From positions 1 through 41,763 of the forward strand of contig CAIXLU010000012.1 of assembly GCA_903920315.1 (NCBI GenBank): a stretch of 41,763 nucleotides of DNA. The letters are read 5' to 3'. This document shows positions 1 through 41,763 of the stretch, piece after piece. The notes beneath the pieces were generated by a model that was not told the DNA's origin, did not search any database, and saw only the letters and a list, made by a program, of their open reading frames with translations. The position numbers were made by a program, and so were the translations under genes. This stretch comes from an uncultured Oscillochloris sp. (GTDB lineage: Bacteria > Chloroflexota > Chloroflexia > Chloroflexales > Chloroflexaceae). How positions within the stretch are numbered: position 1 is the stretch's first letter; every line of letters begins with the position of its first letter.

Positions 1-1
1 A

Positions 2-238
2 CGGCTCACACACCTGGGTGCCGAGTTGCGCACCATTGTAGATGATGTCCTCAATGCGGAACAGGCAGCACTGTTCTGGGACGATCATTTGGCAGCACTG
101 ACCGATGCTGATGCGGAAACGTGGATTGCGGGTCTCCCCGAGATCTTGAAGCAAGCCCAGGCCCATCTCGGTCGCGGATTCGCCCGCGAACTGAACCAGC
201 AACTGCGTCTCGCACTGGAAGACTATCGTACCGCATAA
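2..238 (+). CDS. C-terminal end of an unidentified protein (cut by window edge)
   Basis: The frame is open from the first bases of the window and ends at a TAA at 236-238. A TTG at 26 could be read as a start, but the open codons before it (cgg ctc aca cac ctg) suggest the gene begins upstream. About 79 residues are visible, rich in Ala, Leu, Asp and Glu, with a WDDHLAAL and a GLPEILKQAQAHLGRGF segment that look helical. I do not recognise the family. The following TPR gene starts 86 bp downstream on the same strand, with a separate TATAGT promoter-like element near 270, so co-transcription is uncertain. Confidence 0.55.
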   Translation, partial: RLTHLGAELRTIVDDVLNAEQAALFWDDHLAALTDADAETWIAGLPEILKQAQAHLGRGFARELNQQLRLALEDYRTA

Positions 239-324
239 GACTGTTATGCACACGGATAGAGCGGCGTGCTATAGTATAGAATCTGAGTAGGCCCGGACGA
301 TGAGCGGGTACTTCGGAGACTCCT

Positions 325-1896
325 ATGGCTACAAGCGACCACCTGCATTTTATGCCCCTTGACCTCGACACCTTCGTGGGCAGCGAACGGTTTATGGCCG
401 GCACGCGCCTGGGAGCGGCGTTTAGTCAAGGGATGCGATCATACCTACGAGCCGCTTACGCCGAGGCGATTGAGCATTTTAAGGCTGCCCTGATCGCCGC
501 CTATGTGGATGGTGAGGAGCAGGCGCAGATCTTTGAGCGCGAGCGTGCGATCATTTACCTCTACATTGGCAACGCCTTGGCCTTCCAGGATGACTGGGAG
601 AGTTCCCTGCGCGAGTATTTGGAAGCGGTACAGACTGATCACCAGTTGGCCGAGGCTCACTATAACCTGGGCGTCGCCTTTGCCGCTCGCGGCCAGCTTG
701 ATCGGGCAATTGCTGCCTTCCGCGAGACTCTGGAGCACAACCCGAATCTCTACGAGGCTCACTTTGCCTTGGGTCGCTGCTACCAGAAGATTGACGACGC
801 TGGCCGGGCCTATATCCACTACAACAGCGCGTGCAACGCCCGCCCGCAGGCCGCAGAGCCACGCTACTACATGGGCCTGATGCACCAGAGCCACGGTGCC
901 CACGAGCTGGCGCAGAAGTGCTTCGCCGAGGCTCTGCGCGTCGAGCCGACCTTTATCTCGCCCGACACCGGAGCCTATGAAAACACGCTGGTCAGCCGAT
1001 CGGAAGAGGAAGTCGCCCAGTGGTACTATCGGCTGAGTCAGGCTCTCAAGTCGCAGAGCTACGAGGATGAGGCCGAGCGAATCTACCGCGCCTTGCTCCA
1101 GTGGCGGCCCCAGGAGTACCACGCCCGCTACCTGCTGGGCAACCTGCTGGCCCGCCAGCGCCGCTGGGACGAGTCGCTGGATGAGTACGGCCAGGTGCCG
1201 CCCCAGGACAAGCACTATGTTAATGTGCGCCTGCGCATGAGCGCGGTGCTGCGCCTGCTCAAGCGGCCAAAAAACGCCTACGATATGCTCTTCGAGTGCG
1301 CTCGGCTGAACCCCGGCAATGGGGGACTCTTCCTCAACATGGGCAAACTGCTCTACGATATGGGCCTGAACCCGGCGGCGGCCCGCGCCTTCGAGCGGGC
1401 CGTGCAGCTCCTGCCGAACGACCCTCAGGCCAACTACCTGCTCGGATTTATCTACAACGTCCTCGGTCGTGAGAGCTGGGCCTTGGCCGCATGGCGCAAG
1501 GCGGTGGAGTTGGCCCCCAACGCTCACTCCCTACGCTACGACCTGGGCTATATGTATGTGCGGCGCAGCCGCTTCGACCTCGCGGCCACCGAGTTTGCCC
1601 ACGTTCTTGATCACTGGCCCGAGGATGTGGAGACGAACTTCATGCTCGGCCTGTGCTACAAAGAACTGAGCGAGCCGGGGCGCTCGATCCCGCTTTTCGA
1701 GAAGGTGCTGCGGCGTAACCCGCGCCACGCCCAGGCGCTCTACTACCTGGGGGCGTGCTACCTTCAGATCGGCAATACCTCGCTTGGCAAGGCGTACCTG
1801 CGACGCTACGATCATCTCGCCCGCCAGAGCGATACGATCGCGAGCCTTTCTGGCTCGCGGCGGCGCAATGTGTCTACGGCGGCCACGACGCGGTGA
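325..1896 (+). CDS. Tetratricopeptide repeat (TPR) protein
   Basis: This is a 523-residue, apparently soluble protein made of tandem 34-residue TPR units. Typical pieces include AEAHYNLGVAFAARGQLDRA, YEAHFALGRCYQK, ANYLLGFIYNVLGRE and HAQALYYLGACYLQIGN. About ten or more units run from roughly residue 50 to 500. TPR arrays are protein-binding scaffolds; no enzyme domain, signal peptide or membrane segment is visible, so the partner is unknown. The ATG at 325 has GGAG about 8 bases upstream, and a TATAGT hexamer lies near 270. The first 40 residues, before the repeats, contain no known motif. It faces the convergent radical SAM gene across a 108-bp gap that shows no clear terminator. Confidence 0.9.
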   Translation: MATSDHLHFMPLDLDTFVGSERFMAGTRLGAAFSQGMRSYLRAAYAEAIEHFKAALIAAYVDGEEQAQIFERERAIIYLYIGNALAFQDDWESSLREYLEAVQTDHQLAEAHYNLGVAFAARGQLDRAIAAFRETLEHNPNLYEAHFALGRCYQKIDDAGRAYIHYNSACNARPQAAEPRYYMGLMHQSHGAHELAQKCFAEALRVEPTFISPDTGAYENTLVSRSEEEVAQWYYRLSQALKSQSYEDEAERIYRALLQWRPQEYHARYLLGNLLARQRRWDESLDEYGQVPPQDKHYVNVRLRMSAVLRLLKRPKNAYDMLFECARLNPGNGGLFLNMGKLLYDMGLNPAAARAFERAVQLLPNDPQANYLLGFIYNVLGRESWALAAWRKAVELAPNAHSLRYDLGYMYVRRSRFDLAATEFAHVLDHWPEDVETNFMLGLCYKELSEPGRSIPLFEKVLRRNPRHAQALYYLGACYLQIGNTSLGKAYLRRYDHLARQSDTIASLSGSRRRNVSTAATTR

Positions 1897-2004
1897 GGGA
1901 GGAAGGAGTGAGGACAGGTTCAAGAGCGAAACGCACCAGTGTTGACGATCTGGACAGCGCCATCGCCCAATGCCAATGGTACAGCTAACGACTACGACCG
2001 ATTG

Positions 2005-3198
2005 CTAGTAAAGCCACTCCTCAATGTGATACAGGGCGACACGCGGACGGCCCTGCGTCGCCAGACGCGCTCCGGTCTTTAGTTCGTCCATCTGGGTGTC
2101 GAGGGCAGATGAGGACAGGGGTACGATGCCGAGATCACGCATCCGGCTTGTGTAGTCGCTGTCGTCCGACACAATCAGCGGCGAAATGTACACCAGGTCG
2201 CCCGCATCGAGTCCCATCGCGGTCAGTACTGACAGCGACTGCGCAACGTGCTGGGGGGCCAGGGATTGGCCGCCCACCCCGGCCAGCAGAATGATCCCCA
2301 CATGGATGCCCGCCATCTTAATCCGCTCAACGGTTGTGATGCACTGCTGCGGCGAGCCGGGCTTGTTGAGCAGGTTGAACACCGCCTCGTCACCGCTCTC
2401 TAGCCCAATATAGACCCGCCGCACTCCCGCAGCGCGTAGCTCGGCGTACTCATCCGTGGTCTTCTGCTCGGCCCCAAAGATGTCCAGAAAGGCATAGAGA
2501 TCCTGGGCAGGCAATTCGTCGTGGATCACCTGGAGCAACTCTCGCAAGCGTTGCTGTGAGACAATCAGCGCGTTAGCATCGCCCAGGAAGATTGATCGCC
2601 GCATCCCCAACCCCCGCCCGAGGAGTGCCTTCACCTGCTGAATATGCTGGCGCAACGCCACTGGCGACTTGACCCGGAAGTGCCGATCACGGTAGAAGCT
2701 ACAGAATGTGCAGCGATTCCAGCTACAGCCCTCGGTTATCTGGAGTACTAGGGCGCGATACTGATCTGGCGGCACAATGCTGATCGGCAGATAGGTTGAC
2801 TGGAACATGCGCCGGTTGACCAAGGCACGATCCTCGTCCCAGGCCATGATCTGCGCGAACCAGCCGCGCAGATCGTCGGATAGCGCGTGAGTCACCCCCG
2901 CCACTATCCGCGCCACATGGGCGTGAACCGTCGCGTGCAAACGGACGCATTCGTCCTCCGACAAAAGCTGCCGGAGTTTTGGCGCCGGTGGTGCCGCAAC
3001 TATCTTGAGCAGAATGTCGCCCGAGATGCCAAAGCGATAGTTCCCACCATTGAGGAAACAACTCAGGGGACGACCCTCACGGTCGAAGGTAAAGGTAGCA
3101 CGCAAATTATCCGATATCGTGAGCGCCCAGGGTCGCGCATTGATATGGATCGATCCAAGTTCTGGGGTGGTAATAACCGAGGTAGTAGCCGTATCCAT
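2005..3198 (-). CDS. Radical SAM protein
   Basis: This is a 397-residue protein with the iron-sulfur cluster motif GCSWNRCTFCSFY (C158, C163, C166; CX4CX2C spacing, a variant of the usual CX3CX2C). It is followed by the expected SAM-barrel features: FLGDANAL, a GVRRVYIGLESGDE segment and a GIHVGIILLAGVGG strand. Enzymes of this class reductively cleave S-adenosylmethionine to a 5'-deoxyadenosyl radical. The first 150 residues form an N-terminal region that I do not recognise. No C-terminal cobalamin, SPASM or TRAM domain is obvious. The substrate is unknown. The gene begins 8 bp after the stop of the CheY-like receiver, so the two are probably co-transcribed with the upstream partner-switching genes. 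Confidence 0.85.
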   Translation of the reverse strand: MDTATTSVITTPELGSIHINARPWALTISDNLRATFTFDREGRPLSCFLNGGNYRFGISGDILLKIVAAPPAPKLRQLLSEDECVRLHATVHAHVARIVAGVTHALSDDLRGWFAQIMAWDEDRALVNRRMFQSTYLPISIVPPDQYRALVLQITEGCSWNRCTFCSFYRDRHFRVKSPVALRQHIQQVKALLGRGLGMRRSIFLGDANALIVSQQRLRELLQVIHDELPAQDLYAFLDIFGAEQKTTDEYAELRAAGVRRVYIGLESGDEAVFNLLNKPGSPQQCITTVERIKMAGIHVGIILLAGVGGQSLAPQHVAQSLSVLTAMGLDAGDLVYISPLIVSDDSDYTSRMRDLGIVPLSSSALDTQMDELKTGARLATQGRPRVALYHIEEWLY

Positions 3199-3206
3199 GC
3201 TGTCAT

Positions 3207-3581
3207 TCAGTCTCTCGATTGGCGTGCGAAAAAGGTCTGGACGCGGCGCTCAAGTTCCTCAAAATCAAAGGGCTTGGTGAGGTACTCATTTACTCCCACA
3301 CGGTAGGCATACTTCTCGGTATCGGGTGTACCGAACGCCGTCACCATGATCACATAGACATCCGCATTCTTCTGGCGGAGCGCTCGCACGAGATCAATCC
3401 CTCCCATGCGTGGCATATTCATATCTGTGATGATGACATCACTTGGCTGCGTCGCATAGCGTTCAAGGGCAGCCACTCCGTCTTCAGCCTCAACCACTGT
3501 ATAACCGCTGTTTGTCAGCAGAAAGCGATAGAGGCGACGGGTTGCTGGATCATCTTCAACGATCATCACCGTGGATGACAC
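3207..3581 (-). CDS. CheY-like single-domain response regulator
   Basis: This is a 124-residue stand-alone receiver domain. The acidic pocket is ED10D11, the phospho-acceptor is D53 in the strand DVIITDMNMP, a Thr/Ala switch lies in VTAFG, and the conserved Lys is in YLTKPFDF. No output domain follows, so it must signal through protein contact. The apparent start is GTG at 3581, with GAGG about 9 bases upstream; a later in-frame ATG lies within the first strand and would truncate it. It sits 131 bp after the STAS gene and 8 bp before the radical SAM gene, all on the minus strand. No cognate kinase is adjacent; the RsbW-type protein upstream is a Ser/Thr kinase family member, not a histidine kinase. 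Confidence 0.9.
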   Translation of the reverse strand: MSSTVMIVEDDPATRRLYRFLLTNSGYTVVEAEDGVAALERYATQPSDVIITDMNMPRMGGIDLVRALRQKNADVYVIMVTAFGTPDTEKYAYRVGVNEYLTKPFDFEELERRVQTFFARQSRD

Positions 3582-3712
3582 ATGTGCCTCGCTTCGCTAC
3601 TCAATCAATGACGCGGTGCGCTTCACCTACACGAACGAGGAGTACCCGCAATATCGCGCATGTCTTTTGGGTGGAATCACGCCCTTATGATACCATATCG
3701 TTTTTCAGAACC

Positions 3713-4039
3713 TCAGCGGAACTCGGCAAGATCGCGCTCGTCAATCGGGGGCATAAAGCGCGACATCTCGACCATCTTGAAAATCTTCTGGTGATGGGGG
3801 CTGACGTGCATCGCAAAGAGCTTATAGCCCGACTTCCGTGCCGAGACGACAAACTTTAGCAGGGCCGAGATTCCCGCTGAGTTAATAAACGAGACCTCGC
3901 TGAAATCAAGAACAGTGATTGGACGCATCTGCTCATATTCAGCCGCAATTGCCTCCGCCGATATTGCATCAACGCTGGTGCTGGTAATATGTAGGACGGC
4001 AACATCACCGAACTCTTCGCGCCGAATAATGTCGCTCAT
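3713..4039 (-). CDS. STAS-domain anti-sigma factor antagonist (SpoIIAA/RsbV-like)
   Basis: This is a 108-residue STAS-domain protein. The hallmark phosphorylation loop is DFSEVSFINSAGISAL, with S54 as the expected target serine. In this family the unphosphorylated form binds the anti-sigma kinase and frees its target, and phosphorylation by the kinase ends that contact. Its start codon overlaps the stop of the RsbW-like kinase gene by 4 bp (ATGA at 4036-4039), a sign of translational coupling and of 1:1 partner production. No sigma factor gene is present in the window, so the final target is unknown. The gene order, kinase before antagonist, is the reverse of the classical rsbV-rsbW arrangement. 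Confidence 0.92.
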   Translation of the reverse strand: MSDIIRREEFGDVAVLHITSTSVDAISAEAIAAEYEQMRPITVLDFSEVSFINSAGISALLKFVVSARKSGYKLFAMHVSPHHQKIFKMVEMSRFMPPIDERDLAEFR

Positions 4040-4464
4040 GGCTGCTCACTTCTCCGATAGAGTCGTAGGGTCAGTACGGTACCCTTCTGTGAGGAGTTTA
4101 CCTCATAATCATCAACAAGTTCACTAATGAGGTACATGCCGAACCCGCGCAGATAGCCTGCTTCAAGGCTCTGCTCATCAATGACGTGGCGGGAGACATC
4201 GTGTCCTTCCATGCCGGTTCCCTGGTCACTGATCCGGATCTCCAACTTCTCGCCATCAATCTCAAAAACCACGGCGACCAGCTTATTCACCTCGCCCTGG
4301 TTGCCATGATCAATCGCATTATTCACCGCCTCACTAATCGCTAGCTTCAGATCTTCGACCCGCTCATCGGAGAATCCGAAGGCAGCGCCAAGCTCGGCGG
4401 CGGTCGCCCGTACCACACGCTCAAAGATCGGGTTCGAGGGGATGTTCAGCTCTATGCGCTGCAT
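4036..4464 (-). CDS. RsbW/SpoIIAB-like anti-sigma factor serine kinase
   Basis: This is a 142-residue HATPase_c (GHKL) protein of the anti-sigma kinase type. The N-box is LAISEAVNNAIDHGN (E45, N48, N49), the G1-like box is ISDQGTGM, and the G2 box is RGFGMYLI. The family binds a sigma factor or other client and phosphorylates the STAS partner on serine with ATP. The start ATG at 4464 has AGGGG about 8 bases upstream. It is the first gene of a minus-strand group: kinase, STAS, receiver, radical SAM. The upstream 1.2 kb contains no gene, so the operon promoter should lie within 4470-4600, but no consensus stands out by eye. Confidence 0.92.
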   Translation of the reverse strand: MQRIELNIPSNPIFERVVRATAAELGAAFGFSDERVEDLKLAISEAVNNAIDHGNQGEVNKLVAVVFEIDGEKLEIRISDQGTGMEGHDVSRHVIDEQSLEAGYLRGFGMYLISELVDDYEVNSSQKGTVLTLRLYRRSEQP

Positions 4465-4917
4465 ATGGGCCCCTAATACTCACTCTACGGCAGCACACTA
4501 CACTGATTGGGTGCGCTCACCAACATAACAATTTGGGTAGTGGCTCGCAACAACACGCTACGGCAACGGCGCACCCGCATGATGCGAAGATCGCTGTCCT
4601 TTTTACATCCGCTGTCATGCATGATCGTTGTGTCCGGCTCTTCTTGGCTCGTTACAATTGAGAACGTGCAGCCATTCTGGATCGAGCCACTACCCGAATA
4701 GTGTGTAGCAGAACCCACTCAGAGCTTAGCGGCACGGGCGGATTTTATGCATGCTGGCGACAGTATAGCATTGTGCGTGGGAGATTGCACATCCTCTACG
4801 CGCCCGTTTCTGGATCACTGTTCAGCAGCAGATGGGCTCTTCATGAAGTGGCCAGTTCAGTCTGCATTGACACCGCACGCCCCTAATCATTCGGAAGGGG
4901 ATATTTCAATTTCCGGT
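4465..4917. other. Gene-free stretch with no recognisable feature
   Basis: About 450 bases upstream of the anti-sigma operon contain only short shadow reading frames without ribosome binding sites or protein-like composition. The operon's promoter and leader should lie at its left end. I see no tRNA, no terminator and no strong repeat here; the repeat-rich part begins at about 4918. Confidence 0.5.
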
Positions 4918-5056
4918 CAGACAACCATGCGGTTCGCCCACACCACCCGATGAAAACGAACCGTAGGGGCGCGTCGCGACGCGCCCCTACCCGACACCCG
5001 CTCATTTTCACGTTAGACAACCATGCGCATGGCGCACAACACCCGATGAAAAGAAC
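4918..5056 (-). repeat. Dispersed palindromic repeat, copy A (composite)
   Basis: The centre is a 28-bp perfect palindrome (GTAGGGGCGCGTCG plus its complement) at 4963-4990. The same palindrome with matching flanks occurs at 17733-17760 and 24646-24673, in the opposite orientation. In this copy the flank that reads, on the minus strand, TTTTCATCGGGTGKTGTG...CGCATGG...GTCT is present twice: once next to the palindrome (4918-4962) and again at about 5012-5056, so this is a one-and-a-half copy. A heptamer array follows directly. No coding capacity is seen. Confidence 0.8.
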
Positions 5057-5070
5057 TGCTGATGCTCGAC

Positions 5071-5098
5071 TATCGGCTATCGGGTATCGGCTATCGGC
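5071..5098. repeat. Heptamer tandem array (TATCGGS x4)
   Basis: Four 7-bp units (TATCGGC, TATCGGG, TATCGGC, TATCGGC) follow the palindromic repeat at a distance of about 15 bp. The complementary unit AGCCGAT makes up the array at 40582-40609, and the flanks of the two arrays are also related, which suggests that repeat and array moved or were copied together. Confidence 0.85.
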
Positions 5099-5143
5099 TC
5101 TTTTCACGCTACTATACCTCGCCGCCACTATGCTAGCACCTGT

Positions 5144-5149
5144 TATACT
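5144..5149 (+). promoter_or_regulatory. Candidate -10 box for the RNase P-like RNA
   Basis: TATACT lies 15-20 bases before the predicted 5' end of the structured RNA (start expected near 5156). No good -35 hexamer is visible 16-18 bases upstream, so the assignment is tentative. Confidence 0.4.
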
Positions 5150-5159
5150 AGCCCGGATG

Positions 5160-5560
5160 CACATGTGGCGAGCCGCCGCTGGAGCGAACCTCCAGAGGAA
5201 CTTCCCGACTCCTCGCCCACCCTCGGGTGGAAGGCCGCCCTGCGAAACAGCAAGTGGGGGCGCGTATGGGGCAACCTGTGCGCGACGCAAGACGGCAACA
5301 GAGAGCAGACCCGCCGGGGAAACTTGGTGAGGGGTGAAAGGGTGCGGGCGAAAGCCTTAATGTAAGAGCGCACCGGCGTTGGCAGTGATGCCGACGGCCA
5401 GGCGACTGCGCCGGCTGATGGGGAGCAAGGTGCGTGGGGCGAGCTCATCGGTAGGAGCCGTAAAGCGTTTGTACTACCCCGCTCGTTCGCATCGCCGCCG
5501 TAACGGCAGACCGGGTAGCACCCGGCGCGCTAGGAGCGGCCTCCGCTTCGTGCGGAGAGA
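5160..5560 (+). ncRNA. rnpB: RNase P RNA-like gene (bacterial type A-like)
   Basis: Several stretches match RNase P RNA conserved regions in the right order: AGAGGAACTTCC...GACTCC (5194-5212, CR-I position, fits GGAANNUC), AACAGAGAGCA...ACC-GCCG (5297-5315), GGTGAGGGGTGAAAGGGTGC (5326-5345), TAAGAGCGCACC (5363-5374) and GGGGAGCAAGG (5420-5430). A short P3-like hairpin (CTGGAG/CTCCAG, 5179-5195) precedes CR-I. GAGCCGC (5170-5176) can pair with GCGGCCTC (5536-5543) to close the molecule, and CTCCGC/GCGGAG (5541-5557) forms a 3' hairpin. The RNA would be the catalytic subunit that trims tRNA 5' leaders. Oddities: the P4 bases differ from the common GGAAAGUCC, and the usual CR-V (ACAGAAxCCGGCUUA) is not clear, the best candidates being GCAGACCGGGTAGC (5506-5519) or AGCACCCGGC (5517-5526). 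A small GAAA hairpin interrupts the loop at 5347-5356. Ends are approximate. Confidence 0.75.
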
Positions 5561-5656
5561 GAGATGGCGGCAGAGAACAAAATCGGGGGTATAGCCACGT
5601 GTGTGTTCCATCCCGGCCCGCAGCGTATCGCTACGGGCCGGGATGTTTGCGTAAGC

Positions 5657-5692
<36 letters not shown>

Positions 5693-5704
5693 TCGAGGTT
5701 CCCC

Positions 5705-8700
5705 ATGTCTGTTACGTTATTCCTCGCTGAGATCGCGGGCTGCCTCAAGAGCGGCATCGCCACTGAACATACCTATCGTCCCGCGTTGCAACAGCTTTTT
5801 GAGGCGATGTTGAGTCCGGCGAAGGCGACTAACGAGCCGAAGCACGCTCAGTATGGTGCGCCTGATTTTGTGATTCAGCAGGGCAATACGCCCATCGGCC
5901 ATGTTGAGGCGAAAGACATTGGGGTTAAGCTCGATCTGATCATCGGCGATAGCGAGCGCGAGAAGCCGCGTACCCGCGAGGGGACGCAGCTTCGACGGTA
6001 CCGCGCCGCTCTGCCCAATTTGCTCTTTACCGATGGCCTGGAGTGGCATTGGTTTGTCAATGGCACAGCCCGCCTCGAACTTCCGCTCCGCGTTGCTGCT
6101 TGGGACAAGGCCAAGCAGAAGCTCGTCCCTACGCCGACGGCAGCAGCGGATCTTGCCGGTCTGCTCTCCCAGTTCGCCGCACAGCAGATCCCGACCGTTA
6201 ATACGCCCCGCGAACTGGCGAGTCGGCTGGCGCAGGCGGCGCGTTGGCTGCACGATGTGATTGTTGATGTGCTGACGGCGCAGGGCGAAACGGGCGATTT
6301 ACATCAGCAGCTTACGGCGTTTCGCCAGACTCTCTTGCCGACCCTCAAGGGAGATGAGTTTGCCGATATGTACGCCCAGACGATTGTCTATGGCCTCTTT
6401 GCGGCCCGCGTTGCGATGCCGGAGAAGCTGAATTTTAGCCGCCTTGATGCGGCGATGTCCATCCCCAAAACCAACCCGTTTTTGCGTAAGCTGTTTCAGG
6501 AGATCGCAGGCTACGATCTTGATGAGCGCATCGCCTGGCTGGTGGATGATTGCGCCAGCCTATTGGCCCGCACCGATATTGGCGCGGTGCTGAAGGATTT
6601 TGGCAAGGCGACCAAGCAGGAAGATCCGGTTGTCCATTTCTACGAGACGTTTCTGGCCGCCTATAACCCGGCCCTGCGCGAATCTCGGGGCGTTTACTAC
6701 ACGCCTGAGCCGGTGGTCGGCTACATTGTGCGCTCGGTTGATCACCTGCTGACAACGCATTTCCACAAGCCAATGGGATTGGCCGACGAAAGTACGGTGA
6801 TTCTCGATCCGGCCACGGGTACGGCGACGTTTCTCTACGCGGTGGTGCAGCGCATCCACACGACCCTCAGCGACATGGGGTTGGCCGGAGCATGGGATAG
6901 CTATGTCTCGGAAAAGTTGCTGCGTCGGCTCTTTGGCTTTGAATTGCTGATGGCCCCGTACACCATTGCGCACCTGAAAATGGGACTGCTGCTGGGCCAG
7001 CTTGGTTATCATTTTGGCAGTAACGAGCGGCTGGGGATTTACCTGACTAATGCCTTGGAGGAAGCGTCTGTCCAGGCGACCATGCCATTTGCCCAATATA
7101 TCGCCCAGGAGGGCGAGGCGGCGAACGTGGTCAAGCAAGATAAGCCGGTGATGGTGATTATGGGAAACCCACCCTACTCAGGGCATAGCACAAATACGGG
7201 TGATTGGATTAAATCGCTCATTGAAGATTACAGGAAGGGTTTTCCTGATTTGTATAAGCCCGCTCAAGCTAAATGGCTCCAAGATGATTACGTGAAGTTT
7301 ATCCGTTTTGCTCAATGGCGTCTTGCCGAAACAGGAGAAGGCATTCTTGGATTCATTACAAATAATGGATATTTAGACAACTCAACTTTTAAGGGAATGC
7401 GTAAGAGTCTCCTTGAGGAGTTTGATGTTATCTACATCATGAATCTCCATGGGAACAGTAAAAAGAAGGAGTTTTCGCCTGACGGGTCATCTGAGGAGAA
7501 TGTCTTTGACATCCAACAAGGTGTAGCAATCGGCTTATTCATACGCCGAAAAGGCAAAAAAACAACGTTGGCCAAGCTACACTATGCTGATATTTGGGGA
7601 GGACGCGCAGAAAAATACGCTTTCCTTGAGACACATGATGTTGGCAATACCTCATGGGTCGAGGTGACACCAAGTGAACCAGCGTATCTTTTCAAGCCAC
7701 AGTCAACTGAGGTCAAGAAGGAGTACGAATCGGGATGGAGGTTACACCATGCCATGGGAGAAAATGGCGATCCAGCACCAGGTATTATTACTACTCACGA
7801 TGAATTTGCAGTCTCTTGGAATAGTGCTGAGGCGAAAGCCAAAATCAATCAGTTCCTATCTACGACGAATGAGCAAGAGGCTCGATTAATGTGGCGTTTG
7901 TGTACCCAAAATCAATGGCAATATGATCGCGCAAAAATTGCTCTTTTGAATGAACCTTGGGAAAATGATGTTTGTCCCATTCTGTATAGACCTTTTGACG
8001 TCAGATGGACGGTGTATAACTCCCACGTTGCGGTTCATCGTCGTGTCCGAGTAATGAGGCATATGCGATCTGGTGCAAATTTAGCACTTTGCGTCAGTCG
8101 TGGATTTGAAATACAAACCGGATACGAACACGTTTTCTGCTCAGATAGTATCATTCAGCATCACACTGTTTCGATAAAGGAAGTGAATTTTCTCTTTCCC
8201 CTGTATCTGTACTATCCTCTGTCTGATCGACATGCTAATTTCTCTGATAATTTCGTTGCACATATAGCAACTCAGGTACGATTGACATACATTGGCAATG
8301 GAAAAGGCGACCTTGTTCATAATTTCGGCCCCGAAGACATTTTCCACTACATCTACGCCATCTTCCACAGCCCCACCTATCGCACCCGCTACGCCGAGTT
8401 CCTCAAAATTGACTTCCCGCGCCTGCCGGTCACCAGCGATACCGCGCTCTTCACCGATCTCGTGGCGAAGGGAGCCGAGTTGGTTGATCTGCACCTGCTG
8501 AGGCTACCGGGAAGTAGCGGCGTCGGCGGCAACGGCGGCGCGGCGATCCTGCTGACTCCTGGCAAACAGGGAATCAGCTTCCCGCACAGCGGAACGGGGA
8601 TAGTCGAGAAAGTTGTCTACATCGCGCCAAAGGAGAGTGAACCGGGGCGGGTGGCGATCAACAGCACGCAATTTTTTATGGGCATTGATCGCGACATCTG

Positions 8701-8875
8701 GGAGGCGCAGATCGGCGGCTACCAGCCGCTGGAAAAGTGGCTCAAGGATCGCAAAGGGCGTAAACTGAGTATGGACGACATCCTGCACTATATGCGGATA
8801 GTCATCGCCCTACGCGAGACGCAGCGGATCATGGCCGAGATAGATGGACTCATTCCGGGTTGGCCATTGGAGTAG
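5705..8875 (+). CDS. Single-chain restriction enzyme/N6-adenine methyltransferase (Type ISP/IIG-like)
   Basis: This protein of about 1056 residues combines a PD-(D/E)XK nuclease and an adenine methyltransferase. The nuclease site is GAPDFV...GHVEAKD (D54, E68, K70). The methylase has VYYTPEPVVGYIVRSV ahead of SAM motif I, DPATGT (368-373), and catalytic motif IV, NPPY (488-491). The remaining half should hold the target-recognition domain. Type ISP enzymes such as LlaGI are about 1600 residues with a helicase between nuclease and methylase; no helicase motifs are seen here, so Type IIG/IIL-like action is more likely. ATG 5705 is preferred over 5564 because the extra 47 codons run through a heptamer array. 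Codon use changes sharply to AT-rich from about 7195 to 8330 (residues ~498-876), then returns, suggesting a replaced recognition module. No separate S, R or M gene is adjacent. Confidence 0.88.
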   Translation: MSVTLFLAEIAGCLKSGIATEHTYRPALQQLFEAMLSPAKATNEPKHAQYGAPDFVIQQGNTPIGHVEAKDIGVKLDLIIGDSEREKPRTREGTQLRRYRAALPNLLFTDGLEWHWFVNGTARLELPLRVAAWDKAKQKLVPTPTAAADLAGLLSQFAAQQIPTVNTPRELASRLAQAARWLHDVIVDVLTAQGETGDLHQQLTAFRQTLLPTLKGDEFADMYAQTIVYGLFAARVAMPEKLNFSRLDAAMSIPKTNPFLRKLFQEIAGYDLDERIAWLVDDCASLLARTDIGAVLKDFGKATKQEDPVVHFYETFLAAYNPALRESRGVYYTPEPVVGYIVRSVDHLLTTHFHKPMGLADESTVILDPATGTATFLYAVVQRIHTTLSDMGLAGAWDSYVSEKLLRRLFGFELLMAPYTIAHLKMGLLLGQLGYHFGSNERLGIYLTNALEEASVQATMPFAQYIAQEGEAANVVKQDKPVMVIMGNPPYSGHSTNTGDWIKSLIEDYRKGFPDLYKPAQAKWLQDDYVKFIRFAQWRLAETGEGILGFITNNGYLDNSTFKGMRKSLLEEFDVIYIMNLHGNSKKKEFSPDGSSEENVFDIQQGVAIGLFIRRKGKKTTLAKLHYADIWGGRAEKYAFLETHDVGNTSWVEVTPSEPAYLFKPQSTEVKKEYESGWRLHHAMGENGDPAPGIITTHDEFAVSWNSAEAKAKINQFLSTTNEQEARLMWRLCTQNQWQYDRAKIALLNEPWENDVCPILYRPFDVRWTVYNSHVAVHRRVRVMRHMRSGANLALCVSRGFEIQTGYEHVFCSDSIIQHHTVSIKEVNFLFPLYLYYPLSDRHANFSDNFVAHIATQVRLTYIGNGKGDLVHNFGPEDIFHYIYAIFHSPTYRTRYAEFLKIDFPRLPVTSDTALFTDLVAKGAELVDLHLLRLPGSSGVGGNGGAAILLTPGKQGISFPHSGTGIVEKVVYIAPKESEPGRVAINSTQFFMGIDRDIWEAQIGGYQPLEKWLKDRKGRKLSMDDILHYMRIVIALRETQRIMAEIDGLIPGWPLE

Positions 8876-8880
8876 GATGC

Positions 8881-8903
8881 GGGCAGGATGCCCGCGCTAC
8901 CCT
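8881..8903. repeat. 23-bp repeat shared with 17817-17839
   Basis: The sequence GGGCAGGATGCCCGCGCTAC plus CCT, 5 bp after the methyltransferase stop, is the exact reverse complement of 17817-17839. It contains the short palindrome GCGGGCAGGATGCCCGC. It is a dispersed intergenic repeat of unknown role. Confidence 0.75.
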
Positions 8904-8916
8904 AGCCCCTTTTCCC

Positions 8917-8996
8917 TCTTTGCGTCTTTGCGCCTTTGCGTCAGATCAGGGTTTGACGCAAAGGCGCAAAGACGCAAAGACGCAAAGACGCAAAGA
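8917..8996. terminator. Long hairpin built from GACGCAAA units
   Basis: A 27-bp perfect stem (8917-8943 with 8954-8980) with a 10-nt loop is followed by two further GACGCAAA units to 8996. It lies between two plus-strand genes and could end transcription of the restriction-modification gene, but there is no clean T-run. The same TTTGCGTC-type sequence forms the hairpin at 12543-12609, so it also behaves as a dispersed repeat. Confidence 0.6.
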
Positions 8997-9023
8997 TTCT
9001 TGCTAATACTCATCTTAATTCAT

Positions 9024-9051
9024 CCGCAATCCGCAATCTACAATCCACAAT
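9024..9051. repeat. Heptamer tandem array (CCGCAAT-type x4)
   Basis: The units CCGCAAT, CCGCAAT, CTACAAT and CCACAAT end 3 bp before the ATG of the GT2 gene, occupying the place of a ribosome binding site. No Shine-Dalgarno sequence is visible between array and start. Confidence 0.8.
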
Positions 9052-9054
9052 CAT

Positions 9055-10209
9055 ATGCTCTTCCCCGTTATCATCGTGGCCGCCAGTGCCGCCCTGCTCC
9101 TGATGATCGTCCATGATGCCCGTCGGTTTGGCCGTGTCCCGCACCTGATGACTCCCGATCATCCGCCGCATTCGCCCCTGATCTCAATCCTCATCCCGGC
9201 CCGCAATGAGGAACGCAACATTGGACGTTGTGTGCGTGCCGCCTTGGCCCAGTCTTACCCGCAGATCGAGGTGATTGTGGTGGACGACGGATCAACCGAC
9301 CGCACCGGCGCAATCCTGGCCGGGAGTGCCGATCCGCGCCTGCGGGTGCTGTCTGGCCGTCCGCTGCCGCCGGGATGGGTGGGCAAATGCAACGCCTGTC
9401 AGCAACTCAGTGACGCGGCCAGCGGCACGTGGCTGCTCTTCCTCGACGCTGATACCGTGGCCGAACCCGATTTAGCTGCGGCCCTGCTGACCTCGGCCAT
9501 CGCTCGCAGACTCGATCTGCTGACGATTTTCCCTTTTCTGGAGCTGGGGACGTTCTGGGAGCGGGTGATTCTGCCCCCATTTGCGGCTCTGATTATGGCG
9601 CTCTTCCCGATTGAGGCGATGGAGCGGCCCACTGTGCGGCCCGACCAAGTGCTGGCCAATGGGCAGTGCATTTTCGTGCGCCGGGAGGCATACGTGCAGG
9701 CAGGGGGTCATACCGCCGTGCGCGGCGAGGTTCTTGAGGATGTGCGATTGGCCCAGGTGATCCGCGCTGCTGGCTACCGGGTGGGTATCGCTGAAGGCAT
9801 GGCCTACCTGCGGGTGCGTATGTACACCAGCGGGCGCGAAGTGGTTGCGGGGCTGATGAAGAATGCGGCGGCGGGCTACCGCAGCGGGGGAGGTCGCTCA
9901 TTGTGGGCGATGTCCAGGCTTGTCCTGACTGCCTTCGGCCCGCTCTGGATGATCGTGGTGGGGCTGGCGGGGCTGATGCTGGGGGAAACGGGCGTGGCCT
10001 GGGCCGCACTGACGGGGGGCGGGCTGGCGCTGCTGGCATCGCTGTCCCTGCGCAGCATCCTCTACCGTCGGCTCTACCGGCAGCCGATAGCCTACGGCCT
10101 GCTCTGGCCGGGTGGGCTGCTCTGCTATATGATGATCGCCGGAGTGGGCATGTGGCGCGTGCGCAGCGGGCGCGGGGTGACGTGGAAAGGCCGCACCTAT
10201 ACGGGGTAG
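9055..10209 (+). CDS. Membrane-bound family 2 glycosyltransferase (HpnB/CruC-like)
   Basis: This is a 384-residue GT-A fold enzyme. A hydrophobic N-terminal anchor is followed by ILIPARNEERNIG, the nucleotide-binding VVDDGSTDRT, a PLPPGWVGKCNACQQ loop, the metal-binding DAD in LLFLDADT, a GGH acceptor-side motif, EDVRLAQ, and three or more C-terminal membrane helices. The PLPPGWVGK loop is typical of hopanoid-associated HpnB and of carotenoid glucosyltransferases such as CruC, so a polyisoprenoid acceptor and a UDP-sugar donor are plausible; the exact substrate is inferred. No carotenoid or hopanoid gene lies nearby. The ATG at 9055 is chosen because the hydrophobic anchor starts there. Its 3' end overlaps a 17-bp hairpin. 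Confidence 0.85.
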   Translation: MLFPVIIVAASAALLLMIVHDARRFGRVPHLMTPDHPPHSPLISILIPARNEERNIGRCVRAALAQSYPQIEVIVVDDGSTDRTGAILAGSADPRLRVLSGRPLPPGWVGKCNACQQLSDAASGTWLLFLDADTVAEPDLAAALLTSAIARRLDLLTIFPFLELGTFWERVILPPFAALIMALFPIEAMERPTVRPDQVLANGQCIFVRREAYVQAGGHTAVRGEVLEDVRLAQVIRAAGYRVGIAEGMAYLRVRMYTSGREVVAGLMKNAAAGYRSGGGRSLWAMSRLVLTAFGPLWMIVVGLAGLMLGETGVAWAALTGGGLALLASLSLRSILYRRLYRQPIAYGLLWPGGLLCYMMIAGVGMWRVRSGRGVTWKGRTYTG

Positions 10210-10224
10210 GTGCGGCCTTTCCAC
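10182..10224 (+). terminator. 17-bp hairpin across the stop of the GT2 gene
   Basis: GTGGAAAGGCCGCACCT (10182-10198) pairs perfectly with 10208-10224 around a 9-nt loop, and the stop codon (10207-10209) lies at the base of the second arm. There is no T-run after it, so termination is plausible but not certain. Confidence 0.6.
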
Positions 10225-10237
10225 AGAAAACCTGCAC

Positions 10238-10284
10238 TCACATCGTGGTGATGGGCGGCGAAGCCGCCCATCACCACGATGTGA
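10238..10284. terminator. 22-bp perfect hairpin between convergent genes
   Basis: The arm at 10238-10259 pairs without mismatch with 10263-10284, leaving a 3-nt GAA loop. It touches the stop codon of the L25 gene (10285-10287) and is 28 bp past the GT2 stop. It probably acts as a two-way terminator for the convergent pair. Confidence 0.75.
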
Positions 10285-10920
10285 CTATTCTTCCTCGGTG
10301 CGTGGCTTACGGATGAGTTCCGGCTCGACCGGCACCTCGGCTGCCGCAATATCCTCAGAGGCGCGCAACTGGCTGAGCGAGATGAGCACTTGGCCGGGGT
10401 CGGCGAGGATCTTGTAGCTCACCTGTGCGGTCAGATCGCGCACGTGGATGCTCTTGTCCAGCGCATCCAGGCCGCTGATGTCAATGTCAATGTGCTGGGG
10501 CAGGTCGTTCGGCAGTGCCTCGACCATCAGCGAGTTCAGCACGTGGTTGAGCAGGGCGTCGCCACGGGCGACCATCGGGGACTCACCGACGGCTACGATA
10601 GGCACTTCCATATGGACGGCCTTCTTGAGGTCAATCACCTTGAAGTCAATGTGAAGAATCGCCCGGCTTACCGGGTGGCGCTGGATGTCTTGTACGAAGA
10701 CCGACTGGACGCCATGATCTTGGATTGACAGGTCAATCACGGAGGTGCGGCCCGATTTGCGGAAGCTGATCTCGAACTCGCGTGCGCCAACCTGGACGGA
10801 GATGGGGTCGAAGTTCTTGCCGTAAACGGTGGCCGGGATCTGGCCGCTCTTGCGCAGATACTTAACCTTCTTGCCGAGTACGGTACGCACGTGGGCGTTA
10901 ACAGTCTGGTGGATAGCCAT
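10285..10920 (-). CDS. rplY: 50S ribosomal protein L25 (Ctc form)
   Basis: This is a 211-residue protein with an L25 domain that binds 5S rRNA (KVKYLRKSGQIPATVYGK at the N-terminus, FVQDIQRHPVSRAILHIDF) followed by the TL5/Ctc beta-barrel (VHMEVPIVAVGESP, DLPQHIDIDISGLD, SIHVRDL). The length fits the long Ctc form rather than the ~95-residue E. coli L25. The start at 10920 (MAIHQ) is preferred to the upstream ATG because GAGGAG stands 7-12 bases before it. The C-terminus is an acidic tail ending RTEEE. It stands alone; the divergent MFS gene has its own promoter. Confidence 0.95.
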   Translation of the reverse strand: MAIHQTVNAHVRTVLGKKVKYLRKSGQIPATVYGKNFDPISVQVGAREFEISFRKSGRTSVIDLSIQDHGVQSVFVQDIQRHPVSRAILHIDFKVIDLKKAVHMEVPIVAVGESPMVARGDALLNHVLNSLMVEALPNDLPQHIDIDISGLDALDKSIHVRDLTAQVSYKILADPGQVLISLSQLRASEDIAAAEVPVEPELIRKPRTEEE

Positions 10921-11055
10921 GGGGAGCTGCTCCTCATCTTGTGCGTGCCGCCCGGCACCGCACAATACTTATACAGCGACACAAAACAGGGCGACCGGCG
11001 GGGTCGCCAGTCGCGCAGGGCAGAGTGTAGCACAGGGCGCGGTTCTTCACAAGTC

Positions 11056-11084
11056 TTGACAGCGCCGCCGTGTCATAGTATAGT
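11056..11084 (+). promoter_or_regulatory. Sigma70-type promoter of the MFS gene
   Basis: A perfect TTGACA (11056-11061) and TATAGT (11079-11084) are separated by exactly 17 bp, the clearest housekeeping promoter in the window. Transcription should begin near 11091, giving a leader of about 35 nt before the ATG at 11125. Confidence 0.85.
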
Positions 11085-11111
11085 CAGTTCAGGAATAGTC
11101 AGCTCTGACTA
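11081..11111 (+). promoter_or_regulatory. Palindromic operator over the MFS transcription start
   Basis: TAGTCAG-CT-CTGACTA (11096-11111) is a perfect inverted repeat directly after the expected start of transcription, and a third TAGTCAG half-site (11081-11087) overlaps the -10 box. A dimeric repressor of TetR or MarR type bound here would block the promoter. No regulator gene is adjacent. Confidence 0.65.
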
Positions 11112-11124
11112 AAGGAAGGAATCT

Positions 11125-12525
11125 ATGACGACATCAAAGGGTGGGGCATCGCTGAAGCTCGTACTTACCGTGCTGTTCTTGGGCGTCCTGATGGGCGCGT
11201 TGGACATTGCCATTGTCGGGCCGGCCCTGCCGGCCTTGCGAGGGTGGTTCGAGGTGGATGATCGGGCGGGTGCCTGGATCTTTACGATCTACGTGTTTAT
11301 GAACTTGCTGGGCGCACCGCTGATGTCGAAGTTAAGCGACCGTTACGGTCGGCGACCGGCCTATATGCTGGCGGTGGGCCTGTTTGCCCTCGGGTCGGCG
11401 GTTGCCGCCGCTGCGCCGAGCTTTCTGGTGCTGCTGGTTGGTCGGGCGCTCCAGGGCATCGGCGCGGGTGGTATCTTCCCGGTAGCCAGCGCCGTGGTAG
11501 GCGACAGCTTCCCGCCAGAGCGCAAGGGCTTCGCCCTGGGCATGATCGGCGCAGTCTTCGGGCTGGCCTTCATCATCGGGCCGATCTTGGGTGCGCTGCT
11601 GCTCACCATCAGTTGGCACTGGATCTTCTTGGTGAACTTGCCAGTGGCGATAGTGGTAGTAGTCCTGGGCTGGAATGTGCTACCGGCCACGGGCGCGTCC
11701 AAACCCCTGCCCTTTGACGTGCTCGGTATGATTACCCTGGCCCTGTTGCTCGGTGGCCTGACGGTGGGCGCAAGCAACCTGGATGCCAAGAACCTGCTGG
11801 CCAGCCTGGCCACGCCACTGGTCTGGCCCTTCCTGCTGATGGCGGTAGCCGCCACGCCAGCCTTCTGGTGGGCCGAGGGCTGCGCCGCCGACCCGCTAAT
11901 TCGCCGCACGCTGATCAGCACGCGGCAGTTGGGACTGGCGAACGGGCTGAGCATCGGGGCGGGCCTGGGCGAGGGCGTGATTGTCTTCCTGCCGAGTCTG
12001 GCGGTGGTTGCCTACGGAGTGAGCGTGAGTACGGCCAGCTATATGACGCTGCCGGTGGTGCTGGCAATGGCGGTGGGCTCGCCCCTGGCTGGCCGAATGC
12101 TCGACAAGGTCGGCCCGCGCCTGGTGATTATCGTCGGTACGCTGCTGCTGACCGCAGGCTTGCTGCTGCTGGGTCTGTTGGGCGCGCAGCTTTGGGCCTT
12201 CTACGCAGCCAGCACCCTGATTGGCCTGGGCCTGGCCAGCCTGCTGGGTGCGCCCATCCGCTACATTATGCTCAACGACGCCCCGCCCGAGGATCGCACC
12301 GCCGCCCAGGGCGCCGTGACCGTCTTCACCGGGGTGGGCCAACTGCTGAGTGGTGCGCTAGTCGGCGCGGTAGCGGCCAGCGGCGGCGGCGGGGTCTCGG
12401 GCTACACCCTGGCTTATCTGGTGAGCGGCGTAGCCTGCTTCTTGCTGCTGTTCCTAGCCATCGGGCTGCGCAGCCGAACCGCTGACGAGGTGCCTGTTGC
12501 ACGGGCGACGGCTGCTACGCACTAA
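11125..12525 (+). CDS. MFS drug/proton exporter, DHA2 (14-helix) type
   Basis: This is a 466-residue integral membrane protein. Seen: GALDIAIVGPALPAL in helix 1, the loop 2-3 motif A as DRYGRRP, ALQGIGAGGIFPVASAVVGD in helix 4, and the antiporter motif C region GAVFGLAFIIGPILGALLL in helix 5. There are about 14 hydrophobic segments. This pattern is typical of proton-driven multidrug exporters (EmrB/QacA-like), although the substrate cannot be read from sequence. AAGGAAGG stands 6-13 bases before the ATG. It has its own strong promoter with a palindromic operator, consistent with inducible, repressor-controlled expression. The hairpin at 12543-12609 follows the stop. Confidence 0.9.
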   Translation: MTTSKGGASLKLVLTVLFLGVLMGALDIAIVGPALPALRGWFEVDDRAGAWIFTIYVFMNLLGAPLMSKLSDRYGRRPAYMLAVGLFALGSAVAAAAPSFLVLLVGRALQGIGAGGIFPVASAVVGDSFPPERKGFALGMIGAVFGLAFIIGPILGALLLTISWHWIFLVNLPVAIVVVVLGWNVLPATGASKPLPFDVLGMITLALLLGGLTVGASNLDAKNLLASLATPLVWPFLLMAVAATPAFWWAEGCAADPLIRRTLISTRQLGLANGLSIGAGLGEGVIVFLPSLAVVAYGVSVSTASYMTLPVVLAMAVGSPLAGRMLDKVGPRLVIIVGTLLLTAGLLLLGLLGAQLWAFYAASTLIGLGLASLLGAPIRYIMLNDAPPEDRTAAQGAVTVFTGVGQLLSGALVGAVAASGGGGVSGYTLAYLVSGVACFLLLFLAIGLRSRTADEVPVARATAATH

Positions 12526-12542
12526 AAAACATACTGCCACAT

Positions 12543-12609
12543 CTCTGCGCCTTGGCGTCTTTGCGTCACACCATACGCTCGTGTGACGCAAAGGCGCTAA
12601 GGCGCAGAG
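12543..12609. terminator. 29-bp hairpin after the MFS gene
   Basis: 12543-12571 pairs with 12581-12609 with two wobble mismatches and a 9-nt loop. It contains the same TTTGCGTC/GACGCAAA sequence as the hairpin at 8917-8996, so it is part of a dispersed hairpin family and may terminate the MFS transcript. Confidence 0.6.
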
Positions 12610-12691
12610 TGAGAGATTCGTGATCTCGATTCCTGCCGTGTCGGGTATACTGGCGCACACGTCAATCCGCCCCCTGTGCAGGCTCCATTCC

Positions 12692-14947
12692 ATGCCAGAC
12701 GCCCCTGAGCCGAACCATATTCCTGCGAGCCGCATTGTTGGTGCGGTTTATTCTGATGGGGTGATCCGCCCCGATGAGCCGCTTGATCTGCCGGAGGGTA
12801 CGCCGGTTCAGCTGATTGTTCCGGCTGGGCCGATGTTGATTGTTGCCGGAGAGACCTCGCGGCCCGCCGTTGGGAAGCCGAGCGGGGCTGACCTGTCCCG
12901 CCCGCTGGGACGGAGGGGTATTCTGGCCCAGCTTTGCCTGTCCGACGCCCTCATCCTTACCGTGGGGCTGCTGCTCTACGCGATGACGCGACTCGTGGGT
13001 CTCGGCACCTTCCCGATCTACTTTTTCTGCGACGAGGCTATCCAGACGAACCTGGCCCGTGCGCTGCTGGCGAATGGCCTGCGCAGCGCCGATGGCACGT
13101 TCCTGCCGCCCTACTTCGCCAACGCGGAGAAGTGGAGCCTCAGCCTAAGCGTTTATGTCCACCTGATCAGCACGGCCCTCTTTGGCAGCTCGGCCTTCCT
13201 GACTCGCGCTACCTCGGTGGCGGTGAGTATGCTGGCCCTGGTGGCGGTGGCTTTGGCCTTGCGCCTGGTTTTTCAGAGCCGTTTTTGGTGGGCTGGGCCG
13301 CTGGCCCTCACGGTGGCCCCGGCCTGGTTTTTGCACTCGCGCACCGCGTTTGAGACGGTGATGATGGTGGCGTTCTACGCCTGTTTTCTCTGCTGCTACC
13401 TGCTCTACCGCACCCGTGGCGCGATGTGGGCTTTCCCCGCAATTATCTTTGGCGCGATGACCTTCTACGCCTATGTGAACGGCCAGGGCGTGATGCTGGT
13501 GAGCGGGATTTTGCTGCTCTTTTCGGATCTGCGCTACCACCTGCGTCAGGGCTGGAAGGTGATCAGCGCCGCGTCTGCCACACTGCTGATCGTTATTTTG
13601 CCCCTGGTGCGCTTTCGTATGCTCCAGCCTGACGCATTTGATAACCACCTGCACGTCCTTGACTCTTACTGGACGCACACGATTCCGCTGGGCGAGAAAC
13701 TGGCCTTGTTTGGCCAAACCTACCTGGTCGGCATGAGTCCGTTCTACTGGTTCCTGCCCAACACGGTTGATCTTGAGCGGCACCGGATGCTGGGTATGGG
13801 CCACCTGCCCCTGGCCATGCTGCCCTTTATCGCGGTGGGGATGGGGATATGCCTCATCCGGCTGCGCTCGCCAATACACCGGGTACTCCTGGTGGCGGTG
13901 CTGGCCGCGCCCTTCTCGTCGGCCTTGGTGGGAATAAGCATCACCCGCGTACTGGCGATGATGGTGCCCGCCGCCATGATGTTCGTCATCGGGCTGGATC
14001 ACTGCTACCGCTGGGTAGCGGGGTGGCTGCGCTACCGGATCGCTGCCGGGGCGGTGACCCTCACGTTGAGCGCCGCGAGCCTGGTGCTGCTACGCACGGC
14101 CCTGGTGGATGGGCCGACCTGGTACAGCGACTATGGCCTTTTTGGGATGCAGTACGGCGCACCGCAGATCTTTGGCGAAGCTGTCCCCGACCTGTTGGCC
14201 CGCGAGCCAGACACGCACCTGCTGGTTTCGCCGACGTGGGCCAACAACCCGAATGCCTACATCGAGTTTTTTCTCACCCCAACCCAGGCCAGCCGCGTCC
14301 AGTTAATCAACATTGACGCCTTCACCGTCTCGCGCCAGCCCCTCGACCCGGCCCGCCAGATCTTTGTCATGCCGTCTGAAGAATATGAGCGGGCGCGGAA
14401 AGATAGTAAGTTTATTGTGGATGCGCCCGAGCGGATCATCCCCTATCCAAACGGCCATCCGGGGTTCTACGTGGTGCGGATGCGCTATGTTGATAACGTT
14501 GACACGATTTTCGCCGCCGACAAGGCCGCCCGTGCGCAGCTCGTGGTGGATCAGGTTGATGTTGGCGGGCCGATGACAATAGCCCACTCGATGCTGGACA
14601 TGGGTACGCCGGACAATCTTTTCGACGGCGATCCGAGTACGCTGATGCGTGGTTTTGAGGCCAACCCGCTGATCATTGAATTGCGCTTCCCGCAGCCGCG
14701 CCGCATCGGTGGGGTAACGATTACCCTTGGCTCGATGGATCTCACGCTGCGCCTGATCGGCACACCGGCTGACGGCGGTCTCCAGACCATTGCGGAGCAG
14801 CACTACAGCGGATTACCGCCCGACCCGAGCGTGAGCCTGGATCTGCCGAGCGGCGTGCGTGAGCTGAGTACGCTACGCCTAGAGATCCTCCAGGCCGGTG
14901 TCGGGGATGTGGCCCACGTGCATGTGCGCGAGGTGGTGCTGCGGTAG
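12692..14947 (+). CDS. GT-C membrane glycosyltransferase with antitoxin-like N-terminus and discoidin-like C-terminus
   Basis: This is a 751-residue protein with three parts. Residues ~13-45 (GAVYSDGVIRPDEPLDLPEG) match the AF2212-like/DUF104 antitoxin domain. Residues ~80-470 are a polytopic region of about ten helices; the first outer loop carries FPIYFFCDEA, the acidic pair expected for the catalytic site of PMT/ArnT-type (GT39/GT83) enzymes, which use polyprenyl-phosphate sugars. Residues ~620-751 (NLFDGDPSTLMRG...IIELRFPQPRRIGGVTITLG) resemble an F5/8 type C carbohydrate-binding beta-sandwich. The start at 12692 is preferred because an upstream TATACT (12645-12650) would put earlier in-frame starts outside the transcript. 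It likely decorates exported glycans or proteins; the acceptor is unknown. Confidence 0.8.
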   Translation: MPDAPEPNHIPASRIVGAVYSDGVIRPDEPLDLPEGTPVQLIVPAGPMLIVAGETSRPAVGKPSGADLSRPLGRRGILAQLCLSDALILTVGLLLYAMTRLVGLGTFPIYFFCDEAIQTNLARALLANGLRSADGTFLPPYFANAEKWSLSLSVYVHLISTALFGSSAFLTRATSVAVSMLALVAVALALRLVFQSRFWWAGPLALTVAPAWFLHSRTAFETVMMVAFYACFLCCYLLYRTRGAMWAFPAIIFGAMTFYAYVNGQGVMLVSGILLLFSDLRYHLRQGWKVISAASATLLIVILPLVRFRMLQPDAFDNHLHVLDSYWTHTIPLGEKLALFGQTYLVGMSPFYWFLPNTVDLERHRMLGMGHLPLAMLPFIAVGMGICLIRLRSPIHRVLLVAVLAAPFSSALVGISITRVLAMMVPAAMMFVIGLDHCYRWVAGWLRYRIAAGAVTLTLSAASLVLLRTALVDGPTWYSDYGLFGMQYGAPQIFGEAVPDLLAREPDTHLLVSPTWANNPNAYIEFFLTPTQASRVQLINIDAFTVSRQPLDPARQIFVMPSEEYERARKDSKFIVDAPERIIPYPNGHPGFYVVRMRYVDNVDTIFAADKAARAQLVVDQVDVGGPMTIAHSMLDMGTPDNLFDGDPSTLMRGFEANPLIIELRFPQPRRIGGVTITLGSMDLTLRLIGTPADGGLQTIAEQHYSGLPPDPSVSLDLPSGVRELSTLRLEILQAGVGDVAHVHVREVVLR

Positions 14948-15024
14948 AGATGGTTCGGGACAGGTTGTGTAGTCCGACTGGCTATGCTATCATCCCGACA
15001 CTATATCGCGTTAGGAGCGGCACA

Positions 15025-15246
15025 ATGACGATCACGGAGACGCTAAAAAGTGTCCAATTCGTAGTAGGGCCAGATGGCCAACCCACTGCGGCGCTCATTG
15101 ATATTGCTGCTTGGCAGCAGGTCGTTGTCCTTTTGGAAGAGGCTGAGGACCAGGGCGTGATCCGCACCTACCTGCTACGGCGGCGGAATGCACAGACATT
15201 GGATGATCTGGGGCTTATTCCCTGGGATCGGGCCGAGGCGTCGTAG
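15025..15246 (+). CDS. Orphan antitoxin-like small protein
   Basis: This is a 73-residue protein. FVVGPDGQPTAALIDIAAWQQVVVLLEEAEDQ resembles the DNA-binding/dimerising part of Phd/YefM-type or similar antitoxins, followed by a tail (LGLIPWDRAEAS). The ATG at 15025 is supported by TAGGAG 9 bases upstream; an upstream in-frame ATG at 14950 has none. A TATCAT box near 14988 could serve as -10. No toxin gene (RelE, PIN, HEPN) follows: the next gene is convergent, 22 bp away. It may be a remnant, or act with a toxin elsewhere. Confidence 0.65.
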   Translation: MTITETLKSVQFVVGPDGQPTAALIDIAAWQQVVVLLEEAEDQGVIRTYLLRRRNAQTLDDLGLIPWDRAEAS

Positions 15247-15271
15247 AGACGCCCCGGCGGGGCGTCTCTAC
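15243..15271. terminator. Two-way terminator hairpin containing both stop codons
   Basis: GTAGAGACGCCCC (15243-15255) pairs perfectly with 15259-15271 around a GGC loop. The TAG stop of the antitoxin-like gene (15244-15246) is in one arm and the stop of the convergent PyrD-like gene (15268-15270) is in the other, so one structure closes both genes. Confidence 0.75.
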
Positions 15272-16095
15272 CCGGCGGCAATCCGCGCCCCGGCGCGGAG
15301 ATCGGCGAGCAGGGCCGAACCCAGGCCGACGGCGGTAGCCCCGGCGGCGAGCATCGCCCGTGCGTCGGCGGATGTCCGCACCCCACCGATGCCGATCACG
15401 GGGACGGTAACCTCGGCGCAGACGGCGGATACCAGGGCCAGGGCCAGGGGTGCGATGGCCGGGCCGCAGAGCCGCCCTTCGGCCAGAGTGCCGTCGGGGA
15501 GGGGGGCTACGGCGGGCAGGCTATCAATCAGGGCCAGGGTATCGGCCCCGTGCGCGACGGCGGCGCGGGCCAGGGCCAGGATGTCGGGGGCGTGGCCGGG
15601 CAGCTTCACGATGAGCGGGAGCATGGTGGCCCGGCGCAGCGCCGCCACCAACCGACCGGCAGCCTCGGGCGTGAGCGCCCCGTGCGCGGCCAGCGGAAGC
15701 TCAATGCCCATTACCCCCTCGACTCCCTCCAGCAGCGCGGCGGCCTCAGCCAGATCCGCCACACTCTCGCCCCACAAACTCACCACCATCGGCAGATCCC
15801 AGGTCGCCCAGATCGGTGCGAAACGCTCGCGCACCGCTCGCAGACCAGGGTTATGCGCCTCGCCCCGGTAGAGCAGACCGGCTGGCGTCTCAATGATCTC
15901 GGGCAGGGGCCGGGCTTTGTACGGGCGCAGGCTGGTGCTGCGGGTGACGAGAGCGCCCAGGCCGTGCGTGGCCGGATGCGTACCCAGCCCGAGGTGACGT
16001 GCTACCTCGACGCCGTAGCCGACGCTGCCCGCTGCCGCGATGATCGGCGAGGCAATCGTGAGGGCGTAGGGGTTGTTGGGGGCCAGATCGATCAT
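15268..16095 (-). CDS. Dihydroorotate dehydrogenase-like FMN barrel protein, active site altered
   Basis: This is a 275-residue TIM-barrel protein clearly related to class 1 dihydroorotate dehydrogenases: NNPYALTIASPII...GSVGYGVE at the start, ETPAGLLYRGEAHNPG, LCGPAIAPLALALVSAV, and the phosphate-binding VPVIGIGGV...ML.AGATAVGLGSALL. The family oxidises dihydroorotate in pyrimidine synthesis. However, the normal NVSCPN segment that carries substrate-binding Asn and the catalytic base reads IELPLAAHG, the downstream NT...G pair reads SLPAV, and the flavin Lys region has RSTSLRP. FMN binding looks intact but catalysis on dihydroorotate is doubtful. Its start overlaps the murE stop by 4 bp, so it is made together with a cell-wall enzyme; no other pyrimidine gene except cmk, far away, is seen. 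Confidence 0.8.
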   Translation of the reverse strand: MIDLAPNNPYALTIASPIIAAAGSVGYGVEVARHLGLGTHPATHGLGALVTRSTSLRPYKARPLPEIIETPAGLLYRGEAHNPGLRAVRERFAPIWATWDLPMVVSLWGESVADLAEAAALLEGVEGVMGIELPLAAHGALTPEAAGRLVAALRRATMLPLIVKLPGHAPDILALARAAVAHGADTLALIDSLPAVAPLPDGTLAEGRLCGPAIAPLALALVSAVCAEVTVPVIGIGGVRTSADARAMLAAGATAVGLGSALLADLRAGARIAAG

Positions 16096-17621
16096 GCGTA
16101 GCCCAAGGCGCGCAGCGCCTCGCGGGCGGACTCCGCTTCGTCCCAGGGAATGGCGCTACCGGCGTAGATAATCGTACCTTCGTGGCCCTTGCCCAGTAGC
16201 AGCACCAGATCGCCGGGGCGGGCGGCGGCCACAGCGGTACGGATAGCCTCGGCCCGGTCGGGGATGCAGAGGTAGCCGTCACCGGCGCGCTTACCGGCAC
16301 GCTCGGCCCCTTCGACAATCTCCGCAATAATCGCGGCGGGATCCTCGCCACGCGGATCTTCGTCCGTCAGCACCAGCAGATCGGCGTAGCGCCCGGCAAT
16401 CTCGCCCTGGATGCCGCGCTTGGCCCGATCACGTTCGCCTGCGCTGCCAAACACAACAATGATCCGACCCGACGTAAGCGGGCGCAACATGCTCAGTACC
16501 TGATCGAACGAGTCCGGGTTGTGGGCGTAGTCCACAATCACATCGAAGGGCTGTCCCAGGTTCACCGGCTGCATGCGCCCACGGATACCAGGCACCGCCT
16601 CCAGAGCGGCGGTAGCTCGTTCCAGCGAAATACCCTGGCTAAGAGCGACGCTGAGGGCGGCCAGGGCGTTCGAGACATTGAAGCTACCGGGGAGTTGGAG
16701 CTGCAGATGCGTCTCGCCCCACGGCGTCATCACCCGCAGCGAAGAACCACTCGGCCCGGCGACGACCTCGTGGGCGCGTACATCGGCGGCAGCTTGTACG
16801 CCAAAAGTCAGCCTGCGGGCGTGAGCAGGCGCAGCGGCGAGAAAATACGCATGGCTGCGGTCATCGGCATTGGCGATTGCCCATACGTCGCCCTGCGAAC
16901 ACTCGCCGAGCATCTCAAACAGGCGGGCCTTATCGGCGCGATACTGCTCAAAACTGCCGTGATAATCGAGGTGTTCGTGGGTAATATTGAGAAAGACCGC
17001 CGCGTCGAAGCAGCAGCCGCCAAGTCGGTTCCAACGCGCCGAGAGGGCGTGCGAGGTTGACTCAATCACCGCGTAGGTACAGCCGGCGTCGGCCATCTCG
17101 CGCAGCAGCCCCTGGATCTCAGGAGCCTCAGGGGTACTCTGGCGGGTACTGTTTGGCCATCGCCGTGCCCCAACCTTGAAGTCTACCGTGCTGATCATGC
17201 CGGTGCTGAATCCGCCACCCTCAAGTACTTGGCTCACCAGATCGGTGGTGGTACTCTTCCCCTTCGTACCGGTAATCCCAACCGTGCGCAGGCTCATACC
17301 CGGTCGTCGGTAGAAGTTTGCCGCCAGCGGAGCCAGAGCTGCTCGACTATCGGCAACGCGGATCAGTGGCACGTTAACCTCAGCACCGCTCCAGTAGCGC
17401 ACATCAACCATCACCGCAGTGGCACCCGCATCTATCGCCTGAGAGACATACTGGTGTCCATCGGTATGAAATCCACGGATGGCCACAAACAGCCAGCCCG
17501 ACCGCACCTGCCGGGAGTCATAGGCGATTCCGAGAATGGGCGCATCGAACCCTGTGGGTACATCCAACAGATCTACCCCTCGAAGCAACTCACGCAGTGT
17601 CATCACCATAGATCGCGCCAT
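16092..17621 (-). CDS. murE: UDP-N-acetylmuramoyl-tripeptide synthetase (MurE)
   Basis: This is a 509-residue Mur ligase that adds the third amino acid of the peptidoglycan stem peptide to UDP-MurNAc-L-Ala-D-Glu using ATP. Seen: an N-terminal UDP-binding domain (YDSRQVRSGWLFVAIRG), the ATP loop GITGTKGKSTTT (118-125), IESTSHAL, FLNITHEHLDYHGSFEQY with the carbamylated-Lys region, YAHNPDS, and FGSAGERDRAKR. The position of the DNPR motif that reads meso-diaminopimelate in E. coli is DEDPR (420-424). The Arg is kept but the preceding residues differ, so the amino acid (DAP, Lys or Orn) cannot be assigned safely. A TACAAT box at 17652-17657 could be its -10. No other mur or mra gene is in the window. 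Confidence 0.93.
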   Translation of the reverse strand: MARSMVMTLRELLRGVDLLDVPTGFDAPILGIAYDSRQVRSGWLFVAIRGFHTDGHQYVSQAIDAGATAVMVDVRYWSGAEVNVPLIRVADSRAALAPLAANFYRRPGMSLRTVGITGTKGKSTTTDLVSQVLEGGGFSTGMISTVDFKVGARRWPNSTRQSTPEAPEIQGLLREMADAGCTYAVIESTSHALSARWNRLGGCCFDAAVFLNITHEHLDYHGSFEQYRADKARLFEMLGECSQGDVWAIANADDRSHAYFLAAAPAHARRLTFGVQAAADVRAHEVVAGPSGSSLRVMTPWGETHLQLQLPGSFNVSNALAALSVALSQGISLERATAALEAVPGIRGRMQPVNLGQPFDVIVDYAHNPDSFDQVLSMLRPLTSGRIIVVFGSAGERDRAKRGIQGEIAGRYADLLVLTDEDPRGEDPAAIIAEIVEGAERAGKRAGDGYLCIPDRAEAIRTAVAAARPGDLVLLLGKGHEGTIIYAGSAIPWDEAESAREALRALGYA

Positions 17622-17711
17622 AGGTCACACAAAATTCCACAACATACAGGGATTGTACCCGAAAACGTAATAGAACAAAAGTCGTTCATACGCGGGGCGT
17701 ACATCGCTCAC

Positions 17712-17806
17712 GTGAGAATAGCCGGGTGTCGGGTAGGGGCGCGTCGCGACGCGCCCCTACGGTTCATTGTCATCGGGTGTTGTGCGGCGAATCTGCATGG
17801 GTGTCT
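17712..17806 (+). repeat. Dispersed palindromic repeat, copy B
   Basis: The 28-bp perfect palindrome at 17733-17760 is flanked on the left by GTGAGAATAGCCGGGTGTCG and on the right by a TCATCGGGTGTTGTG...GCATGGGTGTCT tail, as in copy C (24624-24718). It occupies much of the 317-bp gap between the divergent murE and CHAT-like genes. Confidence 0.85.
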
Positions 17807-17816
17807 GTGATGAAAC

Positions 17817-17839
17817 AGGGTAGCGCGGGCATCCTGCCC
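17817..17839. repeat. 23-bp repeat shared with 8881-8903
   Basis: AGGGTAGCGCGGGCATCCTG plus CCC is the exact reverse complement of 8881-8903. It follows the palindromic repeat directly. Confidence 0.75.
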
Positions 17840-17938
17840 TAACATGATCGCTCGCCGTGTGGACACAGTAGGGTGTGCGTGCTATAGTCCAAAGAGCTAT
17901 AAAGAGCGGAAGTGTAAACAATAATTCTGTGGGCTGCG

Positions 17939-20158
17939 ATGATCATCCCTTTTCAGATTGTGATCGGCGGGCGTGGGACGGGCGGTGCCTGCGGGTTACG
18001 TGCGACGGCGGCGGGACGCAGCGCCGAGGCGAGTGTCGAGATTCCACCACCCGATAGCGACCCGGCGGTCTATGGGGCGGCTCTAGGGCAGGCAGTGTTT
18101 GGGCCTGCTGTACGCCAATTACTGCTCGATGTGGCCCGTGGGGCGGATAATACCGGGGCGCGCATCCAGATTCAGCTACGGACAGCCCCGGATCTTGCGG
18201 AACTGCCGTGGGAGTGGATGAGCCTGGGGTCAGAGACACTCTGGCAGCCAGCGATCCGCGAGGACTACACGCTAGTGCGGGTGATGCAGGGGGTGCGCCC
18301 ACCGCCTGCGTTGGCGGTAGCGGCACCGCTCCGCCTGCTGATTGCGACGGCACCAGGCTGCGGCGGGCAGGCTGATGCCCTGGGAGCGGCCCTGGCTGGC
18401 GAGGTGCGCGCCCGACGCCTGATCGTGGATCGGCTCCGCGATGCTGACCCAGCGGGCCTGGCCGATGCCTTGGCCGAGGAACCCTGTCACCTGTTACACC
18501 TGATCGCTCCGGCTTCGCCCGGTCTCAGCGGTGGCCCGGCGCGAGCGGCCCAGCCACGTCTGCGCCTGGGCCGTAGCCTTGATGCTCAAGCTCTGGCGAG
18601 TATCCTCAAGGATTCCCCCGACCTGCGCATGGTGACGCTCTCGGGCAACGAGCCAGACTCAGCCGGGCCGATGACGGATCTGGCGGCGGCGCTGCATCAG
18701 GCGTGCGGGTTGGCGACGCTGGCCCTGGGTGATCTGGAGGGTGATCACGCGACTGATTTTTGTGCGGCATGCTACACCGTTGTGGCGGCGGGCGAGCCGG
18801 TTGATCTGGCGGTTACGGCCAGCCGGGCGGGGCTGGCAGAGTTTGATGGATTGTGGGGCGCACCGCAACTTCTGCTGGCGGCGGGCGGTGAGGAGTTGTT
18901 TCGCATCGGCGCGGCTGAGGTGCCGCGCATCGCGGATCCTGAGCGCCGACCCGAACGTCGCCCGCAGCCCGCCTCGCGCAACCCCTCGGCCCAGCGCCAG
19001 GAGCGGAGCAGGCTCGATGCGGCAATCCAGATCTTTCAGCCTCTGGCTCGCCCGCAACCGCGCTCCGCTCTGCGCGGGCGTGGCGATACGGAGGATCCGG
19101 CACCTCGGCTGAGTCCACGGGTTATCGTCCTGATTGTGGCGAGCCTGATCTTGATCGTGATGGTGGGCCTCAGCCTGCGCTGGCCTGACTCGACTAGTCC
19201 GGCTACGTCAACCACGCCGACTGCACAGGGCGCATCGGCTCCTCGGAGCAATGCCCCCGCCGGGATCGCGTTGGCCAGCGACGGTAGCGACTCCCGCAAC
19301 GCCATACTCGCCGACCAGACTCCCACCGCCGCAGTGGTGAATACGCCGCCAAGTCCCTCCTCAGGTCCGCGTGGGAACCCGCTCGATATTCCTTCGCCAA
19401 ACGGGTTTGCGACCTACCTGGCCGTCGAGGGCGACACCCTTGACACGGTGGCGCAGCGGGCGGGCAGCGATCCGCAGGCTATCCTGGCGATCAACCGGAT
19501 GGCACCGGATGAACCTTTGCGCGCCGGACGGCCCCTGGTTGTGCCAATTTACAGAACGGGCGCATCCTTGCCCGAGGCTCCGATTATCGTGCGGGGGAAC
19601 GCAACTCGGCCCGAGGTGGCACTGACTTTCGATATTGAGATTGACGACCGAACACTCTACGCTTTTCTTGACATCCTGGAAGCACGCGGCCTCAAGGGGA
19701 CGTTCTTTGTGACCGGGCGTTGGGTCATCGCCTTCCCTGATGCGGCGCGGCGGATCGTGGCCGATGGTCACGAGATCGCTAACCACTCGCTGACTCATCC
19801 CTTCTTCACCCAGATCGGCATGGATGGCGTCTCCCCCGAGCTTGATCAGACCGAGCAGCTTGTGCGCAAGGCGACGGGTGCCTCGACGCGGCCTTATTTC
19901 CGCTTTCCGTACGGCGCATCGAACCAGACGGCGATTGATCACGTGGCCACCGATGGCTATGTGCCCTACCACTGGAGCGCCGACGATGCCGCCATCCCAG
20001 GCTGGATGAGCCGTGCCACCGCCAACCCCGCCCAGGTCTACGGCGAAATTCTGCTGATGCACCAGCGCCAGAGTACGGTGGACTCCCTGCCTGGCTGGCT
20101 CGATCAGATCGCGGCGCTCGGCTTGCGCCCGGTCTCCCTTGGCGAGGCGCTGCGGTAG
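17939..20158 (+). CDS. CHAT-like / membrane / LysM / NodB polysaccharide deacetylase fusion
   Basis: This is a 739-residue, four-part protein. Residues ~1-330 resemble a CHAT (caspase-like) domain, with the conserved LPWEWM (89-94), but the catalytic His region reads CHLLHLIAP and the catalytic Cys position in TLSGNEPDS is N237, so it looks inactive. A single hydrophobic helix (RVIVLIVASLILIVMVGLSL) follows at ~388-410, then a Pro/Ser/Thr-rich linker, a LysM peptidoglycan-binding domain (FATYLAVEGDTLDTVAQRAG..., ~490-537) and a NodB deacetylase (~555-735). NodB motifs: VALTFDIEIDD (the acid pair is displaced compared with TFDDG), HSLTH, FRFPYGAS, ILLMHQR. Topology puts the CHAT-like part in the cytoplasm and LysM-NodB outside, where it could deacetylate cell-wall glycan. 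No neighbouring operon partner. A TATAGT box lies near 17882. Confidence 0.85.
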   Translation: MIIPFQIVIGGRGTGGACGLRATAAGRSAEASVEIPPPDSDPAVYGAALGQAVFGPAVRQLLLDVARGADNTGARIQIQLRTAPDLAELPWEWMSLGSETLWQPAIREDYTLVRVMQGVRPPPALAVAAPLRLLIATAPGCGGQADALGAALAGEVRARRLIVDRLRDADPAGLADALAEEPCHLLHLIAPASPGLSGGPARAAQPRLRLGRSLDAQALASILKDSPDLRMVTLSGNEPDSAGPMTDLAAALHQACGLATLALGDLEGDHATDFCAACYTVVAAGEPVDLAVTASRAGLAEFDGLWGAPQLLLAAGGEELFRIGAAEVPRIADPERRPERRPQPASRNPSAQRQERSRLDAAIQIFQPLARPQPRSALRGRGDTEDPAPRLSPRVIVLIVASLILIVMVGLSLRWPDSTSPATSTTPTAQGASAPRSNAPAGIALASDGSDSRNAILADQTPTAAVVNTPPSPSSGPRGNPLDIPSPNGFATYLAVEGDTLDTVAQRAGSDPQAILAINRMAPDEPLRAGRPLVVPIYRTGASLPEAPIIVRGNATRPEVALTFDIEIDDRTLYAFLDILEARGLKGTFFVTGRWVIAFPDAARRIVADGHEIANHSLTHPFFTQIGMDGVSPELDQTEQLVRKATGASTRPYFRFPYGASNQTAIDHVATDGYVPYHWSADDAAIPGWMSRATANPAQVYGEILLMHQRQSTVDSLPGWLDQIAALGLRPVSLGEALR

Positions 20159-20201
20159 CGTAGGGCTAATGCCAATACTTTTCGAATAAGCCGATCTCTC
20201 C

Positions 20202-20251
20202 CCCTCACCCCCTGCCCCTCTCCCTCTGGGAGAGGGGGCAGGGGGTGAGGG
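20202..20251. terminator. CCCCTCACCCC-type hairpin between convergent genes
   Basis: A 23-bp C-rich arm (20202-20224) pairs with 20228-20251 with one bulged base and a TCT loop. It lies between the convergent CHAT-NodB and MBL genes and probably ends both transcripts; similar sequences are common as dispersed intergenic repeats in bacteria. Confidence 0.65.
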
Positions 20252-20279
20252 CTGAGCGGCGGCAGACTCCTTAATTCGC

Positions 20280-21092
20280 TTATCTCGCAGAGATATCTAC
20301 CTCTGGGCAGTGGGTGGGGATGATCCGCACGTCGGGGCGGGCCAGGGAGAAGTTACGCAGTGCCGCCAGGGTTGCGCCAACCGCCCGCACGTCGTCCACA
20401 AACAGGTGGGTGATGCGGGCGGGCAGGCGCTGCTCTCGGATGGCCTGGTTTGTCCACGCGCCGTCGGCGGCGAGTAGCACCGGCCCACGCTTTGTCTGCG
20501 CCAGGGCACCGATCTGGCCACGGGCGTGGCCGGGTAGGTGCATCAGCAGCAGCGACCCATCGCCGAAAAGATCGTGGGTGGGGCCGAGGTGCGGCAGCGG
20601 CGGGCCGATGAAGGTGGGTAGGGGCACGGCACGTCTGTCCAGATCGGCGGGGAGCAGCGACGGGATGTGGGCGCGGCCCAGGGCCGCTAATCCGTGCTTT
20701 CCGGCGATGCTGGTCAGCGCCTCAGACGAGACGATCACCGGCACGTCCGGGAAGTCGCGCAGGCCGGCGACGTGATCGGCGTGGACGTGGGAGATGATCA
20801 CTCGCTGGATGTCGGATAGGACGAGGCTGTAGCGGGCGAGTTGGCGCACCGCCGCCTGCTCGGGGCGGATGCGTAGCGGGGTGGCCAATCGGTAGAGCCA
20901 CCACGGTAGGCGGCGCGTTGCCTCTACCATACGCGGGGCGTACCCGGTATCGAATAGCGTCCAGCCCTGCTGCGGATGGCCGATCAATGCCACCAGGGAG
21001 CGGCATATCATTGGCCGCCGAGGTACGCCGCGCATCACGTGAGGCGCCGAAACCAGGCAGTGGCCCGTATCGAGGAGGTGAAGATCGAGCAT
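20280..21092 (-). CDS. MBL-fold metallo-hydrolase (lactonase-like)
   Basis: This is a 270-residue metallo-beta-lactamase fold enzyme with a full two-metal site: HVHADH (H102, H104, D106, H107), the third ligand His in LMHLPGHARGQ, the bridging Asp in LLAADGAW, and the last His in RIIPTHCPEV. The overall pattern and length resemble N-acyl-homoserine lactonases and related lactone hydrolases, but substrate is not readable. No signal peptide. AGGAGC precedes the ATG by 4-9 bases. The gene starts 10 bp after the stop of the epimerase gene on the same strand, so both are likely made from one transcript. Confidence 0.85.
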   Translation of the reverse strand: MLDLHLLDTGHCLVSAPHVMRGVPRRPMICRSLVALIGHPQQGWTLFDTGYAPRMVEATRRLPWWLYRLATPLRIRPEQAAVRQLARYSLVLSDIQRVIISHVHADHVAGLRDFPDVPVIVSSEALTSIAGKHGLAALGRAHIPSLLPADLDRRAVPLPTFIGPPLPHLGPTHDLFGDGSLLLMHLPGHARGQIGALAQTKRGPVLLAADGAWTNQAIREQRLPARITHLFVDDVRAVGATLAALRNFSLARPDVRIIPTHCPEVDISAR

Positions 21093-21101
21093 GGGATGCT
21101 C

Positions 21102-22067
21102 CTAAACCACATGATTAAGCGTTTTCGCCACACCCGCCTCGACACTGACCAGCGGGGCGTACCCGAGGTCGCGGCGGGCCGCAGAGATGTCGTAGGTCTG
21201 GGTGCGGGCGAGGATGGCGACGCTGTAGCGGGTAAGCAGGGGTTCGTGACCCGTGATCGCGGCACGGGATTCCATCGCTGTGGCGACGGCGAGCATTGCC
21301 GAGAGGGGCACGGTTGGCAGGCGCGCAGGAATACCGAGACGGTGCAGCACCTCGCGGATGAGATCCCACAGGGGCACATGCTCGTCGTTGGTGATGTGGT
21401 AGGTGCGCCCGATGGCGGCGTCGGCGGTCAGGGCCAGATTGATCGCGTGGGCCACATTCTCGACATACGTGACATCCACCAGGTTGCGCCCGTGGCCGAT
21501 CTGCGGCAGGCGACCGGCGCGGGCAGCGGCGACGATCCTGGGCAGCAGGGCGCGGTCGCCCGGCCCGAAGATCGCTTTGGGCCGCAGGATGACGGCGGGC
21601 ACGTCGGGCGCGGCGCGCACCAGTTCCTCGGCCAGACGCTTGCTGTGGGCGTAGATCGAACTGGGCCGACGCGGGTACGGCGCAGACTCCGTGGTGTTGT
21701 GGTGGTCGCGCCCGGTGAAGATCACCGCCGGTGAAGAGACAACCACCAGACGCGACATAGCGTGGCGGCGACAGCCCGCGATCACCGCCGCCGTACCGCC
21801 CAGGTTCATCGCCAGGAAATCGCGGCGCGGCCCCCAGGGAGCCGAGAGCGCACCGGCGTGGACAACCGCGTCCGCACCGGCGCAGGCGGCAATCACCGCT
21901 GCGTGGTCGCGCAGATCGGCGCGAAGGGGAACAGCCCCGGCAGCGATCAGGTCGGAGGACTCGGTAAAATCGCGTCCCATCAACCGCACCTGATGGCCGT
22001 GATTGAGGAGCAGGCGGGCGACGTGCCGACCGAGGAAGCCCGTGCCGCCGGTGATGAGAATGTGCAT
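21102..22067 (-). CDS. NAD(P)-dependent epimerase/3beta-HSD-type reductase
   Basis: This is a 321-residue extended short-chain dehydrogenase. The Rossmann motif is TGGTGFLG near residue 10, the catalytic pair is Y139-x3-K143 (YAHSK), and the family segments VVHAGALSAPWGP, VILRPKAIFGPGD, LVDVTYVENVAHA and YHITNDEHVPLWDL follow. This pattern fits the 3beta-hydroxysteroid dehydrogenase/OleD-like branch, which reduces or oxidises beta-hydroxy/keto groups, rather than sugar-nucleotide epimerases. The start at 22067 (MHILITGG) is chosen; the longer frame from 22103 adds residues before the first strand. A TATACT box sits only 9 bases before this ATG, so the transcript may be almost leaderless. It is probably co-transcribed with the MBL hydrolase. 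Confidence 0.88.
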   Translation of the reverse strand: MHILITGGTGFLGRHVARLLLNHGHQVRLMGRDFTESSDLIAAGAVPLRADLRDHAAVIAACAGADAVVHAGALSAPWGPRRDFLAMNLGGTAAVIAGCRRHAMSRLVVVSSPAVIFTGRDHHNTTESAPYPRRPSSIYAHSKRLAEELVRAAPDVPAVILRPKAIFGPGDRALLPRIVAAARAGRLPQIGHGRNLVDVTYVENVAHAINLALTADAAIGRTYHITNDEHVPLWDLIREVLHRLGIPARLPTVPLSAMLAVATAMESRAAITGHEPLLTRYSVAILARTQTYDISAARRDLGYAPLVSVEAGVAKTLNHVV

Positions 22068-22076
22068 TGTTGGGCA

Positions 22077-22082
22077 AGTATA
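22077..22082 (-). promoter_or_regulatory. -10 box of the epimerase-MBL operon
   Basis: On the minus strand TATACT lies 9 bases upstream of the ATG at 22067; a TTTGCA/TTGCAC -35-like hexamer is 15-16 bases further up. Transcription should begin within 2-3 bases of the start codon. Confidence 0.55.
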
Positions 22083-22114
22083 CACCGTGCGGCGATGGTG
22101 CAAAGTCCTGCCAT

Positions 22115-22291
22115 CGTATCGCCGTGGGGCTGAAGCCCCCGGCTAGGTCTACGACGGTCGCTGAAGCGACCTGTCTGAGGCCGCTTCAGCGGTCGTCGTA
22201 GACCTAGCCCGCCCGTTTACGGGCCGGGCGCTTGGACTGGCAGGGTGACTTCTGCGGTACTGCGTATTGGCTTTAGCCCCACGGCGATACG
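22115..22291. repeat. 177-bp nested inverted-repeat element (MITE- or REP-cluster-like)
   Basis: Terminal arms of 23 bp (22115-22137 and 22269-22291, one mismatch) enclose further palindromes: a 15-bp pair GGCTAGGTCTACGAC (22141-22155 with 22194-22208), two small hairpins GGTCGCT-GA-AGCGACC and CCGCT-TC-AGCGG inside it, and GCCCGT-TT-ACGGGC (22211-22224). It fills most of the 306-bp gap between the divergent epimerase and glycosidase genes and has no coding frame. Terminal inverted repeats suggest a non-autonomous mobile element; the hairpin cluster also resembles REP sequences moved by TnpA-REP transposases. Confidence 0.75.
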
Positions 22292-22335
22292 GTGACAGGA
22301 GTTTGCTCATGCCCTGGCTGAAGCCTGGACTCCCC

Positions 22336-22365
22336 TTCACAACCGGGATAGGATCGCTATATAAT
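22336..22365 (+). promoter_or_regulatory. Promoter of the glycosidase-like lipoprotein, leaderless
   Basis: TTCACA (22336-22341) and a perfect TATAAT (22360-22365) are spaced 18 bp apart. Only 8 bases separate TATAAT from the ATG at 22374 and no Shine-Dalgarno fits, so the mRNA likely begins at or next to the start codon. Confidence 0.7.
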
Positions 22366-22373
22366 GTCCCGCC

Positions 22374-24524
22374 ATGCCCCACCGACTCATACGCACTATT
22401 CTGCTCACCCTCATCCTGCTCACGGGCTGTGCTGGCGCATCCGATCCCGCTGGCCCTCACGGGATTGTCGAGCCGTTCCTGAGGGCGTGGCGCGACGCCG
22501 GGGGCGACTCGGCCATCGGAGCGCCGCTAGGCGACCCACGCTGGATTGACGACTATCAGGTGCAATTCTTCCAGGGCTTTAGTATTACGGCTGTGGATGG
22601 AGCGCGTGCGGTATCTGCGCCGCTGAGCGTGGGCTGGCAGGCGCGCTACCCCGACGACCTGCTGGGCCTGTCTGTTGCGCCTCTGCGTGCATCCATCGCC
22701 CTGGCCGATGATCACGATGCCCTGGCCCAGCCTCTGATTCCGATCAGCGCCACCCTGCGCCTGGAAGGTTACAGCGGCCCGGTCGAGTTGCGGCTCTACG
22801 ACTCGCAGATGCGCCCGGCTGGCGCGGTCAGTGTGCAGGTGGCCGATGGGCGCGGCGTGGCTCGCATTCTGCCCCGAGGACGACTCGGCCCACAGTGGGC
22901 CGTCGCCTTGGTCGGTGGCCAGGTCGCCGGCGCACGCAGCAAACTCTTCACCCTCGACGCCACCACCGCCCTGACAACCGACGACGCCCAGATCAACGCC
23001 CTCTACCCGCGCATCCACAGCTTTATGGCCCAGGACGTGGTGAGCTACCCACTGAACGGTCGGGCCGTGCGCGGCTACCGCTCGCCGGACAACCCGCTGC
23101 TCTGGCTGCGCGATCACGTCTACCAAGGGCGGGCCTTCCGCTACTTTGAAAAAGATGTCACCAGCCTGCTTGATGCCTTCCGCGACGCCCAGCGCGCCGA
23201 CGGCAGCTTCCCCGACGTGATTGATTATCCTACGCGCTTCGTCACCGCCACCCGCAAAGAGGTCGAGGCCGACCTGGAATTCCTCTTTGTCCAGGGCGTT
23301 TACGAGGCGTGGCAGGCCAATGGTGACGACGCATGGCTGGCAAAAAATATGGACGCGATGCGCAGGGCGCTGCGCTACATCACCAGCGACCCGCTGCGCT
23401 GGGACGCGACACGCGGCCTAGTGCGGCGGCCCTACACCATTGACATGTGGGATTTCGCCTACGGGCCGACCACCACCAGCCCCGACGGCAAGCCCGCCCC
23501 GCGCCACTGGATTGCGCCCGATACGATCTGGGGCACCTTCCACGGCGACAATACCGGCCTGGCCCACGCCCTGCACCTGATGGCCCGTATGGAGCGTCAG
23601 GTCGGCGATCCGGCCCTGGCCAACGGCTGGAATCAGCAGGGCGACGAGATTATGCAGCGACTGAACGCCCTGAGCTGGAATGAGCGCTTTTTTACCCACT
23701 TTGTCCCCGAAGACCCGAACGTCCAGATACCCGGCGTTGCGGCGGACAACCAACTCAGCCTCTCGAACGCCTACGCTCTCAACCGGGGCGTCCTCAGCGA
23801 GCAGCAGGGCGAGCTGATCGTCAAACGCTACTTCAAGCGCCGCGACTTCAACCGGGCCTTCGCCGAGTGGTACAGCATTGATCCGCCCTTCCCGGCGGGC
23901 AGTTACGGCATGGCCGGTGGCAAAGGCGAGAATCCTGGCGAGTACGTCAACGGCGGGATTATGCCCCTGGTCGGCGGCGAACTGGCGCGGGGAGCATTTC
24001 GCTACGGGGCCGAGTCATACGGCTTCGACATCCTGCGTCGTTACGCCAAGCTCACCGAGTTGACCGGCGCGAGCTACCTCTGGTACTACCCTGACGGTCG
24101 CCCCGGCATTTCTGGCCCCGACACCATCGGCACCGATGGCTGGGGCGCGGGGGCCATGCTATCCGCCCTGATCGAGGGAGCCGCCGGGATCGGCGACGAG
24201 GATCGCGGATTCCGCACCCTCACCCTCAGCCCGCGCTGGATCGCCGACCCAGCCCTTCACACGGTATACGCCGTCACCCGTTACGCCGCATCCGACGGCT
24301 ATGTGGCCTACACCTGGCAGCGCGAGGAGCGGGCCATGCGGATCAGCCTGAGCAGCAGCGCCGAAACAGCCTTTGTGCGCGTCCTGCTCCCCACCGACGC
24401 CCATAATGTGCGCCTCAGCCTCGATGGTGTTGAGGCTGACGCGGTGATAGACACAGCCATCGAGAGTCGCTACGCCGTCGTCCCGGTATTGGGAGGCAGT
24501 GCCGAGATGAGTGTGAGTTGGTGA
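22374..24524 (+). CDS. Lipoprotein with six-hairpin (alpha/alpha)6 glycosidase-like domain
   Basis: This is a 716-residue exported protein. A short charged start and hydrophobic core end in the lipobox LLTGC (Cys19), predicting a lipid-anchored protein. Residues ~28-70 carry a GGDSAIGAPLGDPRW...VQFFQGF unit of the LGFP-like type common in Chloroflexota surface proteins. From ~210 the sequence resembles six-hairpin glycosidases (GH15/63/78-type): PLLWLRDHVYQGRAF, ADGSFPDVIDYP, HGDNTGLAHALHLM, DNQLSLSNAYAL, EYVNGGIMPLVGGELARGAF and TDGWGAGAMLSALIEGAAGI. A C-terminal beta-domain follows. Acidic catalytic candidates are present, but the glycoside hydrolase family and substrate cannot be fixed. 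It probably trims a surface or environmental polysaccharide. Confidence 0.75.
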   Translation: MPHRLIRTILLTLILLTGCAGASDPAGPHGIVEPFLRAWRDAGGDSAIGAPLGDPRWIDDYQVQFFQGFSITAVDGARAVSAPLSVGWQARYPDDLLGLSVAPLRASIALADDHDALAQPLIPISATLRLEGYSGPVELRLYDSQMRPAGAVSVQVADGRGVARILPRGRLGPQWAVALVGGQVAGARSKLFTLDATTALTTDDAQINALYPRIHSFMAQDVVSYPLNGRAVRGYRSPDNPLLWLRDHVYQGRAFRYFEKDVTSLLDAFRDAQRADGSFPDVIDYPTRFVTATRKEVEADLEFLFVQGVYEAWQANGDDAWLAKNMDAMRRALRYITSDPLRWDATRGLVRRPYTIDMWDFAYGPTTTSPDGKPAPRHWIAPDTIWGTFHGDNTGLAHALHLMARMERQVGDPALANGWNQQGDEIMQRLNALSWNERFFTHFVPEDPNVQIPGVAADNQLSLSNAYALNRGVLSEQQGELIVKRYFKRRDFNRAFAEWYSIDPPFPAGSYGMAGGKGENPGEYVNGGIMPLVGGELARGAFRYGAESYGFDILRRYAKLTELTGASYLWYYPDGRPGISGPDTIGTDGWGAGAMLSALIEGAAGIGDEDRGFRTLTLSPRWIADPALHTVYAVTRYAASDGYVAYTWQREERAMRISLSSSAETAFVRVLLPTDAHNVRLSLDGVEADAVIDTAIESRYAVVPVLGGSAEMSVSW

Positions 24525-24537
24525 GGCTGCTAAGGCA

Positions 24538-24622
24538 AGATTTCAGATTTTAGATTGCAGATTTACCACAACAGGACGCACCACATGTACCCAAACTGTA
24601 AAGTCTCTACGAACCTTGTCTA
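24538..24622 (+). repeat. 85-bp dispersed repeat with heptamer head (copy 1)
   Basis: The four 7-bp units AGATTTC, AGATTTT, AGATTGC and AGATTTA are followed by about 57 bp (CAACAGGACGCACCACATGT...AAACTGT...CCTTGTCT) that match, without gaps, 28101-28157 after the same heptamers. Copy C of the palindromic repeat follows at once. Confidence 0.7.
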
Positions 24623-24623
24623 A

Positions 24624-24718
24624 GGTGAAAATAGGCCGGTCTCGGGTAGGGGCGCGTCGCGACGCGCCCCTACGGCCCCATTTTCATCGGGTGTTGTGCG
24701 CGAAGCGCATGGGTGCCT
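24624..24718 (+). repeat. Dispersed palindromic repeat, copy C
   Basis: The 28-bp palindrome (24646-24673) is flanked by GTGAAAATAGGCCGGTCTCG on the left and a TTTTCATCGGGTGTTGTGCG...GCATGGGTGCCT tail on the right. The repeat reaches the stop codon of the histidine kinase (24717-24719), so it defines the 3' end of that gene. Confidence 0.85.
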
Positions 24719-25922
24719 AACGAATCACTTCGGCCAAGGTGGTGAGCAACTCGGGAATATGGATAGGTCGGCCCATATACCCGCGTGCGCCCGCATCCCG
24801 CGCCCGCTCGGCGTCGCCAGCGACGGTAGTGGCACCGATGATAATGGCGGGAACCCCGGCCAGGGCGGGGTTACTGCGCAGGCGCCGCAGGTATTCTAGC
24901 CCGCCGAGGCCCGCAATTCGCCGATCAATCAGCATGGCGGCAGGAGCCTCGGCGCGAACTCGTTCAAGGGCAGATATACCCGCACCCACAACGGCACAGC
25001 GGTAGCCAGCGGATAACAGGCTGCGCGCCAGATGGGCAGCGGGCGCATGTTCACCCCCAGCCACCAGCACCAGGGGGGCGTCAACAGACGTGCGCCCGTC
25101 GCTCGTTGCTCCATCGTCGGCAATGTGAGCCACAATCGGCAGCGTCACCGTAAAATGGCTGCCTCTCCCAACTTCGCTCCGCAGCGTCACCCCACCGCCG
25201 TGCATCTCAACCAGGCGTGCGACAAGAGCGAGTCCCAGCCCCGTGCCGCCCTCGTCACGTGCCAGTGCGCTATCGCTCAGTTGCACAAAGGGTTGGAATA
25301 AACGCGGTAGCTGGGACTCAGGAATGCCGATTCCTGAGTCCCAGACCTCAAATACCACCGTGCCACGCGCACTATCTGCATACGCCTCAATGCCCACCTT
25401 CCCGCCGCCTGGGGTGAATTTGATCGCATTCGAGAGCAGATTCACCAAGATCTGCTTGAGGCGGCGCATATCAACCTGGATCTGTGGCAGGTTCCACGAG
25501 ATCGGCACAACCAGTCGCACCTGTCGTGCCAGGGCGAGCGGGCGGACAAGGTTCAGGCTAGCGATGATCAGATCCGCAGGCTGAATCACGGAGACAGACA
25601 TCTGCTCCCCGCCCGCCTCAATCTTCGCCAGATCAAGTAAATCATTGATCAGGCTCAGCAGATGCTCTCCGTTTGTACTCATCATGACAAGAGCCTCGTG
25701 CTGCCGTGGCACAATCGGGCCGTAAATTGATTCCTGAAGAATTTCGGCGAGGCCAAGGATCGAGCTGAGCGGTGTGCGTAGCTCGTGGCTCATCGTGGCA
25801 AGGAAGGCGTCGCGGGCGTGCAGCGTTGCGCTAAGGTGAGCATTGGCCACCTGAAGGTCTGCAACCTGTGTCTTTAGCTGTCGGATGGCAACAGATTGTG
25901 GATCTTTGTCGAGAGAAATCAT
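24717..25922 (-). CDS. Hybrid histidine kinase with degenerate receiver
   Basis: This is a 401-residue cytoplasmic kinase. A short coiled-coil start leads to the HisKA H-box AFLATMSHELRTPLSS (H46), the N-box LVNLLSNAIKFTPGG, G1 VWDSGIGIP, the F-box LFQPFVQ and G2 GGTGLGLALVARL. From ~285 a receiver-like domain follows: the phospho-acceptor Asp is kept in AAMLIDRRIAG, but the N-terminal acidic pair is missing (VLVAGGEHA) and the conserved Lys is Arg (MGRPI). The receiver may thus be poorly phosphorylated. There is no membrane or PAS sensor domain, so the input is unknown. The start at 25922 is preferred to 26066, whose extra 48 residues (TCCWWWTQAG) look non-coding. The divergent neighbour is the ammonium transporter, but no functional link is shown. 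Confidence 0.88.
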   Translation of the reverse strand: MISLDKDPQSVAIRQLKTQVADLQVANAHLSATLHARDAFLATMSHELRTPLSSILGLAEILQESIYGPIVPRQHEALVMMSTNGEHLLSLINDLLDLAKIEAGGEQMSVSVIQPADLIIASLNLVRPLALARQVRLVVPISWNLPQIQVDMRRLKQILVNLLSNAIKFTPGGGKVGIEAYADSARGTVVFEVWDSGIGIPESQLPRLFQPFVQLSDSALARDEGGTGLGLALVARLVEMHGGGVTLRSEVGRGSHFTVTLPIVAHIADDGATSDGRTSVDAPLVLVAGGEHAPAAHLARSLLSAGYRCAVVGAGISALERVRAEAPAAMLIDRRIAGLGGLEYLRRLRSNPALAGVPAIIIGATTVAGDAERARDAGARGYMGRPIHIPELLTTLAEVIR

Positions 25923-26110
25923 AGGGTGGCGGGGATGATCGGCGAATACGATAACTGAGTATAGTATGTGTTCCGAACCAGCCTGAGTCCACCACCAACA
26001 GCATGTGTCTGGAGCAGAGCTGCCACCGGAAGAAGCTCTAGTGCATATATCCAAATCGGCAGGCACACGCGCTGTACACTATGAACCTAGCCATCTCCAT
26101 TCCCCACTGC

Positions 26111-26116
26111 TATAGT
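26111..26116 (+). promoter_or_regulatory. Candidate -10 box of amt
   Basis: TATAGT stands about 225 bp before the amt start and would give a leader of about 220 nt that includes the hairpin at 26172-26217. No good -35 is visible, so an activator-dependent or alternative promoter is possible. Confidence 0.35.
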
Positions 26117-26171
26117 TATCCTCACACCCGTTCGTCGTTTTCAATATTATGAACACCGCCCAGCAGTGCGG

Positions 26172-26217
26172 TTCACGCCTTCGGTGTAGGTTTGCACCAT
26201 GGGGGGCGTGAATTTTT
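26172..26217 (+). promoter_or_regulatory. Terminator-like hairpin in the amt leader
   Basis: TTCACGCC (26172-26179) pairs with GGCGTGAA (26205-26212), with an inner GGTG/CACC stem (26183-26198), and TTTTT follows directly (26213-26217). It has the shape of an intrinsic terminator placed about 125 bp upstream of the amt start codon. A second small hairpin GCCGT/ACGGC (26221-26234) follows. I recognise no known riboswitch. Confidence 0.5.
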
Positions 26218-26341
26218 GTTGCCGTTCACACGGCACCTGTTAAGGAGACACTGTCGTTACTACAAGCCCGTAAGTTCCGGCAACCCGCGCACGTCGTGTC
26301 CTTGTTCGCAACACCGCCTGATGACAGAAAGGAACTGAGCT

Positions 26342-27901
26342 ATGGTTTCACTGCTTGGTACGGTTGGCTCCCGTCTGCGTGCGGGTTGGAACAACCCTGT
26401 TCTACGCCACAACGCCCTCGTCCTCCTCGGGGGGAAACTGCTCGGGCTGTCAATTGTCATCGGTCTGATCCTCTGGTCGTTGCCCGCACACGCGCTTGCG
26501 CAGAGCAGTGGCGTCGCTGATGCCACATCCCAGATTAATGCGATTAACACCGTGTGGGTGCTGATCGCCGCTTTCCTGGTCTTTGGTATGCAGGTCGGCT
26601 TTCAGATGCTTGAAACAGGCTTCGCCCGCACCCGCGAGACGGTAAACATCCTCGTCGAGGGGATCGTTGATACGTGTATCTGCGGTATCTTGTTCTGGGC
26701 CTTTGGCTTCGCCTTTATGTTTGAGCCGGGAACCCCATTCATTGGCACCACCGGCTTCTTCCTCCAGGGTCTCGCCGACACCTATGGCACCACGGGTGTG
26801 CCTCTGTTGGCCTTCTGGGTCTTCCAGTTCGCCTTCGCCGATACCGCCTCGACAATCACCTCCGGGGCGATGGTCGGTCGCTGCAGCTTCGTTGGTGATA
26901 TTCTCTACAGCATTGTTGTGACCGGCTTCATCTACCCGATTGTCGGCCACTGGGCCTGGGGTCCGGATGGCTGGCTGGCGGTCATGGGGTTCCGCGACTT
27001 CGCTGGATCGACGGTGGTACACACCATCGGCGGCGCGGTCTCGCTGGCCGGTGCAATTGCCCTTGGCCCACGCCTGGGCCGGGTGTTCAAGCGCGATGGC
27101 GGCGGACCCTGGCCGGCCCACGACCTGATCATCGGCGCGGTTGGTGGACTCATCCTCTGGTTTGGCTGGTACGGCTTTAACCCCGGCAGCACGCTCTCGG
27201 CCCTCGATGTTCAGGGGATCGCCCGCGTCTCCTTCAACACGACCCTCGCCGCCTGCTCCGCTGGGCTCGCAGCCCTTTTCTATGGCTACGCCCGCACCAA
27301 GAAGTGGGACCTTGGCCTCACGGTCAACGGCTTTCTCGGCGGTCTGGTCGCGATCACCGCGCCCTGCTACTGGGTTGAGCCAGTGGGCGCATTCTTCATC
27401 GGCATCGGCGGCGCACTTGCGGTCGTCTGGGGCCTCGATCTGCTGGAATACATGCGGATTGACGACCCGATTGGCGCAGTCCCGGTGCATATGCTGGGCG
27501 GAATCTGGGGAACGCTCTCGCTGGGACTCTTCGCCTCCGGCGCGTATGGGCTGCCAACTCCTAACGGGGTTGATGTCTCTACGGTAATCACCGGCCTGTT
27601 CTACGGCGGCGGGTTTACGCAACTCAGCACGCAATTCATCGGGTCGTTCGCGGTGACGGCAGTGACGCTGGTGTCCTCCTTCATTCTGATGTATGCGCTC
27701 AATGCCGTCGGGCTGTTGCGGGTCTCGAAGGAGGGCGAGCTTGAGGGTCTGGATATTCACGAGCATGGGGCCTCGGCCTACCCCGAGTACTCGCTAGCCC
27801 TTGAGGGGCACGCAGCCAGTGCGGCCAAGGCGCCTGCGGCCTCGCCCGGCTTCTCGCCAAGCGCGCCAGTGGGACAGCGTTCGTGGCGAATCATGCGCTA
27901 A
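26342..27901 (+). CDS. amt: Ammonium transporter (Amt family)
   Basis: This is a 519-residue membrane protein. An N-terminal hydrophobic segment ending SLPAHALAQ looks like a cleaved signal peptide, as in many bacterial Amt proteins. The core has 11 helices with GMQVGFQMLETGFARTRETVN, FQFAFADTASTITSGAM, the signature DFAGSTVVHTIGG (pore His near residue 227), FGWYGFNPGS and the second pore His in VPVHMLGGIWG near 382. The C-terminal tail contains GLDIHEHGASAYPEYS, the segment that contacts PII proteins. The role is ammonium uptake, normally under nitrogen limitation. AAAGGAAC precedes the ATG. No glnK/glnB gene follows; a 16-bp terminator hairpin is found 126 bp after the stop. Confidence 0.95.
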   Translation: MVSLLGTVGSRLRAGWNNPVLRHNALVLLGGKLLGLSIVIGLILWSLPAHALAQSSGVADATSQINAINTVWVLIAAFLVFGMQVGFQMLETGFARTRETVNILVEGIVDTCICGILFWAFGFAFMFEPGTPFIGTTGFFLQGLADTYGTTGVPLLAFWVFQFAFADTASTITSGAMVGRCSFVGDILYSIVVTGFIYPIVGHWAWGPDGWLAVMGFRDFAGSTVVHTIGGAVSLAGAIALGPRLGRVFKRDGGGPWPAHDLIIGAVGGLILWFGWYGFNPGSTLSALDVQGIARVSFNTTLAACSAGLAALFYGYARTKKWDLGLTVNGFLGGLVAITAPCYWVEPVGAFFIGIGGALAVVWGLDLLEYMRIDDPIGAVPVHMLGGIWGTLSLGLFASGAYGLPTPNGVDVSTVITGLFYGGGFTQLSTQFIGSFAVTAVTLVSSFILMYALNAVGLLRVSKEGELEGLDIHEHGASAYPEYSLALEGHAASAAKAPAASPGFSPSAPVGQRSWRIMR

Positions 27902-28026
27902 CCATATCCGTAATACCTACGTATGACTGTCGTGCTATGATCGACTCCTGATGGAACCAGGATCGTTCCCCAGAGTATGGTGAGCGCAGGCCGGTTCCAC
28001 GATTGAACCAAACCATACATCACAGA

Positions 28027-28060
28027 GCGGGGGCGGCGATCAGTTGATCGCCGCCCCCGC
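28027..28060 (+). terminator. Terminator hairpin downstream of amt
   Basis: GCGGGGGCGGCGATCA (28027-28042) pairs perfectly with 28045-28060. It lies between the convergent amt and ABC ATPase genes and can serve both directions. Confidence 0.65.
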
Positions 28061-28072
28061 CTTATGATTACC

Positions 28073-28157
28073 CGATTGCAGATTTTAGATTGCAGATTTG
28101 CGGCAACAGAAGGCACTGCATGTATTCAAACTGTCAGGTACTTGCGAATTTTGTCTG
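28073..28157 (+). repeat. 85-bp dispersed repeat with heptamer head (copy 2)
   Basis: Four heptamers (CGATTGC, AGATTTT, AGATTGC, AGATTTG) and the following ~57 bp align without gaps with 24538-24622. This copy ends 6 bp before the stop of the ABC ATPase gene, just as copy 1 plus the palindromic repeat ends at the histidine kinase stop. Confidence 0.7.
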
Positions 28158-28162
28158 GGAGT

Positions 28163-29122
28163 TTAATTTGTCCCGCCGTAGTCGCTGCCCTGGGTGACGC
28201 GCATGAAAATATCCTCCAGGTCGCTCACTTGTCCCGCGAAGTGCGTCACTACCGCGCCGCCCTGGATGAGACGTGTGAGCAGTTCGCCTACCGCACGATC
28301 ATCGCCGTCTACATCAATCTCGATCTGGGGTGGGACGGCCTCGGGTCGCAGACGAACATCGAGGACGTGAGGTGCCCCGCGTACCAATTCGGCGGCGCGG
28401 GCCACATCACTCAGCAGATGAACGACGAAGACGCGGTGGGGCTGGAGCGACTGCATGATCGTCGCCACATCGCCGGAGGCCAGTAGGGTGCCGCGCTCGA
28501 TGATCCCGATATGGGTACACATTTCGGCCAGCTCGGTGAGAATATGCGAGCTGATCATAATTGTCTTGCCCATGCTGCGCAGCTCTTTGAGCAGTTCGCG
28601 CAACTCAACGCGGGCGCGAGGATCAAGCCCACTGGCGGGTTCATCAAGAATGAGTAGGGCCGGGTCGTGGATCATGGTGCGGGCCAGACTCAGGCGCTGC
28701 TTCATCCCACGTGAGAGTCCCATCACATCAGCATCGCGCTTGTGGGTCAGATCGACTAGGGACAGCAGATCTGTGATCAGTGTGGGGCGACGGGCAGCGG
28801 GGACGTGGTACGAGGCTGCAAAAAAATCGAGATATTCCCAGGACTTCATCGCATCATAGACGCCGAAGAAGTCGGGCATGAAGCCAACTGAGCGCCGCAC
28901 AGCGGCGCGGTCGCCCACCACCGAATAACCGTCCACCCATGCCTCGCCGCTGGTCGGCAGGAGCAGCGTAGTGAGGATCCGCATGGTCGTCGTTTTACCG
29001 GCCCCGTTTGGCCCGATAAATCCGTAGACCGCGCCCTGCGGAATCTGGAGGTTCAGGCTGTTAAGCGCCACGGTACTCCCGTAGCTCCGGGTGAGGTTCT
29101 TGGTCTCGACAATAATCGTCAT
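28163..29122 (-). CDS. ABC transporter ATP-binding protein
   Basis: This is a 319-residue ATPase. Walker A is GPNGAGKTT (K43), the signature is LSRGMKQRLSLA, Walker B is LLILDEPASGLD, and the switch His is in MISSHILTEL. The C-terminal ~80 residues form the extra domain found in the CcmA/NatA/GldA-type exporters. Its start overlaps the stop of the large membrane protein by 4 bp (ATGA at 29119-29122). No six-helix permease is present in the pair or nearby, so either the 636-residue partner supplies the membrane part or the permease is elsewhere. Substrate unknown. Confidence 0.92.
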   Translation of the reverse strand: MTIIVETKNLTRSYGSTVALNSLNLQIPQGAVYGFIGPNGAGKTTTMRILTTLLLPTSGEAWVDGYSVVGDRAAVRRSVGFMPDFFGVYDAMKSWEYLDFFAASYHVPAARRPTLITDLLSLVDLTHKRDADVMGLSRGMKQRLSLARTMIHDPALLILDEPASGLDPRARVELRELLKELRSMGKTIMISSHILTELAEMCTHIGIIERGTLLASGDVATIMQSLQPHRVFVVHLLSDVARAAELVRGAPHVLDVRLRPEAVPPQIEIDVDGDDRAVGELLTRLIQGGAVVTHFAGQVSDLEDIFMRVTQGSDYGGTN

Positions 29123-31029
29123 AAACTGTTCAGCCGGATCATATAGAGGGTTAAACCGCGCTGGAGTTGTCCATCCCCATCCACAGTCGTACTAATGACC
29201 GGCTGATCACGCCATACCAGCAGGTAGGCAGCGTCACGCTCGGGCAGGCCCTGTTGACCGGTCATGTTTGGCCCCCCAAAGGTGAAACGGTCGAAGTTGA
29301 ACAGGCTCGACATCACCCGCTGCTGATTGAACAGACTGTTGGATGTTTCATCGAACTGGTTGGGGAATGCTGAGAGGTTGAGTGACAGGTTCACTGCAAC
29401 GCTGGCCCCTGGGCCAATATCGCCGAGAGTCTGCATGACACCGCCGACCACAACGATGGCGTTACGCAATGTTTCACCACCGGTGTTGCGCAGGGTGCCG
29501 CTAAACTGTTGGGTGTCGTGGGAGATCTGGCTTTGTACGGCAGGCAGATCGGAGACTGACTGCTCAACCAGGATCGTGCGCAGAGCCGACACATCAATCA
29601 GGAAGTTGGGCACGGTTGCGGCGCTATCGCTCAGGCTCACGGGCAGAGGACTAAACTGGAAGTTCTCGAAGGTACCGGGCGAGACCAGTGCATCGGGGGC
29701 GAAGCCCAGGGTGTAGCTGCGCCGTTGTGGCGAGAAGATGCTCACAAAAGCGGTGGCTTGGCCGCCGGGAACGCCCTCAACGCCCTGCACAAAGGCCAAC
29801 TGCGAGATCTGCGGGCGGGTTCCGCGAATGATGAAGCTGGATCCGTAGGCCAGCAGCAGAAAGATCGCCACCAGAACCGGCGTTGTCACCCAGGCCAGAT
29901 CCACCCGGCGCAGCCGCCGCAGTATCAGGAAGTTCACCGGGCCGATCACGGCAATATAGATGACGATCAGCAGCAGCAGGATGGCGGGCGAGGGCAGATT
30001 GAGTGCGGCGAGCTGGAGCGTATCACGCACAAGATTTTCGTTGCGCCCACGAAACGAGGTAGCCAACTGCATGCGATCATCAATGGTGAGGACGTGTGAC
30101 CAGAGATCGGCCTCGCCCGGCCAAGCCCGCAGAGCAGCAATGTCGAAGGCGGCAAAGATCACCCGGCCAGCGCCCACATCGTGCGTGATCAGCAGATCCG
30201 CCTTGTCAATGGCGCGAGCATCGGGGCGACGTGTGATCTGGTTGGCGGTCACGCCCTGGCGCAGACTGCCCAAGTCGGCATGACCGGCAAGAACCGCGAT
30301 TGATTCAACGGGCATATTCGCCCGCAGGTCGCTGCCTACCTCCACGGGAAGCAGGTCTGCCACGCCACTGGCCACACGTCCAGCGTCGGGGCCACCGCTC
30401 ACCAGGAGTGTGCCGCCCAGGCGTACCCAGCCATCCAGCGCACTGCGCTGACCAACCGACAGCGTGGATGTGTCCACATCGTGGACGACAAGCACATCCA
30501 GACCCTCTAGCAGTGCGGCGTTAGTGGGCAACAGATCGCTGCTCAGTCGGCTCACCACCGTGGTATAGCTCGTCACCAGTTGCACCGATGTCAAGCTATT
30601 GAGCAAACTCAGATCACTGCTCAGCACACCAACCGCGATCTCGTTCGCCTCAATCGGGTTGAGGCGTAGATTATTGCTCGCCAGCGGGCGACCATCAACT
30701 AGCAGGCGCAGCACGGCCAGGCGGGAACTGGTATTCGTGACAACCGGCAGGACGACCTGCTTCCGAGCGCCGCGAGGCAGATCAACCTCGTAGTGGAAGG
30801 AGGGTTCAGAGTCGCCGGGGAAGCGCCACTCGATGGTGCCGCGCAGATCGCCGCCATCATTAGCGACCACTACATTCACCGGGAACCAGTGAGAAACGTG
30901 GTACTGGCCATTGCCGTCGTAGCCTGCCCGCACGTCTAGTGTGACGGGGTTCTGCTGAGCTGCGTGTACAGCTCCCGCCGGTACGAGGGTGATGAAGACA
31001 AGCAGAAGGAGTCGAAGGAAGCGGATCAC
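29119..31029 (-). CDS. Exported membrane protein coupled to an ABC ATPase
   Basis: This is a 636-residue protein. A signal peptide (FLRLLLLVFITLVPAGAVHA) is followed by about 310 extracytoplasmic residues rich in beta-strands (HWFPVNVVVANDGGDLRGTI), including a GATase1/GldG-like stretch (LDVLVVHDVDTS, LGGTLLVSGG). Two adjacent membrane helices follow near 345-400 (ILLLLIVIYIAVIGPVNFLI; TPVLVAIFLLLAYGSSFII), then a second ~230-residue outer domain. The start is GTG at 31029, with GGAG 7 bases upstream. I do not recognise a named family; the layout is like the auxiliary subunits of GldA/GldFG-type exporters. Translational overlap with the ATPase says they work together. Confidence 0.75.
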   Translation of the reverse strand: MIRFLRLLLLVFITLVPAGAVHAAQQNPVTLDVRAGYDGNGQYHVSHWFPVNVVVANDGGDLRGTIEWRFPGDSEPSFHYEVDLPRGARKQVVLPVVTNTSSRLAVLRLLVDGRPLASNNLRLNPIEANEIAVGVLSSDLSLLNSLTSVQLVTSYTTVVSRLSSDLLPTNAALLEGLDVLVVHDVDTSTLSVGQRSALDGWVRLGGTLLVSGGPDAGRVASGVADLLPVEVGSDLRANMPVESIAVLAGHADLGSLRQGVTANQITRRPDARAIDKADLLITHDVGAGRVIFAAFDIAALRAWPGEADLWSHVLTIDDRMQLATSFRGRNENLVRDTLQLAALNLPSPAILLLLIVIYIAVIGPVNFLILRRLRRVDLAWVTTPVLVAIFLLLAYGSSFIIRGTRPQISQLAFVQGVEGVPGGQATAFVSIFSPQRRSYTLGFAPDALVSPGTFENFQFSPLPVSLSDSAATVPNFLIDVSALRTILVEQSVSDLPAVQSQISHDTQQFSGTLRNTGGETLRNAIVVVGGVMQTLGDIGPGASVAVNLSLNLSAFPNQFDETSNSLFNQQRVMSSLFNFDRFTFGGPNMTGQQGLPERDAAYLLVWRDQPVISTTVDGDGQLQRGLTLYMIRLNSL

Positions 31030-31086
31030 GGTGGCTCCATGCGTGGGAGAGGTGCGGGAAGGAGATAAACTCTCCCCGAAAGAACC

Positions 31087-32610
31087 TTACCCAACTTGCC
31101 CCGGTGGCATACTCAACTCGCTATGGCGCTGCTGGGCGGCGTGATAGTGCTTGAGCAAGGCGAGGGTGTCATTCAAGTTCTTCTCCTTCTCGCCGCGCTT
31201 GAAGGCAACCTGGTAATCATTGATCTTTTGTACCACATCACGTGGGCGAGGGACGTGGTGGAAGTTAAACTTCCCGCCGCTGCCTGCCGTCTCCAGTACC
31301 ACATTGCCATAGCCGAGCAGGTTGCTGACGAATGTGGTCTCGAAGGCGATATTCGTGATGGCACCAAGGCTGGCTTGGCGGCGATCCTCGGGGCCAAAGG
31401 GCTTCTTCTCAATATCAATCACGTTGGTAGGGCTGAGGATGTACATGTCGTTGCGGTGATCCTCAATCTCCCATGCCGACCATGCCGTCACGGCGATAAC
31501 TAGACTTGCCAAGACAACGGCAAGCAGGACTGGTGCAGGTTGGAACAGGCGAGTGCCGATGGCAATCACCAGCAAGCTGCCAAAGAGCAGCAATGCAGGC
31601 CCGATCAGGGCGCGCAGCATAAAGATCCAGTGCGAGTGCCAGGTGATCGTGCCGTTATCCTCGTTGATCTCGGGGTTCTCGTGGAAGAGCCAGCCAAACA
31701 TTTTCGCGCCGTGCGAGGTCTTGATGTCTTTCCTAAAAACCCGCTTCTCACCCTTGGCATCGTAGACTCTGGTCTCGATCATGCGGTCAAACTCTTCCGC
31801 CGTGCGCTGCTTACGAACAGAGTTCACCAGATCCATGATCTTCTTCTGCATCTCCCTGGGGTTCGCGGCCTCCGTAAAGGTGATCTGTCCACCGATGCGC
31901 GCCGACTTGATGACCACCACGCCATAGCCAAGCCAGTGCTGGCTATAGGTCTTTGTGGAGGCAAGCACATCTTGGACATCTTCAATATAGATCTGTTCTT
32001 GCATGCGTCGCTCGATCAGACGTGGAATCAAGACCTCGTCATTATCGTAGACAATGCGCTTATTGGTGAGGATCAGCTCATCATTCATCCAATCGTAGGT
32101 CGTAAAGAGGACGGAGAGCAGACTGATCACTGTCAAGACCATGAGTCCGATATTGACCATATCGAAAGATTGGCCAACAAACATCACCGGGTCAATATAA
32201 AAGAGTCGTCCGCCGTTATAGCGAAAGTAGATTACCAGCGCGATCACCGCACCGATCCCTACGAGGATATTGCGCGTCCGCAGATCTTCCTTTTTGGGCT
32301 TCTTCTTGCCCGTGGTGCGTACCCACAGGGATGTCCAGAGCAGCAGCAACAGCATCTCGACGCCGATCAAGATCCAGTTAATCGGATCGAAACCGACCTT
32401 CTCGCCCGTTTCGGCCACAATGAATCCGCCCCCGAAACCACGGTAGATGGCGGTGCCGGCAAAGAGCAGAAGGCAGATCAGCGGCAGAATCAGACGATTC
32501 ACCAGGGCAATCCAATGCCGCCCGGTCACGTGCAGGATCTCCTCGCCCTCGCTCAGATCGATCGACTCGGATGCCTCCTCAAGCAGCAGACCTTTGAGAA
32601 AATTCAGCAT
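31087..32610 (-). CDS. Membrane protein with two bacterial PH (DUF304-like) domains
   Basis: This is a 508-residue protein. It begins with a cytoplasmic acidic stretch (ESIDLSEGEEILHVTGRH), has two pairs of membrane helices in each half, and each half carries a bPH2-type domain: the first is LTNKRIVYDND...IEDVQDVLASTKTYS...GYGVVVIKSAR, and the second is ILSPTNVIDIEKKPFGPEDRRQASLGAITNIAFE...LGYGNVVLETAGSGG. Such proteins (YdbS/YdbT-like) are membrane-associated with no defined biochemical role. The start at 32610 (MLNFLKG) has GGAG 10 bases upstream; the longer frame from 32724 overlaps cmk and is rejected. It is 16 bp after cmk, so probably co-transcribed. Confidence 0.82.
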   Translation of the reverse strand: MLNFLKGLLLEEASESIDLSEGEEILHVTGRHWIALVNRLILPLICLLLFAGTAIYRGFGGGFIVAETGEKVGFDPINWILIGVEMLLLLLWTSLWVRTTGKKKPKKEDLRTRNILVGIGAVIALVIYFRYNGGRLFYIDPVMFVGQSFDMVNIGLMVLTVISLLSVLFTTYDWMNDELILTNKRIVYDNDEVLIPRLIERRMQEQIYIEDVQDVLASTKTYSQHWLGYGVVVIKSARIGGQITFTEAANPREMQKKIMDLVNSVRKQRTAEEFDRMIETRVYDAKGEKRVFRKDIKTSHGAKMFGWLFHENPEINEDNGTITWHSHWIFMLRALIGPALLLFGSLLVIAIGTRLFQPAPVLLAVVLASLVIAVTAWSAWEIEDHRNDMYILSPTNVIDIEKKPFGPEDRRQASLGAITNIAFETTFVSNLLGYGNVVLETAGSGGKFNFHHVPRPRDVVQKINDYQVAFKRGEKEKNLNDTLALLKHYHAAQQRHSELSMPPGQVG

Positions 32611-32626
32611 ACGTTGGCTCCTGAAG

Positions 32627-33331
32627 CTACCGTGGGGGGATGAGGGAATGGGCCTCTCCTGAACCACTCCTGCCGATAAAGTCAATGATCCAGTTGACCT
32701 CAGCCTCAGGCGAGAGACCATCATTTTTGAGTATCACCGCATCATCGGCGGGACGAAGCACGTGCTGATCCATGGTATCGCGGAGGGCCATCGCGGAGCG
32801 AATCTCATCAAGGGGACGCGAGTCGTCGTGATGCTCACGTTCATCGGCGCGGCGGCGAGCGCGTTCGTCAAGGGTCGCCTCAAGATAGATTTTGAGCGCG
32901 GCGTCGGGCATCACCACCGTGCCAATATCACGCCCGACCATCACCACCCGGTTGCGGTGGCCAATAGCCTGCTGCTGGCGGATCATCTCGCGGCGAACGC
33001 CGGGGTAGCGGGCAACGGTTGAAACGCCGCACTCAACCTCGGGGCTACGGATGGCCCAGGTGACGTCGGTGCCATCAGCGAGGACGGTGTACTGACGGCC
33101 ATCGTCTGCGGAGGGCGGGATTACCTCAATCACAATCTGTTGAGCCAGGCGCTCGACCGCATCAGAGGCGGCGAGATCAATCCCCGACTGGAGGGCGGCG
33201 AGAGTGAGGGCGCGGTACATCACACCCGTGTCAAAATAGAGGTAGCCAAGACGGTTGGCCAGTAATGCGCCGAGCGTACTTTTTCCGGCTCCTGCGGGGC
33301 CATCGATCGCAATAACAAGCGGTTTTTGCAT
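32627..33331 (-). CDS. cmk: Cytidylate kinase
   Basis: This is a 234-residue NMP kinase that phosphorylates CMP/dCMP with ATP. Seen: the P-loop IDGPAGAGKST (K17), YFDTGVMYRALTLAAL (the CMP-binding start), MVGRDIGTVVMPDAALKIYL, and the LID region DERARRRADER followed by DSRPLDEIRSAMALRDTMD. Length is normal for bacterial Cmk. The start at 33331 (MQKPLVIAIDGPAG) fits the family's N-terminus; 48 codons of upstream open frame are not needed. In many bacteria cmk is followed by rpsA or plsC, but here it is followed by the PH-domain membrane protein. Confidence 0.95.
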   Translation of the reverse strand: MQKPLVIAIDGPAGAGKSTLGALLANRLGYLYFDTGVMYRALTLAALQSGIDLAASDAVERLAQQIVIEVIPPSADDGRQYTVLADGTDVTWAIRSPEVECGVSTVARYPGVRREMIRQQQAIGHRNRVVMVGRDIGTVVMPDAALKIYLEATLDERARRRADEREHHDDSRPLDEIRSAMALRDTMDQHVLRPADDAVILKNDGLSPEAEVNWIIDFIGRSGSGEAHSLIPPR

Positions 33332-33682
33332 ATTCTTTATGGTGTAGGCCCGATAACTGGCTCCTACATCAGAGATCTGGCGTGAGTATTCTACGGCATA
33401 GGCAGGCTCTATTGTAGCATGCGGAACTTGTGAGTGGCAAATTGCTCGGGGGGGGGGCCGCGACGCCCTCCACACACGACATGGCCCTCATTGGGTTCTG
33501 GACGTTCGTAACGTCCCATGTTACACTCCTTGGCATAAACAACGAGTCTCTTACATCATCGCACTCGACTACTCGTATGGTACGTATGTTGATCCTTACC
33601 TCTAAGGTGTTCTTCCACCTGATTCCATTCTTGGGCACACTGATTCTCATACTCTACGAGCAGGAAGCGCTCTGATGATACG
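33332..33682. other. 350-bp divergent gap with a run of ten G
   Basis: The region between cmk and the cyclase-like gene holds no convincing gene. A G10 run stands at 33448-33457. A short frame at 33430-33675 gives a hydrophobic stretch but lacks a ribosome binding site. Promoters for both flanking genes should lie here; none reaches consensus by eye. Confidence 0.4.
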
Positions 33683-36600
33683 ATGCGAAAACTCCTTGCC
33701 CATCTGCCCTATCAGATAGCCACCGATCTCCTCGGTGGTGCCAACGACCTTGTCGGGCGCACATGCCGTGATGACGCGGTGACTCTCTTTGCCGATGTTT
33801 CGGGCTTTACGCCGATGAGCGAGGCGCTGAGCCGCTTTGGGCAGGATGGCACCGAGGATCTGACCAGCCTGCTCAACGACTACTTTGCGGTGATGATCGA
33901 TCTGATCGCCTCCTATGGCGGGGTGGTGGTCTCTTTCGGCGGCGACTCGCTGACTGCTCTCTTCTACGTGAAGGACGATGCGAGTCCGAGCGAGATCGCC
34001 GCACGCGCCATCCGCTGCGCCCTCGATATGCAGATCCTCATGCATCCCTACCACAATATCCAGACGCGGGCCGGACAGTTTAGCCTAGAGATCAAGATCG
34101 GCTTGGCCCGTGGCCCCGTCCTCTCTACGGTCGTCGGCGACCCAGAAGTGCGCCTCCAGAGCGTGATCGCGGGCCTGCCGCTAGAGCAGGCCGCCGAGGC
34201 CGAGCATGTGGCAAAGGTCGGTGATGTGGTTGTCCACCGCGATCTGATCGCCCTCGCCCCCAGCATTCTGACTCTTGCTGATATGCACGGCGACTACCGG
34301 CTGGTTTCTGCGCTGAGTGAGCAACCTTCCTACGCGCCACTGCCCCCGCTGCCCGCCGCCTCCGAGAGTTTGCTTGCTACCCTTACCGCATTTGTCCACC
34401 CGCTGCTGGTTCACCGGCTGCTCGACGGGCAAATGGGCTTTGTGAATGAACATCGCAGTGTGACCGTCCTCTTTGTGGGATTCAGCGGGTTTGACTACGA
34501 TGGCGATCCGCATGTGGGCGACCGACTCCAGGCATATATTGTTCAGGTGGCGCGGATCGTGCAGCAGTACGATGGCGACGTGAACAAGATTGACATGGGC
34601 GACAAGGGCAGCAAGCTGGTGCTGGTTTTTGGCGCACCCATTGGCCACGAGAATGATGCTGAGCGGGCCATGCGCTGCGCCCTGGGGTTGCGTGAGCTGA
34701 AGGTTGAGCATGATGAACAGACGACGTTCAGCATCCGCATTGGCATTGCCTCAGGACTCGTCTACTGCGGACTGGTGGGCGCGGAGATCCGTCGCGAGTA
34801 CACGGTGATGGGTGATACGGTGAATCTGGCGGCCAGGCTGATGCAGACCGCCGTGCCGGGCGAGATTATCGCGGCCAGCGGCGCGCATCGCCCGGTGGCC
34901 GACCGGTTTCTCTGGACGGCGCTCAAAGCGCTCTCGGTGAAGGGCCGCTCGCGAGTCGTTCCGGTTTACCGGCTAGAGCAGGAGCAGCAGCGGGCCAGCC
35001 GTCATCAGGAGCCGTCGTACAAACTGCCAATGGTGGGGCGCGAGGAGGAGATGCAAGTAGCCGAACGGCATCTGCATCTGGCGAGGAGCGGGCGCGGCCA
35101 GGTGGTCGGTATCTGCGCCGAAGCGGGGATGGGCAAATCGCGCCTGGTGGCCGAAGTCATCCGCATGGCAGCGCGAGGCGATATGGTGGTTCACTCCGGC
35201 GAGTGTCTGTCGTACGGTGACAGTATTAGCTACCTGCCATGGAACAGCCTGCTGCTTGGCCTCTTCGGCATTGATCCAACCTGGGATCACGATGTTCAGA
35301 TCGAGCATCTACGCCAGCAGATCGCCTTCCTCTGCCCGCAGGCCCTGCGGCGACTGCCGATCCTGGCCGGGGCGATGAATCTGCCGGTTGATGAAACAGA
35401 GCAGACCCACGCTCTTGATGCACGGGTGCGCAAGGATGTACTAGAAACGACCGTCCTGGAGTGTCTGCGCACCATTGCCGTTGCTCGCGGGCCGAATACC
35501 GGGGTGCTGCTGGTAATCGAGGATTGCCACTGGATTGACCCGCTTTCGCACGATCTGCTTGACGTGGTGGCACGCGGCATTGGTCATCTGCCGGTGATGC
35601 TCCTGCTGGCCTATCGCCCGCACGAGCATGAGCATACTCGGCTGCGCGTATCGCGGCTGCCGCACTTCCGCGAGTTGCTGCTGCGCGAGTTCAGCCTGCG
35701 CGAGACCGAGTGGCTGATTGGGCTGAAGTTCGGTTATCTCTTCGGTGCCCGTGGGGTGCTGCCGGCGAGCTTTGTTGAGCGGATTACCACGCGCTCGCAG
35801 GGCAACCCTTTCTACATTGACCAGATGATTAGCTACATCCAGGATCAGGGAATCAACCCCGCCGACACCCACGCGCTGTCACTGGTGCGCCTGCCCAACA
35901 GCCTCCGCTCGCTGATCATCAGCCGGATTGATCGGCTCAGCGAGCAGGAACAGATTACACTGAAGGTAGCCAGCGTCCTCGGTCGAGTCTTTCGGGCCAG
36001 TTGGCTGTGGGGAATCTACCCGCAGATCGGTCATCCCGACCAAGTGCAAGCCAATCTCGACCGGCTCAGCAACCTCGATCTGACACCGATGGAGAAGGCT
36101 GAACCCGAGTTGGAGTACCTGTTCAAGCACATGACGACGCAGGAGGTGGCCTACGAGAGCCTGGCCTACGCGACACGTGCGATGTTGCACGAGCAGGTGG
36201 GCGACTATATCGAGCGCCACTTTGCGAGTGAGGTTGATCGCTACCTCGACATGCTGGCCTACCATTACGGGCGCAGCGAGAATCTGGATCGTCAGCGGCA
36301 CTATTTTAGATTAGCGGGCGATGCCGCCTACGCCGCCTACGCCAACGAAACCGCAATCAGCTACTACCGACGCCTGCTGCCGCTGCTTGAGCCTCCGCAA
36401 CAGATGACGGTGATGCTACGAATTGGCGAGGTTCTCCAGCTTGTTGGGCGCTGGGCCGAGGCCGAGTCATCCTTCGAAATGGCACAGGCCATCGCCGCCG
36501 CCGATGGCAATGCGACTGGCGTGGCCCGCTGTCAGAATGTCACCGCCGAACTGCTGGCCGCTCGCGGCAATTACGAGGAGGCCATAGCCATTCTCGATCT

Positions 36601-37753
36601 GGCTATCCCGGCATGGGATCGCCTGGGGGATCTGGCGGGACACTACGAGGCCCTGCGCATCTTCGGCACGATCATGATTGACACGGGAGCCTATACACGC
36701 GGCCTGCGTTCGATTGAACACGCCCACGAACTCGCTGTGCGTCTGGATGACCAAGCTCTGATCGCCCGCTCGATCGGCGCAATGGGCGTGGTCTATATTG
36801 ACATTAGCGACTATGAGATGGCTCTCTATTGTCTGGAGCGCAGCGCAGCGATGGCGGCGAGCGTGCGTGATTGGGGTTTGCTGGCACGATCACGCGAGAA
36901 CATCGGCTCGATCTACCTGAACCAAAGCCGCATTGTGAATGCTCTAGAGATTTTTCACGATCTGCTATTGCGTGCGGTAGAGATCAGCGACCGCTGGGCG
37001 CTGGCTCGGCTGAGTCACGAAATTGGCCGCGCCCACACGCTCTATGGCGAGGTGGGTGTAGGCATGGAATGTTATGCTCGTCAGATCGCGATTGCCCTGA
37101 ACCTTGGGGAGCGGCGGGATCTGGCGATTGGCCTGGGCCACCTGGCCTACGCCTACGCCCGTGTCGGCGAGTACCGTATGGCCGAGCGGGTGAGCGACCT
37201 GGCAATCACCCTCTGCGACTCGATCAAACTGGCCTATTGGGGGTGTGAGTTTCGCTACGAGTACGCACTGCTACGGGTAGCTCAGGGGCGCTATGCCGAT
37301 GCGTCGGCCCTGAACGACGTGGCACTCCAGACAGCGCGGCAACTGGGCAGCAACAAGGCCGTGCAACTCCACGCAACGCTCCTTGCGGCGCGACTGCGGG
37401 TGCTGCTCGGTGCGGAGGATTCTGTTGCGGCGATTACGGCGGTTGCTGCGCTAGACGAGGATTGGTACGACGAGGATGAGCGTGCGGCGATCCACTACAC
37501 GATCTGGCAGATTGACCCGCGCCGTGAGGCTGATCGACACGCCGCCCGATCACTCTATGCCTCGCTCGCCATCACCCGGCCCACCGCCCTTAGTCGCGCC
37601 CGCGCCGCTCGACTCTGCGGTGCGCTCCCGCCGCCGGTGGCCCCGCTGCCGTCACTTCCGACGGCGATTGATGCTGGTGCTGCGCCCAGTTTGGCCACGC
37701 TGATTGCGCAGGCTGAGCAGATAGTGCCAGCAAGAATGAAGGATGAGGGATGA
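33683..37753 (+). CDS. Soluble adenylyl cyclase-like protein: two class III cyclase domains, AAA-type ATPase, TPR
   Basis: This 1356-residue protein has the same order as mammalian soluble adenylyl cyclase. Cyclase domain 1 (~30-200) has both metal Asps (FAD38VSGF, FGGD88S) but Ser84 in the Lys position, and its NxxxR segment is lost (SVIAGLPLEQAAEAE). Domain 2 (~255-430) lacks the first metal Asp (FVG266FSGF) but keeps the purine Lys (INK302IDMGDKG), EYTVMGDTVN381LAAR385 and the VYCGLVG segment. Together they could make one active site. An NTPase follows, with VGREEE, P-loop AEAGMGKS (479-486) and Walker B VLLVIEDCHWID (~608-619), and then about 500 residues of TPR-like helices. Expected product is cAMP; the ATPase/TPR part probably senses a ligand or partner. 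The stop codon lies in a heptamer array. No RBS of good match is seen before ATG 33683. Confidence 0.88.
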   Translation: MRKLLAHLPYQIATDLLGGANDLVGRTCRDDAVTLFADVSGFTPMSEALSRFGQDGTEDLTSLLNDYFAVMIDLIASYGGVVVSFGGDSLTALFYVKDDASPSEIAARAIRCALDMQILMHPYHNIQTRAGQFSLEIKIGLARGPVLSTVVGDPEVRLQSVIAGLPLEQAAEAEHVAKVGDVVVHRDLIALAPSILTLADMHGDYRLVSALSEQPSYAPLPPLPAASESLLATLTAFVHPLLVHRLLDGQMGFVNEHRSVTVLFVGFSGFDYDGDPHVGDRLQAYIVQVARIVQQYDGDVNKIDMGDKGSKLVLVFGAPIGHENDAERAMRCALGLRELKVEHDEQTTFSIRIGIASGLVYCGLVGAEIRREYTVMGDTVNLAARLMQTAVPGEIIAASGAHRPVADRFLWTALKALSVKGRSRVVPVYRLEQEQQRASRHQEPSYKLPMVGREEEMQVAERHLHLARSGRGQVVGICAEAGMGKSRLVAEVIRMAARGDMVVHSGECLSYGDSISYLPWNSLLLGLFGIDPTWDHDVQIEHLRQQIAFLCPQALRRLPILAGAMNLPVDETEQTHALDARVRKDVLETTVLECLRTIAVARGPNTGVLLVIEDCHWIDPLSHDLLDVVARGIGHLPVMLLLAYRPHEHEHTRLRVSRLPHFRELLLREFSLRETEWLIGLKFGYLFGARGVLPASFVERITTRSQGNPFYIDQMISYIQDQGINPADTHALSLVRLPNSLRSLIISRIDRLSEQEQITLKVASVLGRVFRASWLWGIYPQIGHPDQVQANLDRLSNLDLTPMEKAEPELEYLFKHMTTQEVAYESLAYATRAMLHEQVGDYIERHFASEVDRYLDMLAYHYGRSENLDRQRHYFRLAGDAAYAAYANETAISYYRRLLPLLEPPQQMTVMLRIGEVLQLVGRWAEAESSFEMAQAIAAADGNATGVARCQNVTAELLAARGNYEEAIAILDLAIPAWDRLGDLAGHYEALRIFGTIMIDTGAYTRGLRSIEHAHELAVRLDDQALIARSIGAMGVVYIDISDYEMALYCLERSAAMAASVRDWGLLARSRENIGSIYLNQSRIVNALEIFHDLLLRAVEISDRWALARLSHEIGRAHTLYGEVGVGMECYARQIAIALNLGERRDLAIGLGHLAYAYARVGEYRMAERVSDLAITLCDSIKLAYWGCEFRYEYALLRVAQGRYADASALNDVALQTARQLGSNKAVQLHATLLAARLRVLLGAEDSVAAITAVAALDEDWYDEDERAAIHYTIWQIDPRREADRHAARSLYASLAITRPTALSRARAARLCGALPPPVAPLPSLPTAIDAGAAPSLATLIAQAEQIVPARMKDEG

Positions 37754-37769
37754 AAGATGAGGGATGAGT
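37735..37769. repeat. Heptamer tandem array (GATGAGG-type x4) over a stop codon
   Basis: The units GATGAGG, GATGAAA, GATGAGG and GATGAGT (37742-37769), preceded by AATGAAG, run across the end of the cyclase-like gene; its TGA (37751-37753) is part of the array. Confidence 0.8.
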
Positions 37770-37772
37770 ACA

Positions 37773-37815
37773 GCGAAGCGTCCCGGCACACGTATTGCCC
37801 GCCGGGACGCTTCGC
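37773..37815 (+). terminator. Terminator hairpin of the cyclase-like gene
   Basis: GCGAAGCGTCCCGG (37773-37786) pairs perfectly with 37802-37815 around a 15-nt loop. It lies between the convergent cyclase-like and ComEA-like genes. No long T-run follows. Confidence 0.65.
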
Positions 37816-37874
37816 CTTGCTCAGCGTGACATAACGCTGGGGTACTTAAAAATGTCCGCTTCTCGTGAGAACTA

Positions 37875-38498
37875 TCACACCGTGATCAGGTGGCGGAACT
37901 TGTTGATATTATCCGGGCTGATACCCGGAACGTCCACCAAATGATCCACGGTGGCGAAAAAGCCGTGCTGCTCGCGATAAGCGATGATTCGGGTGGCACG
38001 AGATCGTCCGATACCAGGCAGGTCAATCAGAGCCTGAAGTTCGGCGGTGTTGATATTCACAACCTCTACCGAAGACTGTTCGGTGTCGGCGGTCAGCGTT
38101 GTGTCAGGAGTTGCAGGCGCATCAGGGGCCGCAGGCGTGTCAGGGTCCGCAGACGCGTCAGGGGTCACGGGCGCGTCAGGGGTCACGGGTGCGTCAGGGG
38201 CCGCAGGCGCGTCAGGAACTGCTGGCGACTCCTCAAGGGGCTTCGCGTTTGCCGCAGGTGCGGTAGGAGCTGAACTCGTGGGCGGTGAGCCACGGTGAAC
38301 GCGAGTGACGATCCGACGCGGCGCATCTGTGGAGCCACTTGCAATACTGGGCGAGGCGACTGTCTCTCGGGCGAAAGACGGGGATGGGGGCGTGACAGGG
38401 GTGGGCAGAACGGCAGCCTGATCCTGGCGCCATCGCCAGGCGAGGTATCCCACCCCACCAATGATCACGAACCAAATAAGCTTGCGAGGCCGAAACAT
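37875..38498 (-). CDS. comEA: ComEA-like membrane-anchored helix-hairpin-helix DNA-binding protein
   Basis: This is a 207-residue protein. An N-terminal membrane anchor (LIWFVIIGGVGYLAW) leads into a long low-complexity linker with about seven 6-residue units (PDAPAA, PDAPVT, PDAPVT, PDASAD, PDTPAA...), and then the ComEA domain: VNINTAELQALIDLPGIG, ATRIIAYREQHGFFATVDHL, DVPGISPDNINKF. ComEA captures double-stranded DNA outside the cytoplasmic membrane during natural transformation. The start at 38498 has GGAGGAG 8-14 bases upstream. The linker is encoded by imperfect 18-bp DNA repeats (about 38096-38215), a likely place for length variation. The usual comEC partner is absent, but comF is 1.4 kb away. 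Confidence 0.85.
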   Translation of the reverse strand: MFRPRKLIWFVIIGGVGYLAWRWRQDQAAVLPTPVTPPSPSFARETVASPSIASGSTDAPRRIVTRVHRGSPPTSSAPTAPAANAKPLEESPAVPDAPAAPDAPVTPDAPVTPDASADPDTPAAPDAPATPDTTLTADTEQSSVEVVNINTAELQALIDLPGIGRSRATRIIAYREQHGFFATVDHLVDVPGISPDNINKFRHLITV

Positions 38499-38535
38499 AC
38501 GTACACTCCTCCAAAACGCAACGGGCGACCCGCTG

Positions 38536-39399
38536 CTATACGGAACCGTTCGCCTTACCAACCAGCGAGCGCAATAGCGACAGATTCTCTACGTCTTCAG
38601 CCATACCATCGCCTTTGGGCGTCTCGATGATCATCGGGATGCCGACAAAGCGCGGATCGTTCACCAGCAGGCGGAAACCCTCTTGGCCGATGCAGCCTTG
38701 TCCAATGTGACTATGCCGGTCAACCCGGCTACCCAAATCTTTCTGTGAATCGTTCAGGTGGAAGCACTTGATCCGCCCAACGCCGACGATGTGCTCAAAG
38801 GCGTCGAAGGTGGCCCGGTAGCTGGCCTCATCGCGGATATCGTAGCCGGCGGCGAAGATATGGCATGTGTCCACACAGACAGCCATACGGTCGTGGTGAG
38901 GCACAAGCTCGAAGAGACGGGCCAGGTGTTCAAAGCGGTTGCCGAGGGCGCTCCCCTGACCGGCAGTAGTCTCCAGCAGGACGGTGGTGCGACCACCGAC
39001 ACCCGACTCGAAGATCCGGTTAAGAGCGACCGCCTCGCGTTCTAGGCCAACATCCTCGCCGCTGCCGGTGTGGGCACCGGGGTGGGTGACAATATAGGGA
39101 ATGCCCAGCAGATCGCAGCGCTCAAGCTCGTGGCTGAAGGCGGCGATAGATTTCTCCCAGAGTTCATCAGCAGGGGCGGCCAGATTGATCAGGTAGGAAT
39201 CGTGAACGATCACCGGGCCGATGCCGGTGCGCTCCTGCTCCGCCTTAAACGCCAGCACCTCTTCGGGAGCGATGGGCTTGGCGTTCCACTGGCGCTCGTT
39301 TTTGCTGAAGATCTGCATGGCCTCGCAGTCTACCTGCGCACCACGGGCGAACGCCTTAGAGACGCCGCCTGAGATCGACATATGAGCACCAAACGGCAT
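38536..39399 (-). CDS. nfo: Endonuclease IV (AP endonuclease)
   Basis: This is a 287-residue TIM-barrel enzyme that cuts DNA 5' of abasic sites in base-excision repair, with three zinc ions. Family motifs are all present: GAHMSISGG at the N-terminus, HPGAHTGSG, LLETTAGQGSALG, VCVDTCHIFAAGYDIR, HLNDSQKDLGSRVDRHSHIGQG and MIIETPKGDG. The start at 39399 (MPFGAHMS) has GGAGAG 5-10 bases upstream; the upstream open frame overlaps the receiver gene. It lies between the receiver (55 bp upstream) and the comEA-like gene (37 bp downstream), so all three may be one transcript. Confidence 0.95.
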   Translation of the reverse strand: MPFGAHMSISGGVSKAFARGAQVDCEAMQIFSKNERQWNAKPIAPEEVLAFKAEQERTGIGPVIVHDSYLINLAAPADELWEKSIAAFSHELERCDLLGIPYIVTHPGAHTGSGEDVGLEREAVALNRIFESGVGGRTTVLLETTAGQGSALGNRFEHLARLFELVPHHDRMAVCVDTCHIFAAGYDIRDEASYRATFDAFEHIVGVGRIKCFHLNDSQKDLGSRVDRHSHIGQGCIGQEGFRLLVNDPRFVGIPMIIETPKGDGMAEDVENLSLLRSLVGKANGSV

Positions 39400-39454
39400 G
39401 AGTCTCTCCACGTCCCGCATGGCGGGGGGTTGCTGCGATCCGGATAGTCGCCCA

Positions 39455-39850
39455 TTATAGCAGATGTGGGCGCTGGGCAATCCCGGCCTCAACACAGGCG
39501 ATCAGGGAGGTTCGTCGCAGCGGTTTACTCAGGCATGCGTCGAACCCGCCCGTCCGATAACGCGCCTCGTCGCCCTCACCCACCAGGGCCGAGACGGCCA
39601 CCAGCCACGGTCGCTGTTCCGTCCACATCCCCTCAACCACCGCCGCCGCCACGGAGAACCCATCCATGTCAGGGAGCTTGAGGTCAAGCAGCAGCAGGAC
39701 GTAGCGCCTCTGGCTCAGTGCATGCAGAGCAGTTCGTCCGTCACCAACCGCATCCACCAGATAGCCAGCGTACTCCAGCAGATGCTGCGCAATCTGCCGA
39801 CCCACCGGGTCGTCGTCAGCAATCAGGATACGTGGAGGGGATGTCGTCAT
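39455..39850 (-). CDS. Single-domain response regulator
   Basis: This is a 131-residue receiver domain with the acidic pocket ADDDP (D12-D14), phospho-acceptor D56 in VLLLLDLKLPDMDG, a Ser switch in AVSALVG and the conserved Lys in CLSKPLR. The sequence is close to receivers of hybrid kinases. No output domain and no neighbouring kinase. On the minus strand a TATACT box is only 6 bases before the ATG at 39850, so the message is probably leaderless. It diverges from comF over an 84-bp gap. Confidence 0.88.
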   Translation of the reverse strand: MTTSPPRILIADDDPVGRQIAQHLLEYAGYLVDAVGDGRTALHALSQRRYVLLLLDLKLPDMDGFSVAAAVVEGMWTEQRPWLVAVSALVGEGDEARYRTGGFDACLSKPLRRTSLIACVEAGIAQRPHLL

Positions 39851-39856
39851 ACTTCT

Positions 39857-39862
39857 AGTATA
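39857..39862 (-). promoter_or_regulatory. -10 box for a leaderless receiver transcript
   Basis: TATACT on the minus strand, with 6 bases between it and the ATG at 39850, places the expected transcription start on the A of the start codon. No recognisable -35. Confidence 0.55.
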
Positions 39863-39934
39863 CCCTGAAATCGCACCCCTGGCGGCCTTCGTGCGGTATA
39901 TGCGGCAGACATCCATTTACCCAGAGGCACCGCC

Positions 39935-40597
39935 ATGATCATCCGTAACCTGTTCGAGCGTCTGCTCGACCTGCTCTTTCCCGACCGCTGCGTGGCCTGC
40001 GGGCGAACGGGAGCACTGCTCTGCGCAATGTGTCGGGCCGGGTTGCGGCCCTACCCGCCTGAGGCTCCGCCAGACGGACTCGATGGCATGGCGGTGGGCT
40101 GGCTCTACGAGGGTGCGATCCGTCAGGCGATCCACCGCATGAAATATTCGCGTATGCGCCGGGTGGCTATACCCCTGGGCGATCTCCTGGCCGAGCATCT
40201 CCAGGCTGCGCCACTTCCTGCCGATGCCCTGATGGCCGTGCCGCTACACGCCGGACGTCTGGCCGAGCGTGGCTTCAACCAGAGTGAGGAACTGGCCGCT
40301 CGCCTCGCCCATCGCTGCGGCCTGCCTCTCGTCCCTGGCCTAGCCCGCTGCCGCGACACCGGCCACCAAGCCAGTCTGGGCCGTCGCGCCCGCAAGGGCA
40401 ATGTCGAGGGTGCCTTTGTCTGGGCCGTCTACGCCGCGCCGCCCGCCCGTGTCCTGATCGTTGATGACGTACTTACCACCGGGGCCACCCTGGCCGCCTG
40501 CGCCGACGCCCTACGCGCCGCCGGTACCCGTGAGGTGCGCGCCGTGGCCCTGGCGCGGAGTCTCGCGCCTGATGCAAAAATAGCCGATAGCCGATAG
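39935..40597 (+). CDS. comF: ComF-family phosphoribosyltransferase-like protein
   Basis: This is a 220-residue protein with an N-terminal zinc-finger-like segment (DRCVACGRTGALLCAMCRAGL, four Cys) and a type I phosphoribosyltransferase domain: VGWLYEGAIRQAIHRMKYSRM, AVPLHAGRLAERGFNQSEELA and the PRPP loop VLIVDDVLTTGATL. ComF is needed for DNA uptake in transformable bacteria, where it acts on the cytoplasmic side; its reaction is not settled. The C-terminal end (PDAKIADSR) and the stop codon are produced by an AGCCGAT heptamer array that has invaded or formed at the 3' end. Confidence 0.9.
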   Translation: MIIRNLFERLLDLLFPDRCVACGRTGALLCAMCRAGLRPYPPEAPPDGLDGMAVGWLYEGAIRQAIHRMKYSRMRRVAIPLGDLLAEHLQAAPLPADALMAVPLHAGRLAERGFNQSEELAARLAHRCGLPLVPGLARCRDTGHQASLGRRARKGNVEGAFVWAVYAAPPARVLIVDDVLTTGATLAACADALRAAGTREVRAVALARSLAPDAKIADSR

Positions 40598-40609
40598 CCG
40601 ATAGCCGAT
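40582..40609. repeat. Heptamer tandem array (AGCCGAT x4) forming the comF stop
   Basis: Four perfect 7-bp units; the TAG stop of comF (40595-40597) lies within them. The complement of the unit is ATCGGCT, the same as in the array at 5071-5098. Confidence 0.85.
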
Positions 40610-40666
40610 AGTCGGACACCAGCGGCCATTTTCATCGCAGTGGTGTGCGCCCCGCACATGAACGTC
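40610..40666 (+). repeat. Partial, diverged copy D of the dispersed repeat
   Basis: The segment CGGCCATTTTCATCGCAGTG...TGTGCG...GCACATGAACGTCT resembles the right tail of palindromic repeat copies B and C, but without the 28-bp palindrome. With the heptamers before it, the whole block aligns in reverse with about 5012-5098 of copy A. Confidence 0.6.
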
Positions 40667-40686
40667 TTCTGCGGTAGTGCCTTTCT

Positions 40687-41691
40687 TCATCGTGCGGTGT
40701 TCGGGCTGACACTGCTAAGCTGGGCAAGCTGCTGCGCACGAGAACTGAGTGAGGCGGAGGCTCGCTCAATATAGGCACGAGCCTCTTGGAAGTACTGGGC
40801 GGCCCGGTTGGCGTTCGCCACATGATAGCCGCCGTAGAATTCCAGGAATGCATCAAGCCCCTGGATCTCAAGCTCCAGACCCTTACGGTAATCATCGTGG
40901 GCCTGCTGGAGAGTGCGTGGCGGGCGCAGGCTGCCCATAGCGTCGAGGGTTTGCTGCACCGTGGCCCGCAGGCGCTGGGTCGCGGCCACATAACCAACCG
41001 ATCCGCCGGGCTGACTGGTGGCGCTGCGATACGCGGCGGTAGCCTCCTGGAGGCTGGCGCGCATCGGTTCAACTGCGCCAAGGTACGAGACGGTGAACCC
41101 TTCAACCACCGAAAGCGGTTCGGCCTCTAGGATGGGCTCAATCGTTGGTGTGGGCGGAGGAGCGATGGAAACCTCCGATGGAACGGCGGTTTCTACCGGC
41201 GTCGGCAGAGCGGGCATCACCGCCAGGGCAATCATGCGGTTCAGGGCGATTGCGAAGCCAACCGCAATCAGCGGAAATATCCAGATCAGTAGCCGTGCTC
41301 GGCTGATGTCGCGGCGACGGCGACGCCAAGAAACCCACCACGATTCATGATGCTCGCGTGATCTCTGGTCGGTCGCAATCTCCTCAATAGGCTGGCTCAG
41401 ACCAGGGCTGGGCTGGGCGCCGCCCTCAATCAACTTCTGATCTTCAAGTACCTGCAATCCGCGCAGGGCGTGCTGGTTGGCCGGGTTGATCCGCAACACC
41501 GACTGAAGACAAAATGCCTGCTGACGCGGCTCCTCCAGCACACCGCTGAGCCAGAGCCACGCCAGTTCGTTATGCGGGTCGAGCCGAAGCGAGCGGGTGA
41601 GCAACCCAGTCGCCACGCGCTTCTGCCCGCCACGGGCTGCCGCCAGCCCGCGTTGGTAGAGGCGATGGGCCTCATTGATGTCGGCTTTCAC
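40687..41691 (-). CDS. TPR-containing single-pass membrane protein
   Basis: This is a 334-residue protein. The N-terminal ~90 residues are TPR-like (AHRLYQRGLAAARGGQKR, LTRSLRLDPHNELAWLWLSG, LQSVLRINPANQHALRGLQV). A basic stretch (SWRRRRRDISRAR) and one membrane helix (LLIWIFPLIAVGFAIAL) follow at ~135-155, then a Pro/Thr linker and an extracytoplasmic helical domain of about 160 residues with YRSATSQPGG and RATVQQTLDAMGSLRPP. No known enzyme motif. The start is taken as GTG at 41691 (VKADINEA); the longer frame from 41760 runs through a heptamer array and gives repetitive sequence. Function unknown. Confidence 0.75.
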   Translation of the reverse strand: MKADINEAHRLYQRGLAAARGGQKRVATGLLTRSLRLDPHNELAWLWLSGVLEEPRQQAFCLQSVLRINPANQHALRGLQVLEDQKLIEGGAQPSPGLSQPIEEIATDQRSREHHESWWVSWRRRRRDISRARLLIWIFPLIAVGFAIALNRMIALAVMPALPTPVETAVPSEVSIAPPPTPTIEPILEAEPLSVVEGFTVSYLGAVEPMRASLQEATAAYRSATSQPGGSVGYVAATQRLRATVQQTLDAMGSLRPPRTLQQAHDDYRKGLELEIQGLDAFLEFYGGYHVANANRAAQYFQEARAYIERASASLSSRAQQLAQLSSVSPNTAR

Positions 41692-41707
41692 GGTGGTCTC
41701 TATTGTT

Positions 41708-41763
41708 ATTGCAGATTGCAGATTGCAGATTGCAGATTGGGCGCTCCGCCCAATCTGCAATCT
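41708..41763. repeat. Heptamer array (ATTGCAG x4) merging into a 17-bp hairpin at the window edge
   Basis: Four ATTGCAG units (41708-41735) lie 17 bp upstream of the TPR gene's start. The last units also form one arm (41727-41743) of a perfect 17-bp hairpin with 41747-41763 around a CTC loop; the structure is probably longer outside the window. Confidence 0.8.

What the first reader, a model, noticed from the sequence alone, without database searches (positions are those of the whole stretch)
5160..5560. RNase P RNA with canonical specificity-domain motifs but unusual P4 core
The internal motifs (AACAGAGAGCA, GGTGAGGGGTGAAAGGGTGC, TAAGAGCGCACC, GGAGCAAGG) look like normal type A RNase P RNA, but CR-I reads GGAACTTCC instead of GGAAAGTCC and the standard CR-V is not obvious. 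A partly compensating partner (CGGGTAG at 5512-5518) could restore P4 with a U-U pair. Either this lineage has a covarying P4, which would be striking in a near-invariant helix, or this is a second, derived copy. An extra GAAA hairpin lies in the GTAAGAG loop.
Basis: partly seen in the sequence, partly recalled or inferred. Interest (0 to 1): 0.7.

Follow-up and report, generated by a model that had tools for sequence, protein, structure and literature searches.

The report
RNase P RNA with rewritten P4
This is the bacterium's only gene for the catalytic RNA that trims transfer RNAs; the helix at its active site, described as universally conserved, has changed sequence here with every base pair kept, and the same rewritten form runs through a large part of one bacterial phylum.

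Summary
The feature is real: a complete RNase P RNA gene (rnpB) at 5160-5607, the only one found in the genome, in a relative of Oscillochloris (Chloroflexales). CR-I reads GAGGAACUUCCCGACUCC. The true partner is CR-V at 5583-5590 (ACAAAA-UCGGGGGU-A). P4 is therefore ACU[U]CCCGA/UCGGGGGU, with all eight pairs and a U bulge, but four pairs changed on both sides relative to the E. coli-type helix. This P4 occurs across Chloroflexales and in Caldilineaceae, Ardenticatenaceae and other Chloroflexota. Across 24 distinct Chloroflexota P4 sequences, 99% of cells pair and seven of eight pairs show double changes. With P4 masked, ACU-type rnpB genes form one gene lineage in both domains, while RpoB places their hosts in several lineages (p-AU 5e-47), so the gene was probably transferred or sorted from an old duplication. 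The type also carries a P5.1-like hairpin and a new L8 loop; L8 is a known P4 partner. Two relatives appear to have A in place of the 'universal' bulged U. Function is inferred; there are no activity data. I found no earlier description, but the key older comparative paper could not be read.

The parts
5160..5607 (+). RNase P RNA gene (rnpB), ACU-P4 type
   Evidence: RF00010 match over the full model 1-367, E 4.2e-16; only copy in G000
5160..5169 (+). P1 5' strand
   Evidence: pairs with 5594-5603; pairs covary in the RNAalifold consensus
5195..5212 (+). CR-I, GAGGAACUUCCCGACUCC
   Evidence: aligned in register to the model's GAGGAAAGUCCGGGCUCC
5200..5208 (+). P4 5' strand A66 C67 U68 [U69] C70 C71 C72 G73 A74 (E. 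coli numbering)
   Evidence: pairs with 5590-5583, 8 of 8, bulge at U5203 or U5202
5217..5230 (+). extra hairpin after P5 (CCACC CUCG GGUGG), P5.1-like
   Evidence: covarying hairpin in Chloroflexales; region absent from AAG-type Chloroflexota RNAs
5244..5253 (+). L8 loop GAAACAGCAA
   Evidence: motif GAAACNNNAA in 137 of 144 ACU-type loci and in none of 121 others
5347..5361 (+). 15-nt insert with GAAA hairpin in the P12 loop
   Evidence: present only in the window and G001 among the six same-genus loci compared
   Evidence: conserved hairpin, alignment columns 439-453 of A1
5577..5591 (+). CR-V, ACAAAAUCGGGGGUA; P4 3' strand is 5583-5590
   Evidence: aligned in register to the model's ACAGAACCCGGCUUA
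5594..5603 (+). P1 3' strand

Best explanation
This is the cell's working RNase P RNA. Its catalytic helix P4 has been rewritten by paired substitutions: 67 A-U to C-G, 68 G-C to U-G (U-A in some relatives), 72 G-C to C-G, 74 G-C to A-U. A66-U, the C70 and C71 pairs and a bulged U are kept, so the bulged-helix metal site is most likely preserved in shape with different letters (inferred). The rewritten P4 belongs to a distinct rnpB gene lineage, the ACU type. That lineage also carries a P5.1-like hairpin and a 10-nt L8 loop, and probably adapted its L8-P4 contact (inferred). Its distribution among Chloroflexota follows the gene rather than the species tree, most simply by transfer of rnpB between lineages.
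For: Register of CR-I and CR-V in the CM alignment. The same paired strands across Chloroflexales and named Caldilineaceae, Ardenticatenaceae and others. Over 24 distinct Chloroflexota P4 types, 99.0% of cells pair, 45 double-change cells against 11.4 in shuffles, covariation 0.705 against 0.162 in shuffles and at most 0.164 when slid. Single copy with an rnpA gene in the genome. ACU type plus the two A-bulge forms is one side of a branch with P4 masked: whole RNA 88, S-domain 88, C-domain 96; 99 in the 239-row FastTree. RpoB rejects their hosts as one clade, p 5e-47. The P4 type goes with the L8 type.
Against: No expression, cleavage or structural data. In isolation, folding does not fix the bulge: U68 and U69 are each unpaired 0.36-0.48 of the time, against 0.98 for U69 in the canonical helix. 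The rnpB trees rest on a few hundred columns, and structure-linked changes could pull ACU-type RNAs together; the single-domain tests do not reject the species grouping of f6 with f7 (p 0.16 and 0.35). Transfer and ancient duplication with loss are not separated.
Confidence: 0.85

Rival explanations
1. The P4 rewriting arose several times independently in Chloroflexota lineages, and the RNAs look alike because the same structural changes accompany it.
For: RpoB scatters the type; P4 is labile in the phylum in other ways, such as CCGCA, CCAGA, CGAGA and CCCCA distal halves; single-domain trees cannot exclude it.
Against: The same four double changes, L8 motif and extra hairpin recur together; both RNA domains separately group the type, and the whole RNA rejects f6+f7 (p 6e-5).
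Confidence: 0.2
2. It is a degenerate second copy, a pseudogene or an assembly artefact.
For: Score below the Rfam gathering threshold.
Against: Only copy in the genome; P4 and other helices conserved with compensatory changes; the same type in single-contig genomes G070 and G030.
Confidence: 0.02
3. P4 forms with CGGGTAG at 5512-5518 and a U-U pair.
For: Six of seven bases are complementary.
Against: That segment is a hairpin arm; the CM places CR-V at 5577-5591; the duplex is weaker and leaves positions 66 and 74 unpaired.
Confidence: 0.01

Closest known systems
Type A bacterial RNase P RNA (RF00010; E. coli, T. maritima)
   Same: CR-I to CR-V in order, P1-P5, P7-P9, P11-P15 and P18-like elements, bulged P4
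   Different: P4 letters changed at 67, 68, 72 and 74; extra hairpin after P5; L8 is GAAACNNNAA; extra G in the GGGGUGAAA and GGGGAGCAAGG motifs; scores below the gathering threshold
Type C RNase P RNA (Thermomicrobium, Sphaerobacter)
   Same: Also Chloroflexota and also divergent from type A
   Different: Sphaerobacter (G062) has the canonical proximal P4, AAG[U]CCGAG, lacks the extra hairpin, and lies in the other rnpB lineage
Type B RNase P RNA (Bacillus; RF00011)
   Same: A hairpin after P5 recalls P5.1
   Different: No RF00011 match in the genome
Partial rnpB predictions in Roseiflexus and C. aggregans reported by Bcheck (PMC2996960)
   Same: Same organisms and the same symptom: tools recover only the P11/P12 part
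   Different: That paper attributed failures generally to local variations and, in the passages read, did not describe P4

Membership tests
Bacterial RNase P RNA, type A (RF00010) | covariance-model score at or above the gathering threshold of 100 | tested here: not met
   55.3 bits, E 4.2e-16 over the whole model
Bacterial RNase P RNA, type A (RF00010) | CR-I to CR-V in order with P1, P2, P3 and P5 | tested here: met
Bacterial RNase P RNA, type A (RF00010) | P4 long-range helix with one bulged nucleotide | tested here: met
   8 of 8 pairs with U5202/U5203 as bulge
Bacterial RNase P RNA, type A (RF00010) | conserved P4 letters AAG[U]CCGG/CCGGCUU | tested here: not met
   ACU[U]CCCGA/UCGGGGGU
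Bacterial RNase P RNA, type A (RF00010) | GGU in the P15 internal loop, for pre-tRNA RCC | tested here: inconclusive
   no GGU seen at the expected place; a UGG bulge lies on the other side of P15
Type B (RF00011) | RF00011 match | tested here: not met
   none in the genome
Type C | P10.1 and P15.2 together with P6, P16 and P17 (PMC7191817) | not tested
   only sequence comparison with Sphaerobacter G062 was made
Functional RNase P | 5' cleavage of pre-tRNA | not testable with these tools
   needs an in vitro assay; rnpA is present

The most novel reading that the evidence does not exclude
The ACU type is a separate structural type of bacterial RNase P RNA, passed horizontally among Chloroflexota, whose active-site helix and its L8 docking loop were rewritten together through intermediates, two of which still exist with a bulged A in place of the universally conserved metal-binding U.
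Probability: 0.3. Interest if true: 0.85.

Novelty: new variant of a known kind. Interest (0 to 1): 0.68.

Why it matters
[quoted passage not shown] Natural, fully compensated rewrites show which letters are dispensable and which features (bulge position, A66-U, the C70 and C71 pairs) nearly always stay. They give ready-made test molecules for separating helix shape from base identity. They also offer a likely reason why annotation tools miss or truncate rnpB in Chloroflexus and Roseiflexus.

Tried and rejected
Second rnpB in the genome: RF00010 gives one match, RF00011 none. Hits of the CR-I 17-mer outside Chloroflexota (Blautia, Prevotella, Deltaproteobacteria and others) and in one Thermomicrobiales genome have no CR-V partner; the Thermomicrobiales hit reads like a glyceraldehyde-3-phosphate dehydrogenase gene, my reading. 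The 17-mer can be read as the peptide EELPD, so coding matches are expected. Extra 16-mer hits in G220 and G304 are not their rnpB. G059 seems to lack one G in CR-V where close relatives have six; treated as a probable homopolymer error. First RpoB extraction took wrong frames for several rows and was redone. Haas and Brown 1998 is not held. A check for the type in Armatimonadota could not be run.

Full report
Identity. The window holds a complete RNase P RNA on the + strand at 5160-5607. RF00010 matches over its whole length at 55.3 bits, E 4.2e-16, but below the gathering score of 100, so a default scan reports nothing. It is the only RF00010 match in the genome and there is no RF00011 match. 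The RNase P protein gene is present elsewhere in the genome. From memory of chromosome lengths, G070, G030 and G068 are Chloroflexus aurantiacus, Roseiflexus RS-1 and Herpetosiphon aurantiacus.

P4. The covariance-model alignment puts CR-I GAGGAACUUCCCGACUCC at 5195-5212 and CR-V ACAAAAUCGGGGGUA at 5577-5591 in register with the consensus. Reading E. coli numbers across: A66-U5590, C67-G5589, U68-G5588, [U69], C70-G5587, C71-G5586, C72-G5585, G73-C5584, A74-U5583. Against the canonical AAG[U]CCGGG/CCCGGCUU, pairs 67, 68, 72 and 74 are changed on both sides. One nuance: the bulge sits in a UU, and in isolation U68 and U69 share it (unpaired 0.48 and 0.36), whereas canonical P4 fixes it at U69 (0.98).

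Distribution. The same CR-I/CR-V pair is in nearly all Chloroflexales loci. Herpetosiphon has one C inserted before P4 and CCAGAA in CR-V. A genome-collection scan brought in named Caldilineaceae, Ardenticatenaceae, Herpetosiphonaceae and other Chloroflexota with all eight pairs kept, one of them with seven; 18 of the typed loci have UCGGGAGU, turning 68 into a Watson-Crick U-A. Other Chloroflexota keep AAG[U] but vary the distal half: CCGAG (42 loci), CCGCA (23), CCGAA (13), CCAGA (12), CCGGG, CCGGA, CCCCA, CGAGA and others. Over 24 distinct P4 types, 99.0% of cells pair, 7 of 8 pairs have double changes, and covariation is 0.705 against 0.162 for shuffles and at most 0.164 for slid controls. 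These types are distinct sequences, not independent events, and they were collected with a pairing filter (at least seven of eight pairs), which favours high pairing; a handful of loci gave no typed P4.

A possible intermediate series. One order of 13 genomes holds canonical AAG[U] (f28, f31, f70), AAU[A]UCCGA/UCGGAGUU (f43), AUU[A]CCCGC/GCGGGGGU (f60), and ACU[U] (f51, f52). The two A-bulge forms are single draft assemblies, and in isolation their proximal pairs are weak, so a bulged A is a comparative inference. Published work calls the bulged U universally conserved; E. coli U69A costs about 10-fold in catalysis and C70U about 250-fold (PMC11221534).

Gene history. An rnpB tree with P4 masked puts ACU types plus the two A-bulge forms on one side of a branch (239 rows, 99). 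On a set matched to RpoB this holds for the whole RNA (88), the S-domain (88) and the C-domain (96). RpoB rejects the hosts as one clade (p 5e-47), placing them within Chloroflexia as two groups (Chloroflexales beside f8, f7 beside f6), at the base of an Anaerolineales-like clade, and in the order of G235. The whole-RNA data reject f6+f7 (p 6e-5), but neither domain alone does. I read this as transfer of rnpB or sorting of an ancient duplication; parallel change is less likely but not excluded. No surveyed genome showed both types.

Other parts of the type. ACU-type RNAs share an extra hairpin after P5 (5217-5230), absent from AAG types, and L8 GAAACNNNAA in 137 of 144 loci against 0 of 121 others, including both A-bulge forms. 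L8-P4 is a recognised tertiary contact in type A RNA (PMC4227106), so a joint change of L8 and P4 is plausible; because P4 type and L8 type share one history, this is suggestive only. No GGU is apparent at the usual CCA-binding place in P15. Near ACU-type rnpB genes, 44 of 178 tRNA genes encode CCA, against 35 of 56 near AAG types, without correction for relatedness.

Literature. A review states P4 holds 11 of 21 universally conserved nucleotides (PMC4919922). Bcheck reported only partial rnpB for two Roseiflexus genomes and C. aggregans (PMC2996960), which resembles the RF00010 111-207 fragment hits seen here. P finder lists Sphaerobacter as type C (PMC7191817); its coordinates equal G062's, and it has canonical proximal P4. 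I found no description of a rewritten P4, but the library lacks most subscription papers and Haas and Brown 1998 could not be read, so priority is unsettled.

What is shown and what is inferred. Shown: sequence, register, pairing, covariation, single copy, distribution and tree conflict. Inferred: activity, metal binding, L8 coupling, transfer as mechanism, and the order of intermediates.

Noticed in passing
window 5564-8875 (+): Large ORF just downstream of rnpB with N6_Mtase and Type_ISP_C domains: a single-chain type ISP restriction-modification enzyme. Its listed ATG lies inside rnpB; the real start is probably the ATG near 5706.
   Followed up: partly
window 2005-4464 (-): Upstream cluster on the other strand: radical SAM protein, response regulator, STAS-domain protein and an anti-sigma-type HATPase.
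   Followed up: partly
window 5076-5103 and 5661-5691: Short direct repeats of the kind TATCGGC and GCAATCG flank rnpB on both sides.
   Followed up: no
L226 and L228: rnpB of families f43 and f60 appears to have A instead of the universal bulged U in P4.
   Followed up: partly
loci with ACU-type rnpB, e.g. L163, L165, L060: Several tRNA genes (Leu, Ala, Gly, Phe, Gln) lie close to rnpB in non-Chloroflexales members, many without an encoded CCA.
   Followed up: partly
Chloroflexales rnpB generally: No genome of the order in the 41 searched reached the Rfam gathering score, so rnpB is probably missed by default annotation there.
   Followed up: partly

Follow-up and report, generated by a model that had tools for sequence, protein, structure and literature searches.

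Does a bacterial protein carry both the full layout and the split active site of mammalian soluble adenylyl cyclase (sAC, ADCY10), and would it be controlled as the human enzyme is? The question was raised by an open reading frame in a window of 41,763 nucleotides (the whole stretch of DNA that was analysed) from an Oscillochloris-like, green filamentous member of the Chloroflexales with a genome of 5.5 Mb in 716 contigs, for which a preliminary description had claimed the complete ADCY10 layout, with the ATPase and TPR parts following the cyclase domains in the same order. The encoded protein, P0001, was confirmed as a bacterial sAC-type (ADCY10-like) protein. The claimed layout was borne out by the order of Pfam domains, a PDB sequence match and the fold, and the order of ATPase and TPR parts by Pfam and a second model, of the C-terminal half.

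Layout and fold of P0001

The reading frame is free of stops and begins at an ATG common to orthologues of 72–87% identity; the closest named orthologues are from Oscillochloris spp. (71–87% identity). Comparison with orthologues gave an overall dN/dS of 0.12–0.16, that is, purifying selection, on all domains; constraint was tightest in the middle of the protein and, in most comparisons, loosest in the TPR part. Pfam assigned two Guanylate_cyc domains, followed by AAA_16 and TPR_12, and the presence of both class III cyclase domains (C1 and C2) in a single chain was established from Pfam, the PDB sequence match and an AlphaFold2 model. Coordinates of all features are collected in table 1.

Table 1. 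Features of P0001 and their positions in the window; human sAC equivalents are given in parentheses.
Feature	Position	Strand	Basis or remark
sAC-like tandem class III cyclase/STAND ATPase/TPR protein P0001	33683..37753	+	1356 aa
Cyclase domain C1, residues 27–212	33761..34318	+	C1-alone match to human sAC C1, E 3.7e-18; model strands and helices
D38, metal ligand (D47)	33794..33796	+	alignment; D in 88/88 covered rows
S84, in place of bicarbonate residue (K95)	33932..33934	+	alignment
D88, metal ligand (D99)	33944..33946	+	alignment; D in 89/89 covered rows
K138, pyrophosphate contact (K144)	34094..34096	+	alignment; invariant in alignment A1
A171, in place of bicarbonate switch (R176)	34193..34195	+	alignment; Arg in 0 of 91 rows
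Cyclase domain C2, residues 252–435	34436..34987	+	Pfam PF00211 256–425; human sAC C2 match
K302, base recognition (K334)	34586..34588	+	alignment
T374, base recognition (T405)	34802..34804	+	alignment
N381, catalytic (N412)	34823..34825	+	alignment; N in 90/91 rows
R385, alpha-phosphate contact (R416)	34835..34837	+	alignment; R in 89/91 rows
P-loop ATPase, STAND type (AAA_16, residues 450–635)	35030..35587	+	Pfam; top Foldseek match 6mfv
Walker A AEAGMGKS (479–486)	35117..35140	+	G482, G484, K485 invariant in alignment A2
Walker B VLLVIED (608–614)	35504..35524	+	sequence
TPR-like helical repeat superhelix, about residues 868–1298	36284..37576	+	TPR_12; regular helix pairs in model, pLDDT mostly 85–97

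The cyclase half was modelled with AlphaFold2 from residues 1–436 and 27 related sequences, without ligand or metals, giving a pLDDT of 93.5 and a pTM of 0.92. When this model was searched with Foldseek, the best 24 PDB matches were all human sAC (TM about 0.83), which superposed on both cyclase domains at once. Alignment to 4clk with VIA-align gave Z 44.4 at 2.2 Å over 415 residues, and the runners-up to human sAC were AC9 (Z 38) and single-domain cyclases (Z about 23 or less). A PDB sequence search returned human sAC at E 4.6e-42 and the next structure at only 7.8e-19; by sequence and by fold, ADCY10 was thus the closest solved structure, ahead of transmembrane (tmAC) and single-domain cyclases. 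The match of the model to human sAC over both domains together supports the earlier reading of C1 and C2 as a pseudoheterodimer.

The C-terminal 920 residues were modelled with a pLDDT of 88.9. The best Foldseek match of this half was 6mfv, a STAND protein with TPRs (E 1.1e-12, TM 0.41 by query length), and other matches were Apaf-1, Avs3 and 8bob, a complex of a maltose-system regulator. Searching the PDB by sequence with the ATPase region gave no match, and STAND relatives were found by fold search alone. As modelled, and with its Walker A and B motifs, the C-terminal half agrees with the description of a STAND NTPase, in which a P-loop module is followed by a repeat sensor.

The split active site and its proposed operation

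Human residue numbers were taken from the PDB alignment of P0001 with human sAC. The residues assigned earlier (D38 and D88 in C1; K302, T374, N381 and R385 in C2) were all correct, and the assignment was refined, since C2 also keeps D307, the equivalent of human D339, and has G266 at its first metal position. The human counterpart of K138 contacts pyrophosphate (PMC12867704). On this alignment, one ATP site would be split exactly between C1 (D38, D88, K138) and C2 (K302, T374, N381, R385).

Relatives fetched for comparison, which are no census of bacteria, gave 91 bacterial tandem rows after redundant copies were removed, mostly from Chloroflexota with some from Acidobacteriota, Delongbacteria and others. 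Both metal Asps of C1 were present in every covered row, and Asp occupied the first metal position of C2 in none. The catalytic Asn and Arg of C2 were kept in all but one and two rows, respectively, K302 in 67 and T374 in 77. Because this asymmetry persists across the 91 rows, the split site was taken as a family trait and not a chance reading; the pattern described earlier held on alignment with ADCY10 and bacterial homologues.

P0001 is probably an sAC-type adenylyl cyclase with one split ATP site, gated by its STAND/TPR half. It would be specific for ATP and catalytically active: C1 and C2 of one chain would fold onto each other to form a single site, to which C1 would supply both metal Asps and the Lys that contacts pyrophosphate, and C2 the adenine-selecting Lys and Thr and the catalytic Asn and Arg. 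The STAND ATPase and TPR superhelix may serve as sensor and gate of the cyclase, such that binding of a ligand or partner to the TPRs, coupled to the nucleotide state of the P-loop, would relieve inhibition and raise cAMP. CRP-type regulators would then read the cAMP; the host genome holds 16 cNMP-binding domains. Gating by a STAND domain is unproven even in human sAC, where such a domain is predicted in the full-length form, the activity of which lies below that of the truncated form, and where nucleotides were without isoform-specific effect (PMC12802110).

It is unlikely that P0001 is instead a cyclase that has lost catalysis and is retained by a STAND sensor for regulation or for binding nucleotides. 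In favour are 6yii, an AC-like protein that binds ATP and has a similar fold, and the broken or altered sites of some paralogues, such as that on host contig C80 (E at K302, H at R385); P0001, however, has all the human sAC catalytic residues tested, and its C1 and C2 are strongly constrained. At least 15 tandem cyclase proteins were found in the host genome, P0001 being one of about 15, and with so many present, some with altered sites, a given paralogue could be a non-catalytic regulator.

Variants were noticed among the tandem sequences. Seven host paralogues, L075, L076, L077, L078, L079, L081 and L089 (contigs C287, C460, C333, C571, C442, C263 and C676, respectively), retain the metal Asps together with Asn and Arg, but the base-selecting Lys is replaced by Gln (by Ser in one) and the Thr by Gly (by Ser in one), within the motif LLQxxxGDKGSY ... 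RTYGxLGD; an altered nucleotide choice is possible for these. In L088 (host C80) and L130 (genome G045), Glu replaces the Lys, and the catalytic Arg is His or Leu; judged by these replacements, both are likely to be inactive or different. L084, L086 and L127, which form a subfamily, retain the full catalytic set, but their C2 loop reads MYTHGDKL instead of GDKG, and their cyclase region contains some additional residues. On contig C287 of the host (G000), a protein with two cNMP-binding domains (a 484-residue open frame) is encoded about 20 kb from the Q/G-type tandem cyclase.

Bicarbonate residues and control

The preliminary description had S84 standing for human K95 and saw no Arg at the R176 place. 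The PDB alignment agreed on both counts, placing A171 at the second position, and P0001 has neither of the mammalian-type bicarbonate residues. Among the 91 bacterial tandem rows, the K95 place is occupied by Lys in 44 rows and by Ser in 13, and Arg was found at the R176 place in none. In human sAC, bicarbonate releases R176 from its pairing with D99 (PMC12250328). Because R176 is A171 in P0001 and the Arg is missing in all 91 rows, the human Arg switch cannot operate as such, and bicarbonate control of this type is predicted to be absent from P0001. In non-mammalian animals, one or both of K95 and R176 are mostly replaced, and the sAC of sea urchin and salmon responds to pH instead of bicarbonate (PMC12867704).

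That P0001 is nevertheless a bicarbonate sensor of the human type, in which HCO3− frees the second metal Asp from the Arg switch, appears improbable. Its fold is that of human sAC, and a Chloroflexus sAC-like cyclase is reported to be stimulated by bicarbonate (Kobayashi 2004, as cited in the review PMC11006738); against this stand the two replacements in P0001 and the lack of the Arg throughout the bacterial rows, as well as the finding that in animals loss of either residue accompanies loss of bicarbonate control (PMC12867704).

A Chloroflexus enzyme is part of the basis for regarding the activation of sAC by bicarbonate as ancient. Three tandem Chloroflexus proteins were reportedly described by Kobayashi, Buck and Levin in 2004. 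Genome G045 (5,258,541 bp), which we take to be that of C. aurantiacus J-10-fl, encodes four tandem proteins, in which the K95/R176 places are K/A, K/A, K/G and T/A. If the enzyme tested in 2004 is among them, it responds to bicarbonate without using R176. We tentatively propose that the Arg switch is absent from bacterial tandem sACs overall and arose within the eukaryotes; the response of bacterial enzymes, the reported Chloroflexus one among them, would then be of another kind, to pH directly or via the STAND/TPR half, and switch-based sensing would not be ancestral. The missing Arg in the bacterial relatives examined fits a report of 2026, according to which pH probably controls most sACs of non-mammalian animals, and the bicarbonate response of the reported Chloroflexus enzyme is the part open to direct test.

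Neighbourhood, origin and known systems

Matches to P0001 were present in all 41 genomes examined of the host's taxonomic family and, at E 1e-30 or better, in 31 of 151 genomes drawn across its phylum; more distant relatives (25–32% identity) occur in Acidobacteriota and Delongbacteria. The neighbours of P0001 are a cytidylate kinase gene, an HHH/ComEA-like gene, a TIM-barrel AP-endonuclease-like gene and a response regulator gene. The HHH/ComEA-like and TIM-barrel genes also come after the orthologue at three loci (L044, L045 and L047), and cmk was not found upstream of the orthologues within the stretches examined. In a further reading frame of the window (31087–32724), between a DUF7408-like gene and the cytidylate kinase gene, the sole Pfam match is to a bacterial PH domain, close to the C-terminus.

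The product of P0001 is very unlikely to be another cyclic nucleotide, such as cGMP: the title of reference 39 in PMC6660944 describes the sAC homologue of Dictyostelium as a guanylyl cyclase, but K302/T374, the pair that selects the base, is the same as in human sAC. It is highly improbable, too, that P0001 is an anti-phage sensor in which a Pycsar-type cyclase output is gated by an Avs/STAND module. PADLOC PycC models match its cyclase domains and the fold search with its STAND half also listed Avs3, but PycC matches are expected from any class III cyclase, and membership of PycC was rejected, as no Pycsar effector gene was recognised among the Pfam-annotated neighbours.

The origin of the tandem was examined in a domain tree of 28 C1 and 28 C2 sequences that included the human pair, with ADCY10 as the sole eukaryotic sequence. 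All C1s, the human one among them, split from all C2s at 100/100, and C1 of P0001 alone found human C1 (E about 4e-18) with no significant match to human C2. Forcing human C1 together with human C2 made the tree 45.6 log units worse (AU p 0.0015), and an independent duplication of the human pair was rejected under the model used. Human sAC, which forms a long branch, may lie either inside or beside the bacterial family: placing the bacterial C2s, or the bacterial C1s, as one side of a branch was not rejected (AU p 0.073 and 0.39, respectively). Among 89 bacterial rows P0001 scored highest against human C1–C2, by a small margin and with a score that is not a measure of kinship. Tree and fold show that the human C1–C2 pair and the bacterial tandem descend from one duplication. 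A separate bacterial origin of the tandem, with convergence accounting for its likeness to ADCY10, is extremely unlikely in view of the 100/100 split and the AU result, even with a tandem C1–C2 arrangement found in mammalian tmACs too.

The architecture of P0001 is not new in kind, being already documented for bacterial sACs: sAC-like proteins with a P-loop domain are in the literature (Kobayashi 2004 and Roelofs 2002, as cited in PMC11006738, PMC3085406 and PMC6660944). What is added here is the survey of the bicarbonate residues, with R176 lacking in all 91 bacterial rows. Chloroflexus aurantiacus belongs to the same taxonomic order as the host, and its sAC-like cyclases, like P0001, combine a tandem cyclase with a long C-terminal region; the four tandem proteins of G045 are only 34–38% identical to P0001 over the cyclase half and belong to other subfamilies of the tree. 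The TOMM system kinase/cyclase fusion family TIGR03903, in which a cyclase precedes the same ATPase region, matches residues 287–896 (E 2.7e-62), but was rejected as an assignment, with 211 bits against a cut-off of 705.75 and no kinase found by Pfam. 6mfv and Apaf-1 resemble the C-terminal half in joining a P-loop ATPase to repeats, whereas they contain no cyclase and identity is near 14%. The membrane adenylyl cyclases AC9, AC8 and AC5 have a like C1–C2 pseudoheterodimer (Z 31–38), but score lower in sequence and fold, have membrane spans and lack a STAND/TPR half. ADCY10 (PDB 4clf, 4clk and others) shares with P0001 the C1–C2 order, the split site residue for residue, the fold over both domains (Z 44) and a P-loop/STAND region after C2, the last assigned in P0001 from AAA_16 and fold and predicted in the literature for full-length human sAC, which also has a putative haem domain; the two differ in having 27% identity over the structural alignment, and in K95 and R176 of ADCY10, which are S84 and A171 in P0001.
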